From assembly GCA_013298715.1 (NCBI GenBank), contig JAAFIQ010000002.1:1-64000 (forward strand): a stretch of DNA of 64,000 nucleotides, read 5' to 3'. Source of the DNA: Bacteroidota bacterium (GTDB lineage: Bacteria > Bacteroidota > Bacteroidia > B-17B0 > Aurantibacillaceae). A model generated the notes under the pieces. It searched no databases. It was not told the DNA's origin and saw only the letters and a program-made list of their open reading frames with translations. Position numbers and translations under genes: made by a program. Of the stretch, positions 1 to 64,000 are shown in pieces; the stretch's first letter is position 1, and every line of letters begins with the position of its first letter.

Positions 1-1814
1 CCCCCCCCCCCCAAGCCCTAAAAGCGGCTGTGGTGGCTTGTATTGGCTTATTAAGCATTAATACAATAAACGCACAAAGCCAAAACTGGTGGCGCACCAA
101 TGGTAACACACCAAGTAGTGGCGAAATTTTAGGTACCACCAATAACACAGGTTTGGATATTAGAACCAATAACATACAGCGCATATTTATTGATGCCAAT
201 GGCACTATTAAATTTAACAATTTAGTAGGCACGGGCTCACGCTTTATGGTAGCCGATGTTAACGGAAACATCAGCGCCATTGCCACTAGCAGCTTAGGTA
301 GTTTTTTTGCCAGCAATGGTATTTGGAACAGTTTGCCCCTAAGCGCCACAACGTGGAATGTAAGCGGAAACAATATAAACAACAGCAACACAGGCAACAC
401 CACCATTAATACCAACTTTGTTTTTGGCACCAATGGCGCTTTGCAAAACACCGCTTGGGCAGGCACAGGCAACAGGTTGTTACAAACAAATGCCAATGGA
501 AACTTAACACCATTTAGCATGGGTGCGGCTAACCAAGTACTATATGGCAATGGCGCGTGGGGCAGTTTACCAGCTGCTATAAGTAGTTTTTCAACATCGG
601 GTAACAATGTTATTTTAGCTAACGGCAATAAGTTGGGGGTTGGGGTTGCTAATCCACAATTTCCTTTAGATGTTTTTGGGGACGCCCGCATAGGCAACAA
701 CCTTTACGTAGGTGGTGGCATTATAATTACCGAAGCCATTAGCGCAGATACCATACACATGGGACCTGGTAGAGTAATTGATGGTGTTACCTCTGTAAAT
801 GGCGATTTAAATGTATCGATTAACAGAACCCTAACCGCAGGCGCAACACACTTAACAGGCAATGTAACCATAGACCCTACCCGCACTTTAACCGCAGGTG
901 GCGATATTATTGCACAAAGTAAATTAACTGTGGCGGGTAATGCTACGTTTAATGGGGCGTTAACTGCTACACAAGGGTTTAAGTTTACCAACAATAATGA
1001 GTTAAAACTTACCTCGTTTACAAGTGGTAATCAAAATGCTGAAGTTTTTTTACTTGGTAAAAGCTTTGGAGGTTCTACAAACCCATTTTTGGGAGCTTGC
1101 CCAACCCCTGATTTAGGCAATTGGTTTTTACACAGTGGTGGCGGTTTTCTGAGTAATTACATTTCTTCACAGCCAAGTAATCAAGTAAATGCAAGCATAA
1201 AAATGTATACCGCTGGTTGGAATGGCAGTGGTTATATTGAAGTAGAAGGGGTTAACGAACTCGGAAACACAAATAACGCATTACAACTAAATTATTTTTG
1301 TGGGCGGAATACATTAATCAACACGGGCAGCAATGGTGGCGATGTTGTAATAGGCGGGGTTGGTAATGTGTACTTATCAAAAACTACTTTAAGAACTGAT
1401 AATGTAAATGCTTTTGAAATAAAAGATGCTTCAAATTTTGATTATGTAGGATTTAAAGTAAAACGCAATGGACAAACTATAATTAATGGACAAACGCAAA
1501 CAGGCGTTCATAGTGATGCTATGTTAACAGTAAATGGTAAAATGATTGCAAGAGAAATTTTCGTAACGCAACAGAATTGGGCAGATTATGTTTTTGCAAA
1601 AAATTATAAACTCAATAGTTTAGAATTTTTAGAAAACTACATTAAAGAATACAAACATTTACCAAACGTGCCTAGTGCAAAAGAAGTTGAAACAAATGGT
1701 TTGAACTTAAGCGAAATGAGCAAACTACAAATGGAAAAAATTGAAGAATTAACCTTGTATGTTATTGAATTGAAAAAAGAATTAGAGCATTTAAAAAAGC
1801 AAATAAAAAAATAA
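1..1814 (+). CDS. Secreted fibre/adhesin-like repeat protein, N-terminus cut by window edge; Bacteroidota 'HLPNVPSAKEVETNGLNLSEM' coiled-coil C-terminus
   Basis: ORF 30..1814; the frame stays open to position 3 through a poly-C tract (PPP-QALKAAVVACIGLLSINTINA-QSQ, signal-peptide-like). Asn/Gly/Thr-rich repetitive body and the characteristic C-terminus ending in a coiled coil. Confidence 0.7.
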   Translation, partial: PPPQALKAAVVACIGLLSINTINAQSQNWWRTNGNTPSSGEILGTTNNTGLDIRTNNIQRIFIDANGTIKFNNLVGTGSRFMVADVNGNISAIATSSLGSFFASNGIWNSLPLSATTWNVSGNNINNSNTGNTTINTNFVFGTNGALQNTAWAGTGNRLLQTNANGNLTPFSMGAANQVLYGNGAWGSLPAAISSFSTSGNNVILANGNKLGVGVANPQFPLDVFGDARIGNNLYVGGGIIITEAISADTIHMGPGRVIDGVTSVNGDLNVSINRTLTAGATHLTGNVTIDPTRTLTAGGDIIAQSKLTVAGNATFNGALTATQGFKFTNNNELKLTSFTSGNQNAEVFLLGKSFGGSTNPFLGACPTPDLGNWFLHSGGGFLSNYISSQPSNQVNASIKMYTAGWNGSGYIEVEGVNELGNTNNALQLNYFCGRNTLINTGSNGGDVVIGGVGNVYLSKTTLRTDNVNAFEIKDASNFDYVGFKVKRNGQTIINGQTQTGVHSDAMLTVNGKMIAREIFVTQQNWADYVFAKNYKLNSLEFLENYIKEYKHLPNVPSAKEVETNGLNLSEMSKLQMEKIEELTLYVIELKKELEHLKKQIKK

Positions 1815-1927
1815 ATAATTTAACTTTATAATTATTAATATGAAATAACCATGTTTGCCTAAACACAAACACAAATGACTAAAACTGGTTATTCCATATA
1901 ACAATTAAAAAACAATAATTTAGACAT

Positions 1928-4825
1928 ATGAAATATATTTTAAAAATAATATATGTGTTTGTTTTTGCTTTTCCTTTACAAGTAATAAGTCAAATACCTT
2001 ATACTACAAATGTAAGTGGTTCTTATAATTCTACTACCGAGTTATTTACAGGCTCACAAATAAATGCTGGTACATTTAATAATACCCCATTTAATGTAAG
2101 CAATACCGCAAAAGTAGAACTAAAAGCAAGCACCGAAATAAAAATTAGTAATGAAACCAGCATTAGTAATATTACTGGTAATGGCGAATTTTGGGCGCAT
2201 ATTGACCCCGCTGGCATTGGTATAGCATCGTTTCATAACAATGGGTTTAATACCATACCAACTTACGATAGATTCGAAATTGGCGTAAAGCTACCTACAA
2301 ACATACAAAATCAAGTAAATGCTTATTTGGCAGGTGGCACTGGCTTAAACCCTTTTGATTTAGGACAAGTTAGAGTTGAAGTAGATTATAAACGTCCATC
2401 CGAAGTAGTAATTGCTTTTCCTACGCCAATTTTAGTTAGTGGTATAATCAACATGCGCCAAGGCTTTTATTACGAACCCTACACCAACAATGGTAATGTT
2501 TGGGTAAAACAAAGTACCGACTATAGCATGCGCGTGCGCTATGCACCACCAGTAGCAGGCACTTATACTGCTACCGTAAAATTATTTATTTATAATACAC
2601 TTACGGCGCAATCTGATTTTAAATTTAATGTTTATAATTCTGGTAACCCAGGTCATTTAATTGTACGTAGCAGTACCTTGCGTTTAACTCACGAGCGTGG
2701 CGGCGATTTTTTTGGTATAGGGCAAAATGCAATCATTGCTCCAAATAATGTAAACGATACAATTACTTTTGCAGGACCACCATACAATGGCGTTAATCCA
2801 AACTTTCCTTACTCTAATGGTTATCCTGCAAGAATGTCGAATCCGAGCAAACACCAAGAGTTAAGAGACAGATTAAATGATTTAGCCGACAAAGGCGGTA
2901 ATTTTGTTCGTGCGCGTATGGATTCTTGGTCTTTCCCCATGCAAACCTATGATAAATCGCCAAACCCAATACCAGTAGTACAAACCCTTGATAATTATAA
3001 CCACAACCAAATGTTTATGCAAGAGTTAGATAAAACAATTACGGTTTGCGAAACTAGAGGCATAAAATGTGTACAAAATATTTTACATGATATTGAATAT
3101 TATACCGGTTTAAACTCAGGTGAAGAACTTTGGGCACAAAACCCCTACAATACTATTTGTGGGCAAGGCTTGCCGGGTATAAAAAACTTTTTTACACAAC
3201 CGTTGGCCAGAGCCAAGTACAAAAACATGCTACATTACATACATGCGCGCTGGGGCTACAGCACCGCCATAGGTATATGGAGCATGATTAACGAAATAGA
3301 ACCTTTGGGAAGAGGTGCTGGCGATGCCTTTAAACCCTATATGCAAGACCCTGTTTTTAGACAACAAGTAAACGATTGGGTACGCGAAATGAAATGGGAG
3401 TTAGAGCAATTATACCCTTGGCACCCTACCACCTGCGGGGCACAAGGATACAATGGTGATTTTATAATGAAAGACCACCAGCCGAATTGTTTAAACGTGT
3501 ACTCACAAAATCCATACAACTCCAACGTAGATGTGAATGGAAAAGGCTCTAATAACGGTGAGTTGGAAAAAAAGGAGCTTCATTTAAAGTACTTTAATAG
3601 CGCTATGCCGTTTTTTGTGGGGGAAACTGGATTAACTGGGAAGAATGAATCAGCTATAGAAATTGAAAAAATTAACGACAGAACCTTTCACAATACCTTA
3701 TGGGCTACTGCTATGATGGGCGGCATAAGCACAGCCCTTAGTTTTTGGAACCAGCAGCAAGACGATGGGGTGGACCACCGTGCTAATTTTAAAGCCTTGC
3801 GCCACTTTTTTGATAACCAGGTGCCATTGTATAAAAAGTTAACACCACAATTTGAGGAAGGCAAAGGGGAATCACTTCTTATTAATTCGAAAATTTTTAA
3901 TTACAGCATGGTGTCTGATGATAAAGAAACGGCCATTGGTTGGGCCAGGAATGGCTCGGCTGATTGGACAATAGACTATAATGGTTTCCCTGATGCCCTA
4001 TCGTATTTAAAAGAAGACGGTAGGTTTATATACAACCCCGATTTTAAAAGCAACATTCCAGCTGGCATGAGCATGGACATTAATAAAATAGAAGCTTACG
4101 ATTGTTTGTCAGCAGATGACCATCCATCTATGACCATTACAAATTTATTAAAGAAGAAACGCTACAGGGTGCAAATTTTCTCTTGTTATGGTAATACTTC
4201 TGACGAGTTAGAAAACTTTCACGAAAATACAGGCGACGATAAGAAATTAGAATTTAAACGTTTTATGCCCGCCTACAGGGTTAATCCTTTTGCACCAGAT
4301 TACGCCTTTAAAGCAACCTACGATCCTTTATTTGGCAATAATAGGGTGTCAGCCACCGATAGCCTAAGTACTAATGATAGCTTGTGTTTACATACAGACG
4401 AATGGATAACCAAAGAACAGCATTTTGCCAAACACAATTGGTACATAAATAATAGCTATATTGGTAAAGATAGCACTGTGTGTACAGGGAATTTAGCACC
4501 GGGTGTAAATACCATAAAATTGGTGGTGTATGATAGCCTAGGCATAAGCAAACAAAGCATTGTAAAAACACTGTTTGTAAAAAATAATGCCAACGATGTT
4601 AAAATTTCTGTATACCCTAACCCAACAAATGATTACCTTTATGTAAACATGGTAGGTGGTTTAAGTGCTGCTACTTACAAAATTACCAACGTATTGGGGC
4701 AAGTGCTACAAGTACCCTATAGTAATAATACTTTGAATGTAGTATCGTTGCCAAATGGCGCTTATGTTTTAACCATAAAAACAAACCAAAATGAAAAACA
4801 AATTAAGTTTATTGTTGCTCATTAG
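1928..4825 (+). CDS. Secreted glycoside-hydrolase-like (clan GH-A type TIM barrel) protein with T9SS type A sorting domain
   Basis: Signal peptide; 'GIWSMINEIEP' (NE acid/base-like) and 'MPFFVGETGLTG' (E nucleophile-like); C-terminus 'ISVYPNPTNDYLYVN...GAYVLTIKTNQNEKQIKFIVAH'. Confidence 0.75.
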   Translation: MKYILKIIYVFVFAFPLQVISQIPYTTNVSGSYNSTTELFTGSQINAGTFNNTPFNVSNTAKVELKASTEIKISNETSISNITGNGEFWAHIDPAGIGIASFHNNGFNTIPTYDRFEIGVKLPTNIQNQVNAYLAGGTGLNPFDLGQVRVEVDYKRPSEVVIAFPTPILVSGIINMRQGFYYEPYTNNGNVWVKQSTDYSMRVRYAPPVAGTYTATVKLFIYNTLTAQSDFKFNVYNSGNPGHLIVRSSTLRLTHERGGDFFGIGQNAIIAPNNVNDTITFAGPPYNGVNPNFPYSNGYPARMSNPSKHQELRDRLNDLADKGGNFVRARMDSWSFPMQTYDKSPNPIPVVQTLDNYNHNQMFMQELDKTITVCETRGIKCVQNILHDIEYYTGLNSGEELWAQNPYNTICGQGLPGIKNFFTQPLARAKYKNMLHYIHARWGYSTAIGIWSMINEIEPLGRGAGDAFKPYMQDPVFRQQVNDWVREMKWELEQLYPWHPTTCGAQGYNGDFIMKDHQPNCLNVYSQNPYNSNVDVNGKGSNNGELEKKELHLKYFNSAMPFFVGETGLTGKNESAIEIEKINDRTFHNTLWATAMMGGISTALSFWNQQQDDGVDHRANFKALRHFFDNQVPLYKKLTPQFEEGKGESLLINSKIFNYSMVSDDKETAIGWARNGSADWTIDYNGFPDALSYLKEDGRFIYNPDFKSNIPAGMSMDINKIEAYDCLSADDHPSMTITNLLKKKRYRVQIFSCYGNTSDELENFHENTGDDKKLEFKRFMPAYRVNPFAPDYAFKATYDPLFGNNRVSATDSLSTNDSLCLHTDEWITKEQHFAKHNWYINNSYIGKDSTVCTGNLAPGVNTIKLVVYDSLGISKQSIVKTLFVKNNANDVKISVYPNPTNDYLYVNMVGGLSAATYKITNVLGQVLQVPYSNNTLNVVSLPNGAYVLTIKTNQNEKQIKFIVAH

Positions 4826-5600
4826 TGCTTTTAGCTTAGGCTTAAAGGCAAATGATAGTATTCGGAAAAGAACGGTTGATTTTTCGCTTATTAGCAATAC
4901 GTATTTTTTAAACAATAATTCTACTAACGGTAATATTTTAAGTAGCCCAACCACAGTGCTTGATTTTGAGGCAAAATTAATGTTTGGAAAACGTAAATGG
5001 AAGCACGTAGTATTTTTTAGCAGAGATACGTACAGGTACAAACTAATTTATGGCTTTGATTATGTGGTTGGGACAATTTACCTTGGAACCAAGCCACAAG
5101 CAGTTTATGGTAAGTTTGTAGATGTAGATAGGATAATTACAACTAATTATTTTAACGTTGGTTACGGCTTGTCAAAAACCTATAAGGTTAACAAAATGTT
5201 TAGTCTATTATCTAACATAGAATTTTGTCTATTGGTACGCACCATAGACAATATAAAAAATATTTACTTAAACAGTTCAGAACCTATACCAAACGACGCT
5301 CTAGTCAAAGGTAGGTACATAAACCAAAATAATTTTGGCAGGGTAGCTTTAAGTTATAAACTAAATGGCATGTATCAAGTTACAACTAAAATAAGTATTT
5401 TAGCTGGGATTAATCTTACATCAAGCTTTGGCCGTTCGTTGTATGGGGGTGGTTATAGCAGTTTCGATGATCAACTTTTTTTTACAGACAAATACCAAGA
5501 CTCCAAGCAAATTCGTTACAGAGATTCACCAACCTCAACCTATCAAAAATTACGAACGTTCGCAAGTATTAACATAGGTGTAAATTTTAAGATTCAGTAG
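4791..5600 (+). CDS. Secreted, predicted outer-membrane barrel-like protein, tandem paralog copy 1
   Basis: Signal peptide MKNKLSLLLLISAFSLGLKAN; C-terminus FASINIGVNFKIQ; near-identical 5' region to copies 2 and 4; overlaps the end of the preceding CDS by 35 bp. Confidence 0.75.
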   Translation: MKNKLSLLLLISAFSLGLKANDSIRKRTVDFSLISNTYFLNNNSTNGNILSSPTTVLDFEAKLMFGKRKWKHVVFFSRDTYRYKLIYGFDYVVGTIYLGTKPQAVYGKFVDVDRIITTNYFNVGYGLSKTYKVNKMFSLLSNIEFCLLVRTIDNIKNIYLNSSEPIPNDALVKGRYINQNNFGRVALSYKLNGMYQVTTKISILAGINLTSSFGRSLYGGGYSSFDDQLFFTDKYQDSKQIRYRDSPTSTYQKLRTFASINIGVNFKIQ

Positions 5601-5653
5601 TTTTAGGGGTGGTATTTAGCGGGCTTAATAAAAATGTTCATAGTAAGTTTGAA

Positions 5654-6460
5654 ATGAAAAACAAATTAAGTTTATTGTTGCTCATTAGTGCTTTTAGCTT
5701 AGGCTTAAAGGCAAATGATAGTATAAGGAAAAGAACGGTTGATTTTTCGCTTATTAGCAATACATATTTTTTAAACAATAATTCTACTAACGGTAATATT
5801 TTAAGTAGCCCAACCACAGTGCTTGATTTTGAAGCAAAATTAATTTTTGGAAAACGTAAATGGAAGCACGTAGTATTTTTTATTAGAGATACATACAAGT
5901 ACAAACTAACTTATGGCTTTGATTATGTGGTTGGAACTGTTTACATCGGAACCAAGCCTCAAGCAGTTTACGGCAAGTTTGTAGATGTAGATAGGGTAGT
6001 AACCTCTAATTATTTTAATGTTGGTTACGGCTTGTCTAAACGTTATAAAATTAGCAATAGGTTTAGCCTATTATCTAACATAGAGTTTTGTTTACTGGTG
6101 CGTCGTATAGATAATATAAAAAATAATTATATAAACAGTGCTGAACCCATACCAAACGAAGTTATGGTAAACGGTAGTTACAAAAACCAAAACAATTTTG
6201 GCAGGGTTGCGTTGGGGTATAAACTAAATGGGGTGTACCAAGTTACAACTAAAATAAGTTTTTTAGCGGGCATTAATCTTACATCGAGCCTAGGACGAAG
6301 CTATTATGGCAGTTATGGTACTGGAGATGAGAAACTTTTTTTTGCTGATGCTTATTGGTCATCTAAAAGAATTAAGTTTAGCGACATACCAAAAACTACT
6401 TATAGAGAACAATTAACATTTGCAAGTATTAACATAGGCTTAAATTTTAAGATTCAGTAA
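5654..6460 (+). CDS. Tandem paralog copy 2, predicted secreted/outer-membrane protein
   Basis: ORF track starts at 5609, but the conserved MKNKLSLLLL start is the ATG at 5654. Confidence 0.75.
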   Translation: MKNKLSLLLLISAFSLGLKANDSIRKRTVDFSLISNTYFLNNNSTNGNILSSPTTVLDFEAKLIFGKRKWKHVVFFIRDTYKYKLTYGFDYVVGTVYIGTKPQAVYGKFVDVDRVVTSNYFNVGYGLSKRYKISNRFSLLSNIEFCLLVRRIDNIKNNYINSAEPIPNEVMVNGSYKNQNNFGRVALGYKLNGVYQVTTKISFLAGINLTSSLGRSYYGSYGTGDEKLFFADAYWSSKRIKFSDIPKTTYREQLTFASINIGLNFKIQ

Positions 6461-6514
6461 TTTTTGGAGGTGTTATTTAGCGGGCTTAATAAAAATGTTC
6501 ATAGTAAGTTTGAA

Positions 6515-7300
6515 ATGAAAAACAAATTAAGTTTATTGTTGCTCATTAGTGCTTTTAGCTTAGGCTTAAAGGCGAATGATAGTATTAGAAAAAGGACTGT
6601 AAATATAAGCCTTATAAATAATTATTTGGATCCTTTTAGGAGTAAATTTAAAGTTCAACAATTAGCAAATTTTGAACTCAAGTGTATTTTTGGAAAAGGG
6701 AGACTCAAACAGCTTGTAAGCTTGAGTGTGGATCGGTTTGAATCTCTTTACAAATATGAAATTAGTAATAATGTTTTTGTTGGCTATAAGCAACCATTGA
6801 AACATTACAAATTAGTAAATGTCGATCAAACCATAGTTTACAATTATTATAATGTAGGATATGGCGTATTAAAAGAATTTCGTTTAGGGAACAAATTTTT
6901 GCTGCTACCTAGCTCGTCTTTATTTTTCCAATTTTATAGAACTTACCGAAGCACTCATCAATTTTATGATTTTTATACTCAAATTCCTGATGAGCAGTTG
7001 ATTAAAGAAACAAAAATTAAATATCTTGAAACTGATAGAATTGGATTAAATTTATCTTTGAACGGGCAATACAAATTAAGTAAACAATTAAGTTTGTTAG
7101 GAGGTATAAGTGTATCAGTAACTAGGCAGGATTTTTTAAAACCAGATGTTGATAAATATACATTTTTCACAAAAGATTTTGCAAATTCAGTGGAGTATTA
7201 TAATATTAGTTTATACCCTGAACCACCAAATAATTCACCTAATCCATTTTGGAGGATATTCGCAAGTATTAATTTGGGTTTAAATTATACAATTAGATAA
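6515..7300 (+). CDS. Tandem paralog copy 3 (divergent after the signal peptide)
   Basis: Conserved start ATG at 6515; shares signal peptide and upstream 44-bp block with copy 2; body diverged; C-terminus FASINLGLNYTIR. Confidence 0.7.
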   Translation: MKNKLSLLLLISAFSLGLKANDSIRKRTVNISLINNYLDPFRSKFKVQQLANFELKCIFGKGRLKQLVSLSVDRFESLYKYEISNNVFVGYKQPLKHYKLVNVDQTIVYNYYNVGYGVLKEFRLGNKFLLLPSSSLFFQFYRTYRSTHQFYDFYTQIPDEQLIKETKIKYLETDRIGLNLSLNGQYKLSKQLSLLGGISVSVTRQDFLKPDVDKYTFFTKDFANSVEYYNISLYPEPPNNSPNPFWRIFASINLGLNYTIR

Positions 7301-7347
7301 AATAGAATAGAGAGGTCTTTTAAAAATTTACATTAGTTTTAATAATC

Positions 7348-8157
7348 TTGAAAAACAAATTAAGTTTATTGTTGCTCATTAGTGCTTTTAGCTTAGGTTT
7401 AAAGGCAAATGATAGTATTCGGAAAAGAACGGTTGATTTTTCGCTTATTAGCAATACGTATTTTTTAAACAATAATTCTACTAACGGTAATATTTTAAGT
7501 AGCCCAACCACAGTGCTTGATTTTGAGGCAAAATTAATGTTTGGAAAACGTAAATGGAAGCACGTAGTATTTTTTAGCAGAGATACGTACAGGTACAAAC
7601 TAACTTATGGCATTAGGTACGTTGCTGGTACAGTTTATTATGGAGGCAGACCGCATCCAATATATGGTAACTTAGTAGATGTAGACAGAGTGATAACCTC
7701 TAATTATTTTAGTATAGGCTATGGTTTATCTAAACGCTGCAATATTAGCAAAAGGTTTAGCTTATTATCTAACGTAGAATTTTGTTTACTGGTGCATAGC
7801 ATTGATAATATAAAAAATAATTACATGAATAGTACAATAACAATTCCAGAAGAGGTCTTGAGGCTGGATGTTACTTATAAAAGTAATACTAATTTTGGGA
7901 GAATAGCTTTGGGCTATAAACTAAATAGCGAGTATAAGCTTACCAATAAAATAAGTTTTTTAGCGGGGATTAATCTTACATCAAGCCTTGGTCGTAGGTT
8001 TTATGGTGATGGTTATAGTGGTGATGATAAATTTTTTTTTACAGATAACTACCTTAAATCTAAAGGAATTTACATTACAGATTCACCAAGCTCTACCTAC
8101 CAACCATTAAGATTATTTGCAAGTATTAACATAGGCGTAAATTTTAAGATTCGGTAG
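7348..8157 (+). CDS. Tandem paralog copy 4 (TTG start)
   Basis: Near-identical to copy 1 over roughly the first 260 bp, then divergent; the start codon position is TTG rather than ATG. Confidence 0.7.
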   Translation: MKNKLSLLLLISAFSLGLKANDSIRKRTVDFSLISNTYFLNNNSTNGNILSSPTTVLDFEAKLMFGKRKWKHVVFFSRDTYRYKLTYGIRYVAGTVYYGGRPHPIYGNLVDVDRVITSNYFSIGYGLSKRCNISKRFSLLSNVEFCLLVHSIDNIKNNYMNSTITIPEEVLRLDVTYKSNTNFGRIALGYKLNSEYKLTNKISFLAGINLTSSLGRRFYGDGYSGDDKFFFTDNYLKSKGIYITDSPSSTYQPLRLFASINIGVNFKIR

Positions 8158-8200
8158 TTTTATGGGGTGGTATTTGGGATTCAGAAAAAAGCGTTAGGTA

Positions 8201-9007
8201 TTATTTTTCGGCTTGCTCAACATTTAAAAAACTTATAGTTGCGCCAACAATTGCTAGTGCTGGTCCAAAAAACATGCCAACCACATCACCAACAAAAAAT
8301 GGTAGCGCCATAAAAAACGAGTATACAAACCCAATACCGCAGGCATAGCCCCTGTTCCGTTTCATGAAATTAATACTTTTACTAACAGAATATTTATAAC
8401 GCTCACAATTATAATCTAGCATAGCAAATCCAACAAAATACCAGCCAATTAAAAACAATAGCGGAATTGTAACAATAGATAAAATTGGAATAAACATAGT
8501 AATTAACCCAAAAACGAAAATAAAAAAGTATTCTAATATCATATTACGTAAGCTAATTACAATACCTCGAAATATATCTTTTATTAATTGTAAAAAATTA
8601 AATGGAAATTCTTTCTTGGTGAGTTTCTCGTCTGCCTTTTCAGAAAGCAACGCTAATACTGGTGAGAGCACCATTAGTAATAAATATTTGATGAGTGTAC
8701 CACTCATTAACCAAAATACAACTTTTAATAGAATTGAGATTAAAAAGCTAAGTTTTCCGATGAGGTAAGGTCTAAAAAACGATAACCAATGTCCACTTAC
8801 AGGAATATTTTCTGCGTTTGCATACGCATTTACTTTTTCACCTAACCATTCTGCTAGGCTCATAAAACCATAAATACTCCCAACCCACATAGCGATCCAC
8901 ATTAACAGAGGAATAAACATAAAAGGCCATAAACCTTTTTCAAATAAAACTGTAAATGCTTTAAAGCAATTTCCTATACCTCTAAAAAAATCTCCGAAAA
9001 ATTTCAT
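8201..9007 (-). CDS. EI24/CysZ-like membrane protein
   Basis: MKFFGDFFRGIGNCFKAFTVLFEKGLWPFMFIPLLMW; multiple transmembrane segments. Confidence 0.65.
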   Translation of the reverse strand: MKFFGDFFRGIGNCFKAFTVLFEKGLWPFMFIPLLMWIAMWVGSIYGFMSLAEWLGEKVNAYANAENIPVSGHWLSFFRPYLIGKLSFLISILLKVVFWLMSGTLIKYLLLMVLSPVLALLSEKADEKLTKKEFPFNFLQLIKDIFRGIVISLRNMILEYFFIFVFGLITMFIPILSIVTIPLLFLIGWYFVGFAMLDYNCERYKYSVSKSINFMKRNRGYACGIGFVYSFFMALPFFVGDVVGMFFGPALAIVGATISFLNVEQAEK

Positions 9008-9013
9008 AGTATC

Positions 9014-12000
9014 TTATTTCATTAAAACCATTTTACCAAATTCTTTCACGAAAAATTTATCTGCCTCTGTTGCATTTTTTTCAATGGCGTTACCATTTAG
9101 TTTGGTTATTATTTTGTAAAGATAAACTCCGTTAGCAAGCCTATCGCCGTAGTTGTCTCTTCCGTCCCAGCCGTATTCTGTTATATTTCTACCAATTCGT
9201 AATACGCCTAATTCTTCTTTTGTTATTTCTCTTACAACTTTACCTGTAATTGTCATTATTTGAATAGTAAAGATTTCTGGAACTTCGCTACCAGTTAAGG
9301 TAAATACAAATTTGGTGTTGGTACTAAAAGGATTGGGATAGTTTAATACATTCGTAATTGTAGGTTTATTTTCTATCTCAAATTGTATTTTATATTCTGT
9401 ACTAGAACTTTTATTATTGCTTACATCTCTTGCTTTTACTAACAGGCTATAACGTCCATCCACTGGTAAAGTTGGGTTGTACAAAATACTACAACTGTTT
9501 TTTGGTAAGCTGGCAGGAGTAAATTGTAATTCTTTTGCAAAAAATAATTGTTGTTGGTTGTTATTTGGTGCTTGTAAATATACTTTAAAGGCACTGGTAT
9601 CATTAAGTGCTAAAAATTTATTTTCGTCTTTTAAAGTAATTTGTATGTGCGGCTTGGCAGAAACTATATCGCCATTTAAAATTCTTACACCATCAAATGT
9701 TACATCTAACAAAGGGTTAGTAATATCTTTATTTACTTTAAATGAAAATCTACCAATGTTATTAAATTGTTGTTGTTCTTTTTGATAACGCACGTTATTA
9801 AGTGGATTAACGTAAATCCAAAAAATATTATTTCCAACAATTTGATAGCTATTTATTTTTACTGTATCAATAAGCACCTCGCCTGGTAAAAAGTTTTTCT
9901 TTTTTATTTTTTGTTGCAAAGGAATTTTTACCCGGTTATTATCTTCAAGCCAATAGGCAACAACCAAGCTATCGTTAAAAGGTTTTACTCCAATATTCTC
10001 AATGGGGAATTTAAAAGTAACAAAATCTCCTTCTTCCAGGGTATCATTAATGCTTTCGAAACCTTTTAAGGGATTGATGGCACATTCTGGTGCTTCATCG
10101 TAAAGAACTTGCCAACGCTTAAGTTGCGGAGCAGTCCGGTTAGTGTTATCTTTTTGAAATGCAATTAATTTTAAGAAAGGATGCGTTGTTGCGTTAGCAT
10201 AATTGTATAGCGCAAGCACATCACTACTATCCTGTTTAAAAGTTGCAAGTGTATCTATTTGTCCGTTTGTTTTTATTCCAATTAATTTTAAAATTGTTGT
10301 ATCACCTGGTAAAGCGTCCAACGATTTTACGTTCCAATGTAAGCTGTTCCATTTATTGCTTGGTCCAATAATTTCAGATACAATATAACCAGCGTTCCAT
10401 TTGGTTTGGATGCTGTCCATTAATGTTACAACATTGGTGCTATTAGCTCCAACCACCTCGTTGCCTTGCCCTGCGCTCATGCCTTTTTTTCCAAACAAAA
10501 TATAAGGCACAGTGTCTTTTACGTTTCTTATATTTACAGCACCTATCTGGTCAAATTTATTAAACAGCGTATTGCTAAATGATGCTTTTTGTCCGTCCAT
10601 TACAGTCCATGCAAGTACTGGGGTGTTAGACGGAATGTTATTCAAAAACGCTTCCATAGAGGTTTTCCAATTTGTTGAGCCACAATAATCGCCATCTCCA
10701 AACGAGTACATGTAAATGGGATAGTTAACACATACGCAATTATTTTGCGGACCAGGACTTGGTCCATTGACGTCAACTACTTCATGCGGAATTCCGCTTA
10801 TAGAATCGAATAAAGCAAAGTTCCAACCATACGGTGCGCAGCTCCAGTTCGACATGGTGATGTTATTATAAAACCAACTTATACTGGTTCCCTCTAAATA
10901 TGGTGGAAAACCATTTCTGCATTTAATGGCATGCTTTGTGTTTTCAAAAATAAATTTGCGCAAATCTTTTTTATAATTTACAAATTGGTAAGTGTTATTT
11001 TTGAATTGATGAAAGTGTGCTTGTCCCCAACCTCTTTTGTTGCCAATTGTTTGAAAAGAACTTTCTCGCCAAGTAAAAGGTGTTTGAGGATTTAAGCTAT
11101 CTCTGCTTACACGCCAAAAGTAAACTGTACTGTCTTTAAAGGGTAAATTAATATTCCATTCCATCACTCCTCCTTTACTGGTTTTAAGAGCCGTATAAAT
11201 TGGTTGCGAAAATTTATCACACGTATCAACCTGTAATTTGTATGTTGTAAGTGGTGCAAAGGGATCGCTCGTACTTGCCTTTAATGTTATGGTAGCCGTT
11301 TTTTCTACAACAGCGTATTTATACGGATAAACAGGAATGATATCTCCCCCATTTATAAAATAGTCAACACTACCAATGGTACTGTTATTCATTTTAGTAG
11401 TTTCTGTAATCGTGTTAAAATTATCTATTACTACTTTAAATTTATTTAAACCTATTCCTCTATTAAAATCGGTTGCAGTATAAAATTTTAAACTATCACT
11501 AAAAAAAGGAGCTTTAATTTTTTTAAAAATAATAAGCGAATCATTGTTTGGAAATGTACGTGTTACCTTTACAAAAAAGGAATCTACTACTGCTTTTCCT
11601 AAATTTTTTATTTTTAAACTAATACCAATTGAATCGGCATAGGTTTTTGAATTAATTATTACATCGCTGTTTTTAATTGCAAAATCTGGTAGCGCCCCTG
11701 GGCTAATCTTAATTGCTGGATCGCCATTCAGCACCATTTCTAAAGCAGTAAATCGAGTTAGAGAGTCGTTAATAACAGTAGCGTTTTTTATGGTTTCTTT
11801 AATTACATCACCAATTCCTTGATTGTATTTTTGGTAGGATAACGCTTTGTAGAAAAAGTTGGTATAATGATTTAATGTATATACAAATCCTTTAGTAACG
11901 CTAGCTAAAAAACCAATTGATCCTTTTTGGTTTGCCGTTGTGAATCTTTCAGAAACAGATCGTCTGCCAAAAACAAATATATTGCCTGATTCGCAACTAT

Positions 12001-14002
12001 TGGCTACAAACAAAGGATAACGACCAGCATTGTTGTATTCATTTGGTTCATCAATTGCTTGATCAAAATTTTGTTCAGATCCATGGCCAAAAAATGTAAT
12101 GAGTGATGCTCCGTTTGAGATTAAATTTTTAATACTATCACTAACCAGTGTTTGAATTGGAGCGGTTGTGTTTTTTTTAAATGTGTGAACGCGGCCGCCG
12201 TATAATGTATCTTCAATTAAAGTTTCATAATTGTTCATGTAATTCTCTAACACATTATTCAAGTTCACATCATTGCCTCCAACAAAATGAAGTACATTTT
12301 TTTTCCACTCTTCATTTCCTGTGGCTTCGTGTTGTTGTACTTTAGTTAAATAATTTAAAGCTTCGGTATTATCTATTGCTGGAAATCGTCCAATAGGTAT
12401 TTCAGGAACCAAAGCGCTTGTGGCATTTGTGCTAATTTGTACACTTAGTAAAACATCACTGCTAGGTATTCCCATAGTTGGAATGAAATTTTGTGATTGA
12501 TAAGCAGCCTGTAAATCTTCATTCTTAATTCCTTTGCCTAGTAAAAATACATAGCTCGGTACTTTTGAGGACGCAGTAACCAAATACCTTAAAAAATATT
12601 TTATTGCTAAAGGATTTTTGTTATTTCCAAAGGCAAACTGTTCGTATAATTCATCAATATTGGCATCAATTACATTATAACCACCGCCAGCAACACTTTG
12701 GCGATATGCTTTATATTGTTGCGCTGCAATTTTTGTAACATCATGGTAAATTAAAACAAACGATTTATTTGTTGAACTATTTAAATAATTCGTAAACTGA
12801 CTCCCATTAAAAAGTGTTTGCAAGTTTGTAATTGGTGTAAATAAATTACTTTTTACAATTAAGCATTCTGATGCAAGAGATGTATTTGGAATTATTGCCT
12901 TAATTCCAAGACCGCTTACTACAGTTTGAATTTTTTTTCCTGTTGTGAGGTTGTATATAAAAACCGTTTCTGTTGGTAAGGCACTGAAACCTGTAAATGT
13001 ATATGAACTCTTTGCTTGATTGCTATTTGCAGGCACAATAAATTTATTGTTTGTTACATTATTAAAATTTAATTGTTGAGGCAGCGTAACATTAAGGTAA
13101 TGCAGCATAGTAGCATTATCGAATGAAAAAGATGGATTTGCAACAGAAATAATTCCAAAACTTGAATTATTGCCGAGCGAAGAATTTGAGAGCGAGAATG
13201 AATGGCGCGCGGCCACATAACCAAAAAATGTAGTATCTTTTATTGTAACTTGGTTATTATTTTGGTTAACGTAAAATGTTTGAATTTGATGGTCTGCTTG
13301 ACCTGTGGCTTCTTTACTGTTTCCTGAATACACTACTTGGAAGTAGCAAGGAAGCGGCGTTGTAGTGTAAACATTTAAGTTGCCGAAGTTGGCAGTCATA
13401 GAAATTCCTTTCGCAAAATTATAACCATAGCCCTCGTTTTGGGTGTAGCGCGAATCGCTTGCACCAAAAGGATAGGCTTTCACGAAGTTGTAGGCATTTG
13501 TTGGAGCGTAAGTATGCGTTTTATAAATGTAATTTGCAGCAGCATAATTAGCCCAAGTGGTATCTATTTCTAAACTAAAACGCTTGTTAGTTGTAGAATT
13601 ATTAAGAGTTAAAAACGCATAAACAGTATCATTAAAAATATTTTTATAAGGATTAGGGAGATATTTTATGTTGGTATAAATCCCTGAATCTATCCGTAAT
13701 TGTGTAGGGTCTAAATAAAACTCAATGTAGTCGCCCGTGTTTAATTGGTTGTCTTGTTCACCTTCTATGTAAAGGTATTGCTCTTTTCCTCCAAAAAATA
13801 GTTGAAAGTTTTTAGGATTGGTCGTATTTAAATTGAATCTTGAAGCTAGTATCGAAGCGTCTATTCTGTAAACCCCAGCAGAAGTAATAGGAAATTTAAA
13901 GTAAGATTGGGTATAATTAATCCAGCTATTAGAATTTTGTGAATAAGCGCTGCAGATAGTAAGTGCTAAAAATAGAAAAAAACTATTTTTAATTTTTATC
14001 AT
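9014..14002 (-). CDS. C25-family (gingipain-like) cysteine peptidase, PorU2-like T9SS protein with FlgD-like C-terminal domain
   Basis: 'SLITFFGHGSEQNFD' (catalytic His) and 'LFVANSCESGNIF' (catalytic Cys); CARDB-like middle; C-terminus 'YPNPFSTNTKFVFTL...YGWDGRDNYGDRLANGVYLYKI'. Confidence 0.8.
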   Translation of the reverse strand: MIKIKNSFFLFLALTICSAYSQNSNSWINYTQSYFKFPITSAGVYRIDASILASRFNLNTTNPKNFQLFFGGKEQYLYIEGEQDNQLNTGDYIEFYLDPTQLRIDSGIYTNIKYLPNPYKNIFNDTVYAFLTLNNSTTNKRFSLEIDTTWANYAAANYIYKTHTYAPTNAYNFVKAYPFGASDSRYTQNEGYGYNFAKGISMTANFGNLNVYTTTPLPCYFQVVYSGNSKEATGQADHQIQTFYVNQNNNQVTIKDTTFFGYVAARHSFSLSNSSLGNNSSFGIISVANPSFSFDNATMLHYLNVTLPQQLNFNNVTNNKFIVPANSNQAKSSYTFTGFSALPTETVFIYNLTTGKKIQTVVSGLGIKAIIPNTSLASECLIVKSNLFTPITNLQTLFNGSQFTNYLNSSTNKSFVLIYHDVTKIAAQQYKAYRQSVAGGGYNVIDANIDELYEQFAFGNNKNPLAIKYFLRYLVTASSKVPSYVFLLGKGIKNEDLQAAYQSQNFIPTMGIPSSDVLLSVQISTNATSALVPEIPIGRFPAIDNTEALNYLTKVQQHEATGNEEWKKNVLHFVGGNDVNLNNVLENYMNNYETLIEDTLYGGRVHTFKKNTTAPIQTLVSDSIKNLISNGASLITFFGHGSEQNFDQAIDEPNEYNNAGRYPLFVANSCESGNIFVFGRRSVSERFTTANQKGSIGFLASVTKGFVYTLNHYTNFFYKALSYQKYNQGIGDVIKETIKNATVINDSLTRFTALEMVLNGDPAIKISPGALPDFAIKNSDVIINSKTYADSIGISLKIKNLGKAVVDSFFVKVTRTFPNNDSLIIFKKIKAPFFSDSLKFYTATDFNRGIGLNKFKVVIDNFNTITETTKMNNSTIGSVDYFINGGDIIPVYPYKYAVVEKTATITLKASTSDPFAPLTTYKLQVDTCDKFSQPIYTALKTSKGGVMEWNINLPFKDSTVYFWRVSRDSLNPQTPFTWRESSFQTIGNKRGWGQAHFHQFKNNTYQFVNYKKDLRKFIFENTKHAIKCRNGFPPYLEGTSISWFYNNITMSNWSCAPYGWNFALFDSISGIPHEVVDVNGPSPGPQNNCVCVNYPIYMYSFGDGDYCGSTNWKTSMEAFLNNIPSNTPVLAWTVMDGQKASFSNTLFNKFDQIGAVNIRNVKDTVPYILFGKKGMSAGQGNEVVGANSTNVVTLMDSIQTKWNAGYIVSEIIGPSNKWNSLHWNVKSLDALPGDTTILKLIGIKTNGQIDTLATFKQDSSDVLALYNYANATTHPFLKLIAFQKDNTNRTAPQLKRWQVLYDEAPECAINPLKGFESINDTLEEGDFVTFKFPIENIGVKPFNDSLVVAYWLEDNNRVKIPLQQKIKKKNFLPGEVLIDTVKINSYQIVGNNIFWIYVNPLNNVRYQKEQQQFNNIGRFSFKVNKDITNPLLDVTFDGVRILNGDIVSAKPHIQITLKDENKFLALNDTSAFKVYLQAPNNNQQQLFFAKELQFTPASLPKNSCSILYNPTLPVDGRYSLLVKARDVSNNKSSSTEYKIQFEIENKPTITNVLNYPNPFSTNTKFVFTLTGSEVPEIFTIQIMTITGKVVREITKEELGVLRIGRNITEYGWDGRDNYGDRLANGVYLYKIITKLNGNAIEKNATEADKFFVKEFGKMVLMK

Positions 14003-15078
14003 TGTTTTGTTTTGCGGTTAAAGGCAATTTTTAATGAAAAAATATTTGAGTATAAGGCAATGCTTCTATCGCCAATATCGGTTAAGGCATAATCTAGCGT
14101 AAATATTTTGTAATTTATTCCTACTCCAAAATTTGGTTGAAAGGTGGTAATAAATTCAGATCCTCTATCATTTAGTTGTTGTTGAAAATTACCAATTCCG
14201 CCACGTACAAAAATTAAATTTTGAAAACCCAATTCTATACCTGCAGCTGGCTCTAAACTCCAACCATTTGTTTTTACAACAGTGTTGCGCTTTCCATCAA
14301 AAGTATTTATCAAATTAACTTCAGCTAAAACAGAAAATTTGTCTTTATAAAACTTAACTCCTTTTGCTGTACCTAAAATTATTTTTGGCGCAGTAATTTC
14401 CACATTTGAATTAGGTATTTCATTCCCAGTAGATTGAAGAGTCGCAATATCAGTATTGCTTAAATTATAACTCCATGCATTATAGGTGCCAGTAATATCT
14501 CTTCCTAAGGCAGCAAAGTTCCAACCCTTGTATTTATAAGTTGCGCCAGCATCTAATCCAAAGCCCCACGCGCCGCCAAACTCCCCCAATCTTCTACGAA
14601 TAATTTTAAAATTCCCACCAACATCAACTCCTTTTAGTTGTGGTAATTTACGCGCATAGCTTAATAAAGCTGCAAAATCAACGGCGTTAAAAGTTTTAAT
14701 TCTACTATAATCTACATTGCCTTGTGCATCTACCAAATCAAGTGTATTAGGAATATTATCCACGCCAAATCTAAGCAAAGTAATGCCAGCAACACTGTTT
14801 GAGTCAATTCGCTTACTTACACCTAAAAAATCATATTTCGCAATACCAGCAAAGTATTCGGCGTGCATTAATCCTACTTCTAAATCATTTTTTTGATTGA
14901 GTAATGCCGAAGGATTCCAATAACCCGCATTTACGCCATCAGCACTTGCTACGTTTGCATTGCCCATGCCTAAAGCTCTAGCCCCAACACCAATATTTAA
15001 AAATTCGTTGCTGTATTTACGAACTTGTGCAGCAGCAACGCCAGAAATTAGAACCAAAAGAAGAAGTTGTTTACGCAT
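13999..15078 (-). CDS. PorV/PorQ-family outer membrane protein
   Basis: 'KYSNEFLNIGVGARALGMGNANVASADGVNAGYWNPSAL'; 4-bp overlap with the C25 peptidase gene. Confidence 0.8.
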   Translation of the reverse strand: MRKQLLLLVLISGVAAAQVRKYSNEFLNIGVGARALGMGNANVASADGVNAGYWNPSALLNQKNDLEVGLMHAEYFAGIAKYDFLGVSKRIDSNSVAGITLLRFGVDNIPNTLDLVDAQGNVDYSRIKTFNAVDFAALLSYARKLPQLKGVDVGGNFKIIRRRLGEFGGAWGFGLDAGATYKYKGWNFAALGRDITGTYNAWSYNLSNTDIATLQSTGNEIPNSNVEITAPKIILGTAKGVKFYKDKFSVLAEVNLINTFDGKRNTVVKTNGWSLEPAAGIELGFQNLIFVRGGIGNFQQQLNDRGSEFITTFQPNFGVGINYKIFTLDYALTDIGDRSIALYSNIFSLKIAFNRKTKQ

Positions 15079-15133
15079 ATTTTGATAGATAAAGTTAGTG
15101 ATAATGAGCCAATCAATCTAATTTTAACGTAAA

Positions 15134-16063
15134 TTATTTAACAATATTGTTCATTTTGGTTATGAAATGTTTGGTAAACATAACTGAACCTTGGTAATTT
15201 AAATGGTGATGATCTAAAAATAAGGCTCTTTTATCGCAGAAAGGCAGACTCGATAAATCCAAATACTCAATTTTATTAAGGTAAGCGATGTTATTTAAAT
15301 GATTTAACACTTGACTTTTGTTAAGCAAATCTAACTCACCCCCTGCAAATATGGGCGATGAAACTAAAGTTAGCTTTATTTTATTTTTATCACAAAGGGT
15401 AATTATAGAATCTAAATAACTTCGGTTAATTGGATGTATGTAGCCATAAAATTTTGGATAATGAATAAAATTAAGTTGCGGTCGGAATACTTCTTTTGTG
15501 TAACCATTAAAAAATAAACTATCGGTTTTATTAGGAATGTTAAAATAACCGTGCAAACTGGTACTTAAATTTTTAAAACCTGTGTAAGGAAAAGAGTAAG
15601 CTGGGTTTAAATAAAAATGATTCATTCTATTATCAATTCTTTGAAAGCCTTCTCTTAATACTTCGTTTTTTAAGTAGGGAAAATAGTTGTTAAAATCGCG
15701 AATAAAATCTACGTTAATATGTAGAGCATGGTAATCCACTTCGTAAAACAAATATTTTGGTGCTGAGCTATTTTTTAAATAAGCCCTTAATGCTGCATAA
15801 CAATGAGGTGGCGCAGCGCCGGTTAAGCTTAAATTAAAACACGATTTTTTAAATTTATTTTGTATAAGCACTGTGTTGTAGTGCATTTGCGCACGTGATG
15901 AGCCCAAAATTAGAATCTCAAAATTATTTTTTTGCAAAAAAGCGGTATTGTACTTTGCGTAATAACCTTGCTTTTGCTTTAATAAACCATAATAATGCAC
16001 TTCTCTTAGCAAATATAAAAGTGCAAGAACAATTAAAGGATATATTAACGCTTTTGACTTCAA
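15134..16063 (-). CDS. SGNH-hydrolase-like periplasmic protein paired with MBOAT
   Basis: 'FEILILGSSRAQMHYNT' near the N-terminus; 'DHHHLNYQGS' near the C-terminus; 4-bp overlap with the MBOAT gene. Confidence 0.6.
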   Translation of the reverse strand: MKSKALIYPLIVLALLYLLREVHYYGLLKQKQGYYAKYNTAFLQKNNFEILILGSSRAQMHYNTVLIQNKFKKSCFNLSLTGAAPPHCYAALRAYLKNSSAPKYLFYEVDYHALHINVDFIRDFNNYFPYLKNEVLREGFQRIDNRMNHFYLNPAYSFPYTGFKNLSTSLHGYFNIPNKTDSLFFNGYTKEVFRPQLNFIHYPKFYGYIHPINRSYLDSIITLCDKNKIKLTLVSSPIFAGGELDLLNKSQVLNHLNNIAYLNKIEYLDLSSLPFCDKRALFLDHHHLNYQGSVMFTKHFITKMNNIVK

Positions 16064-17460
16064 AATTGAAAATAGATAAATGTATTGGCCGAAAAATTAC
16101 CTAAAATAAAAATTAATAAAACTATTGAAACATAAAAAACGGAATTAAGCGCTCCATAATTTTTTTTGGAGCTACTAATAAATGTAAATTCTTCTTGTAA
16201 TTCTTTTATAACCAAAATTAAAATTGCAAAGGTGCAAACTGCGTAGTAAAATAAGTTTTCGTAGGTTAAGAAATTTGTGAAAGAAAAATAGTTAGACTTA
16301 AAGTTTAAAATTGTGGAATAAATATGCAATAAATCTTTAAAAGAATTAGCTCTAAAGGCGATTAACGAAATAGTGTGAATGCTTATTAAATACAGCCAAC
16401 CTAAAAATTTTGGTGCTTTGTGATTCGGAAATTTTCTCGAAATAAGAATTTCAAAAATAAAGAAAATAGCATGAAACAGACCCCAAACCACAAATGTGAA
16501 ACTACTGCCATGCCATGCTGCGCTTACAATAAACACAATAAAAATATTAATCAAAAAACGATTAAAGGGCACTCTACTTCCACCTAAACTAAAAAATACA
16601 TATTCTCTAAACCAATTGGTAATGCTAATATGGTTACGTTGCCAAAATTCGTGTAAGCTTTTTGATAGTAATGGTCTGCGCCAATTTATAGCTAAATTAA
16701 TTTTAAATAGTTTTGCTACCCCAATGGCAATATCGCTATAGCCACTAAAATCGCAATACACCTGTATTACAAATAAAAAGCCTGCCACCAATAGTTCTAT
16801 GCCATTAAAGATTGTAACATTATTAAAGGTAGATGAAACGATAGAGTTCAGGTTATCAGCAATAACTAATTTTTTAAAATAGCCCCAAATAATAAGTTTA
16901 ATGGCACTTTCCCAATTAATTGTTGAGAAAAATTTTGTTGTTTTGAGTTGAGGCATCAAATCGTTGTAACGCACAATAGGCCCAGCTACCATGTGAGGAA
17001 AGAAAGAAACAAATAATAAAAAATCTAAATACGATTCTTTAGCCACGTATTTTCCTCTATACAAATCAATACAATAACTAAGTGATTGGAATGTATAAAA
17101 AGATAAACCAGCCGGAATAATGATGGCTTTAAAGAAATTGTACGTTTCGTTTTGTTCGGTTAAAAAATTTAGTGTGATGGGTGGCAGATATTTGAATGAA
17201 AACAGAACTAATAAATTGCTTACAATACTCAACCACAAAAAAACTTTTTTATTTGTAGGGCTGGATTGTATTTTTTGTCCGCACCAAAAATCGATCGATG
17301 ATGTACCTAACAACAGTATTAAAAACCAAGGGTTGTAGCTAAAATAAAAATAGTAGGAGGCTGCTAGTAAAAAATAGTTCTTAAATTTTTGAGGTAATAT
17401 CCAAAAAATAGTAAATACTAAAGGAAGAAAAAGAGTAAATATGAGAGAGTTAAAAAGCAA
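16060..17460 (-). CDS. MBOAT family O-acyltransferase (AlgI/DltB-like)
   Basis: 'FFPHMVAGPIVRYNDLMPQL', 'YCDFSGYSDIAIGVAKLFKI', 'AAWHGSSFTFVVWGLFHA'. Confidence 0.85.
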   Translation of the reverse strand: MLFNSLIFTLFLPLVFTIFWILPQKFKNYFLLAASYYFYFSYNPWFLILLLGTSSIDFWCGQKIQSSPTNKKVFLWLSIVSNLLVLFSFKYLPPITLNFLTEQNETYNFFKAIIIPAGLSFYTFQSLSYCIDLYRGKYVAKESYLDFLLFVSFFPHMVAGPIVRYNDLMPQLKTTKFFSTINWESAIKLIIWGYFKKLVIADNLNSIVSSTFNNVTIFNGIELLVAGFLFVIQVYCDFSGYSDIAIGVAKLFKINLAINWRRPLLSKSLHEFWQRNHISITNWFREYVFFSLGGSRVPFNRFLINIFIVFIVSAAWHGSSFTFVVWGLFHAIFFIFEILISRKFPNHKAPKFLGWLYLISIHTISLIAFRANSFKDLLHIYSTILNFKSNYFSFTNFLTYENLFYYAVCTFAILILVIKELQEEFTFISSSKKNYGALNSVFYVSIVLLIFILGNFSANTFIYFQF

Positions 17461-17886
17461 TTAAACAATTTTTTTACGTAATTCTTTTTTTAAGCTTTGA
17501 TTTTTTTTTGCTTCAACTTTTTTCTTTTTGCTTGCTACACTTGGCTTTGTGGCTATACGTTTAATTTTTGGTTTTAATAATTTATTTAATAAATCAACTA
17601 ATTTATTTTCTGTTTCTTGTTTGTTTTTTAGTTGGCTGCGGTGTTTGCTACTTACTAATTTTATTAAATTACCATTTACAAAAGAAGGATATTTACTTAA
17701 AATAATTTCTTTTTGCATTAATGTTAAGGTATTACTCGCTTCAACATCAAATTCAATTTCCACTTTTGTTTCAACCTTATTTACATTTTGCCCTCCTTTA
17801 CCACCGCTTCTACTGGTTTTAAACGAGCATTCTGCCAATAGTTTTAATATTTGATTTTCTTCTAACATACAACTCTTAATAATCAA
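17461..17886 (-). CDS. arfB: Peptidyl-tRNA hydrolase ArfB (ribosome rescue)
   Basis: GGQ motif 'SRSGGKGGQNVNKVETKVEIEFD' and basic C-terminal tail. Confidence 0.85.
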   Translation of the reverse strand: MIIKSCMLEENQILKLLAECSFKTSRSGGKGGQNVNKVETKVEIEFDVEASNTLTLMQKEIILSKYPSFVNGNLIKLVSSKHRSQLKNKQETENKLVDLLNKLLKPKIKRIATKPSVASKKKKVEAKKNQSLKKELRKKIV

Positions 17887-17932
17887 TTTGAAAATACAGT
17901 TTTTTTATTGAATTATGCATTAATTTTAGTTA

Positions 17933-19201
17933 ATGCGTTTGTTTGTTGTTTTATTTTTTATTCAATTATATTCTCATGCGCAAAGCATCAGAGCCTGTCA
18001 GCAGCGATTTAATGCGTATTTGAATTTTAAAGGCTCTTTAAATTCGGTTGTAAAATTTGAAGACGATGCTATTTATTTGATGAATAACAAGGGCGATAAA
18101 GAATTTGCCGTTTATAGCCATGAACTGGATATGTTAGCCGAATTTTTTGAAAATAATTCATTTACACAACAAGAACAACTCTTAAAATTAAAAGGCACCA
18201 AGCGCTATACCAAACGCCAGCGTGATAGTTTATACATTTATATTGACGAAGTTAAAAAACCATCCAAACAAAAAAAAGCAAAACCATTAGCAGGTTTTAG
18301 GGTGGCAATAGATCCTGGACATTTTGGAACAACTTTGGAGGAAGCAAAAATTGAACAAAAATTTTTATACTTTGCTTTGGATAGTTTAAAAAAAGATTCG
18401 ATAAAATTGTTTGAAAGCGAATTAAATTTTGTTACTGCTATTTTATTAAAAAAACAACTCGAAAACCAAGGAGCAAAAGTACTTTTAACGAGAGAAAAAG
18501 CTAACCATACAAGTTTTGGTTGCTCTTATTTTTATTGGATTAAACAACATAAAAACAGAGTTTTAGATAGCCTTGAGCAAACTAATAATTTAAGTGAAGA
18601 AAAAGCAGAGAAATTAAAAAAACTAAGTGATTATAAATTCTTTTGGGACTTTTTTAGAGATTATGATTTAATAAATAGAGCAAAAAAGATAAACGAGTTT
18701 AAGCCACACGCCACAGCAATTGTGCATTATAATGTGGATGAAAAAAATGAAGGTTGGAATAAAGTAACCAATAAAAATTTTACTATGACATTTATAGGTG
18801 GTGCTATTACAGAAACGAATTTGGATAAACCCGAAACTAAAATTCATTTTTTAAGATTACTGCTAACCAAACAACTCAACCAAAGCGAGCAGTTGAGTGG
18901 GTTTACTGTTCAAAATTTCAGTAAACTTCTTACGATTCCAATTGCAAATATTTCAGATGCTACTTATTTAAGAGAAAATTGTTTACCAACACAAAGCAAC
19001 GGCGTTTTTGTAAGGAATTTGTTATTATGCAGAATGGTAAATTCGGCTTTGGTATACGGCGAAGCGCTTTATCAAGATAATATGAATGAGTGTAAACTAT
19101 TAAATTCAAAAACCAATGCCAATTACGAATCTAACCAAAGACTTTTAGCTGTTGCAAATGCCTATTATGAAGCCCTTTATAAGTTTTTAAAAAATTACTA
19201 A
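17933..19201 (+). CDS. N-acetylmuramoyl-L-alanine amidase-like (Amidase_3) protein
   Basis: 'FRVAIDPGHFGTTLEEAKIEQKF', 'ESELNFVTAILLKKQLENQGAKVLLTRE'. Confidence 0.65.
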   Translation: MRLFVVLFFIQLYSHAQSIRACQQRFNAYLNFKGSLNSVVKFEDDAIYLMNNKGDKEFAVYSHELDMLAEFFENNSFTQQEQLLKLKGTKRYTKRQRDSLYIYIDEVKKPSKQKKAKPLAGFRVAIDPGHFGTTLEEAKIEQKFLYFALDSLKKDSIKLFESELNFVTAILLKKQLENQGAKVLLTREKANHTSFGCSYFYWIKQHKNRVLDSLEQTNNLSEEKAEKLKKLSDYKFFWDFFRDYDLINRAKKINEFKPHATAIVHYNVDEKNEGWNKVTNKNFTMTFIGGAITETNLDKPETKIHFLRLLLTKQLNQSEQLSGFTVQNFSKLLTIPIANISDATYLRENCLPTQSNGVFVRNLLLCRMVNSALVYGEALYQDNMNECKLLNSKTNANYESNQRLLAVANAYYEALYKFLKNY

Positions 19202-19262
19202 AAAAGTAATTTATCGAATAAGGAAAAAGATAATTTTGTCTTTAAAACAAATTAAACTAAAT

Positions 19263-19883
19263 ATGAAAAAACTAGCATTATTTTTAAGCGCAGTAATTTT
19301 TTTATCTGCTTGTTCTAATAAAATTGGATTACAAAAACGTAAATACAACAAGGGTTTTTACGTATCTACCAGTAAAGATAAGTCAAGTTCTGAAATAAAT
19401 AAGAACAATAAAGTTGCAAAACTTGATTCAAAAAAGGTGGCTTCAGTTAATAACAAAAACTTAAATGGGAATGAAATAGTTGTAAACCCTAATCCAGTTT
19501 ACACCTCTATTCACATAGAGAATACTAAAATTGCTCAACCAAAAAGTAATCACTTTAATAAATCTACAATCGCAAAAGATTTAGCAGTTAAGGGAGATGC
19601 ATTAGCTTCAGCTCATATGAAAAATCATGAAACTCAGAGATTACATAAAACCAGAGAATTTAAAGCAATGCCAAATGCAATGGCAAGTGGAGGCGATACC
19701 AATTTGATTGTTTTAGTTATACTATGTCTATTTCCCTTTATTAATTTAATTGCTATTTACCTTAAAGATTCTAAAAAAATAACACTTAATTTTTGGTTAA
19801 CTTTAATTTTTGATTTATTATTCTTTATACCTGGAATTATTTTTGCTTTATTAGTTGTTTTAGACGTTGTTAATATGGCATAA
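19263..19883 (+). CDS. Lipoprotein with C-terminal YqaE/Pmp3-like membrane domain
   Basis: Lipobox 'FLSACSNK'; C-terminal 'LIVLVILCLFPFINLIAIYLKDSKKITLNFWLTLIFDLLFFIPGIIFALLVV'. Confidence 0.65.
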   Translation: MKKLALFLSAVIFLSACSNKIGLQKRKYNKGFYVSTSKDKSSSEINKNNKVAKLDSKKVASVNNKNLNGNEIVVNPNPVYTSIHIENTKIAQPKSNHFNKSTIAKDLAVKGDALASAHMKNHETQRLHKTREFKAMPNAMASGGDTNLIVLVILCLFPFINLIAIYLKDSKKITLNFWLTLIFDLLFFIPGIIFALLVVLDVVNMA

Positions 19884-19965
19884 AAAAGCAGCTAAATCAT
19901 TAAAGTCCAAAATCCGAGTTAAAAACCGTTTGTACTTTTTAACAACTTTATAAATTATTAAAGCG

Positions 19966-19973
19966 TATATTTG
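19966..19973 (+). promoter_or_regulatory. Bacteroidota -7 element (TAnnTTTG) candidate
   Basis: TATATTTG 26 bp upstream of the ATG at 19999; no convincing -33 TTG. Confidence 0.35.
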
Positions 19974-19998
19974 AATAAATTTTAAACAAAAAAACAAA

Positions 19999-20235
19999 AT
20001 GAAAAAATTATTTTTAATGGCTGCGTTTGCTGGTGTTTTATCTGGTGCAGCGGTTGCTAATACAAAAGGCGACGATAAAGACAAAAACAAAAAAGAATGT
20101 TGCAAAAAAGCAGAAGGTAAAGCTTGTGCTGGCGAGAAAAAAGAAACTTGCGCTAAAGGTGAAACTAAAGCGTGTTGCAAAAAGAAAACTGAAGCTGCTG
20201 GAACTACTGAAGTTAAAGCTGAAGAAAAGAAATAA
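19999..20235 (+). CDS. Small secreted Cys/Lys-rich protein
   Basis: MKKLFLMAAFAGVLSGAAVA signal peptide, then ...KKECCKKAEGKACAGEKKETCAKGETKACCKKKTEA...; followed by a strong terminator. Confidence 0.7.
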   Translation: MKKLFLMAAFAGVLSGAAVANTKGDDKDKNKKECCKKAEGKACAGEKKETCAKGETKACCKKKTEAAGTTEVKAEEKK

Positions 20236-20253
20236 TAACGATTGTTATTCAAT

Positions 20254-20286
20254 AAAAAAAGCTACTCATTTGAGTAGCTTTTTTTT
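20254..20286 (+). terminator. Rho-independent (bidirectional-looking) terminator
   Basis: AAAAAAA-GCTACTCA-TT-TGAGTAGC-TTTTTTTT between convergent genes. Confidence 0.9.
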
Positions 20287-20314
20287 GTTTGGTGTAGTTC
20301 ATCTAGTTTTTAGA

Positions 20315-21136
20315 TTATTTCTCAAGAATCACAGCGCTAGTATCTTGTAACATTTTCAAGCGTTTAGCCTCCGCTTTTTTGACTTCTTGTTTTTCTCTAA
20401 ATTCAGTGTTTCTTATGTTTTTTTCGCGCAAGCCGCTAAAGTAACTTTTAGTTGTAACAATTACTGCACCTCCTGTTAAATCACCATACATTGCTGGCAC
20501 GCCGCCACTAAAAAAAGTTAGGTTCTCTACTGCTAACCCACTAACCTGCGCAGGGCCTAGCGTACGGCATCCATCTATATAGTATGCAGTCGCATTTCCG
20601 CGCGATCCTCTAAAATAAACTTCGCCATTTCCATCTGTATAAACTTCACTGCTTAAACTGCTTAACGCCCCTTTAATATTACCTCTTTCAACACCGGCGT
20701 GTACTAATAAATCTTTAGCGTCAATACTTGTCATGCTATACATACTTTTATCCACACCACCGCCAACATATTCTATTGCTTTTGCTACTACCGTAACTGT
20801 AGCTAAGGTGTTAATTGCCATAGTTACATCAACATAAGTTGTTTTATTAGGTGTAACTTTTACTTTGTTTACAGGCTGCGTTTGGTGTCCCGGCTCTATG
20901 GCTGTAACTTCATATATTCCTGCTGTTAATGGTTTGTATTTGTAAATGCCATTTTCGTCTGATGTTGTTCCGCCAATAAGCCGAGTGCCTTGTGTAATTT
21001 TTACAGTTGCAAAAGGTATAATCCCATCTGTATCTTTTATTGTTCCTCTTATTTCTCCATAAGCATCTTGTGCTTTTGCTGTATAGCCTGCAATTACTAT
21101 AACGGCAAGACTAATTATTTTTTTAAAATTGTTCAT
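20315..21136 (-). CDS. Carboxypeptidase-regulatory-like + TonB-receptor plug domain protein without beta-barrel
   Basis: 'AYGEIRGTIKDTDGIIPFATVKI' and plug-like 'YFRGSRGNATAYYIDGCRTLGPAQVSGLAVENLTFFSGGVPAMYGDLTGGAVIVTTKS'; the ORF ends soon after the plug. Confidence 0.75.
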   Translation of the reverse strand: MNNFKKIISLAVIVIAGYTAKAQDAYGEIRGTIKDTDGIIPFATVKITQGTRLIGGTTSDENGIYKYKPLTAGIYEVTAIEPGHQTQPVNKVKVTPNKTTYVDVTMAINTLATVTVVAKAIEYVGGGVDKSMYSMTSIDAKDLLVHAGVERGNIKGALSSLSSEVYTDGNGEVYFRGSRGNATAYYIDGCRTLGPAQVSGLAVENLTFFSGGVPAMYGDLTGGAVIVTTKSYFSGLREKNIRNTEFREKQEVKKAEAKRLKMLQDTSAVILEK

Positions 21137-21282
21137 AATTGTTTGTTTTTAAATTGTTATTTTAAGTTTGATCAGCGCTGTTTGTAATAAGACATTTAAA
21201 AAGTTTATTTCCATAAAAAAAATAAAAAATTAATTTTATGGAATAATAAATAAAAAACGTCTATCTTTTATAAGTTAAATAA

Positions 21283-21879
21283 ATGTGGTTATTTTCAAAT
21301 AAAAAACACTTGTCGGATGAGGAATTGGTAACGCAATATTACCAAACTGGTAATGTAGCACTTATAGGCGACTTGTTTGAAAAACACACAAAAACAATTT
21401 ACGGTGTTTGCCTTTATTACTTTAGAGATAATGATGTTGCCAAAGATATGGTAATGCAAATTTTTGAAAAGTTGATGGTAGAGCTTAAAAAGTCTGAAAT
21501 TAAAAATTTTAAAGGTTGGTTAAGTTTTGTTGTTCGGAATTATTGTATCTCTGAACTAAGAAAAACTAATAAGTACAGATTTGTAAGTGAAAACTACTTA
21601 GACTTTGAGAAAACAGAAACTACAATGGAGAAAGAGGAAATTATCTCGAATGTTGATGATGAGAAATTATTAAGTTATTTAAAAGAATGCTTGCCTTTAT
21701 TGAAAGAAAACCAACAAGTTTGTTTGAAATTATTTTTTATACAAAATAAAAGTTATCAAGACATTGTTGAGCAAACTAATTTTAGTTTGAATGAAGTAAA
21801 GAGCTACTTGCAAAATGGAAAACGCAACTTGAAATTATTAATAGACGAAAAAATAAAAAATACGAAATATGCAGCCTAA
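21283..21879 (+). CDS. RNA polymerase sigma factor, ECF/sigma-70 family
   Basis: 'YFRDNDVAKDMVMQIFEKLM', 'WLSFVVRNYCISELRK', 'NQQVCLKLFFIQNKSYQDIVEQTNFSLNEVKSYLQNGKRNLKLL'. Confidence 0.85.
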   Translation: MWLFSNKKHLSDEELVTQYYQTGNVALIGDLFEKHTKTIYGVCLYYFRDNDVAKDMVMQIFEKLMVELKKSEIKNFKGWLSFVVRNYCISELRKTNKYRFVSENYLDFEKTETTMEKEEIISNVDDEKLLSYLKECLPLLKENQQVCLKLFFIQNKSYQDIVEQTNFSLNEVKSYLQNGKRNLKLLIDEKIKNTKYAA

Positions 21880-22867
21880 TAAGAATATAAATGATTTAGA
21901 ATACTTGGCCAATTTGGGCTTTCAGGAGTCTGGTTTAACTGATTCTGATATTAGTAAACATGTAAACCAGATAAATAAAAATTTTAAAAAGCAACTAACA
22001 TTAAGTAACACTACAATGCGTGTTATTATAAATTTTTTAGTGCTTACATTTTTTGGAATATCAGTTTATTTTTTGGTAGCCAACAAAACTGTTGTTACAC
22101 CTACAGTTTCAGCTTTAAGCGCTACTAACATGATGTTAGATAAATTACCTGAGGCCACAAAGGTAATTGCCTTAGATACATTAGAGGTTTCTGATAACTT
22201 TATCAAAAAATCAATAGCCATCCAACTAGATCCGGAGGGAATTGCAAGTAAGGATACATTAGAATTTCAAACACTTACAAGCAATCAAATTACTCAAATT
22301 ACAGATGAACAATCAAATACCAATCAGCTAAAATTTATTTCTAATTCCACAATACATTATATTCACGACTTAAAAGTTACAAATTACACACAGCTTTATT
22401 TTAAAGATTTAGAAAAAATTGAGGTAAACGAAAATCTTGCTTTAGAATTACAATATCCCTTAAAATATAAATCTAATCCAAAATCTGGTTTAAAAGATTA
22501 TTCACCTTTGTTTTTAAATGAGGTGCTAAGTTTAGCCATGTTGGATTTTAAAAATCAAAAATTTAAGGAATGTAAATTCAAGTTAAGTCTATTACAAAAG
22601 TTTAATGCAAAGGATGATAATGTTTTATTTTATAATGCTATGTGTCTTTATTATCAAGGCTTCTATGCAGATGCACTAAACGGATTTGAATTAGCCTTGC
22701 AAAGTAAAAATAACTGTTTTTATATGGAAGCAGAATATTACAAAGCAATGTGTTTACTACAAACAAACGAAAAAGAAAATGCTAAAAGTATGCTTCAAAA
22801 AATAGAACGTGAAGAAGGTTTTTATGCAAGCAAAGCCAAGGCTCAATTAGAAGAATGGATTAAATAA
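21869..22867 (+). CDS. Membrane-anchored TPR-like protein, possible anti-sigma partner
   Basis: Overlaps the sigma gene by 11 bp; one TM segment 'VIINFLVLTFFGISVYFLVA'; C-terminal TPR-like 'VLFYNAMCLYYQGFYADALNGFELAL'. Confidence 0.5.
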   Translation: MQPNKNINDLEYLANLGFQESGLTDSDISKHVNQINKNFKKQLTLSNTTMRVIINFLVLTFFGISVYFLVANKTVVTPTVSALSATNMMLDKLPEATKVIALDTLEVSDNFIKKSIAIQLDPEGIASKDTLEFQTLTSNQITQITDEQSNTNQLKFISNSTIHYIHDLKVTNYTQLYFKDLEKIEVNENLALELQYPLKYKSNPKSGLKDYSPLFLNEVLSLAMLDFKNQKFKECKFKLSLLQKFNAKDDNVLFYNAMCLYYQGFYADALNGFELALQSKNNCFYMEAEYYKAMCLLQTNEKENAKSMLQKIEREEGFYASKAKAQLEEWIK

Positions 22868-22895
22868 TTATATTTGGATAAATTATTTTATAACC

Positions 22896-23885
22896 ATGTT
22901 CACAATAGATACGCACACCCACATTATACCAAAACACATTCCTGATTTTTCTTCAAAGTTTGGTTATGGCGAATTTATACAATTGCAACATCACGAGCCA
23001 ACAAAAGCTTGGATGATGCAGGGCAATAAACGATTTAGAGAAATTGAACAAAATTGTTGGGACGCTGGAACGAGAATCTCACAAATGGCAGAGCATGGTG
23101 TAGATCAACAAGTAATTTGTACCATACCTGTAATGTTCAGTTATTGGGCAAAGCCAGAGCATGGCTTAGAAGTAAGTAAATTTTTAAATGATGATATTGC
23201 TCAAACAGTTTCAGCACAACCTGATAAGTTTATTGGATTAGCTACCGTGCCTTTGCAAGATACAAACCTTGCAGTTAAAGAACTAGAGCGATGTATGAAG
23301 ATAGGTTATAGAGGGGTTCAAATTGGAAGCAATGTAAATAACTTGAATTTAAACGAAGTACAATTTGATGATTTTTGGGCTACTTGTGAAAGTTTAAATG
23401 CGGCAGTATTGGTGCATCCTTGGCAAATGATGGGACAAGAACACATGAACAAGTATTGGTTGCCTTGGTTAGTAGGTATGCCTGCAGAAATTAGCAGAGC
23501 AATATGCAGCCTGATTTTTGGAGGTGTTTTTGAGCGTTATCCAAAGTTAAAAGTTTGTTTTGCACATGGTGGAGGTTCGTTTTTACCAACACTGGCTCGT
23601 ATTGTTCATGGTTGGGAATGCAGACCAGATTTAGTTGCTATAGATAATGTGAAAAATCCAAAGGAGTATTTGGGCAAATTTTGGGTAGATAGCCATGTGT
23701 GCGATCATAAAATGTTGCAATATGTAATTGATTTAGTTGGCGCTAATAAAGTTATTCAAGGCAGTGATTATCCATTTCCTTTGGGTGAGGCGATTCCCGG
23801 CGAGCTAGTAAAATCAGCACCTTTAAGCAATGAAGATAAAAAAGCTATTTTAAGCGAAGGGGCACGTGAATGGTTGGGGATTTAA
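22896..23885 (+). CDS. Amidohydrolase, ACMSD-like decarboxylase
   Basis: 'IDTHTHIIPKHIPDF', 'LVHPWQMMG', 'VCFAHGGGSFLPTLARIVHGWECRPDL', 'VIQGSDYPFPLGE'. Confidence 0.8.
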   Translation: MFTIDTHTHIIPKHIPDFSSKFGYGEFIQLQHHEPTKAWMMQGNKRFREIEQNCWDAGTRISQMAEHGVDQQVICTIPVMFSYWAKPEHGLEVSKFLNDDIAQTVSAQPDKFIGLATVPLQDTNLAVKELERCMKIGYRGVQIGSNVNNLNLNEVQFDDFWATCESLNAAVLVHPWQMMGQEHMNKYWLPWLVGMPAEISRAICSLIFGGVFERYPKLKVCFAHGGGSFLPTLARIVHGWECRPDLVAIDNVKNPKEYLGKFWVDSHVCDHKMLQYVIDLVGANKVIQGSDYPFPLGEAIPGELVKSAPLSNEDKKAILSEGAREWLGI

Positions 23886-23907
23886 TGAAATGAAAATCTT
23901 AAATCAA

Positions 23908-24600
23908 CTATCTTCCTTCACTTTTCCAACGTTTGTAGCAGTCCATAATTTTACTGTACACCTCAATTGGTTCATGGTTAATTATATAATAGTTATTGCA
24001 CGTGTAGCAAAACCGCCTAAAATCATCAAAATTTATTTTATCATCACCAGTAAGTTTTCGTAAAATATCAGGGTTAAATTTTTGAGCAACTTCTTCCTCA
24101 ATTAAAATATCTTCAAAAATTTTAGCGAGTTTTCTTAATTGTTTCCCTTCTTTACTAAACTGCATGTATAGCGCGCTAATTGGGCTTCCAACATAATCCA
24201 AAGCTTTAAGTTTACTTTTATCAATTATATCATTCATGTATTGGCGCTCGTATGGCTTGTATTTAAAAGTAGTTACGGTAACCATACTTAAATTTATAGC
24301 AAACTGATTTAATATAATCTTGTATGGACTAACTTTTTGATCAAGAATTTCTTTAACACTTATATACGTTTTCGCATAGCCAACGCTGCTAAAAATCAAA
24401 GTATCTGAAGGCTTTACAAGTAAAACAAAATTCCCATCATTATCACTCATAGTGCCATTACCGTTTGTTTTATTAATCACATAAACAAAGGGTAGGGCAG
24501 TGATACTATCTTTTTCTAGTGTTTTGGCTTTAATTAGTTGTTGCGAAAATAGTAACTGTGGAGTGATCAGAAGTAAGATATGTAGAAGCGTTTTAAACAT
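23908..24600 (-). CDS. Carboxypeptidase-like regulatory domain protein
   Basis: 'IKAKTLEKDSITALPFVYVINKTNGNGTMSDNDGNFVLLVKPSDTLIFSSVGYAKTYISV'. Confidence 0.65.
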   Translation of the reverse strand: MFKTLLHILLLITPQLLFSQQLIKAKTLEKDSITALPFVYVINKTNGNGTMSDNDGNFVLLVKPSDTLIFSSVGYAKTYISVKEILDQKVSPYKIILNQFAINLSMVTVTTFKYKPYERQYMNDIIDKSKLKALDYVGSPISALYMQFSKEGKQLRKLAKIFEDILIEEEVAQKFNPDILRKLTGDDKINFDDFRRFCYTCNNYYIINHEPIEVYSKIMDCYKRWKSEGR

Positions 24601-24671
24601 TTTAATACCGCATATAAACCTAACAAATAAAATTAAATACTTGCTGTTTTTATATTGGTAATTAACTTTTT

Positions 24672-26855
24672 TTATTGTTTAATAAGCTTAACAATCTTAG
24701 TCTTATTGGTTGAATTAATTTTTAATAAATAAACCCCATCAGGTTGTTCATTTAAGTTAAATGTATCCGTTTTATTCAAATCAATATTTTTTATTACTTG
24801 CCCATATAAATTTATTACTTCAGCATTTTCTAACTTGACTTGATCATCTATATTAATCTTGTAAACTCCATTACTAGGATTTGGATAAACTGAAATAGAA
24901 TTACCAAAATTCGTTTCATTATTTTTAATTCCTACACTGGTGTTATTTATTATCGTTACTGTTAATAATTGATTTGAAGGATTCTGCTGTGTAGTTCTGT
25001 AAATGTTAGTTGTGTTGCAATAAGTTGTTTGTGTCCCACAACTTAGTGAAACAGTAAGGCAGATATTATAGAATCCAGCAGCGGAGTATGTATGGACCGG
25101 ATAAAAACTATTTGAGGTTGTTCCATCTCCCCAATTCCAGGTAACGCTGCTAACATTAGTTTGATAATTTGGATAACCGTACCAACTAAAAGACTGAGAA
25201 AAATCTTTCACTAAATTAAAAATTGGATTAGCAGAACATTGCAGTCCTAATGCATTGTTTACTAAAACAGGTATAATAGTAGAAGTTGAACAACCTCCAA
25301 TTGAATCGACAACAGTTAGTAAAACATTGTATAAACCATTTGAAGCGTAGGTGTTACTTATTACGGCAGTTTGGTTAGATAGCCCCCAGGCTGAATTTCC
25401 ATCACCAAAGTTCCAGCCATAAACAGGTATACCAATGCTTCCTGAAGAAGTGTAACTAAACGTAACTACGCCGTTAGTGCCATTTTGATAAGTGAAATTA
25501 GGAGTTACGCTAAAGTTTGTGCAAATCACATTAACCATGGTTGTTGCTGTGTAAGAACAAGTTGGGTTATTGGAATCAGTAATTACACAGCTTACGTTGT
25601 AGGTCCCATTGTTCAAATAATTATGAGTAGGATTTTGTTGTGTTGATGTATTTCCATCCCCAAAATTCCAAGCGTATTGATAATTGACTAAATTATTTGT
25701 TGGAGAAAAAATAAAACTTGTAAATCCGTTGCTCTGCGTAGAAACATAACCAAAAATATTACCACCTATAGCACAAGTTACATTAGAAATAGTTATTGGA
25801 AGGGTAATGCTATCGTTGCAATAACTATTAAAATTACTTACTGAATCATTAACAAATAAAGTTACGTAATATGTACCATTTCCTTGAAAAGCGTGAGATA
25901 CGTTTTGGCCCCACAAACTCGTGCCATTTGGATTAATATTCCACCAAAAATTTGGCGTATTAATTGAGTTACCTATTGCAGAACCTGAAAAATTAACAAC
26001 GCCGTTATTACCAATTGTATAAGTAAAATTTGCAGTAATACTACAAGTTGTAAGGCCTCCAACAGCTTGGGTAAATGATGAAGTGCAACTTGTGGTGCCC
26101 TCAGTAGCAGTTAAAGTTGCAATGTAGTTATTATTATTCGCATAAGTGTGCGATGCATTCATAGTATTAGCTGTAGTGCCATCACCAAATTGCCAAAAGT
26201 AATTTATATTGGATGAATTTGGAGTGGTTAAATTTGAGAAAAAATAAGAGTTACTATTTGATGAATATGTTACAAAGGATGCGGTTACTGAGCAAGGTAA
26301 ACTGTTAATGTTTATAGTTTGCGTAGTTGTTGTGGTACAAAAATTGGTTAGTGTGTCTCCAACTGTTAGAGAAACAATATAATTACCATTTGAACCATAG
26401 GTAGGTGTTGTAGTAGACAAATTGTTAGAAAGACTACCATCACCAAAATTCCAAACTACGTAGGTATTTGTTCCTAAACTTGCGGTGGTGTTGATAAATG
26501 TATAGCTACCACCACCATTATTAGTGACAGCGAAAGATGCTGTGGCCGCACAAATTCCTATAGATAAAGTTTGAGTAGATGTGCTTGTGCAACTATTAAT
26601 ACTATTGAACATACTTAATGTAACTGTATATGTGCCAGTACTTGAATAATAATGAACAGGGTTAGGCAATGTGCTTAAATTGCCATCTCCAAACCACCAT
26701 GTATAACTAATATTAGTGCCAGATGGGGTGCTTAAATTATTAAATGTTATTTGGTTGTATCCCGTTGTAGAAGTAGTAAATGCGGCATTGCATTGGGCTG
26801 TGATCTTATTCGACAGAATAATACAAAATAGGAAAAAGGAGGTAAATACTTTCAT
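24672..26855 (-). CDS. Multi-PKD-domain secreted protein with T9SS type A sorting domain
   Basis: Repeated 'WNFGDGN...PTHNYLNNGTYNVSCVITD' units; C-terminus 'ISVYPNPSNGVYKINIDDQ...GVYLLKINSTNKTKIVKLIKQ'. Confidence 0.85.
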   Translation of the reverse strand: MKVFTSFFLFCIILSNKITAQCNAAFTTSTTGYNQITFNNLSTPSGTNISYTWWFGDGNLSTLPNPVHYYSSTGTYTVTLSMFNSINSCTSTSTQTLSIGICAATASFAVTNNGGGSYTFINTTASLGTNTYVVWNFGDGSLSNNLSTTTPTYGSNGNYIVSLTVGDTLTNFCTTTTTQTININSLPCSVTASFVTYSSNSNSYFFSNLTTPNSSNINYFWQFGDGTTANTMNASHTYANNNNYIATLTATEGTTSCTSSFTQAVGGLTTCSITANFTYTIGNNGVVNFSGSAIGNSINTPNFWWNINPNGTSLWGQNVSHAFQGNGTYYVTLFVNDSVSNFNSYCNDSITLPITISNVTCAIGGNIFGYVSTQSNGFTSFIFSPTNNLVNYQYAWNFGDGNTSTQQNPTHNYLNNGTYNVSCVITDSNNPTCSYTATTMVNVICTNFSVTPNFTYQNGTNGVVTFSYTSSGSIGIPVYGWNFGDGNSAWGLSNQTAVISNTYASNGLYNVLLTVVDSIGGCSTSTIIPVLVNNALGLQCSANPIFNLVKDFSQSFSWYGYPNYQTNVSSVTWNWGDGTTSNSFYPVHTYSAAGFYNICLTVSLSCGTQTTYCNTTNIYRTTQQNPSNQLLTVTIINNTSVGIKNNETNFGNSISVYPNPSNGVYKINIDDQVKLENAEVINLYGQVIKNIDLNKTDTFNLNEQPDGVYLLKINSTNKTKIVKLIKQ

Positions 26856-26998
26856 TTTATTTATTTTTTAAATTAATACTACTTTGGTTGAGCTTAATTA
26901 TTATATAGAACGAAGGAGAAAGTCAAAGAGTTGGGAGAAACTCAAATTTTTTAATAAAATTATAAAAAATATTCTAATTTTTCAACTAATTTTAGCCA

Positions 26999-28714
26999 AT
27001 GCAAGATTTTATAGTATCGGCTCGCAAATACCGCCCCCAACATTTTAATACAGTTGTTGGCCAAAGCCATATTACCAATACTTTAAAAAATGCTATCACT
27101 AATAAACAATTAGCCCAGGCTTATTTGTTTTGTGGCCCGCGTGGTGTTGGTAAAACTACTTGCGCTCGTATTTTTGCAAAAACAATTAATTGTTTTAATA
27201 TTTCTAATATAGGCGAGGCTTGCGACCAATGCGAATCGTGTTTATCCTTTAATTCAGGCGCTTCTTTAAACGTTTATGAGTTAGATGCAGCAAGTAACAA
27301 TTCAGTAGAAGATATTAGAAATTTAGTAGATCAAGTACGCTTTGCACCACAATTAGGAGAATACAAAGTTTATATAATTGATGAGGTGCACATGCTGAGC
27401 ACCGCTGCGTTTAATGCTTTTTTAAAAACATTAGAAGAGCCACCAAAACATGCAAAATTTATTTTAGCTACTACTGAAAAGCATAAAATCATCCCTACAA
27501 TTTTATCGCGTTGCCAAGTATTTAATTTCAATCGTATAAAGACGGAGGATATCAGCAGTCATTTGGCATATATGGCCGATACTGAAAAAGTAACATACGA
27601 AATTGAAGCTTTGCATATCATTGCGCAAAAAGCTGACGGCGGGTTACGGGACGCTTGCTCTATTTTCGATCAAATGGTTGCTTTTACTGGCAATCACCTC
27701 GAATACAAACAAGTAGTTGAAAATTTGCATGTTTTAGATTACGATTATTATTTTAAAATAGTTGAAAGTTTTTTAGCGCAAGATTTGTCAAGCATTATGC
27801 TCACATTTGACGATATTTTAAGAAAAGGTTTTGATGCTCATAATTTTTTAATAGGTATTGGCGAACACCTGCGCAATTTATTAGTGAGCAAAGACGCGCA
27901 AACAACCAGTCTCTTAGAAGTTAGCGCCGCACTTAAAAAGAAATATGCCGACCAAGCGCAACAAACAACCATGCAATTTTTGCTTAAAAGTTTGGCATTA
28001 ATAAGTAAAACCGATGTAAATTATAAGAGTGCTAAAAATCAGCGGTTGTTGGTTGAAATGACCTTAATGCAAATCACCTTTTTAACCGCACCAGTAGATG
28101 CGGAAAAAAAAAATGACGAATTAAACCAAACTAACGCAGCATCAAATTCCAACACCAATCAACAAATCATACAAAAAATAAGTACTTTACAAGAGCCTGA
28201 AATTAAGTTTGCAACTAAGCCTACAATTGATTTTGAAAAGTTAAATATCAAGAGCGCATTTAGTCTCAACGATATAAAACAACCTGCCACTATTTCTCAA
28301 ACAACTAACGAACCAAGCAGCACACTTGCACAACCAATAACTCAAAATAAAACTGTAGTTGAAAGTGATATTAAACAAGCAATAATAAATTATGCTAAGC
28401 TCAAGCAACAGCAAGGTCAGCGCCATTTAGGAATTACATTAGAAACGGCTGAGGTTTCATTTGAAAATAACACAATTGTGCTAAAGATTAATAACGAAAC
28501 TCAGCGTGAAAAATTACAAGGTATTAAGCAAAGTTTTTTAGATGAAATAAGGGCCGCAGTTCAAAATAATCTAATTAATTTAGATATTAGGTTAAGTGAT
28601 GTGGTTAGCGAAGTAAAAGTGTACAAACCAACAGATATTTTTAAAGCAATTGCCGAAAAACACCCCGCTTTATTAGAATTAAAAAAACGTTTCGATTTAG
28701 AAATAGAATATTAA
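26999..28714 (+). CDS. dnaX: DNA polymerase III subunit gamma/tau
   Basis: 'SARKYRPQHFNTVVGQSHITNTLKNAI', 'FCGPRGVGKTTCARIFAK', 'VYIIDEVHMLSTAAFNAFLKTLEEPPKHAKFILATTEKHKIIPTILSRCQ'. Confidence 0.95.
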   Translation: MQDFIVSARKYRPQHFNTVVGQSHITNTLKNAITNKQLAQAYLFCGPRGVGKTTCARIFAKTINCFNISNIGEACDQCESCLSFNSGASLNVYELDAASNNSVEDIRNLVDQVRFAPQLGEYKVYIIDEVHMLSTAAFNAFLKTLEEPPKHAKFILATTEKHKIIPTILSRCQVFNFNRIKTEDISSHLAYMADTEKVTYEIEALHIIAQKADGGLRDACSIFDQMVAFTGNHLEYKQVVENLHVLDYDYYFKIVESFLAQDLSSIMLTFDDILRKGFDAHNFLIGIGEHLRNLLVSKDAQTTSLLEVSAALKKKYADQAQQTTMQFLLKSLALISKTDVNYKSAKNQRLLVEMTLMQITFLTAPVDAEKKNDELNQTNAASNSNTNQQIIQKISTLQEPEIKFATKPTIDFEKLNIKSAFSLNDIKQPATISQTTNEPSSTLAQPITQNKTVVESDIKQAIINYAKLKQQQGQRHLGITLETAEVSFENNTIVLKINNETQREKLQGIKQSFLDEIRAAVQNNLINLDIRLSDVVSEVKVYKPTDIFKAIAEKHPALLELKKRFDLEIEY

Positions 28715-28749
28715 ATTTACATTAACTTTACCAAGTAAAAAATAACGAA

Positions 28750-31707
28750 ATGATTAAAAAAATAATTGCAATTGCTCTTATTACGGCTACGTGTAATTTA
28801 GTAGCTCAACAAAAATCGACAAAAAAAACTGGCAATTCAATCCCACTAAAAGATGGTGCAAAAGCTAGTTTAAATTATGAGTATGCGCTGAATGACCCAT
28901 TAAAAGCAAGAATTTATACATTAAAAAATGGTTTAAAGGTTTATTTATCTGTTTATAAAGATGCGCCTCGAATACAAACCTATATTGCAATTAAAGCCGG
29001 AAGTAAAAACGATCCGTCTACGGCAACAGGATTAGCACATTACCTGGAGCACATGGTGTTTAAAGGAACGGATAAATATGGAACAAAAGATTTCAAAAAA
29101 GAAGCAGTTGAAATTAAAAAAATAGAAAACCTTTACGAAGTTTATCGCAAAACTAAAGATGAGGCACAGCGAAAAAAAATCTATCATCAAATAGATAGTA
29201 TAAGCGGAGTAGCTGCAAAATATGCTATTGCAAATGAGTACGATAAAATGACCGCTGCAATTGGCGCCGATGGTACAAACGCCTTTACTTCATTTGATGA
29301 AACCGTTTATGTAAACGATATACCAAGCAACCAAGTAAGTAATTGGTTAAAATTAGAGGCAGAACGTTTTAAAGCTGCGCCTGTGTTGCGTTTATTTCAC
29401 ACGGAATTAGAAGCAGTTTACGAAGAAAAAAACAGAGGACTAGATTCTGATGACAACTTAGTTTACGAAACACTTTGGGAAAATTTATTTAAAAATCACA
29501 CTTACGGAACACAGACTACCATTGGTACAATTGACCATTTAAAAAATCCATCAATGGTTGAAATAAATAAATACTACAACAAATATTATGTGCCAAACAA
29601 TATGGCAATAATTATGAGTGGCGATTTTGATCCCGATAAAGTTATTGTAGATATAGAAAAAACATTTGGGAATTTAAAATTCAAACCTGTAGAAAAATAC
29701 ACCTATTCACCAGAGCCTTCATCAACAGGGGTTATTAGAAAAACCATTTACGGTCCAGATCCTGCAGGTTTAGGAATGGTATGGCGTATTTCAGGTTTTG
29801 GTACAAAAGAATATGAACTAGGAATGCTACTTTCTACAATGATGTTTAATAATACAGCTGGTTTACTAGATATTAATTTAAATCAATCGCAAAAAGTTTT
29901 AAACAGTGCTTGCAGTAATTATGGAATGAAAGATTATAGTGTGTTTGGATTTGATGCAAAGCCTAAGGATGGACAAGAGTTGGAAGAAGTAGAAAAATTA
30001 TTATTGGAACAACTTGATTTGATCAGAAAAGGAAATTTCCCTGAATGGTTAATGACTGGCGCAATAACTGAATTAAAATATCAAAATACAGTTGGGCTAG
30101 AAAACAACGGCAGCAGAGCTGGCCAAATGCTAGGCGCTTTTACAAAAGATGTTAAGTGGCAAAAACAAATTGATATGCTTGAAAGAATTAGTAAAATCAC
30201 TAAACAAGAGCTAATAGATTTTGCTACAAATGTTTTAAGAAATGATAATTATGTAATAGCTTATAAAAAAGTTGGTCCTTCTCAAAACACTCAAAAAGTT
30301 GAGAAACCACAAATTACGCCAGTAGAATTAGACAGAGAAAATACATCGCCATTTGCTCAAGCTATCATGACTGCAAGCGCCTCGGCTATAGAACCAAAAT
30401 TTTTAGATTTTGATAAGGATTTAACAAAAACTACTATTAAATCTAACATACCTTTAATTTACGTTGAGAATAAAGAAAATAAATTATTCAGAATGTACTA
30501 CAAATTTAACATGGGTAAAAACAACGATAAAATTTTACCAATTGCTGTTAAATACTTTAAATACTTAGCAACTGAAGATCAGTCAGCGGCCGAAATTAAA
30601 CAAGAACTTTTTAAATTAGGCTCATCGGTAGATGTGTTTACCGATAACGAATCAACTTGGCTTAGCGTTGATGGGCTGGCAGATAACTTTTATAAAACAA
30701 TTCAACTTTTTGAAAAAATGTTTTTAAAACCTTTAGTAGATAAAACAGTTTTAGATAATGTGATTAACGATATTATTAAAGAGCGAAATGATTTAAAATT
30801 ACAAAAAGATGCTTTGCTTTATAGTGGTTTACGTAGTTATGCATTATATGGACCAGTAAATCCATTTTCAAATAATTTAAGTGATGAAGCGCTTAAAAAA
30901 ATTACCGTTGATGATATTAAATACAAAATTAAACTTCTCCTTACCTTTGAACACGAAGTTTTATATTACGGAACGCAAACCTTAGATGATGTGAAGTTTA
31001 CACTAAATACATACCATAACGTGCCTGCAAATCTAACTAAAGTGCCAGAGCCGATGAAGTTTGAAATCAAAACATTGCAAAATGAGGTATATGCTGCTGA
31101 GTTTGATATGAAACAAGCCGAGATGGTATTCTTAAGTAATGGCACTACTTATAACCCATTAAATGTTCCAGTAATTACCTTATATAATTCTTATTTTGGA
31201 GGAAATATGAGTGGCGTTGTGTTTCAAGATTTAAGAGAATCTAAGGCCTTAGCGTATTCTTGTTTTTCACGCTATTCTTTGCCAGATAAATTAGAAAAAA
31301 AATCGTACAACATGTCCTACATTGGCAGTCAGGCTGATAAGTTAGAAGAAGCAATGAAAGGAATGACAGATTTGCTTACTACACTTCCAAAAGCAGATGC
31401 GAGTTTTAATTCAGCAAAAGAATCTGTAATTGCTGAAAGTAATACGCAGCGCATAACTAAAGGGGATATTATTTTTAGTTATTTAAGTGCGCGTAACTTG
31501 GGGTTAAATTATGATATAAGAAAAGAAGTGTATGAAAAAGTTAAGAACTTAACTTTTGATGACGTTAAAAAATTTCAAGAAGAAAATATTAAAGGGAAAC
31601 CAAAAACAGTTATTGTAATTGGTAAAAAAGAAAATTTGAATAACGACGTACTTCAAAAATACGGACCAGTTAAATATTTAACTTTAAAAGAATTATACGG
31701 ATATTAA
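28750..31707 (+). CDS. M16 (insulinase-like) metallopeptidase
   Basis: HxxEH motif 'GLAHYLEHMVFKGTDKYGTKDF' and downstream 'ELEAVYEEKNRGLD'. Confidence 0.9.
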   Translation: MIKKIIAIALITATCNLVAQQKSTKKTGNSIPLKDGAKASLNYEYALNDPLKARIYTLKNGLKVYLSVYKDAPRIQTYIAIKAGSKNDPSTATGLAHYLEHMVFKGTDKYGTKDFKKEAVEIKKIENLYEVYRKTKDEAQRKKIYHQIDSISGVAAKYAIANEYDKMTAAIGADGTNAFTSFDETVYVNDIPSNQVSNWLKLEAERFKAAPVLRLFHTELEAVYEEKNRGLDSDDNLVYETLWENLFKNHTYGTQTTIGTIDHLKNPSMVEINKYYNKYYVPNNMAIIMSGDFDPDKVIVDIEKTFGNLKFKPVEKYTYSPEPSSTGVIRKTIYGPDPAGLGMVWRISGFGTKEYELGMLLSTMMFNNTAGLLDINLNQSQKVLNSACSNYGMKDYSVFGFDAKPKDGQELEEVEKLLLEQLDLIRKGNFPEWLMTGAITELKYQNTVGLENNGSRAGQMLGAFTKDVKWQKQIDMLERISKITKQELIDFATNVLRNDNYVIAYKKVGPSQNTQKVEKPQITPVELDRENTSPFAQAIMTASASAIEPKFLDFDKDLTKTTIKSNIPLIYVENKENKLFRMYYKFNMGKNNDKILPIAVKYFKYLATEDQSAAEIKQELFKLGSSVDVFTDNESTWLSVDGLADNFYKTIQLFEKMFLKPLVDKTVLDNVINDIIKERNDLKLQKDALLYSGLRSYALYGPVNPFSNNLSDEALKKITVDDIKYKIKLLLTFEHEVLYYGTQTLDDVKFTLNTYHNVPANLTKVPEPMKFEIKTLQNEVYAAEFDMKQAEMVFLSNGTTYNPLNVPVITLYNSYFGGNMSGVVFQDLRESKALAYSCFSRYSLPDKLEKKSYNMSYIGSQADKLEEAMKGMTDLLTTLPKADASFNSAKESVIAESNTQRITKGDIIFSYLSARNLGLNYDIRKEVYEKVKNLTFDDVKKFQEENIKGKPKTVIVIGKKENLNNDVLQKYGPVKYLTLKELYGY

Positions 31708-31724
31708 TTGGTCTTTTATAAATT

Positions 31725-32882
31725 ATGATTTCGTTTGCGAACACTGAAAATGCTTTTAAAGCAAAGAGTAATAAAGAATTAAAACAAGCGTACTGGTTAT
31801 TTAAGTTAATTGGAAACCCGTTTTTAGTGAAGATGGGCGCCACATTTGGACCATTAGGATTAAAAATAGGTTTTAAAGGATTCATAAAAAATACAATTTT
31901 TAAGCAGTTTGTAGGTGGCGAAACTATTCATGATTGCCAGCCTACTATTGATCATTTAGGTAGATATAATATCGGAACAATTTTAGATTATAGTGTTGAA
32001 GGAAAAGAAAGCGAACACGATTTTGAAAATTGTTTTAACGAAACTTTAGAAACAATCCATAAAGCAAAAGCCGATAAGAACATTCCGTTTTGTGTATTTA
32101 AAGTTACGGGTCTTGCGCGATTTGATTTGTTGGTAAAGGTTAGCGCAAATGAAAAACTAAATGAAGCTGAAACAAACGAATGGCAAAAGGTAAAGAACAG
32201 AGTGAATACTATTTGCAAAACTGCATTTGATAGTAACCAAGCAATTTTTATTGATGCTGAAGAAAGTTGGATTCAACAGGCTATAGATGATTTGGCAAAT
32301 GATAACATGAAAGCATTCAACAAAGAAAAAGTTATTGTTTACAATACCTATCAATTTTATCGTCACGACAGATTAGCTTATTTAACCACCACGTTAAACG
32401 ATGCAAAACAAAATGGTTATAAAGTAGGAGCAAAATTTGTGCGTGGTGCTTATATGGAGAAAGAAAGAAAACGCGCATCAGAAATGAACTATTCTTCGCC
32501 AATACAATCAACAAAACAAAATAGTGATAGCGATTATAATAAAGCCTTACATTTATTTATTGATAACGTTGAGCACATGGCAGTGTGTGCTGGTACACAT
32601 AACGAGGAGAGTAGCTTGCTATTAGTGAAATTAATGGAAGAAAAAAATATTTTATCAAATGACAAACGTATTTATTTTTCGCAACTATTAGGTATGAGCG
32701 ATCATATTAGTTTTAATTTATCATTAAATGGCTATAATGTGGCTAAGTATGTACCTTACGGACCAGTAAAAGAAGTGTTGCCTTATTTAATTCGCCGCGC
32801 GCAAGAAAACACAAGCGTTAAAGGACAGACGGGGCGAGAGTTAAATTTAATCATGCAAGAAAAAAAGCGCAGACAGAATTAG
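31725..32882 (+). CDS. Proline dehydrogenase family protein
   Basis: 'YQFYRHDRLAYLTTTLNDAKQNGYKVGAKFVRGAYMEKERKRA', 'LLGMSDHISFNLSLNGYNVAKYVPYGPVKEVLPYLIRRAQEN'. Confidence 0.9.
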   Translation: MISFANTENAFKAKSNKELKQAYWLFKLIGNPFLVKMGATFGPLGLKIGFKGFIKNTIFKQFVGGETIHDCQPTIDHLGRYNIGTILDYSVEGKESEHDFENCFNETLETIHKAKADKNIPFCVFKVTGLARFDLLVKVSANEKLNEAETNEWQKVKNRVNTICKTAFDSNQAIFIDAEESWIQQAIDDLANDNMKAFNKEKVIVYNTYQFYRHDRLAYLTTTLNDAKQNGYKVGAKFVRGAYMEKERKRASEMNYSSPIQSTKQNSDSDYNKALHLFIDNVEHMAVCAGTHNEESSLLLVKLMEEKNILSNDKRIYFSQLLGMSDHISFNLSLNGYNVAKYVPYGPVKEVLPYLIRRAQENTSVKGQTGRELNLIMQEKKRRQN

Positions 32883-32978
32883 TATTTTCAATTGAACTCC
32901 CTGATAAGTAAAAAAGTACTTGTAACTTAGGAATTAAATTAGTTTTAAATTAATTAGTGCAAACTAAATCTCTGTTTA

Positions 32979-34130
32979 ATGAAAGTTACAAAATTTTTCC
33001 TTGATTTTTTAAAAAACGAAAAAGCCAGTGGTTTAACTTTAATTGCTTGCACGCTATTTTCATTAGTGATGATGAAACTTCCTTTAGCAGAACAGTATGC
33101 TAATTTTTGGAACTCACAAATTTTTAATCAACCATTACAACACTGGATTAATGATGGATTAATGACTTTGTTTTTTTTGATGGTTGGTTTGGAAATAGAG
33201 CGTGAATTAATTGTTGGCGAATTATCTAACTTAAAAGCGGCTATGCTGCCAGTATTTGCAGCAATTGGCGGAATGCTGGTTCCTGCAATAATTTATTTAA
33301 GTTTTACTTACGGTACTAAAAATGCAAGTGGTTTTGGTATACCAATGGCAACAGACATTGCCTTTTCTTTGGCAATAATTTCTATACTTGGAAAAAGAGT
33401 TCCTGTTTCTTTAAAATTATTTTTGGCTGCTTTAGCAATTATAGATGATCTAGGAGCAATTTTCGTAATTGCCATTTTTTATACTCAAACCATATACTTG
33501 AATTATTTTTTATTGGCGCTTTTTGTTGTTATGTTATTGTTAGTTGTGAGGTATTTTAAAATTAATTATTTGCTTGTGTATTTAATTTTAGGATTTGCCC
33601 TCTGGTATTTTTTGCTTAACTCAGGTATACATGCTACAATAGCGGGCGTTGTGTTAGCTTTTATAATTCCATTTAATAAATTAGATCAGAATAATATGTC
33701 TTTGCGTTTGCAAAAGGTTTTGCATGCGCCTGTTTCGTTGTTAGTAATACCAATTTTTGTTTTAAGTAATACAAGTATCTTTATTAATACTGCAAGTATT
33801 ATTAATGATGTATTTTATTCAAATTTGTCAATTGCAGTAATAGTAGCTTTAGTAGTAGGAAAACCTCTGGGGATTGTTTTGTTTAGTTATCTTTCACTCA
33901 AAACAAAGCTGGCGCACTTGCAAAAAGACATAAATTTCAAACTGTTGCTTGGTGCCGGAATGCTTGCTGGTATTGGATTTACAATGAGCATATTTGTGTG
34001 CAACTTGGCGTTTACAGATTTAGTTGTAGTTAATAATTTAAAAATAAGTATTTTAATTGCGGCTGTAATTTCTTCAGTTTTAGGAGTAAGTTATTTAAAA
34101 ATAATATCCACTAAGGTTAATAGCGGTTAA
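32979..34130 (+). CDS. nhaA: Na+/H+ antiporter NhaA
   Basis: 'INDGLMTLFFLMVGLEIERELIVGELSNLKAAMLPVFAAIGGMLVPA', 'ATDIAFSLAIISILGKRVPVSLKLFLAALAIIDDLGAI'. Confidence 0.95.
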   Translation: MKVTKFFLDFLKNEKASGLTLIACTLFSLVMMKLPLAEQYANFWNSQIFNQPLQHWINDGLMTLFFLMVGLEIERELIVGELSNLKAAMLPVFAAIGGMLVPAIIYLSFTYGTKNASGFGIPMATDIAFSLAIISILGKRVPVSLKLFLAALAIIDDLGAIFVIAIFYTQTIYLNYFLLALFVVMLLLVVRYFKINYLLVYLILGFALWYFLLNSGIHATIAGVVLAFIIPFNKLDQNNMSLRLQKVLHAPVSLLVIPIFVLSNTSIFINTASIINDVFYSNLSIAVIVALVVGKPLGIVLFSYLSLKTKLAHLQKDINFKLLLGAGMLAGIGFTMSIFVCNLAFTDLVVVNNLKISILIAAVISSVLGVSYLKIISTKVNSG

Positions 34131-34131
34131 A

Positions 34132-35439
34132 CTATTCAACCCTTTCTCTATACAAAAATTTTTCTTGTGTACTTTCAAAAGGTCTGTAAACATAATAAAT
34201 GTAGCCATCTTTTAATTTTATTTTTTGCGCACTTGGGTGTTTTAATTTGTAGGTGAATTCTTCTTTTCCGGTTGTAAAATTAATTTGTTTTAAATAGTGA
34301 TGGTCAGCATTGCTAAAAAAGGCGTATACCTTTGATTGTACCTCGTCTACAAATAATTGTTTTTTCCATTCACGCCAGTTTTTTGGATGGTGGTAATTAA
34401 TTTTAACACTATCAATCAGTTTGTTGCTTTTTGTATAGTGATACAGATAATCCGTATGGTGATTAAAAATGCCAACGGTATCGTTTAAAATAAATAGGGG
34501 AGCGTATAAGGGTTCGTAAAACATACTGCTTGTAAAACCACTCATCATGGCAGCTACAATGTGCTGGTCAACTTTGTTTTGCTCAGCTATTCTTCTGCAT
34601 TCAAGTTTGGCGCGGGTAGGCAAGTAGCGTAACTCGATGTTGTATAATTTTAATAAATCTTCATTTGTAATTGTTTTTAATAAATTACTTACGCTATCAT
34701 TATTTTTTAAATTGAAGTAAGAAAATGTAGGGTATTGCGCCCAATAGTTAGAGTGGTAAATAAAGTTGTTAATACTATCAGAAATTAAAGCGTAGTAGTT
34801 CTTAAAACTAGCTTGGGATATAGCGCCAATATAAAAATTGGTGTTTACAACATCTATTCTAAGTACAGTGTCTTCGCATACCAAATCTGTATAGCCTTCG
34901 TAATCTTTAAAAAAATGTTTTGGTTTACCAGCAGATTTTGGAATTTGGTACGAGTCTAAAATTTTTCCGTTTTCAGTTGTAAGCTTTAATTCCGCTTTTG
35001 ATAAACTATTTTCGGCAGTGAGTAGAATAAACTTGTCTTCGTAAAAACTAAAGTCATAAATGCTAAATTTTGGATTACCAACAAGCGTTTCTGGTTTGTG
35101 CACAGATGTAACTTCAACACCTGGCAATATGTTTGATTTTTGCTTTAAATAAATACTTATAAAAACCGAATCCGAATTTTTAAATTTTACAATTTTGCAG
35201 AGTGTTTCATAAGCAAGGTGTTTAAATGTTAATTGTATCTGCTCGGTTTTGTACATTTCTAAACTAAAATTCCCATTATTCTTACTAGTTGCCCAAGTAG
35301 TTGAGTTTTCTGTAATGATTGATACACCGGGTATTGGCGAATTTGTTTCAGCATCTTTTACTTGCCCATAAACTTTAACTTTTTGACCCTGAGTAATTAA
35401 ACTCACTAATAAAGCAATTATGAAAAAGTGTTTTTTCAT
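34132..35439 (-). CDS. Carboxypeptidase-like regulatory domain protein
   Basis: 'VYGQVKDAETNSPIPGVSIITENSTTWATSKNNGNFSLEM'. Confidence 0.6.
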   Translation of the reverse strand: MKKHFFIIALLVSLITQGQKVKVYGQVKDAETNSPIPGVSIITENSTTWATSKNNGNFSLEMYKTEQIQLTFKHLAYETLCKIVKFKNSDSVFISIYLKQKSNILPGVEVTSVHKPETLVGNPKFSIYDFSFYEDKFILLTAENSLSKAELKLTTENGKILDSYQIPKSAGKPKHFFKDYEGYTDLVCEDTVLRIDVVNTNFYIGAISQASFKNYYALISDSINNFIYHSNYWAQYPTFSYFNLKNNDSVSNLLKTITNEDLLKLYNIELRYLPTRAKLECRRIAEQNKVDQHIVAAMMSGFTSSMFYEPLYAPLFILNDTVGIFNHHTDYLYHYTKSNKLIDSVKINYHHPKNWREWKKQLFVDEVQSKVYAFFSNADHHYLKQINFTTGKEEFTYKLKHPSAQKIKLKDGYIYYVYRPFESTQEKFLYRERVE

Positions 35440-35996
35440 TTGGCAAAAGTAATTGAATTAATACCGAAGTAATCATGAATTGTTGGGTCAACTGCTATAG
35501 TTTCGTTAGAATGTTGGTTTGTTATTAGCACAAAATCATGGTCTTTAAAAAAGGTAGAATTGGTGAATTTGTGTAAATTGATTCCAAAGAGATAGAGATT
35601 CCCGATTTGGGCCTGTGCATAAAATTCGTTAGAGAGATTGTATTTTTTGAAAAGGTAATTACATGTGGTGGCAAAAAATGCAGCATAGCCAACACAATGT
35701 GCAGATTTGCTTTCTATTAATTTGTTTGGGTCATTCTGATTTTTTTGTGAAGTAAAATGCAATTGTTTAGAAGTGATTTTTAAACTCAAATTAATAATTT
35801 CTTCTGAAGTTAATTTTTCTTCACCGTTAATAAATCCATCAATGTAATTACAAAGTTGAGTATCGGTGGCGCTGTAGTTTTCTCTTTGTCCAATTGAATT
35901 GTAAGTGAATAAGGTTCTAAAAACGATTCCTTTAAAAAAAAATCCTACTACTAATATAATCAGTAAGGTCAGCGTTATTTTTTTTAGAAGTTTCAT
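35436..35996 (-). CDS. Membrane-anchored transglutaminase-like protein (putative)
   Basis: Cys/His/Asp order resembling a transglutaminase-like triad: 'SAHCVGYAAFFATTCNYL ... FKDHDFVLI ... IAVDPTIHDYFG'; 4-bp overlap with the downstream gene. Confidence 0.5.
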   Translation of the reverse strand: MKLLKKITLTLLIILVVGFFFKGIVFRTLFTYNSIGQRENYSATDTQLCNYIDGFINGEEKLTSEEIINLSLKITSKQLHFTSQKNQNDPNKLIESKSAHCVGYAAFFATTCNYLFKKYNLSNEFYAQAQIGNLYLFGINLHKFTNSTFFKDHDFVLITNQHSNETIAVDPTIHDYFGINSITFAK

Positions 35997-36097
35997 TTTA
36001 AAGTTTGCTATTCAAAACTAAGACGTTTTTAAATCTACATTCCATAAAATTTTTCGGTTTTTTATTTTATTGAAATTAGCTTATCTGTGATGCCGTT

Positions 36098-37084
36098 TTA
36101 TCTATTTGAAAATAGCTCAAACGCTTTTTCCCAAATTGTTTTTCCGAATAAAACATTAAAGCCAATTTGTGCATAAGGCCCAGGTTGTAATTGAAAATTA
36201 GTGCGAAGATTATCCGTTCTAGTATAACGTAAGTTTTGGTAAAACACATAGCCACCTTCAATGCGCATAACTAAATTTTTGTTTAGTTTATACCTAAGGT
36301 TTGCGTAGGCCAATCCGCTTGTGTAATTCAAATTCATTCTTTTTTTGTTATAATCTATTCCTGTGCGGTAACCATCTGCACTAACACCAACTGTAATCAG
36401 CGTACGTCTATCATCTTTGTATTGTAAATTTATTTGAACGGGTAGGGTATAGTTAAAAATAAATTTTTTACCAATTGGTTCGCTTCCTCCAAAAAAAGGT
36501 GCTGGTAAAAACAAACCATCGCTGTAAGTAGCGCCAACGCCGTAAAAAAAGTTGCGTTTAAGGCCTCGTAAATGCAATTGACCAATTAATCCAGAAAACC
36601 TTGGTACTGCTTTTGGCAAGGTTTTATCTTGTTCGGCAATAGCAAAATTAGCGCTATAAAAACCAATGCGGTATTTTTTTGTAAGCCAAGCACCAAGCAC
36701 TCCACCGGCAATAGTTAAATTGTTTTTCGTTGGTAACGAATCAAAACCAATTGTTGATTGGCGTGCATTAACTCGCATCATTCCTAATGTTTGCGATGCT
36801 TTTATGCGCACCGAATTTTTTAAAATGTCTTTTAGTTTTAAACTACTTAAGTCGAGTTTTATATCAGTATCTACTTTTGTTTTAATAGGAAAGGTAAACA
36901 CAGCGTTTACATCTTTTGAATTGAAAACATTGGAGGTATCTTTAAATTTTGAATCAAATAAATAACGCCCATCTATTTTTACACGTGGTCTAAAAAGTTG
37001 TTCTATTTGGTCTACTTCAAAGGTTTGAGCGTTGGCTAAATTTGAAACAAAAGTTATTAATGTTGTAAGTAATAATTTTTTCAA
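36098..37084 (-). CDS. Secreted, predicted outer-membrane protein of unknown function
   Basis: Signal peptide MKKLLLTTLITFVSNLANA; alternating-residue strands and aromatic content. Confidence 0.5.
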   Translation of the reverse strand: MKKLLLTTLITFVSNLANAQTFEVDQIEQLFRPRVKIDGRYLFDSKFKDTSNVFNSKDVNAVFTFPIKTKVDTDIKLDLSSLKLKDILKNSVRIKASQTLGMMRVNARQSTIGFDSLPTKNNLTIAGGVLGAWLTKKYRIGFYSANFAIAEQDKTLPKAVPRFSGLIGQLHLRGLKRNFFYGVGATYSDGLFLPAPFFGGSEPIGKKFIFNYTLPVQINLQYKDDRRTLITVGVSADGYRTGIDYNKKRMNLNYTSGLAYANLRYKLNKNLVMRIEGGYVFYQNLRYTRTDNLRTNFQLQPGPYAQIGFNVLFGKTIWEKAFELFSNR

Positions 37085-37112
37085 GGCGATGTTTTTATAA
37101 AAGTAAATCTAT

Positions 37113-37141
37113 AAAAAAAGCGAAGTAGACACTTCGCTTTT
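37113..37141 (-). terminator. Rho-independent terminator downstream of efp
   Basis: GCGAAGT-agac-ACTTCGC stem flanked by A7 (a T tract on the minus strand). Confidence 0.8.
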
Positions 37142-37166
37142 AACTTTATTTGTTGCTAAAAAATGT

Positions 37167-37730
37167 TTATTTTTTTATACGTTCCACGTAGTCGCCAGTG
37201 CGCGTGTCAATTTTAACCCAGTCGCCTTCGTTAAAAAATAGAGGCACATTAATTTCAGTACCTGTATCAATGGTGGCTTTTTTAAGTGTGTTGGTGGCAG
37301 TATCGCCTTTTACACCTGGCTCTGTATAAGTAATTTGAGCTTCAATAAAAGTAGGAGGCTCGGCAATAATTACATCATCACCTTCAAAGCTAATTTTCAC
37401 TTCCATGCCTTCTTTTAAAAATTTAGCGCCATCGCCAAACATAACCAAAGGCACATGAATTTGCTCATAACTTTCGTTATCCATTACTACTGCAAACTCA
37501 CCTTCGTTATAAATATATTGCATTTGTTTGTATTCTACACGAACAATTTCAACACTCTCGCCACTTCTAAAGCGGTTTTCGGTTTGTTTACCTGATTTTA
37601 AGTTACGCATTTTAGCTTGGTAAAATGCACGTAAGTTACCTGGTGTACGGTGTTGGTACTCCATAATTTGAACCAATTCGCCATTAAATCGAATTACTGA
37701 ACCTACGTTGATGTCGCCTGTATCTGCCAT
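37167..37730 (-). CDS. efp: Elongation factor P
   Basis: 'MADTGDINVGSVIRFNGELVQIMEYQHRTPGNLRAFYQAKMRNLKSGKQTENRFRSGESVE'. Confidence 0.95.
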   Translation of the reverse strand: MADTGDINVGSVIRFNGELVQIMEYQHRTPGNLRAFYQAKMRNLKSGKQTENRFRSGESVEIVRVEYKQMQYIYNEGEFAVVMDNESYEQIHVPLVMFGDGAKFLKEGMEVKISFEGDDVIIAEPPTFIEAQITYTEPGVKGDTATNTLKKATIDTGTEINVPLFFNEGDWVKIDTRTGDYVERIKK

Positions 37731-37769
37731 TTTGTTTTATTTTTTATTTACAATTATATAAATTAATTC

Positions 37770-38732
37770 TTAACTACTCAAATCGTGCACCACGCCCATG
37801 CTCGAAAATTTTTCGATGCGTTGGTTAATGCGTGTTTGCGGGTCTATTGTATTTAACTCTTTTAAATGCGTTAAAATAGTTTGTTTTACAGTTTCAAACA
37901 TTGCATCTTTATCACGGTGTGCACCGCCCACAGGCTCTTTTACAACACCATCAATCAAACCATTTTTGCTCATATCTTCTGCTGTAAGTTTTAAGGCAGA
38001 AGCAGCCTGTTCTTTAAAATTCCAACTGCGCCATAAAATACTGCTACAACTTTCAGGACTAATTACGCTGTACCACGTATTTTCGAGCATTAAAACTTTA
38101 TCGCCAATGCCAATACCAAGTGCACCGCCGCTTGCGCCTTCGCCAATAATTATACAAATTACAGGCACTTTAAGTTGGCACATTTCTAGTAAATTGCGGG
38201 CAATGGCCTCGCCTTGTCCACGTTCTTCGGCTTCTAAACCAGGGTAAGCGCCAGGCGTATCAATAAAAGTAACAATAGGTTTATTGAATTTCTCTGCTAA
38301 TTTCATTAGGCGAAGTGCTTTGCGGTAACCTTCGGGGTTGGCCATGCCAAAGCGGCGTATTTGGCGCATTTTGGTATTAATACCTTTTTGTTGCCCAATA
38401 AACATTACGGTTTGTCCTTCAATTTCGCCAAAACCACCCACCATGGCTTTATCATCGCCTACAGTTCTATCGCCGTGTAATTCTAAAAAAGTTTTGTTGC
38501 TTACATAGTCAATATAAGCTAAGGTATATGGGCGCTCAGGGTGGCGGCTAACTTGCACACGCTGCCAAGGTGTTAGATTAGAATAAAGATCTTTGGTTTT
38601 AGTAGCTATTTCGTTTTCAAGTTCTTTAATCTTATCCTCTAATTTAACTTTACTTTTAGAATTAACTTCTTTAAGTTTCACCAATTCTCCCTCCAAATCT
38701 TGAATTGGTTTTTCAAAGTCTAAATACGTCAT
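37770..38732 (-). CDS. accA: Acetyl-CoA carboxylase carboxyltransferase subunit alpha
   Basis: '[18 protein letters not shown]', '[19 protein letters not shown]', '[34 protein letters not shown]'. Confidence 0.95.
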
Positions 38733-39139
38733 TTTTAAGTTTTTAGTTAGGGGGCAAATATACTATTTTTTTATAATTGAATCATTTATGAACGCAAGGT
38801 ATATTTTGAGAATAGGGCTTGGGGAATTGAAGAAATTCGTTTATACTGTGGTTAATTGAAGAACAAAAAGAGACTACTTGGTTTAAATAAAAAAATTATC
38901 TGGTTTAAGTTTATAAAAAAATAAGTATTTTTATAAATAAGAAAACAAATGAAAAAACATCACTTGTTATAGAAATTAACGAGATAATGATGGGAAAATT
39001 GTATATATATTAAGTTATAAGCAAGCCTGGACTGCAACCATTGAAAGGACTGCAACATATGTGAAATTTGCTTTATATTTTGATATTTTACGATGTGTAA
39101 TTTGACTTCACTTTTTTTTATTAAAAGAAATAATAGAAC

Positions 39140-40246
39140 ATGTCAGACATAAAATTGAAATCATTCACAATTAAAGGATACAAGACAATAAAATCAATTG
39201 AAAACTTCGAGCCTCGACCAATCAATATTCTAATTGGCCCAAATGGAGCCGGGAAAAGTAATTTTATATCCTTTTTCAAATTTCTTAGTTGGATGCTTAA
39301 TTCTGACGGAAAATTACAAGAACACGTTGCGTATTTGGGTGGCGCAAATGACATTCTACATGACGGGGCGGATACAACTAAAAGCATAGATGCCGAAATT
39401 TCTTTAGAGACTATTGCTGGCGTGAACGAGTATAGGTTTAGTTTAATGTTTGCAAAACCTGACAAACTTGTTTTCAAAGAAGAAAAATATAGGTTCTCAT
39501 CAAAGAAGTTTGATGGAAGTTATCCAAGATGGAGTAGTTGTGGTGTTGGGCATGAAGAAGCAAAATTGCCTCTTGCAGCAAATCCAACATCCAACGTAAT
39601 GCTAAATTTACTGAGAAAGTTAATTGTGTATCAATTTCACAACACGAGTGATACAGGACCTATGAGGTTAAAATGGGCACAAGCCGATGGAAGATGGTTA
39701 AAACAAAACGGAGAAAATTTAGGTAGCTTCCTCTTTCGTTTACATAATGAGGAAAAGCCATACTACCTAAGAATTATCAAATACATTCGACTTGTACTTC
39801 CTTTCTTTGATGACTTTGAATTATATGAAGAATTCGGTCAAATTTTACTTCGATGGAAAGAGAAACGGACTAATAAAGTTTTCAATGCTGGTCAAGCCTC
39901 CGATGGTATGTTAAGAACAATTGCACTAATAAGCTTATTGGCGCAAAACCCCAAAGACCTGCCAACAGTTTTGTGTTTAGACGAGCCTGAACTTGGACTG
40001 CATCCAAGTGCTATAGATGCAGTTGCAGGTTTAATAAAAGCAGCTTCTTCTCATTGCCAAGTTTTTGTTGCCACTCAGTCTATAAGTCTTGTGAATAATT
40101 TCGAATTAGACGATTTAGTTGTAATTGACCGAAAAGGAAGAAGCTCAGAATATCACAGACCGGATATTGAAAACCTTCAGGCTTATTTAGAAGAGTTTTC
40201 AACTGGGCAAATTTGGGAGAAAAATGTAATTGGAGGTCGCCCATGA
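39140..40246 (+). CDS. AAA-family ATPase (OLD/RecF-like), upstream partner of a DUF4276 protein
   Basis: Walker A 'IGPNGAGKSNFISF', Walker B/D-loop 'VLCLDEPELGLHPSAIDAV', 'VFVATQSISLVNNF'. Confidence 0.9.
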   Translation: MSDIKLKSFTIKGYKTIKSIENFEPRPINILIGPNGAGKSNFISFFKFLSWMLNSDGKLQEHVAYLGGANDILHDGADTTKSIDAEISLETIAGVNEYRFSLMFAKPDKLVFKEEKYRFSSKKFDGSYPRWSSCGVGHEEAKLPLAANPTSNVMLNLLRKLIVYQFHNTSDTGPMRLKWAQADGRWLKQNGENLGSFLFRLHNEEKPYYLRIIKYIRLVLPFFDDFELYEEFGQILLRWKEKRTNKVFNAGQASDGMLRTIALISLLAQNPKDLPTVLCLDEPELGLHPSAIDAVAGLIKAASSHCQVFVATQSISLVNNFELDDLVVIDRKGRSSEYHRPDIENLQAYLEEFSTGQIWEKNVIGGRP

Positions 40247-40926
40247 AAAATTTGCAAATAATAGTTGAAGGTAGTTCCGAAGAGAACTTTGTAAATGATG
40301 TAATGGTAAAACACTTTGCCTCATTAAACATTTTCATATCAGCTAGAAAGATTAGAACCGGTTGGGATAGATTAAACAACAAACCAGCAAAAGGTGGGTT
40401 ATTAAAATACTATAAGTTCAGAAATGATGTAATAAGATGGATTGAATCAGACAAGGGCAGAACAAATACTTTTTATACCAGTTTTATAGATTTATATGCT
40501 TTTCCAAAAGATGATGAAAGTCCATATACATTGAAGATACAACAGATAAAAAACCCTTATCAAAAAATTATTGCTTTGGAAGAAGCAATTGGAAAAGATA
40601 TAAATCACCACAACTTTATTCCATACGTTCAATTGCATGAATTTGAGGCTCTAATATTAGTTGACCCGAATAGACTTTTGGGAATGTACCCAGATGGACA
40701 AATAGGAATTTCAAGACTCAAAAAGGATATCGGAAATACTAATCCTGAGGAGATAAACGAATCTGATCAAACAGCACCATCGAAACGAATCATTAAATAT
40801 TTGCCTGACTATGAGGGACAGAAAGCGCAAGTTGGACCATTGGTTGCTGAAGCTATTGGAATTTCAGAGTTAAAAAATAAATGCCCACATTTTAATGACT
40901 GGTTAAACAAATTAGAAAATTTATAA
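40243..40926 (+). CDS. DUF4276 family protein (TOPRIM-like)
   Basis: ATG at 40243 overlaps the ATPase stop (ATGA) with a GGAGG SD at 40232; 'LQIIVEGSSEENFVNDVMVKHF', 'YTSFIDLYAFPKD', 'VQLHEFEALILVDPNRLLGMYP'. Confidence 0.8.
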   Translation: MKNLQIIVEGSSEENFVNDVMVKHFASLNIFISARKIRTGWDRLNNKPAKGGLLKYYKFRNDVIRWIESDKGRTNTFYTSFIDLYAFPKDDESPYTLKIQQIKNPYQKIIALEEAIGKDINHHNFIPYVQLHEFEALILVDPNRLLGMYPDGQIGISRLKKDIGNTNPEEINESDQTAPSKRIIKYLPDYEGQKAQVGPLVAEAIGISELKNKCPHFNDWLNKLENL

Positions 40927-41062
40927 ATCATTTCGAAAATAGCTTGACTATTCAAAAAAATGAACAATCAATCATGATAGGGTAACGAAGATAATAGATG
41001 AGTTCAACATAAAGTGTTAATTCGTTTGGTCGTGTACTCCTCTAAAATTTTTACTTCGAAGT

Positions 41063-41821
41063 TTAATTGCTCGTACGTTTAAACCCAAAGTTTGCCAAAG
41101 CCGTTAGGCTAATTGTGTGGTTGTATTCTACACGTACACCATCTGCTCGAAATAAAAGGTGATTAAGGTAACCCAACTCTAATCTTCCAAAGTTTTTTAT
41201 TTTATAACCAAGCCCAAAAAAGGCACGATTTTGATCAAAAATATTTTTTTGTACATTTTTCCCGAAGTTGATAAAAATTTCATCGAAGGCAGTTAAATAA
41301 TATACGTTATCTACAATTCCTTCTTTACTCAACGGAACTGAAAAACGTTGCATCCACCGCACTCGATTTGTATAGGTTGCAATTTTATTTCTTTCAACAG
41401 TACCATCGGTATTTAAGAAAGGTAAATAACTCCAACGTTGTTCTAATCTAAATCTACTTACAGTTTCAACTTTTGCTAAAATGTTATTTATTTGCAATTG
41501 CTGGTAAGGCCTATGCTCAGAAAATTCTGTCAACACGGCAAAGGCACCGTAAGGATATGTTTGTACAAAGCAGTATCCAGTAGTAATAAAAACATTTTGA
41601 AGTAAGTAATAATTGAAGCCTACACGCGCTAAATTTTGTTGGTTGTGCAGTCCAAAGTCAGAGCGTCTTTCTTGATATTCTAGGTGCGCACCAAATTTAC
41701 TCTTCCAAAGTTTATGATCACCAATATAGGCAATCCACAAATTATTGTTTGTTGTGCGGGTGCGCTGAGCATTTAGATTTAAAGCCCCAATTAATAAAAT
41801 AAAACAGAAAATTTTTCTCAA
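41063..41821 (-). CDS. DUF2490-like outer-membrane protein
   Basis: 'NNNLWIAYIGDHKLWKSKFGAHLEYQERRSDFGLHNQQNLARVGFNYYL'. Confidence 0.75.
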   Translation of the reverse strand: MRKIFCFILLIGALNLNAQRTRTTNNNLWIAYIGDHKLWKSKFGAHLEYQERRSDFGLHNQQNLARVGFNYYLLQNVFITTGYCFVQTYPYGAFAVLTEFSEHRPYQQLQINNILAKVETVSRFRLEQRWSYLPFLNTDGTVERNKIATYTNRVRWMQRFSVPLSKEGIVDNVYYLTAFDEIFINFGKNVQKNIFDQNRAFFGLGYKIKNFGRLELGYLNHLLFRADGVRVEYNHTISLTALANFGFKRTSN

Positions 41822-41837
41822 ACGTTTCTTTTATAAA

Positions 41838-42254
41838 TTATTCCAAAAAACGAAGCCTTTCTTCTTTGCTAAGAAGGGCACAGTTTTCTACTTTTCCAAA
41901 AAGTTTCATTCTTCTTTTTGCAATAAAATCGTAAACTAAATTTCTTAAAAATGGCGGAATAATAACAAACACCATCATAAGTGGCCAAACGCCTTTCATA
42001 AAGGGAGTAAGTCTCAAAGCTGCGCATGATTTTATATAGGCGCTATGCTCTTTTATTAAAATTACACTATCTATTTTTTCAGAAACTTCAAAATACGCAC
42101 GTAAATTTTTTCCAATTTCAGATTGCAAAGAAGCAAAGTGCATTTTGTTATTTTTTTCACGCTTTAAAAAATACTGAACTGACTTGTTGCAGAAACCACA
42201 TTCACCATCAACAAGTAAAATGGGTTGTTTTAATAAAGCTTCTTGTAGAGTCAT
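41838..42254 (-). CDS. Thiol-disulfide oxidoreductase DCC family protein (DUF393)
   Basis: 'PILLVDGECGFCNKSVQYFLKREKNNKMHFASLQSE'; start moved to the internal ATG at 42254. Confidence 0.85.
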   Translation of the reverse strand: MTLQEALLKQPILLVDGECGFCNKSVQYFLKREKNNKMHFASLQSEIGKNLRAYFEVSEKIDSVILIKEHSAYIKSCAALRLTPFMKGVWPLMMVFVIIPPFLRNLVYDFIAKRRMKLFGKVENCALLSKEERLRFLE

Positions 42255-42258
42255 AAAA

Positions 42259-43719
42259 TTATCTTGCAAAGATAAAATAAGGATCAACACTCAGTTCATA
42301 TTTTTTTGATTGAATGGTGAAATTATTCAAATCAATAAAGTTAACAAAACCGTTTCTTCCGGCGCAATTACTAGTGTGGTGAGGCGCTACACCACCGCCA
42401 CTTCTATTTCTTGATAGCACATATAACAAATTTTTACTTTCATCAACCGCAATGCCATGTGGTTGGTAGCCCACAGCGATTTTGGTTGTACTATATGAAG
42501 AAGCATTAATTCGTGTAATGGTGCCACGCGCATTTACAAACGAGGTTGTATCTTCGGTACAACTTACATAGTATTCATTTTTGTTAGCATTAAAAACAAT
42601 TTCCTGTGGGTATTCACCAGTTGGTATTATTGCAGTAACAGAGTTTGTCAGGGTGTTAAATACCCTTACATCATTACTTTTTTGGCAAGTAACCAAAATT
42701 TCATCTTTATTTTTTCCTAATATAATATCGTGTATCAATAAATCGTTGCTGTTTTCACTTGGGTTTTGACCATTGACAAGGGAGTAAAGATTATCGGCAA
42801 AAAAAGCGGTATCGTATTTTCTAATACAATTGCCAGCTTGTGCGGTTATGTAAATATTTTCGTTTGTTTTATCTAGCATAACCCCATGCGGATTAAACAT
42901 GCCTCCAACAAAATGTAAGAGTTTTCTTTTTTCTAAATCTACTGCACATACTTTGCCATTGGTTTGCCAACTCACACAATAGGCACGTTTGCTATCGTTA
43001 CTAATAACAAATGTGTTCCAATCAAGTGCATCGCCAATTGATGAAGTGCCAGCGGCAACAGGAGTTAAGGGAATATCGCCAATGTAACTATCATTGCTGC
43101 AATCAAATTTTTGCATAATGTTATTATTTATAAAAATTACATACCAATATTTGCCATCAGCCGAAACCCTTATTTGGTGTGGTGTATCAGCTCCTGCTTT
43201 ATTTCCTACAGGAATATAGCGCATAGGTAATTGTGTTTCAGCATCAATAACCGTAACCACATCGCAGCCTTGGTTAACGGCATATAATTTTTTTCTTAGA
43301 GGGTTAGAAGCAAAAGGAATATCCCCATTCAAATTTGGTGCGCCGGCATCGATCCAATTTTTTATGGTTAGCACTTGTTCTTTGCTTAATGGCGATTTAT
43401 TTATTGGCATAGTGGGTTCATTTGTTAGACCTAGTTCAGGGTAAGTGTTTATAAAAAAACAAAGACTTGAGAATTTGCTATTGAATGGAATAACAGATAA
43501 ACCGCTATTGCTTCCTGAAAATAATTTTGACCACGTTTGCATGTTTAAACCTGCTGCTGCCTTGTTACTTGCATCGTTGTGGCAACCGCTTGTAGCGCAG
43601 TTTGTAGAGATAATTTCACCAATATCGTTTGGGTATTCGCCAAAATTTACTTTGCCTTTATCTTTAGCGCAAGCAGAAAAAAGTAAAACCGGAACCAGTA
43701 TTTTTAAAAAATTGTTCAA
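42259..43719 (-). CDS. Lipoprotein with N-terminal cytochrome-c-like segment and YncE-like beta-propeller
   Basis: Lipobox 'LLFSACAKD'; 'NCATSGCHND'; YVTN-like repeats such as 'GCDVVTVIDAETQLPMRYIPVGNKAGADTPHQIRVSADGKYWYV'. Confidence 0.7.
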   Translation of the reverse strand: MNNFLKILVPVLLFSACAKDKGKVNFGEYPNDIGEIISTNCATSGCHNDASNKAAAGLNMQTWSKLFSGSNSGLSVIPFNSKFSSLCFFINTYPELGLTNEPTMPINKSPLSKEQVLTIKNWIDAGAPNLNGDIPFASNPLRKKLYAVNQGCDVVTVIDAETQLPMRYIPVGNKAGADTPHQIRVSADGKYWYVIFINNNIMQKFDCSNDSYIGDIPLTPVAAGTSSIGDALDWNTFVISNDSKRAYCVSWQTNGKVCAVDLEKRKLLHFVGGMFNPHGVMLDKTNENIYITAQAGNCIRKYDTAFFADNLYSLVNGQNPSENSNDLLIHDIILGKNKDEILVTCQKSNDVRVFNTLTNSVTAIIPTGEYPQEIVFNANKNEYYVSCTEDTTSFVNARGTITRINASSYSTTKIAVGYQPHGIAVDESKNLLYVLSRNRSGGGVAPHHTSNCAGRNGFVNFIDLNNFTIQSKKYELSVDPYFIFAR

Positions 43720-45953
43720 TTTTTAATTACTTTTTTAACGCCAATTAAATTGTTGTTCTTTGAATCGCTAAAGTAAATAGAAACAAAATAAATTCCATCT
43801 TGATAATTAGCCATCGAAATTTTAGTCAATCCATTTATTATTTTTTCATTGCTAATTTGTTCTCCTAAGGCATTATGGATAATGATTTTTAATTCCACGT
43901 TGCCGTAATTTTTCACGTCAATTGTAAAATTATTTTTAACTGGATTTGGAAATAAATTAACATCCAATTTTTCTAAATTACTATTTTCTTTTACTGAAAC
44001 GTTTGGAGCCTTTGATGAATAATAAGCCAGGCCGCCACTACAATTGCCTACGAATAAATCGCGTATATTATCGTTATTAATATCCTCATAACATAAAGTA
44101 CTTTGTCCGCCTTCAAAAATTGAATTTACATTATTGTTAATTAAGGTAAAAGTTGCGTTTGCTGTGTAGCTGTTTGGTAATAAATACTCAAAAACTCGGC
44201 CTGCTACATTACCAACTAATAACTTTGTTACGGAGCCATCTTTGTAAATGAAAGGCGATGCAAATCCATCTGTTCCGAATTCAGTAATGGCTCCTTGCAC
44301 ATTAACATTGCCAAAAGTATTAGTTACCAGAGTAAAACTTGGGCTCGTCGGAGTTCCAATATTTTGATAGTAAGCAATTCTACCGTTTTTGGTTCCGATA
44401 ATTATATCCAATTTACCATCGTTGTTAACGTCAAATAGGTTGGGTGATGCAATGGCAGATAGTGTAGTAAAACTAAAGGCATTTACTGCAACTTGGCTAA
44501 AATTACATACATTACCAGCTCCTGCGGTATTTTTTAGCCAATGGATTACACCATTGCTTGTACCTACAATTAAATCAACATCGCCATCGTTATCAATATC
44601 GCCTGCGGTTGGCATAACGCAATTAAAGCTATAGGACACTAAAGCGGCGTAATCTCTGGTAATTAAGGAGAAAGCAGGTTGTGCTAAGGTGCCTACGTTT
44701 TGAAACAAGGTTAATCGCGATTGATTGAAAGTTGGATTGTAGTAGTTAAAATTACCAACTAATAAATCTTTTTTTCCATCGGCATTATAATCAAACAAAA
44801 TAGGGTAGGAGTTTTGTCCAACATCAATCATCTCATCTTGAAACTGATTTTTTTTAATAAGATTAAAACTTAATGTATTTGTGGTTGATATATTTTTGTA
44901 GTACCAAACGCTGTTAAAATTTTCACTCCCAAAAGCGTTTGGTGTAGCTAGTAAATCTTTTTTTGAATCGCCGTCTATATCTGCAAGGTAAACGCAAGGG
45001 AATGAATTCATTTTTATTTGTTGTGCTGCACTTGGGAATAATTTTGTGGAATCTGTAATTATAGCAAGCGTTGGGGTGCCTGTATTTTTAACTAGTTGCA
45101 TTACACTACATGATATGTCCCCCATGATTAAATCTTCATCGCCATCTGTTTCTAAGTCAATGCAAGTGAGGCATAATCCGGCATGTAAATTGGTTTTATT
45201 TATGGTTAATGGTTCAGCATAAAATGTTTTCATTAAAGCACATTGGCTAAAGGTAACTGTGCAATTATTTTCGGTCATTTTTCCCCAGCACCCATCAACC
45301 ATATCAAATTTGGATAATGAATCTGCACTTCCAAACAACTCTTTACTCATATTCTTATGATAATGTAATTCAAAACCACCTGATGTGAATGATAACACAT
45401 CTAAGTCACCGTCTTTGTCTACATCAGCAATTGCAGGCACACCTATACCACTTGCGTAAAGATTTGATAATTGAGGCACACCTCCTGGATTGTAGTTTGA
45501 ATAAAGTAATGATTTTTCTAATTGGAAAGAAAGTGTATTAGCAGCACTCACGTTTTTATAAACCATAATACCCGCACTGGTGCTACAAAAAATATCTTCT
45601 TTATTGTCGTTATTGTAATCTAATAGAATAGCCCAATCTTTTATGGTAGGAAAATTATTACTTAAACTAGCGTTTAAGGAGTAAGTTGCTTGCCCCGCAT
45701 TGCCAGTTTTTATAAAACACCTAAATTTACCGGTTCCAAATTGGTTGCCTTTATCAAACACCACAACATCTTTTATACCGTCAAAGTTTAAATCAATGTT
45801 TGAAACATTGCTCGAATTAATGCCGCCTGCCCAAGCGAGTGAATAAGTGTTGCCATTTTCTATTACGGTTAACGTATCTCTGCCAATTGGTAATTGAGCA
45901 AAGCAATTTGTTAAAATAAAAAGGAATAAAATGATAGAATAAAATATACGCAT
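43716..45953 (-). CDS. VCBS/FG-GAP repeat protein with T9SS type A sorting domain
   Basis: Repeated 'DIDNDGDVDLIVGTSNG', 'DVNNDGKLDIIIGTKNG'; 'DVNLFPNPVKNNFTIDVKN'. Confidence 0.85.
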   Translation of the reverse strand: MRIFYSIILFLFILTNCFAQLPIGRDTLTVIENGNTYSLAWAGGINSSNVSNIDLNFDGIKDVVVFDKGNQFGTGKFRCFIKTGNAGQATYSLNASLSNNFPTIKDWAILLDYNNDNKEDIFCSTSAGIMVYKNVSAANTLSFQLEKSLLYSNYNPGGVPQLSNLYASGIGVPAIADVDKDGDLDVLSFTSGGFELHYHKNMSKELFGSADSLSKFDMVDGCWGKMTENNCTVTFSQCALMKTFYAEPLTINKTNLHAGLCLTCIDLETDGDEDLIMGDISCSVMQLVKNTGTPTLAIITDSTKLFPSAAQQIKMNSFPCVYLADIDGDSKKDLLATPNAFGSENFNSVWYYKNISTTNTLSFNLIKKNQFQDEMIDVGQNSYPILFDYNADGKKDLLVGNFNYYNPTFNQSRLTLFQNVGTLAQPAFSLITRDYAALVSYSFNCVMPTAGDIDNDGDVDLIVGTSNGVIHWLKNTAGAGNVCNFSQVAVNAFSFTTLSAIASPNLFDVNNDGKLDIIIGTKNGRIAYYQNIGTPTSPSFTLVTNTFGNVNVQGAITEFGTDGFASPFIYKDGSVTKLLVGNVAGRVFEYLLPNSYTANATFTLINNNVNSIFEGGQSTLCYEDINNDNIRDLFVGNCSGGLAYYSSKAPNVSVKENSNLEKLDVNLFPNPVKNNFTIDVKNYGNVELKIIIHNALGEQISNEKIINGLTKISMANYQDGIYFVSIYFSDSKNNNLIGVKKVIKN

Positions 45954-46077
45954 ATAACAAAGTTATGAAAAAATCAGCTTAACTAACAACAAAAACACCT
46001 CCACTTATGTTTAAAAAGCAACCACTTAAAAAAGTGTAGTTTTCGCATTGAAAATTTTAGTAATTTAAAGGATAATT

Positions 46078-48336
46078 TTGCTTAAGAATAAGTACATACT
46101 TTTTTTAGTTTTTGTTTTTACTTTTGTGAATAAAAGTTTTGCTACACATATTGTTGGTGGCGAAATGATTTATGATAAAATTGGCGCGGATAAGTACAGA
46201 ATCATCTTAAAAGTCTATAGAGATTGTTTTAATGGAATTCCTCCTTTTGATGGATTGCCAAATCAAAGTGGAGGCACAGTACCAGCCTATTTAACAATAA
46301 GAGAAGTTAACTCTTCTAATCTTTTTGGTGTTTTTGATATAGGTGCCCCAACAATAACCAACATTCCTCCAACTATTAATAGTCCTTGCATTCAAACGCC
46401 AAATAATGTTTGTGTGGAAGAAGGAGTTTACCAGTATACAATAACTTTACCACCAATACCTGGTGGCTATTACATAATTTACCAACGCTGTTGTCGAAAT
46501 AATACCATATTAAATCTTACTTTGTCTGGTGATCAAGGCTCTACTTATTACGCAAAAATTCCTGGTAGCGATGAAAATTTCATTAATAACTCACCACGTT
46601 ACAAAAACTTCCCTCCAATTTTTATATGTAACAATGTGCCTTTTTCCTTCGATCATTCGGCGATAGACCCTGATGGGGATCAACTCGTTTACTCATTATG
46701 TAATGCTAATCAAGGATTAGATGACTGTTGTCCTACATTGCAAACAGCGCCAGGTAATTGCCCAAATCCTCCATCCTCTTGTCCATTTGAAGCACCCCAA
46801 CCGCCTTATCTTTCAGTTATTTATAATGGTAATTATACTGGCCAAGTCCCTTTATCTAGCAATCCAGCAATATCAATTAACTCAACAACAGGTTTATTAA
46901 TATGTAAACCAAATTTAGTAGGACAATTTGTTGTAAATATTTGTGTGCAAGAATTTAGAAATGGCAATCTAATTGATACCCATTACCGCGAGTTTCAATT
47001 CAACATTGTGCCATGTGTTGTAAATGTTCTTTCGGTAATTCCGCCTCAACCAAAACAATGTCAAGGCAATTCAATTTCGTTTGGAAATAGTAGTTCTAGT
47101 AATTTAGGACCTATGGCATTTCATTGGGATTTTGGAGTTGTTAATACAAATGCAGACACGTCAAATTTAGCAACACCATCCTACAATTATCAAGATACAG
47201 GAAAATATGTAGTATCTCTCATAACTAATCCAGGAACTTTGTGTGGAGACACCGCTATAGACACTGTTTATGTTTACCCACCTCTTGACGTTAAATTTAA
47301 ACCCAATTCAAGGCAATGCATAAGAGGGAATAAATTTACATTCAATTCTTTTGGGACTTACGTGCCTTCAGCCACCACATTTACTTGGATACTTAGCTCA
47401 TCTGCGAGTCCTAGCGTTGCTTTTACCCCAACGGTTAGTAATGTTACTTATTCAACTTCTGGTAGTTTTACAATTACGCTTTTCACAAAACAATATGCTT
47501 GTATAGATACCTTTATTGATACAATAAGACTCATTCCAAGACCTAAAGCCTTGATAGAAAATTTACCAACAAGTTTGTGTAACCCTGCACGTATTGCTTT
47601 AAGCAATGGTAGTACAAGTGAGTTGCCATTAAACTATTTATGGCAGTTTAGTAATGGAGGAAACAGCACAGCTTTTGAACCAGTTCATACTTTTAGTCCA
47701 CAAGGTGTTTATAGTGTTTCGCTTACTGTTACCACTACTAGTATTTGTATTGATACATCTATGTTTGCAATAACAAATATTACGGTTAACCCTTTGCCAA
47801 AAGCTGGCTTTACATATTCACCAACACTTACTACTGTTTTCGATCCTGATTTGTATGTGTTTAATAACGCAAGCCCAGATGTAGTAAAATGGAGTTACAC
47901 GTTTGATGGTTCAAAAAATGCAAATTATTTTCCTTACCGCGATGTGTTTTTTACAGCGCCAGATTATGGCGATTATCCTATTACACAAATTGTAATGAAT
48001 CAGTATAATTGCACGGATACATTGGTTCAGCTTTTTAAAGTTTTGCCAGAACACCGTTTTTGGGTGCCAAATTGTTTTACACCAAATGGTAATGATTTGA
48101 ACGAATTTTATTTACCAATTGCAATTGGCGTAGCAAATTATAAATTTGAAATTTTTGACCGATGGGGCGAAAAATTATTTACAACAACCGATCCAAAACA
48201 AGGTTGGAATGGCAAATTTAAAGGTAGTTTATGCAAACAAGATGTTTATGTTTGGCGAATTTCTTTTAAAAATGTTGTAACAGAAAAATTAGAAATTAAG
48301 TATGGGCATGTTACTTTGTTGAGGAGTGAGGAATAG
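46078..48336 (+). CDS. PKD-domain protein with gliding-motility (type B) C-terminal domain, TTG start
   Basis: 'THIVGGEMIYDKIGADKYRIILKVYRDCFNG'; C-terminal 'HRFWVPNCFTPNGNDLNEFYLPIAIGVANYKFEIFDRWGEKLFTTTDPKQGWNGKFKGSLCKQDVYVWRI'. Confidence 0.85.
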   Translation: MLKNKYILFLVFVFTFVNKSFATHIVGGEMIYDKIGADKYRIILKVYRDCFNGIPPFDGLPNQSGGTVPAYLTIREVNSSNLFGVFDIGAPTITNIPPTINSPCIQTPNNVCVEEGVYQYTITLPPIPGGYYIIYQRCCRNNTILNLTLSGDQGSTYYAKIPGSDENFINNSPRYKNFPPIFICNNVPFSFDHSAIDPDGDQLVYSLCNANQGLDDCCPTLQTAPGNCPNPPSSCPFEAPQPPYLSVIYNGNYTGQVPLSSNPAISINSTTGLLICKPNLVGQFVVNICVQEFRNGNLIDTHYREFQFNIVPCVVNVLSVIPPQPKQCQGNSISFGNSSSSNLGPMAFHWDFGVVNTNADTSNLATPSYNYQDTGKYVVSLITNPGTLCGDTAIDTVYVYPPLDVKFKPNSRQCIRGNKFTFNSFGTYVPSATTFTWILSSSASPSVAFTPTVSNVTYSTSGSFTITLFTKQYACIDTFIDTIRLIPRPKALIENLPTSLCNPARIALSNGSTSELPLNYLWQFSNGGNSTAFEPVHTFSPQGVYSVSLTVTTTSICIDTSMFAITNITVNPLPKAGFTYSPTLTTVFDPDLYVFNNASPDVVKWSYTFDGSKNANYFPYRDVFFTAPDYGDYPITQIVMNQYNCTDTLVQLFKVLPEHRFWVPNCFTPNGNDLNEFYLPIAIGVANYKFEIFDRWGEKLFTTTDPKQGWNGKFKGSLCKQDVYVWRISFKNVVTEKLEIKYGHVTLLRSEE

Positions 48337-49203
48337 CTAAAGAGCTTTCAGGCTCAAATCCAAACTTTTCACGTGGTGTGTTAATGCGCCAATGGAAATA
48401 AAATCAACACCAGCTTTGGCATAACTTGCAATTGTTTTTTCGGTAATGCCACCACTGCTTTCAATTTTAAATTTATTATTAATTAATTTTACCGCAGCTT
48501 TAGTTTGCTGTGGCGTGTAATTATCGAGCATTATTCTATCAACATTACCAATCGCTAATACTTTTTTTACATCGTCAATCCCCCGTGTTTCAACTTCAAT
48601 TGGAATTTTAATCTTTTTCTTATTTAAAAATGTGTTAGCTGCTTTTATGGCTTCGGTTATTCCACCTGCAAAATCAACGTGGTTATCTTTAATCATAATC
48701 ATATCATACAAACCATATCTATGATTTGCCCCACCACCAATAACCACTGCCCATTTTTCAAAAAAACGAAATCCAGGTGTTGTTTTGCGTGTATCTATTA
48801 CCTTAGCCTTAGTTCCTTTGCATAGGTTTTGCAAGTAATGTGTTTTGGTAGCAATGCCGCTCATGCGTTGCATAATGTTTAAAATTAAACGTTCGGCAAT
48901 TAATAATTTTTGCGTGTTGCCTGTTAAATAAAAAACAATTTCTCCAGCTTTAACAGATGCGCCATCGTTAATTAATTTTTCAACTTTAATTTTTTTATCA
49001 ATTATTTTTAATATTTCAATCGCGGCCTCTACACCGGCTATTATGCCAGCTTCTTTAACAAGCAAACGCATTTTACCAATGTGATTTTTTGGAATTGTAG
49101 CTTCCGACGTAAAATCACCGGAGCCAACATCTTCTTTTAAAGCGTTAGCAACAAACCGTTTTAAATTAAAATTATTTTTGTGAAGCTCAATGTAACTAAT
49201 CAT
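48337..49203 (-). CDS. nadC: Nicotinate-nucleotide (quinolinate) phosphoribosyltransferase
   Basis: 'EDVGSGDFTSEATIP', 'AERLILNIMQRMSGIAT', 'VIDTRKTTPGFRFFEKWAVVIGGGANHRYGLYDMIMIKDNH'. Confidence 0.95.
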   Translation of the reverse strand: MISYIELHKNNFNLKRFVANALKEDVGSGDFTSEATIPKNHIGKMRLLVKEAGIIAGVEAAIEILKIIDKKIKVEKLINDGASVKAGEIVFYLTGNTQKLLIAERLILNIMQRMSGIATKTHYLQNLCKGTKAKVIDTRKTTPGFRFFEKWAVVIGGGANHRYGLYDMIMIKDNHVDFAGGITEAIKAANTFLNKKKIKIPIEVETRGIDDVKKVLAIGNVDRIMLDNYTPQQTKAAVKLINNKFKIESSGGITEKTIASYAKAGVDFISIGALTHHVKSLDLSLKAL

Positions 49204-49570
49204 TTTCTTGTTCTATTCTTAATTGAGCAATTAAATTTCTTCTAAGCATTAATGTTACCTTGAATTTGCCATTGTTGGTTTCTAAGCTACCTGTTAAATA
49301 ATATAAGGTAGTGTTAACCGTGTTGGTTTTAATGTTTACGAAATTTTTTACAGAATGTTTTTCAAAGAAATATTTTAAGTTGGCTTCCGCCTGCGATTTA
49401 CTTAAAACATCTTCTTGATGAATAATTTTAGTATTTACTTTTTCATCAAAATATTTACTTACTTCAGAAGCTTTATTTTGCTTAAAGGCTAAAACAATAT
49501 CATCATTTATTTCAACACTTTTGGCGAAAAATGAAAAAAGAAAAGTAAGTATATAAACGAATAATTTCAT
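49196..49570 (-). CDS. DUF4783-like secreted protein
   Basis: 'DIVLAFKQNKASEVSKYFDEKVNTKI'; overlaps the nadC start by 8 bp. Confidence 0.65.
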   Translation of the reverse strand: MKLFVYILTFLFSFFAKSVEINDDIVLAFKQNKASEVSKYFDEKVNTKIIHQEDVLSKSQAEANLKYFFEKHSVKNFVNIKTNTVNTTLYYLTGSLETNNGKFKVTLMLRRNLIAQLRIEQEND

Positions 49571-49613
49571 TATTAATATAACAAAGTTAGTTATTTTTTT
49601 GCATTTTTAAAAA

Positions 49614-50087
49614 GTGAAAATTTGTTTAATTCAAATAGATAAAACACAAGACAAATACCTTGATGACGGAATTGCCATATTTTATAAGCGATTGAAGAAT
49701 TATTGTACGTTTGAAATAGAGACAATTCAAATGCCAAAAAATGTTAGGGCTAAGAGTTTCGACGAACAAAAATTAGAAGAAGGAAAAGAGCTTTTAAAAA
49801 AATTGAAAGACGAGGATGTTGTTGTGTTGCTTGATGAAAACGGTAAAGAATTTAACTCGAATCAGTTTTCGAAATACATTGTTCAAAAACAAAACGCATC
49901 TACAAAGCGCCTTGTATTTATAATTGGTGGTCCGTTTGGTTTTAGTCCGGCAATTTACCAACGCGCAAACGAAAAAATTGCTTTATCTCAACTTACATTT
50001 TCGCATCAAATGGTACGCTTGTTTTTTATTGAGCAAGTTTATAGAGCCTATACTATAATTAAAGGCGAGAAGTATCATCATAACTAA
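49614..50087 (+). CDS. rlmH: 23S rRNA (pseudouridine1915-N3)-methyltransferase RlmH
   Basis: 'VFIIGGPFGFSPAIYQRANEKIALSQLTFSHQMVRLFFIEQVYRAYTIIKGEKYHHN'; GTG start. Confidence 0.95.
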   Translation: MKICLIQIDKTQDKYLDDGIAIFYKRLKNYCTFEIETIQMPKNVRAKSFDEQKLEEGKELLKKLKDEDVVVLLDENGKEFNSNQFSKYIVQKQNASTKRLVFIIGGPFGFSPAIYQRANEKIALSQLTFSHQMVRLFFIEQVYRAYTIIKGEKYHHN

Positions 50088-50149
50088 TTTTGTGAACCTG
50101 TAACATTTTTTAAAGTTTTTAGTTATAAAGAATAACTTAACTTTATTTC

Positions 50150-50578
50150 ATGAACAAAGTATTTTTTGTAATTATTTTATTTCTAGGTGTTGATTTAATA
50201 GCTCAAACCAACGATTCAATAATTATAGAAAATTCTCAGAAAATTGTAAATGCTGATACAAACGCATTGGTTATCGTAACTAAAAATAAAATAGATACAG
50301 GCATAGCAAGTTATTACGCCAAACGTTTTGAGGGTAGGAGATGTAGTAATGGGAGTGTTTTTAAACACAAAAATTTAACGGCAGCTCATAAAACATTAAA
50401 GTTTGGGACACAATTAAAAGTTACCAATTTAAAAAATGATAGCAGCGTAATAGTAACTGTAACCGATAGGTTACCAAAAAAATCGAAAAGAACGATTGAT
50501 TTAACCTTAACTGCCGCTAAGCAATTAAATTTTGTAAGAAGCGGATTAACTAAAGTAACGCTTGAGATTGTAAATTAG
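50150..50578 (+). CDS. RlpA-like septal ring lytic transglycosylase / DPBB protein
   Basis: 'GIASYYAKRFEGRRCSNGSVFKHKNLTAAHKTLKFGTQLKVTNL'. Confidence 0.85.
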   Translation: MNKVFFVIILFLGVDLIAQTNDSIIIENSQKIVNADTNALVIVTKNKIDTGIASYYAKRFEGRRCSNGSVFKHKNLTAAHKTLKFGTQLKVTNLKNDSSVIVTVTDRLPKKSKRTIDLTLTAAKQLNFVRSGLTKVTLEIVN

Positions 50579-50607
50579 AGGCTTTAAATTTTGACGAATA
50601 AATGCAT

Positions 50608-51333
50608 TTATTCAAACGTTTCCATTCTATTTTTGTAGGTAATAATTTGTGTATTAGGTTTATCACTTTCTACCAAGCCATCTTTTAAACGCACTATTCT
50701 GTGCGCGTGTAAGGCAATATCTTCTTCGTGTGTAACTAAAATAATGGTATTCCCATTTTTATGAATCTCTTCAAACAAACCCATAATTTCAACCGATGTT
50801 TTACTATCTAAATTTCCGGTAGGCTCATCTGCTAAAATAATTGCAGGTTTGTTTACTAAGGCTCTTGCAATAGCAACGCGTTGTCTTTGCCCGCCGCTTA
50901 ACTCGTTTGGACGGTGATTCATACGGTTTCCTAATCCAACTTGCTCTAAAACTTCTTTTGCGCGTTTGTCTCTATCTGCTTTTGAAAAACCTGCATAAAC
51001 CAAAGGAAGTGCCACATTTTCGAGTGTTGTGGCGCGTGGTAATAAATTAAATGTTTGAAAAACAAAACCAATTTCTTTGTTTCGAACCTGTGCCAATTCG
51101 TTATCGCTCATTTTTGCAACCGATAAGTTATTCAAGACATACTCGCCAGAACTTGGACTGTCAAGGCAACCCAACATATTCATAAGTGTAGATTTGCCGC
51201 TTCCGCTTGGACCCATCAAAGCCACATATTCATTTTTTTTTATTAAAAGCGAAACATCTTTTAATGCATTAATAACTTCCTCACCAATAACGTAAGTTTT
51301 TTTAATGTGCGATATGCCAATAATTTCTTGCAA
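50608..51333 (-). CDS. ABC transporter ATP-binding protein (MacB/LolD type)
   Basis: Walker A '[15 protein letters not shown]', signature '[16 protein letters not shown]', '[15 protein letters not shown]'. Confidence 0.9.
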
Positions 51334-51357
51334 CTTTACAAAGATAATAATTCAGTA

Positions 51358-52029
51358 ATGGGTTTTACCAAACGTTTAATATATTTTTTGGTGCGTACAC
51401 TTCGCATTTCAAATAAAGATGGAAGTAAAGCCTTGGCTGAAGGATTAGTTAAAGTAAACGGTATAGTTGTAAAAGATAATTTAATAATTAACGAAACCGA
51501 TGAAATCACATTCAATAATAAAATAGTTAAGCAAGGTAAAGTGTTTACTTACATTAAATTTTATAAACCTATTGGCTTTGAAAGTACATTAAACAAAAAT
51601 ATTGAACATGGACTTTCTTCATTTTTTAAAGATTATCCGGATTTAAGTATAGCAGGCAGATTGGACAAAGCCAGCGAAGGTTTGTTGTTGTTGAGTAATG
51701 ATGGAAAATGGATTCAAACTATAATTCATCCAACATTTAATAAAGAAAAAATTTATGAGGTAGAATTAAATGCTGAGGTTAATGATGAATTTATTAATCA
51801 ATTTGAGCAAGGAGTTATCATTAATAAGTCGGACTTAACAAGACCTTGCAAGTGCGAAAAAATTTCTGCTATAAGAATCAAGGTAAGTTTAATGGAAGGC
51901 AAGCATCGCCAAATACGTAAAATGTGTAAAAGCCTTGGTTATGATGTGATAGCGCTAAAAAGGATTGAGATTAGTGGAATTAGAGTGAATGGTTTAGAGC
52001 CTGGAGAATGGGACTTTTTCAAAATTTAA
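51358..52029 (+). CDS. Pseudouridine synthase, RluF-like
   Basis: S4-like N-terminus; 'AGRLDKASEGLLLLSNDGKW', 'LMEGKHRQIRKMCKSLGYDVIALKRIEI'. Confidence 0.85.
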   Translation: MGFTKRLIYFLVRTLRISNKDGSKALAEGLVKVNGIVVKDNLIINETDEITFNNKIVKQGKVFTYIKFYKPIGFESTLNKNIEHGLSSFFKDYPDLSIAGRLDKASEGLLLLSNDGKWIQTIIHPTFNKEKIYEVELNAEVNDEFINQFEQGVIINKSDLTRPCKCEKISAIRIKVSLMEGKHRQIRKMCKSLGYDVIALKRIEISGIRVNGLEPGEWDFFKI

Positions 52030-52039
52030 CAATTAGATG

Positions 52040-52070
52040 TTGTAACATTAAATGTTTAAACATATATTTG
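52040..52070 (+). promoter_or_regulatory. Bacteroidota-type promoter for the YceI gene
   Basis: TTG (52040-52042), 20-bp spacer, TAtaTTTG (52063-52070); ATG at 52094. Confidence 0.75.
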
Positions 52071-52093
52071 TATTCACAATTAAAAAACACAAA

Positions 52094-52687
52094 ATGAAAA
52101 AATTAGTATTAAGTATTGCAAGCGTTTTGGTATTAAGCGCTAATGCACAAACAAATTGGAAATTAGACGCATCGCACTCTAAATTAGGATTTAGCGTAAC
52201 CCACATGATGGTGAGCGAAACGGAAGGTAAATTTAAAATTTATGAAGGCACTGTAAGTTCTAAAACAGATGTTGATTTTACCGATGCAACCATTAATTTT
52301 AGCGCAGATGCGGCTTCAATTAACACTGAAGATGAAAAAAGAGATGGACACTTAAAATCAGCAGATTTTTTTGACGTTGAAAAATTTCCTAAAATTACTT
52401 TTAAAAGTACAAGTATGAAGCCAGTTATGAAAGGTAAAACAACTTACAATTTAGAAGGTGAAATAACAATGAAAGGCGTTACTAAAAAAGTAAAATTTTT
52501 AGCAATTGGTGCATCGAAAACAGTTAAGGATCCTTATGGAAATACTAAATATGGTTTTAAAGTAACAGGTGTTATTAATCGTAAGGATTTTGGATTGAGT
52601 TGGAATGCGGCTTTAGAAGCTGGCGGTGTAGCAGTAAGCGAAGAAGTAAAACTAGATTTTAATATTGAGTTAAACAAAGCCCAATAA
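52094..52687 (+). CDS. YceI family protein
   Basis: 'NWKLDASHSKLGFSVTHMMVSETEGKFKIYEGTVSSK', 'FGLSWNAALEAGGVAVSEEVKLDFNIE'; true start is the internal ATG preceding the signal peptide. Confidence 0.9.
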   Translation: MKKLVLSIASVLVLSANAQTNWKLDASHSKLGFSVTHMMVSETEGKFKIYEGTVSSKTDVDFTDATINFSADAASINTEDEKRDGHLKSADFFDVEKFPKITFKSTSMKPVMKGKTTYNLEGEITMKGVTKKVKFLAIGASKTVKDPYGNTKYGFKVTGVINRKDFGLSWNAALEAGGVAVSEEVKLDFNIELNKAQ

Positions 52688-52703
52688 TTAAAATTAGATT
52701 TGT

Positions 52704-52737
52704 AATAGAAGGAGGGTGATGTTCACCCTCTTTTTTT
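52704..52737 (+). terminator. Rho-independent terminator
   Basis: GAGGGTGA-tgt-TCACCCTC followed by T7. Confidence 0.9.
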
Positions 52738-52753
52738 ATAATAGTTTATTAAA

Positions 52754-53212
52754 ATGGAATTAGAGAAAGCCATACATCAAAAAAAATTTAAAAGTCCGCA
52801 GCAGAAGCTTGCGGTGAATTTAATTTATACAAGTAATTGGCTTAACACTTTTTACGCAACTTTATTAAAGGAAGCTGATATAACGATTCAGCAGTTTAAT
52901 GTTTTACGCATTCTGCGTGGGCAACATCCAAATGTTTGTAATTTAAAACTGATTAAAAGTAGGATGTTGGATAAAATGAGCGATGCTAGTAGGATTGTAG
53001 ATAGATTGGTTTTAAAAAAATTAGTTGAGCGTAAAGTTTGTAATGATGATAGGCGTAATGTTAATTTATTAATTACAACAAAAGGCTTAGAACTTTTAAA
53101 ATCGATGGATAAAATGGATACAGAGATGAAAACTGTTTTTTCAAATTTAAGTATTAAAGAAATTGATTTGATTAATGAATTGTTGGATAAGATGCGTGGG
53201 GATGAAAATTAG
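52754..53212 (+). CDS. MarR family transcriptional regulator
   Basis: 'ITIQQFNVLRILRGQHP', 'RMLDKMSDASRIVDRLVLKKLVERKVCNDDRRNVNLLITTKGLELL'. Confidence 0.9.
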   Translation: MELEKAIHQKKFKSPQQKLAVNLIYTSNWLNTFYATLLKEADITIQQFNVLRILRGQHPNVCNLKLIKSRMLDKMSDASRIVDRLVLKKLVERKVCNDDRRNVNLLITTKGLELLKSMDKMDTEMKTVFSNLSIKEIDLINELLDKMRGDEN

Positions 53213-53283
53213 CAGCAAGAAAAACTCGATTCATTTGACTGTTGAAATTCAAATAAGTGCTTGATAATATTTGTAATAAAAAA

Positions 53284-54252
53284 TTAAGCACTCAAAATTT
53301 CAATTAATAATTCTAAATCTGGATTTAAGGTTTGGTTGTGTTTCACCGCATTTTCAAAGGGAGTATAACAAACTTGTTTATTAATAAAGCCAATCATTTC
53401 ATTTGAACGTCCTTCCATCAAAGCTTTTACAGCATGAAAACCAGATAAGCTCGCATTTACTCTATCCATACATGATGGATTTCCTCCTCGCTGAATATGC
53501 CCAAGAATTGTAACCCGTAAATCCAAATTCGGAAGCGTTTCTTTTATTACTTTGGCAACATTGTAAGCTCCGCCGCTTTCATCACCTTCTGCAACAATAA
53601 TAATTTTACTACTTTTGGTATCGCGCCAATTTTTTATTTTTAAAATTAAATCTTTTGTGTCGTGCTTAATTTCGGGTACTAACACTGCTTCAGCGCCGCT
53701 TGCAATAGCACTTCTCAAAGCAATAATCCCTGCATCTCTTCCCATTACTTCAACAACAAAAACACGATTATGACTTTCGGCTGTATCTCTAATTTTATCT
53801 ATGGCCTCTACAACTGTATTAATGGCGGTATCATAGCCAATTGTAAAGTCGGTGCCTACCAAATCGTTATCAATTGTTCCAGGACAACCTACAATTTTAA
53901 GATTACTTATTTTACTAAATTCTATTGCACCTTTAAAACTACCGTCGCCTCCAATAACCACTAATCCATCTAAATTATTTTTTATAATTGTTTCATTTGC
54001 TTTAAGCAGGCCTTCTTGTGTTTTGAATCGCTCGCTACGAGCGGTTTTTAAAAACGTGCCGCCTCTGTGTATTATTCCTGAAACCGATTCTTGAGTTAAT
54101 TGAATACAATCATCGTTAATTAATCCTTCGTAGCCTCTTAAAAATCCAAGTGTTTGAATTTTATAAAACTTGGCTGTTCTGGCTACTGCTCTAATGCAGG
54201 CATTCATGCCAGAAGAATCGCCACCGCTTGTTAGTACTCCAATTTTTTTCAT
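53284..54252 (-). CDS. pfkA: 6-phosphofructokinase
   Basis: 'KKIGVLTSGGDSSGMNACIRAVART', 'GCPGTIDNDLVGTDFTIGYDTA', 'VTILGHIQRGGNPSCMDRV'. Confidence 0.95.
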   Translation of the reverse strand: MKKIGVLTSGGDSSGMNACIRAVARTAKFYKIQTLGFLRGYEGLINDDCIQLTQESVSGIIHRGGTFLKTARSERFKTQEGLLKANETIIKNNLDGLVVIGGDGSFKGAIEFSKISNLKIVGCPGTIDNDLVGTDFTIGYDTAINTVVEAIDKIRDTAESHNRVFVVEVMGRDAGIIALRSAIASGAEAVLVPEIKHDTKDLILKIKNWRDTKSSKIIIVAEGDESGGAYNVAKVIKETLPNLDLRVTILGHIQRGGNPSCMDRVNASLSGFHAVKALMEGRSNEMIGFINKQVCYTPFENAVKHNQTLNPDLELLIEILSA

Positions 54253-54270
54253 CTATAAAATTCTATTTTT

Positions 54271-54675
54271 TTACGGCTTACAATTTTTACAATTTGGAAA
54301 CCAAACTTCAATTAAATCGGGTAAATCTACTAGGTGTTCGTTTTCATCTAACACTTTTATTTCACTAAAAAATAATTTTGATGCTGATTTAGTTTTGTTT
54401 AAATAATTAATCATTTCTCCTGTTAAATTTTTTGTAAAGCCACTAAATTCTTTTGTTTCTTTTTTCGATTTTATATAGAGTTTAAAGCTCACAATTTTAT
54501 TATCAACCACATTGCCGTATCTATCAATAACCATAAGGGCTGGCACAGTATTGTCGAAACTGGCTTTAGCAAGTTTACTTTCTTTTTTTACTTTAATAGT
54601 ATTGGGTTGGGTGGTTTGAGCAACGCTTATATTTGCGCAAAATATAAAAATGTAAAAAATAAACTTAATGTTCAT
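54271..54675 (-). CDS. Secreted protein resembling an isolated GldM C-terminal-type domain
   Basis: Signal peptide; 'IVSFKLYIKSKKETKEFSGFTKNLTGEMINYLNKTKSASKLFFSEIKVLDENEHLVDLPDLIEVWF'. Confidence 0.45.
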   Translation of the reverse strand: MNIKFIFYIFIFCANISVAQTTQPNTIKVKKESKLAKASFDNTVPALMVIDRYGNVVDNKIVSFKLYIKSKKETKEFSGFTKNLTGEMINYLNKTKSASKLFFSEIKVLDENEHLVDLPDLIEVWFPNCKNCKP

Positions 54676-54692
54676 ATACTAAAATAAAAAAT

Positions 54693-55640
54693 TTAACCAG
54701 CAATTCCTAAATGTATTAATGCGTCGCCTTCATTCACAACCGGTTGATTATTTATACCAACAATATAACCATCAACGGTGCTTAAAATTTTGTGTTCTAC
54801 ATCGCCATAAGGGTTGCAAATTACACCAAGTAAATCTCCTTTATGAACGAAAGCACCGTTGGCGGTATTCATGTGAAACAAACCACTTAAGTTTGCTCTA
54901 ATCCATGTATCTTTAGAAATTTTCACATGCGGATTATTTGGTAAATCTAAATCAATCATCCTATAGGCCTGCATTAAACGCAGACAACCGTTTACACCTT
55001 CATTAATTGCTAAATAATCAAAGCGCATACTTTCGCCACCTTCGTATACCAAAATTGGTTTTTGTTTTTTTGCGGCTTCGTGCCTAAAAGTGCCTTCTCT
55101 GTATGTACTATCAATAATTAAAGGTGCGGCAAATTTTTCAGCAAGTGCTAAATTTTCTGCAACATCAAATACACAACGCAATTGAGGGTAGTTATTTATT
55201 TTGGCACCACCTGTATGAAAGTCAATTCCGAAATTGATGATAGGCAAAATATGTTTCATTAAATCGTTGGCAATTCTGCTTCCTAAACTCCCGCTTTTGC
55301 TTCCGGGAAAACAACGGTTCAAATCCCTACCATCGGGCAAATCTCTGCTGCCATATAAAAATGATACAACATTAATTACTGGTATTGCTATTAAAGCGCC
55401 GCACTGTAAATTTTTAATCTCATCTCTGTTTAAAATTTTTCTAACAATTTCTATCCCGTTTGTTTCTTCGCCATGCATGCCAGCGCTGAGGAGTAGGGTA
55501 GGACCAGGTTTGTTTGAATTAATAACATGAACAGGAATTTCTATTTTTGTTTTGGTGTGTAATTCGTAATCGTTTAAAATAACCGATTTATTCTCGCCTG
55601 GTAAAATAGTTTGGTTATTAATAGTAATTTCTTGCTGCAT
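54693..55640 (-). CDS. Succinylglutamate desuccinylase/aspartoacylase (AstE/AspA) family protein
   Basis: 'TLLLSAGMHGEETNGIEIVRKIL', 'DLPDGRDLNRCFPGSKSGSLGSRIANDLMKHI', 'GIDFHTGG'. Confidence 0.85.
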   Translation of the reverse strand: MQQEITINNQTILPGENKSVILNDYELHTKTKIEIPVHVINSNKPGPTLLLSAGMHGEETNGIEIVRKILNRDEIKNLQCGALIAIPVINVVSFLYGSRDLPDGRDLNRCFPGSKSGSLGSRIANDLMKHILPIINFGIDFHTGGAKINNYPQLRCVFDVAENLALAEKFAAPLIIDSTYREGTFRHEAAKKQKPILVYEGGESMRFDYLAINEGVNGCLRLMQAYRMIDLDLPNNPHVKISKDTWIRANLSGLFHMNTANGAFVHKGDLLGVICNPYGDVEHKILSTVDGYIVGINNQPVVNEGDALIHLGIAG

Positions 55641-55642
55641 AC

Positions 55643-56539
55643 TTATTCGCCCGGTTTATTAAATTCATTACGTTCAACGTATTCAATAATTTTTCCAGCA
55701 ATATCAATGCCCGTAGCGCCTTCAATACCTTCTAATCCGGGGCTTGAGTTTACTTCCATTACCAACGGTCCGCGGCTACTCTGCAATAAATCAACACCTG
55801 CAACGCCTAAACCTAATTTTTTAACAGCCTTTAGAGCTGTCGCTCTTTCTTCGTTAGATAAAGTAATAACTTTTGCCGAACCACCTTGATGTAAGTTGCT
55901 TCTAAACTCACCTTCTTTTGCTTGGCGCTTCATGGCACCAACAACTTGTCCATCTACAACAAAGGCACGTAAATCAGCTCCTTTAGCCTCTGCAATGAAT
56001 TCTTGAACCAACATGTTTGCTTCTAGTTTCATAAATGCTTCTACAACACTTTTCGCAGATTTTTGATTATCGGCTAAAATTACACCTATGCCTTGTGTGC
56101 CTTCTAATAATTTAATTACGCAAGGCGCACCACCAATGTTTTCGATAACACTATCAATATCTTTATCTTTTGGTGATGATGCAAATGCCGTTTTAGGAAT
56201 ACCAATACCTGCGCGTGCTAATATTTGTAGGCTACGCAGTTTATCGCGCGAACGAACCAATGCTTGCGATTCTACCGCAGTAAAAATTTTCATCATTTCA
56301 AATTGACGCACAACAGCACTTCCGTAAAACGTAGCGCTTGCACCAATACGAGGAATTACTGCGTTAATATCAGTAACTTCTTTTCCATTAAAATAAATAT
56401 GTGGTCTTCCTTGTTCTATTACCAGCACACACTTCATGTGATCTAATAAAACCATTTCGTGGCCGCGTTGTTCGCCAGCTTCTAATATTCTTTTAGTAGA
56501 ATATAAATTTTTGTTTCTTGAAAGTACAGCAATTTTCAT
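55643..56539 (-). CDS. rimK: RimK-type ATP-grasp glutamate ligase
   Basis: '[23 protein letters not shown]', '[30 protein letters not shown]', '[29 protein letters not shown]'. Confidence 0.9.
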
Positions 56540-56546
56540 TGAATCG

Positions 56547-57017
56547 TTATTTTGAGTTTTCTATTTTTATATGTTTACCACCAGTATGTAATAAGTTTAC
56601 ATCAATAATAAATTTACCTTTTATGAGTTTACGCCCAATTAAAACTGGGTAACGCATTTTTTCGCGATTACTTAACGAAATGTTACTCCATATTTTTTTC
56701 TTTCCAATTTTAATTAGTGTTCTAATTATGTAACGTTCTTCTAATTCACCAAACGAATTTTTTATTTTCTTTTTTGTAAATTCTTCAAAACGTAAAATTT
56801 TGGTTTGCTCGACATTGCTAATTGTTTGTGTAACTGTAAAGTATAAAATTTGTTTCTCGTTTTCGTAATTAATAGATATATCTTCGCAGTGTAAAGAAGA
56901 TGTGTAGGCACCTGTGTCGATTTTTGCTTCAATATTAAAAATACCAATCAAAGGAAAAGTTACAATTTCTCTTCGCCCAATAATTTTTTTACTTTTTATT
57001 TTTTTATCTACGTTCAT
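56547..57017 (-). CDS. RimK-associated retropepsin-like protease (ATP-dependent zinc protease/RimB family)
   Basis: '[36 protein letters not shown]', '[19 protein letters not shown]'. Confidence 0.85.
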
Positions 57018-58086
57018 ATTGGTTATAAAAACGTTTTACATCTACTTCTAAGTTAAGCATTTCTTTATTTAAATAAAAATTTATTAATTGTTTGGCAAAA
57101 AATGGTGCTAGCATCACGCCTTTGGTACCTAAGCCATTAAATACCCATAAGTTTTTATGCTTTGGGTGTTGACCAACTATTGGCCTTCTATCAATACTAG
57201 CAGGGCGAACGCCAGCTTTTTGTTGAAGCACTTTATAATTATTTGTTACTAAAAAGTTAAATTTAGTAAGTAATTCGGTTTTTGCTTTTTCAGTTGGTGT
57301 ATCGTTAAGTTCGCTCCAATTGTAGGTTGCGCCAATAATAAAATTATTAGTGTGCGCGTTAAAAACAAAGCAATCTTTATTTAAAATATAGTTTTGTATG
57401 TTCAGCGAATTATGTTCAATATGTAAAAGCTCTCCCTTGGCTGGGTTTAAAGGAATAAAATTAAAAAAGGGATTGTGTTTAACTAAATGCCCTTCAGCAA
57501 AAATGATGTTTGAATAGGTTTTGTTTTTGTAAGAAACAAAATTTTCGTTTATGGCCAATTGTTTGTAATCAACGGTTTCTTCTGTATACAACTTATTAAA
57601 AAAAAGTTTACTTGTATTTATAAATTTTGAAACATCTAAATTTCCGCTCCGTTCAACTATGCCAACTTCGCGGGTAAGCATAGCATTTTGAAAGTTTAGG
57701 TTATTTGTTGAAATAAAATTAGGATTTAAAAAAGTATGCAACTCTGCTTGCTCTTTTTTTTGCCAAAGTGTTTTTTCTTGTTCTTCGTAAAAAAGTTTAA
57801 TAATGTTTCTTTCAGTTAAAAAAGTAGATGATGTTTGTTGTTCTGCTTTTTTATAAAAACTAAGTAGCTCACTAATTAATTCATTTGCCAACCAACTTTT
57901 TGTAAAACGTTTAAATACAATGGGGTTCCATATTCCAGCGGCTACATGCGAACAGCTACTCAAATTTGAATTTCCAATAATTTTAAAATTTATTGCTTTC
58001 GAATAAAGTGTATGCGCTAAAACCCAAGCTGCTAAGCCACTTCCAATTATTAAAAATTCATTTTCAGTATTATCGTCTTCTAACAT
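57004..58086 (-). CDS. FAD-dependent oxidoreductase (DAO family)
   Basis: N-terminal 'EFLIIGSGLAAWVLAHTLYSKAINFKIIGN'; C-terminal 'AGVRPASIDRRPIVGQHPKHKNLWVFNGLGTKGVMLAPFFAKQL'. Confidence 0.8.
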   Translation of the reverse strand: MLEDDNTENEFLIIGSGLAAWVLAHTLYSKAINFKIIGNSNLSSCSHVAAGIWNPIVFKRFTKSWLANELISELLSFYKKAEQQTSSTFLTERNIIKLFYEEQEKTLWQKKEQAELHTFLNPNFISTNNLNFQNAMLTREVGIVERSGNLDVSKFINTSKLFFNKLYTEETVDYKQLAINENFVSYKNKTYSNIIFAEGHLVKHNPFFNFIPLNPAKGELLHIEHNSLNIQNYILNKDCFVFNAHTNNFIIGATYNWSELNDTPTEKAKTELLTKFNFLVTNNYKVLQQKAGVRPASIDRRPIVGQHPKHKNLWVFNGLGTKGVMLAPFFAKQLINFYLNKEMLNLEVDVKRFYNQYERR

Positions 58087-58693
58087 TGGGGTTTATATTT
58101 CGCTTTATACCTCTGTATGCTCCTGAAAAAAAGAAAATTAATTTTATACCACCATGAAATTGATATTTATTAATCTCACCAAATCCTTCAATGCCAATAC
58201 CTATATCGTAGGTTATTTTTTTCACAATCCCACAATTAGCATAAGCACCTATGCCTTCGAAAAATATTGGTCTAAAAATTCCAGAACCAACAGAGTCTTC
58301 AATCCCGTAAACTCCTGTAAAATAGGTTGGACCAATGTAAGCGTGAAAATTTGATTTAGTAGTTTCTTTTCTATAACCATAGCCAGCATGCACTACAAAA
58401 TTATTGTTCGCTAAAAATTGATTGCCACTCATTAAAATTCCTGCTCTAAAGTATTGGCGTTTTATATGAAAATTATAATCAATACCAATATTGTTTTGTG
58501 AAGAAGCACGCAAATTTGATTGGGAAATTCCTGCGCCAAACGTTAAATAATTATTATAACGTCGGTATAATTTTCCTTGATAAATAATCTCTTCTTTCCT
58601 GAAATAGGGTAGGGTATCTTTTTGCGAATAACAAAAATGAGATAAAAAAAGAATAACTATTAATAATTGCTTTTTAATGATACGAATATACAT
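58070..58693 (-). CDS. Secreted, predicted outer-membrane protein of unknown function
   Basis: Signal peptide 'MYIRIIKKQLLIVILFLSHFCYSQ'; strand-rich Gly/aromatic pattern. Confidence 0.5.
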   Translation of the reverse strand: MYIRIIKKQLLIVILFLSHFCYSQKDTLPYFRKEEIIYQGKLYRRYNNYLTFGAGISQSNLRASSQNNIGIDYNFHIKRQYFRAGILMSGNQFLANNNFVVHAGYGYRKETTKSNFHAYIGPTYFTGVYGIEDSVGSGIFRPIFFEGIGAYANCGIVKKITYDIGIGIEGFGEINKYQFHGGIKLIFFFSGAYRGIKRNINPNVRRR

Positions 58694-58722
58694 AATATTG
58701 AAATTATGGGTACTTTTACTTA

Positions 58723-59253
58723 GTGAAAAAACTTTGTTTAACTATATTTAGTTTAGGGTTTTGCTTAGTTAATGTGCAATGTAATTCTGATTCGGCTAAA
58801 GACTTAGAGAAGAAGAAAAGTTTAGCAACTGATTCCTTGCCTAAAAATCCTGTATCCACTTTTAAATGGATTGAAGGTAAGTTTGAATTAAATAGTAATC
58901 AAGGCAAGTACAGAGAGATTTGGAAAAAAGTGAATGAAAATGAATACGAAGGTATGGGTTATTTTTTTATAAATATTGACACGGTGTTTATGATGAATAT
59001 GAAATTGTATAAACTAGCTAACTCTATTAAAATTGATTACAAAGTTAAAGGGCAAAATGGCGGCAATGTAACAGAGTTTGTGCTTACTAATCAAAATGAA
59101 AACTTATTTGTTTTTGAAAATCCATTTAGAAGTTTTCCTTCGGTGATGCAGTATAAATTTTTAAACGACACATCTATAAACGTTGTACAGCGTGGATTTG
59201 AAGATAATAAAGAAAAATTGCGTGAATATACTATCTCAAGAGTGAAGGACTAA
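58723..59253 (+). CDS. Lipoprotein-like protein of unknown function (DUF6265-like)
   Basis: GTG start; 'FCLVNVQCNSDSAKD'; 'FKWIEGKFELNSNQGKYREIWKKVNENEYEGMGYFF'. Confidence 0.5.
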   Translation: MKKLCLTIFSLGFCLVNVQCNSDSAKDLEKKKSLATDSLPKNPVSTFKWIEGKFELNSNQGKYREIWKKVNENEYEGMGYFFINIDTVFMMNMKLYKLANSIKIDYKVKGQNGGNVTEFVLTNQNENLFVFENPFRSFPSVMQYKFLNDTSINVVQRGFEDNKEKLREYTISRVKD

Positions 59254-59887
59254 ATCAAAAATGGATTTGAAATTTTTTCTTGTCCAATCGTAGTAGCTAG
59301 TCCGTGGCCTGAGTAAACCTTTGTTTCATCAGGCAACACAAGCAACTTGTTTTTTATAGAGTTAATTAGCGTTTCGTGATTCCCCATTGGTAAATCACTT
59401 CGCCCAATGCTCCCATTAAACAGAACATCGCCACTTATTAATAATTTATTTTCTTTATTAAAAAAACTTAAACTACCTGGTGAATGGCCAGGTGTGTGAA
59501 TGGCTTTAAACTCATAATTGCCAAGTTTAATAATTTCATTTTCATTAATAAAGTTAATAGGCTGTGGCGAGGGCGAGCAATTAACGCCATAAATTCTGGC
59601 ACTATCCATTAGTTTATCTATAAAAAATAATTCGGTTTTATGTAAACTAGGTAACAAGCCGTAGGTGTCAAGAATAAATTTATTTCCTAGTATATGATCA
59701 ATGTGCGCATGCGTGAGGATGAATTGTTCTAAAACTATTTTTTTTCAGATACGAAGTTTTTAAATTCTTGTTCTTCTGAATTATTATGCATTCCAGCATC
59801 AAATAAAATCGCTTGTTGTTTATCATTATAAACAAGGTAACTATTTTGCTGAAACGGATTACACGTAAAAGTTTTTAAATAGAGCAT
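59250..59887 (-). pseudogene. MBL-fold metallo-hydrolase split by a one-base frame change at an A8 tract
   Basis: Frame 1 from the ATG at 59887: MLYLKTFTCNPFQQNSYLVYNDKQQAILFDAGMHNNSEEQEFKNFVSEKK-stop; the next frame continues IVLEQFILTHAHIDHILGNKFILDTYGLLPSLHKTE... (ORF 59250..59657). Confidence 0.8.
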
Positions 59888-59890
59888 GAA

Positions 59891-61390
59891 TTAATTTTGA
59901 GAGTTAAACGTTATTGTAAATGAAACACCTTTATTATTTTCAACCTTCATTTTACCTTGAATTTGTTCTACCAAGCCTTCAATAATTTCTAATCCTAACG
60001 AGCCTGTATTTTTTTTTGAGTAATCAAATCCTGGCCCATTATCTGAAATGGTAAGTTGTCCAGAGTTAGCTCCACATTTAAGAGCTACTTTTATTTGACC
60101 ACTTTTATTATTTTTAAAGGCATGTTTAAATGAATTCGTAATTAACTCGTTTGTTATTAATGAAATTGGAATTGCTGTAGAAATATCAAATTCACATTCC
60201 TGAATATCGGTAATAATTTTTATACTTTGATTTACATTCGAAAAACTGGATTGTAATTGATGTAAAACGCTACCTAAAAATTCTTTAATATTTATTGAAC
60301 TAAAATTTTTGGAACTGTATAGTGCTTGGTGTACAAGGGAAATAGAACTTAATCGGTTTTTTGTATCAATAAATAATTGCTCGTGGTAGCTATCTTTTGC
60401 TTTTTGCGATTGAAGATTTACAAGGCTTGTAATAATTGCTAAATTATTTTTTACTCGATGGTGTATTTCCCTTAAAAGTATTTTTTGTTGACTTACAGCT
60501 TTTTCTAGAGCACCTTGCGTCATTTTACGCTCAAAGGTCTCTAAAGCCAATGATACCATCTGGGCGGTTATAAGCGCAAATTGCTGATCTTGCACATGCC
60601 AAATTCTAGGACCTTCAATCTCTTCAAAACATAGAACGCCTATAATTTCGCCTTCAATTCTTAAAGGCACATCCATCATTGCTTTTATATCATTTGGCAT
60701 TAAGTAATTATCAAGAAGTTCTTTTGTTTTTTCATCTGTTAAAACATTACTTGTTACAATAATTTTTTCTGTATCAAAAAGTTTAAAATAATTTGGCGAA
60801 GCAATTCGTATTAAATTATCTTGTGGTACTAACTCTTGTTTTCGCAAATCAAAATTACCAATACATTTTATGGAGGATTTATCTCCTTCATAAATCCAAG
60901 CATTAACGCGTGCTGCCTTTGTAACTCTTGAGGCCATTTGTAAAATTTCAAAAATTGCTTCGTTAAAAAAGCCATCTCTAATTTTTCTTGATTTAGAAAG
61001 TAATTCAATTGAAAGCGTCTTACGAAGAATTTCTAAATCTATAATTTTATTTTTTGTGTTATTTTTTACATGAAGCAAGTAAAATTTTTTAGAATCATGT
61101 TCAACGGTTGAAACTCTTATCCTTACGTTAATTTGACTGCGTGTACTATGTTTCAAATAGGTGTATACCCTATCTTCTTTGTTAGCAACAATTTTTAAAT
61201 CGTCATTTTTAAACGAGGTGGTAAAAACAAAATCTTTAAACGATTTATTTAATAATTCTGTATCATTTATGGCTATTAGTTTGCTAAAGCTGTGATTACA
61301 ATATTGAATTAGATAATTTTCGTTAAGTAATACTACAGCTTCTTTAAATTCTTGAAGCACAACCAGCGATAAATCCAAATCTAAATTCAT
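59891..61390 (-). CDS. Sensor histidine kinase with PAS, GAF and HisKA_2-type domains
   Basis: 'LREIHHRVKNNLAIITSLVNLQSQ', 'LITNELITNSFKHAF', 'LTISDNGPGFDYSKKNTGSLGLEIIEGL'. Confidence 0.9.
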   Translation of the reverse strand: MNLDLDLSLVVLQEFKEAVVLLNENYLIQYCNHSFSKLIAINDTELLNKSFKDFVFTTSFKNDDLKIVANKEDRVYTYLKHSTRSQINVRIRVSTVEHDSKKFYLLHVKNNTKNKIIDLEILRKTLSIELLSKSRKIRDGFFNEAIFEILQMASRVTKAARVNAWIYEGDKSSIKCIGNFDLRKQELVPQDNLIRIASPNYFKLFDTEKIIVTSNVLTDEKTKELLDNYLMPNDIKAMMDVPLRIEGEIIGVLCFEEIEGPRIWHVQDQQFALITAQMVSLALETFERKMTQGALEKAVSQQKILLREIHHRVKNNLAIITSLVNLQSQKAKDSYHEQLFIDTKNRLSSISLVHQALYSSKNFSSINIKEFLGSVLHQLQSSFSNVNQSIKIITDIQECEFDISTAIPISLITNELITNSFKHAFKNNKSGQIKVALKCGANSGQLTISDNGPGFDYSKKNTGSLGLEIIEGLVEQIQGKMKVENNKGVSFTITFNSQN

Positions 61391-61476
61391 GATAAATTAT
61401 TAATAAAAGTAACACATAATTTAGGAGGAACAAAAATTACTTTATTACTAAACTGATTTAATAAGAAATTAAACGT

Positions 61477-62565
61477 TTAACTGTTTATTTCTTGAACAAA
61501 TTGATTGTTTTTTATTGCAATTTGTTGCGCTACATTTTGGCTCATTTCTAAATAGGCCAGTGCTTGTGGGGTAGTTAATTGCATTACCGCTGGCCTTCCA
61601 ATATCCGATGCCTCGCGGATGCTTTGAATAAGAGGAATTTGTGCTAATAGAGGAAAATTTAACTCTTCGCTTAATTGTTTTACACCGTCTTTTCCAAAAA
61701 TATAATATTTGTTGTTTGGTAATTCTTCTGGTGTAAACCAAGCCATATTTTCTACCAAGCCTAAAATGGGTACTTTAATGGCATCTAATTGAAACAATGA
61801 GATTCCTTTTCTTGCATCACTAATTGCCACGGGTTGGGGCGTACACACAATTACAGCACCTGTTAATGGAACTTGGCTACATAAACTTATTTGTATATCC
61901 CCTGTGCCAGGTGGCAAATCAACAATTAAATAATCTAACTCTCCCCAAACCGTATCATAAAATAATTGAGATAATGCTTTTGAAGCCATTGGTCCGCGAA
62001 GTGCTATTGCTTGGTTTGGTGCTGCTAAAAATCCAACAGAATTAATTTTAACTCCATAACTTATAACTGGGCTCATTTTTTTTTGACCGTTAAACTCACC
62101 AGGACCAGGTGCATCGCGCTCAACACCAAACATAATGTGTTGTGAGGGACCATAAATATCTGCATCAACTAAACCTACTTTTGCTCCTTGTTGCGCTAAA
62201 CCCAATGCTAGATTGGCTGCCACCGTGCTTTTTCCTACACCACCTTTGCCACTTGCCACTGCAATTATGTTTTTTACATCACGCAACGTAGTATCATCTT
62301 TTTCTTTTTTAGATGTTACATTTGCCGTCATTTTAATTTTAACTTTTGCTTCTTTATCCACGTAATGCAAAATTGCATTCATGCAAGCATTGTGTATCAT
62401 GTCTTTCATTGGGCATGCAGGCGTTGTAAGTACAACAGTAAAAGAAATTTCTTTATCATTTACTTCAACATCCTTAATCATATTTAAGGTTACTAAATCT
62501 TTTTTTAAGTCAGGATCGTCAACGTATTTAAGCGCATCTAATACTTGTTGGGTTGTAATTTGCAT
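61477..62565 (-). CDS. Mrp/NBP35 (ApbC) family Fe-S carrier ATPase
   Basis: DUF59-like N-terminus; 'IIAVASGKGGVGKSTVAANLALGLAQQGAKVGLVDADIYGPSQ', 'DYLIVDLPPGTGDIQISL'. Confidence 0.95.
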   Translation of the reverse strand: MQITTQQVLDALKYVDDPDLKKDLVTLNMIKDVEVNDKEISFTVVLTTPACPMKDMIHNACMNAILHYVDKEAKVKIKMTANVTSKKEKDDTTLRDVKNIIAVASGKGGVGKSTVAANLALGLAQQGAKVGLVDADIYGPSQHIMFGVERDAPGPGEFNGQKKMSPVISYGVKINSVGFLAAPNQAIALRGPMASKALSQLFYDTVWGELDYLIVDLPPGTGDIQISLCSQVPLTGAVIVCTPQPVAISDARKGISLFQLDAIKVPILGLVENMAWFTPEELPNNKYYIFGKDGVKQLSEELNFPLLAQIPLIQSIREASDIGRPAVMQLTTPQALAYLEMSQNVAQQIAIKNNQFVQEINS

Positions 62566-62641
62566 GGTGTAAAGATAGGAGTTTTTGAGTATTAATTTGG
62601 AAAGATGGTTTGCAGTAAGCTCACAAAAACTATATAATTTA

Positions 62642-64000
62642 TTAGTTAATTTTATAAATAAAGGCCGTTTGATTATCGTTAAGCGGGTTTAACCAATAAA
62701 GTGTTTTATCAATTAGGCTAGGTTCAATAGTAGCTTCGTAGGTTAAGGTGGGAAAACGTTTTTGCAAAGAATCAACCCTGCTTTTTATATTTTCTGCTTG
62801 CCAAAAAACTACATAATTTGGCACTTCGTTTAAAGGTAATTGTTTGCAATAATACATTGCGCTATCTGCGGTATAGTTTTTTGTGATTCCGCAAATAGGC
62901 GACCATTTGCCATAGTAATATAATGCAGGGAGTAAAATATCATTTTCTTTATTACTATCTTCAATCATAAATCCTTTTATGTCTGTTTTAGTGCGCAAGT
63001 AACTCATTGCTTCTACACGATGGCGTTTTGAGTAACTCAACGTTAAAATTGGTAACAAAATTAGATTGATACTTATTACAAAAACTTTACAAAAACGAAA
63101 TAATTTCTGGTTGAATTTATGTTTGTACTTTTCGTAAATAGCAAACATGCCAATTGTACCTGAAATAATTATTAACGGCAAAACAGTCATAACAAAACGT
63201 TCTTGTTTATTTGGAAAATAAGTATGGAAGGCTAGGTATAGCAGAACAGGCCAGAAAATTAAGCCCAATTTTTTCCAAGAATAAAAATAACCACCAAATA
63301 ATACGAAACTTAAAGGAGGAATTAATAAACCAAAAATAAGGTCGAAGTACATGTGCCAATTGTCGGTTCCGTATATGCTTGCATTGTTGATATTGTATTC
63401 TACATAAGCTATAAACTCTGCAAAAGGGCGTTTCCAAATGATAAAATCTACAAGGCCTTGTGTTGTAAATACTACAGCAAAAAATGCAACGGTCATTAAT
63501 AATATATTTTTAAAAGCTGTTTTGTAAATAAGTAGCGCTATACCAATACCTGCAGTTACAAACACAGATTGAAAGCGAATTGAGAAAGCAATACCAAGCC
63601 ATAAGCCTGCAACAACAAATGTTTTCCAGTAAGCTTTTTGTTCTATTGCGAGTTTGTAAATTGCAATTAGTAATGGCGGAACACAAACAAATTCAACTAA
63701 ATTGCGAACGCTCATAAATGGCATAAACCAATAAAAGGTTAATAAAATACCAACGTACCATGCTGTTTTTTTATTGGAGTAATGTTCAGCAATTTTGTAC
63801 CCATATTTAATTATTAACAAGGACCATAACGCGTGAATTAATCTTACCAAAAGCATTTTAAAATGCGGATCAAGTATTCCAATCAATTTAAGAAACTTAA
63901 AAAAGTAAAAATGCAAGCCAATATAAAAGAGTGCATGACCTTCCGGCTGTCTCTCTGGATTTTCATCGGTAGGTAACCAAAAATTAAAATAGCCATCAAC
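62642..64000 (-). CDS. Membrane glycosyltransferase (ALG9/GPI-mannosyltransferase-like), partial at window end
   Basis: The frame stays open past the TTG at 63916 to 64000 (VDGYFNFWLPTDENPERQPEGHALFYIGLHFYFF...); many TM segments; 'YFPNKQERFVMTVLPLIIISGTIGM'. Confidence 0.7.
   Translation of the reverse strand, partial: VDGYFNFWLPTDENPERQPEGHALFYIGLHFYFFKFLKLIGILDPHFKMLLVRLIHALWSLLIIKYGYKIAEHYSNKKTAWYVGILLTFYWFMPFMSVRNLVEFVCVPPLLIAIYKLAIEQKAYWKTFVVAGLWLGIAFSIRFQSVFVTAGIGIALLIYKTAFKNILLMTVAFFAVVFTTQGLVDFIIWKRPFAEFIAYVEYNINNASIYGTDNWHMYFDLIFGLLIPPLSFVLFGGYFYSWKKLGLIFWPVLLYLAFHTYFPNKQERFVMTVLPLIIISGTIGMFAIYEKYKHKFNQKLFRFCKVFVISINLILLPILTLSYSKRHRVEAMSYLRTKTDIKGFMIEDSNKENDILLPALYYYGKWSPICGITKNYTADSAMYYCKQLPLNEVPNYVVFWQAENIKSRVDSLQKRFPTLTYEATIEPSLIDKTLYWLNPLNDNQTAFIYKIN

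Follow-up and report, generated by a model that had tools for sequence, protein, structure and literature searches.

A horizontally acquired HEC-01 gene pair encodes an OLD/Rad50-type ATPase and a probable TOPRIM-like nuclease in a Bacteroidota genome

Gene anatomy and setting

Two adjacent genes of a candidate defence system, hecA and hecB, are located in the window, the whole 64,000-nucleotide stretch of DNA that was analysed. The features of the locus are the following.

37770-38732, minus strand: accA, flank of hecAB on one side
39140..40246, plus strand: hecA, OLD/Rad50-like ABC ATPase, HEC-01A, 368 aa
40232..40236, plus strand: Shine-Dalgarno sequence GGAGG of hecB, within the 3' end of hecA
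40243..40926, plus strand: hecB, DUF4276 protein, HEC-01B, probable TOPRIM-like nuclease, 227 aa
41063-41821: DUF2490 gene, flank of hecAB on the other side

The open reading frames (ORFs) overlap by ATGA (40243-40246), which suggests translational coupling. An earlier reading made from the letters of this DNA (the sequence-only reading) had described these ORFs, their coordinates, the overlap and the GGAGG at 40232, and all are present in the sequence. A mechanical ORF list begins hecB with the TTG at 40213. The start was set at the ATG at 40243 (227 aa) because of the homologues and the Shine-Dalgarno sequence.

The pair is isolated, as had been described: hecA and hecB are the sole plus strand genes between the minus strand accA and the DUF2490 gene. 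The flanks are ordinary: accA is accompanied by efp and a DUF6268 gene, and the DUF2490 gene by genes for a DCC1-like oxidoreductase and for secreted repeat proteins. Among the flanking genes scanned no recognised defence gene was found beside the pair, and there are no tRNA genes in the window. Composition proved uninformative on a foreign origin, as the GC content of hecAB (0.35 vs 0.33 for the window) bears no sign of it. Elsewhere in the window, four consecutive tandem ORFs of 269-283 aa (4791-8157) are closely similar and share the same N-terminal sequence.

The HecA ATPase

By its sequence and predicted structure HecA is an OLD/Rad50-type ABC ATPase. It matches Pfam AAA_21 (6.7e-31) and carries a Walker A (GPNGAGKS), a degenerate signature (SDGMLR) and a Walker B motif (LDEPELGLHP). 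At the usual site of the ABC ATPase switch histidine HecA has ATQS, and ATQ or STQ is found in all 14 aligned sequences; we take this site to be the switch residue position. The structure model (pLDDT 90.6) matches the folds of PtuA of retrons, Rad50 and SMC heads with E values of about 1e-11 to 1e-14, in agreement with the OLD/RecF-like ATPase recognised earlier.

The HecB effector

HecB matches DUF4276 only among the Pfam families (4.6e-44), which was also the family proposed from the letters. An alignment of 20 homologues, with identity down to about 30%, has eleven residues invariant in 20/20: E9, G10, E13, G51, G52, D83, E133, E135, R182, K194 and C214. The motifs are E9-G10-x-x-E13, then G51-G52, then D83, and this order (EGxxE, GG, D) is that of VEGxTE...GG...DxD in the OLD TOPRIM domains of other Bacteroidia. 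HecB lacks the second acid of the canonical DxD and reads D83-L84-Y85, with Tyr85 in 19/20. The acidic E and D motifs quoted in the sequence-only reading are not due to chance, because E9, E13 and D83 are invariant in the 20 homologues. The invariant E9, E13, D83, E133, E135, R182 and K194 suggest a catalytic site.

The AlphaFold model of HecB is confident (pLDDT 89.7, pTM 0.86). Its strands include residues 2-8, 30-36 and 76-83; E9 follows strand 1 and D83 lies at the end of strand 76-83, the placement expected of a TOPRIM domain. When the model was compared with 350,542 PDB chains by Foldseek, the two best matches were the C-terminal (TOPRIM) regions of the Xanthomonas OLD protein (6njv and 6njx), with probabilities of 0.98 and 0.94, a borderline E value of 1.5e-3 and a TM score of about 0.35. 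A profile-profile comparison with OLD TOPRIM domains aligned the first motif alone (probability 30%). Neither the HecB sequence nor its profile found a match in a sequence search of the PDB, and the viral fold library gave no significant match.

Motifs, model and the OLD best matches thus uphold the TOPRIM-like effector of the sequence-only reading, as likely rather than proven because of the borderline E value and TM score, the profile alignment confined to the first motif, and Tyr85 in place of an acid. HecB is probably a small TOPRIM-like nuclease, judging from sequence and model. The tyrosine and the weak fold scores would also fit a HecB that is not a nuclease, in which case DUF4276, catalytically inert, would serve the ATPase as an adaptor or as a partner in sensing, but we regard this as unlikely in view of the seven residues of the putative catalytic site, which are kept in every homologue down to the lowest identities.

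Identity as HEC-01

HecA matches the PADLOC model HEC-01A (PDLC04175) at 3.5e-121, with residues 1-368 on positions 1-362 of 363, and HecB matches HEC-01B (PDLC04188) at 1.3e-66 over its full length; its gene is adjacent to and co-directional with the HEC-01A gene. On these profile matches hecAB is a new member of HEC-01, a candidate defence system already catalogued, and the architecture is not new. The candidate defence module of the sequence-only reading is supported by the HMMs, the fold comparison and the context of the relatives, with the qualification that it had been catalogued as HEC-01. HEC is given as "Hma-embedded candidate", and HEC-01 as Hma-embedded candidate 1 (PADLOC-DB; Payne et al. 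2024 preprint). Several HECs, HEC-06 included, are stated to show antiviral activity in assays in a 2026 survey citing Payne et al. 2024 (PMC12988326). Our literature search returned no informative paper on HEC-01 and none with data on HEC-01 itself, and a search on DUF4276 found no paper.

Horizontal transfer and insertion sites

The HecA ATPase is present in 1/40 genomes of the same genus and missing from the other 39, whereas accA is present in 37/40. The pair is therefore not core, and the inserted island that the sequence-only reading had surmised is borne out. In comparison with L003, a Flavobacteriales MAG, HecA is 90% and HecB 86% identical but AccA only 71%; within the same genus AccA is 77-88% identical. 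The DNA similarity to L003 delimits the transferred module.

39004..40949, plus strand: extent of the transferred module, 82% DNA similarity to L003, which stops at both ends

Similarity to four Bacteroidales loci spans about 39126-40924. It is these presence/absence and identity comparisons, not composition, that show a foreign origin, and from them hecAB is an accessory, horizontally acquired two-gene module.

Three genomes of one Bacteroidales genus (L005-L007) carry the pair between pcm and a biopterin-hydroxylase-like gene, flanked by direct repeats of 13-29 bases, which are copies of the pcm 3' end.

L005, 763-791 and 2659-2687: direct repeats flanking hecAB
L006, 5531-5549 and 7427-7445: direct repeats flanking hecAB
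L007, 6785-6797 and 8681-8693: direct repeats flanking hecAB

The empty site is found in two congeners (L162 and L163), in which about 106-127 bases separate pcm from the biopterin-hydroxylase-like gene. The repeats and empty sites indicate that hecAB alone is the unit that moves. The same pcm 3' site is occupied in L164 (1040-2122) by two other small ORFs, by eye like a split DUF1016/YhcG-type nuclease, and the site may therefore be a small hotspot. The empty sites whose comparison the sequence-only reading had proposed exist in the Bacteroidales genus but could not be shown at the window position, where accA-efp is kept in relatives and no clean joint can be defined because the DUF2490 gene adjoins accA in 0/20 stretches. 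Flanking direct repeats at the window site are limited to AT-rich matches at chance level.

Partnership and defence context of relatives

An ATPase matching the HecA profile lies beside DUF4276 in 27/30 Bacteroidia loci fetched (the window's own counted), and the other three are short or truncated loci. The distribution is sporadic, with a DUF4276 match in 33/295 Bacteroidia genomes. DUF4276 also occurs on 12 plasmid records, in most of which an adjacent AAA ATPase is annotated.

Several relatives are embedded in defence loci. In L014 (315-11403) an operon-like run comprises a DrmD-like helicase, a type III methyltransferase, hecA, hecB and a type III restriction endonuclease. A type III methyltransferase precedes the pair in L013 and a type III restriction endonuclease follows it in L015. 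An Aeromonas plasmid copy has WYL, SNF2 and methylase neighbours, an Ideonella plasmid copy has helicase, methylase and Mrr neighbours, and a viral contig from IMG/VR (L098, 4889-8046) carries a complete hecAB beside an N6/N4 DNA methylase. The scanned neighbours of the nearest relatives (L003, L004 and L006) include no defence genes. The survey for defence islands is thus positive for L013-L015 and the plasmid relatives but not for the window copy. In a proteobacterial MAG (L008, 2455-6822) a 1456-aa nSTAND1-WD40 protein is encoded immediately upstream of hecAB. The Acinetobacter sp. TR11 plasmid pTR11_2 (L134), an 11-kb mobilizable plasmid, carries hecAB with vapBC and tet(39).

The pair occurs on small Acinetobacter plasmids beside toxin-antitoxin genes, and in the window and L005-L007 it is inserted on its own, with no defence genes next to it. 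This could suggest a selfish addiction module resembling toxin-antitoxin systems, in which HecA would silence a toxic HecB, post-segregational killing would maintain the pair, and any phage defence would be no more than a side effect. The repeated embedding of relatives in type III restriction loci and in helicase/methylase/Mrr clusters argues against this, which we think improbable; identity with a classical toxin-antitoxin system is rejected, since the gene order and large ATPase do not fit canonical type II pairs. An accessory role against plasmids or in general DNA repair instead of phage defence, with a RecF/Rad50-like ATPase and a nuclease for processing, is suggested by the likeness of HecA to Rad50/SMC heads and by the pairing of TOPRIM with SMC-like ATPases in anti-plasmid Wadjet (PMC10568477). 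We hold it very improbable given the sporadic distribution, the presence of the pair on plasmids and a viral contig, and the embedding in restriction loci.

Proposed mechanism

We consider it likely that hecAB is a horizontally acquired HEC-01 module in which the HecA ATPase acts as a sensor controlling the HecB TOPRIM nuclease effector against phage. Its mode of action probably resembles that of PARIS and OLD. In PARIS, AriA holds AriB until it senses phage proteins; the released AriB then cleaves tRNA by a two-metal TOPRIM site (PMC12409363). The analogy with AriA/AriB makes HecA the most likely sensor and HecB the most likely nuclease effector. HecA, most likely as an ATP-bound oligomer, would sense a phage product or a phage-induced DNA state, and would keep HecB in check before the trigger. 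Once triggered, HecB would act as a two-metal TOPRIM nuclease, with metal ligands around E9/E13 and D83 and possibly E133/E135, cleaving nucleic acid, either DNA or tRNA, and stopping phage growth, probably at a cost to the cell as with AriA/AriB. Sensing, complex formation, release, cleavage and the anti-phage effect are all inferred.

A more specific proposal is offered tentatively: DUF4276 may form a TOPRIM branch of its own, with Tyr in place of the second DxD acid and a conserved HEFE element that possibly completes the metal site. Joined to an OLD-like ATPase whose switch His became Gln, it would form a sensor-effector system that evolved separately, has a trigger and a target of its own, and moves as a minimal insertion of two genes.

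Although a defence database lists HEC-01, our search of the open literature found no mechanism for this system; the HecA-HecB sensor-effector reading supplies a testable one. It comes with named putative active-site residues and a fold assignment that would tie DUF4276 to TOPRIM nucleases, as well as the natural empty sites, which indicate that hecA and hecB move as a unit without further genes.

Comparison with known systems

PARIS resembles hecAB in having two separate genes, for an ABC ATPase sensor and a small TOPRIM(-like) effector. In hecAB the separate adjacent genes of this layout are certain, and the TOPRIM part is likely, from motifs and a borderline fold match. The sequence-only reading had held that the effector family differs from those of OLD, Gabija and PARIS, and indeed AriB is a DUF4435 protein whereas HecB is DUF4276. 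The AriA model scores HecA far below HEC-01A, and there is no match to the AriB model. Membership of PARIS is rejected since HecB is not DUF4435 and the same genome has no DUF4435 match.

OLD and Gabija GajA share the ATPase superfamily with HecA and similar VEGxTE...D motifs with HecB, but they combine ATPase and TOPRIM in one polypeptide, whereas hecAB encodes two. Class 2 OLD (Gabija) has the GajB helicase next door, unlike hecAB. The C-terminal half of HecB bears KCPHFNDW, for which no counterpart was detected in OLD. Membership of Gabija or OLD class 1/2 is rejected because of the two ORFs and the lack of a helicase neighbour. Elsewhere in the same genome, a frame of 233 aa has an OLD-like TOPRIM match at G000:C23:182056-182184 (L148).

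The MAD3 ATPase of MADS is related to HecA (PADLOC mad3, 4.8e-30), although HecA is far below the NCBI MAD3 cut-off (84 vs 420 bits), and PtuA of Septu and retrons is its best solved fold match. Unlike these systems, hecAB is not accompanied by an HNH partner, a reverse transcriptase or MADS genes.

HEC-01 and the window pair are alike in the full-length model matches of both proteins and in adjacency. The only difference found is that the window copy is alone, whereas its distant HEC-01 relatives L013-L015 are embedded in restriction loci; embedding in or near other defence loci is how the HEC family was found and, as far as is known, is not a requirement for membership.
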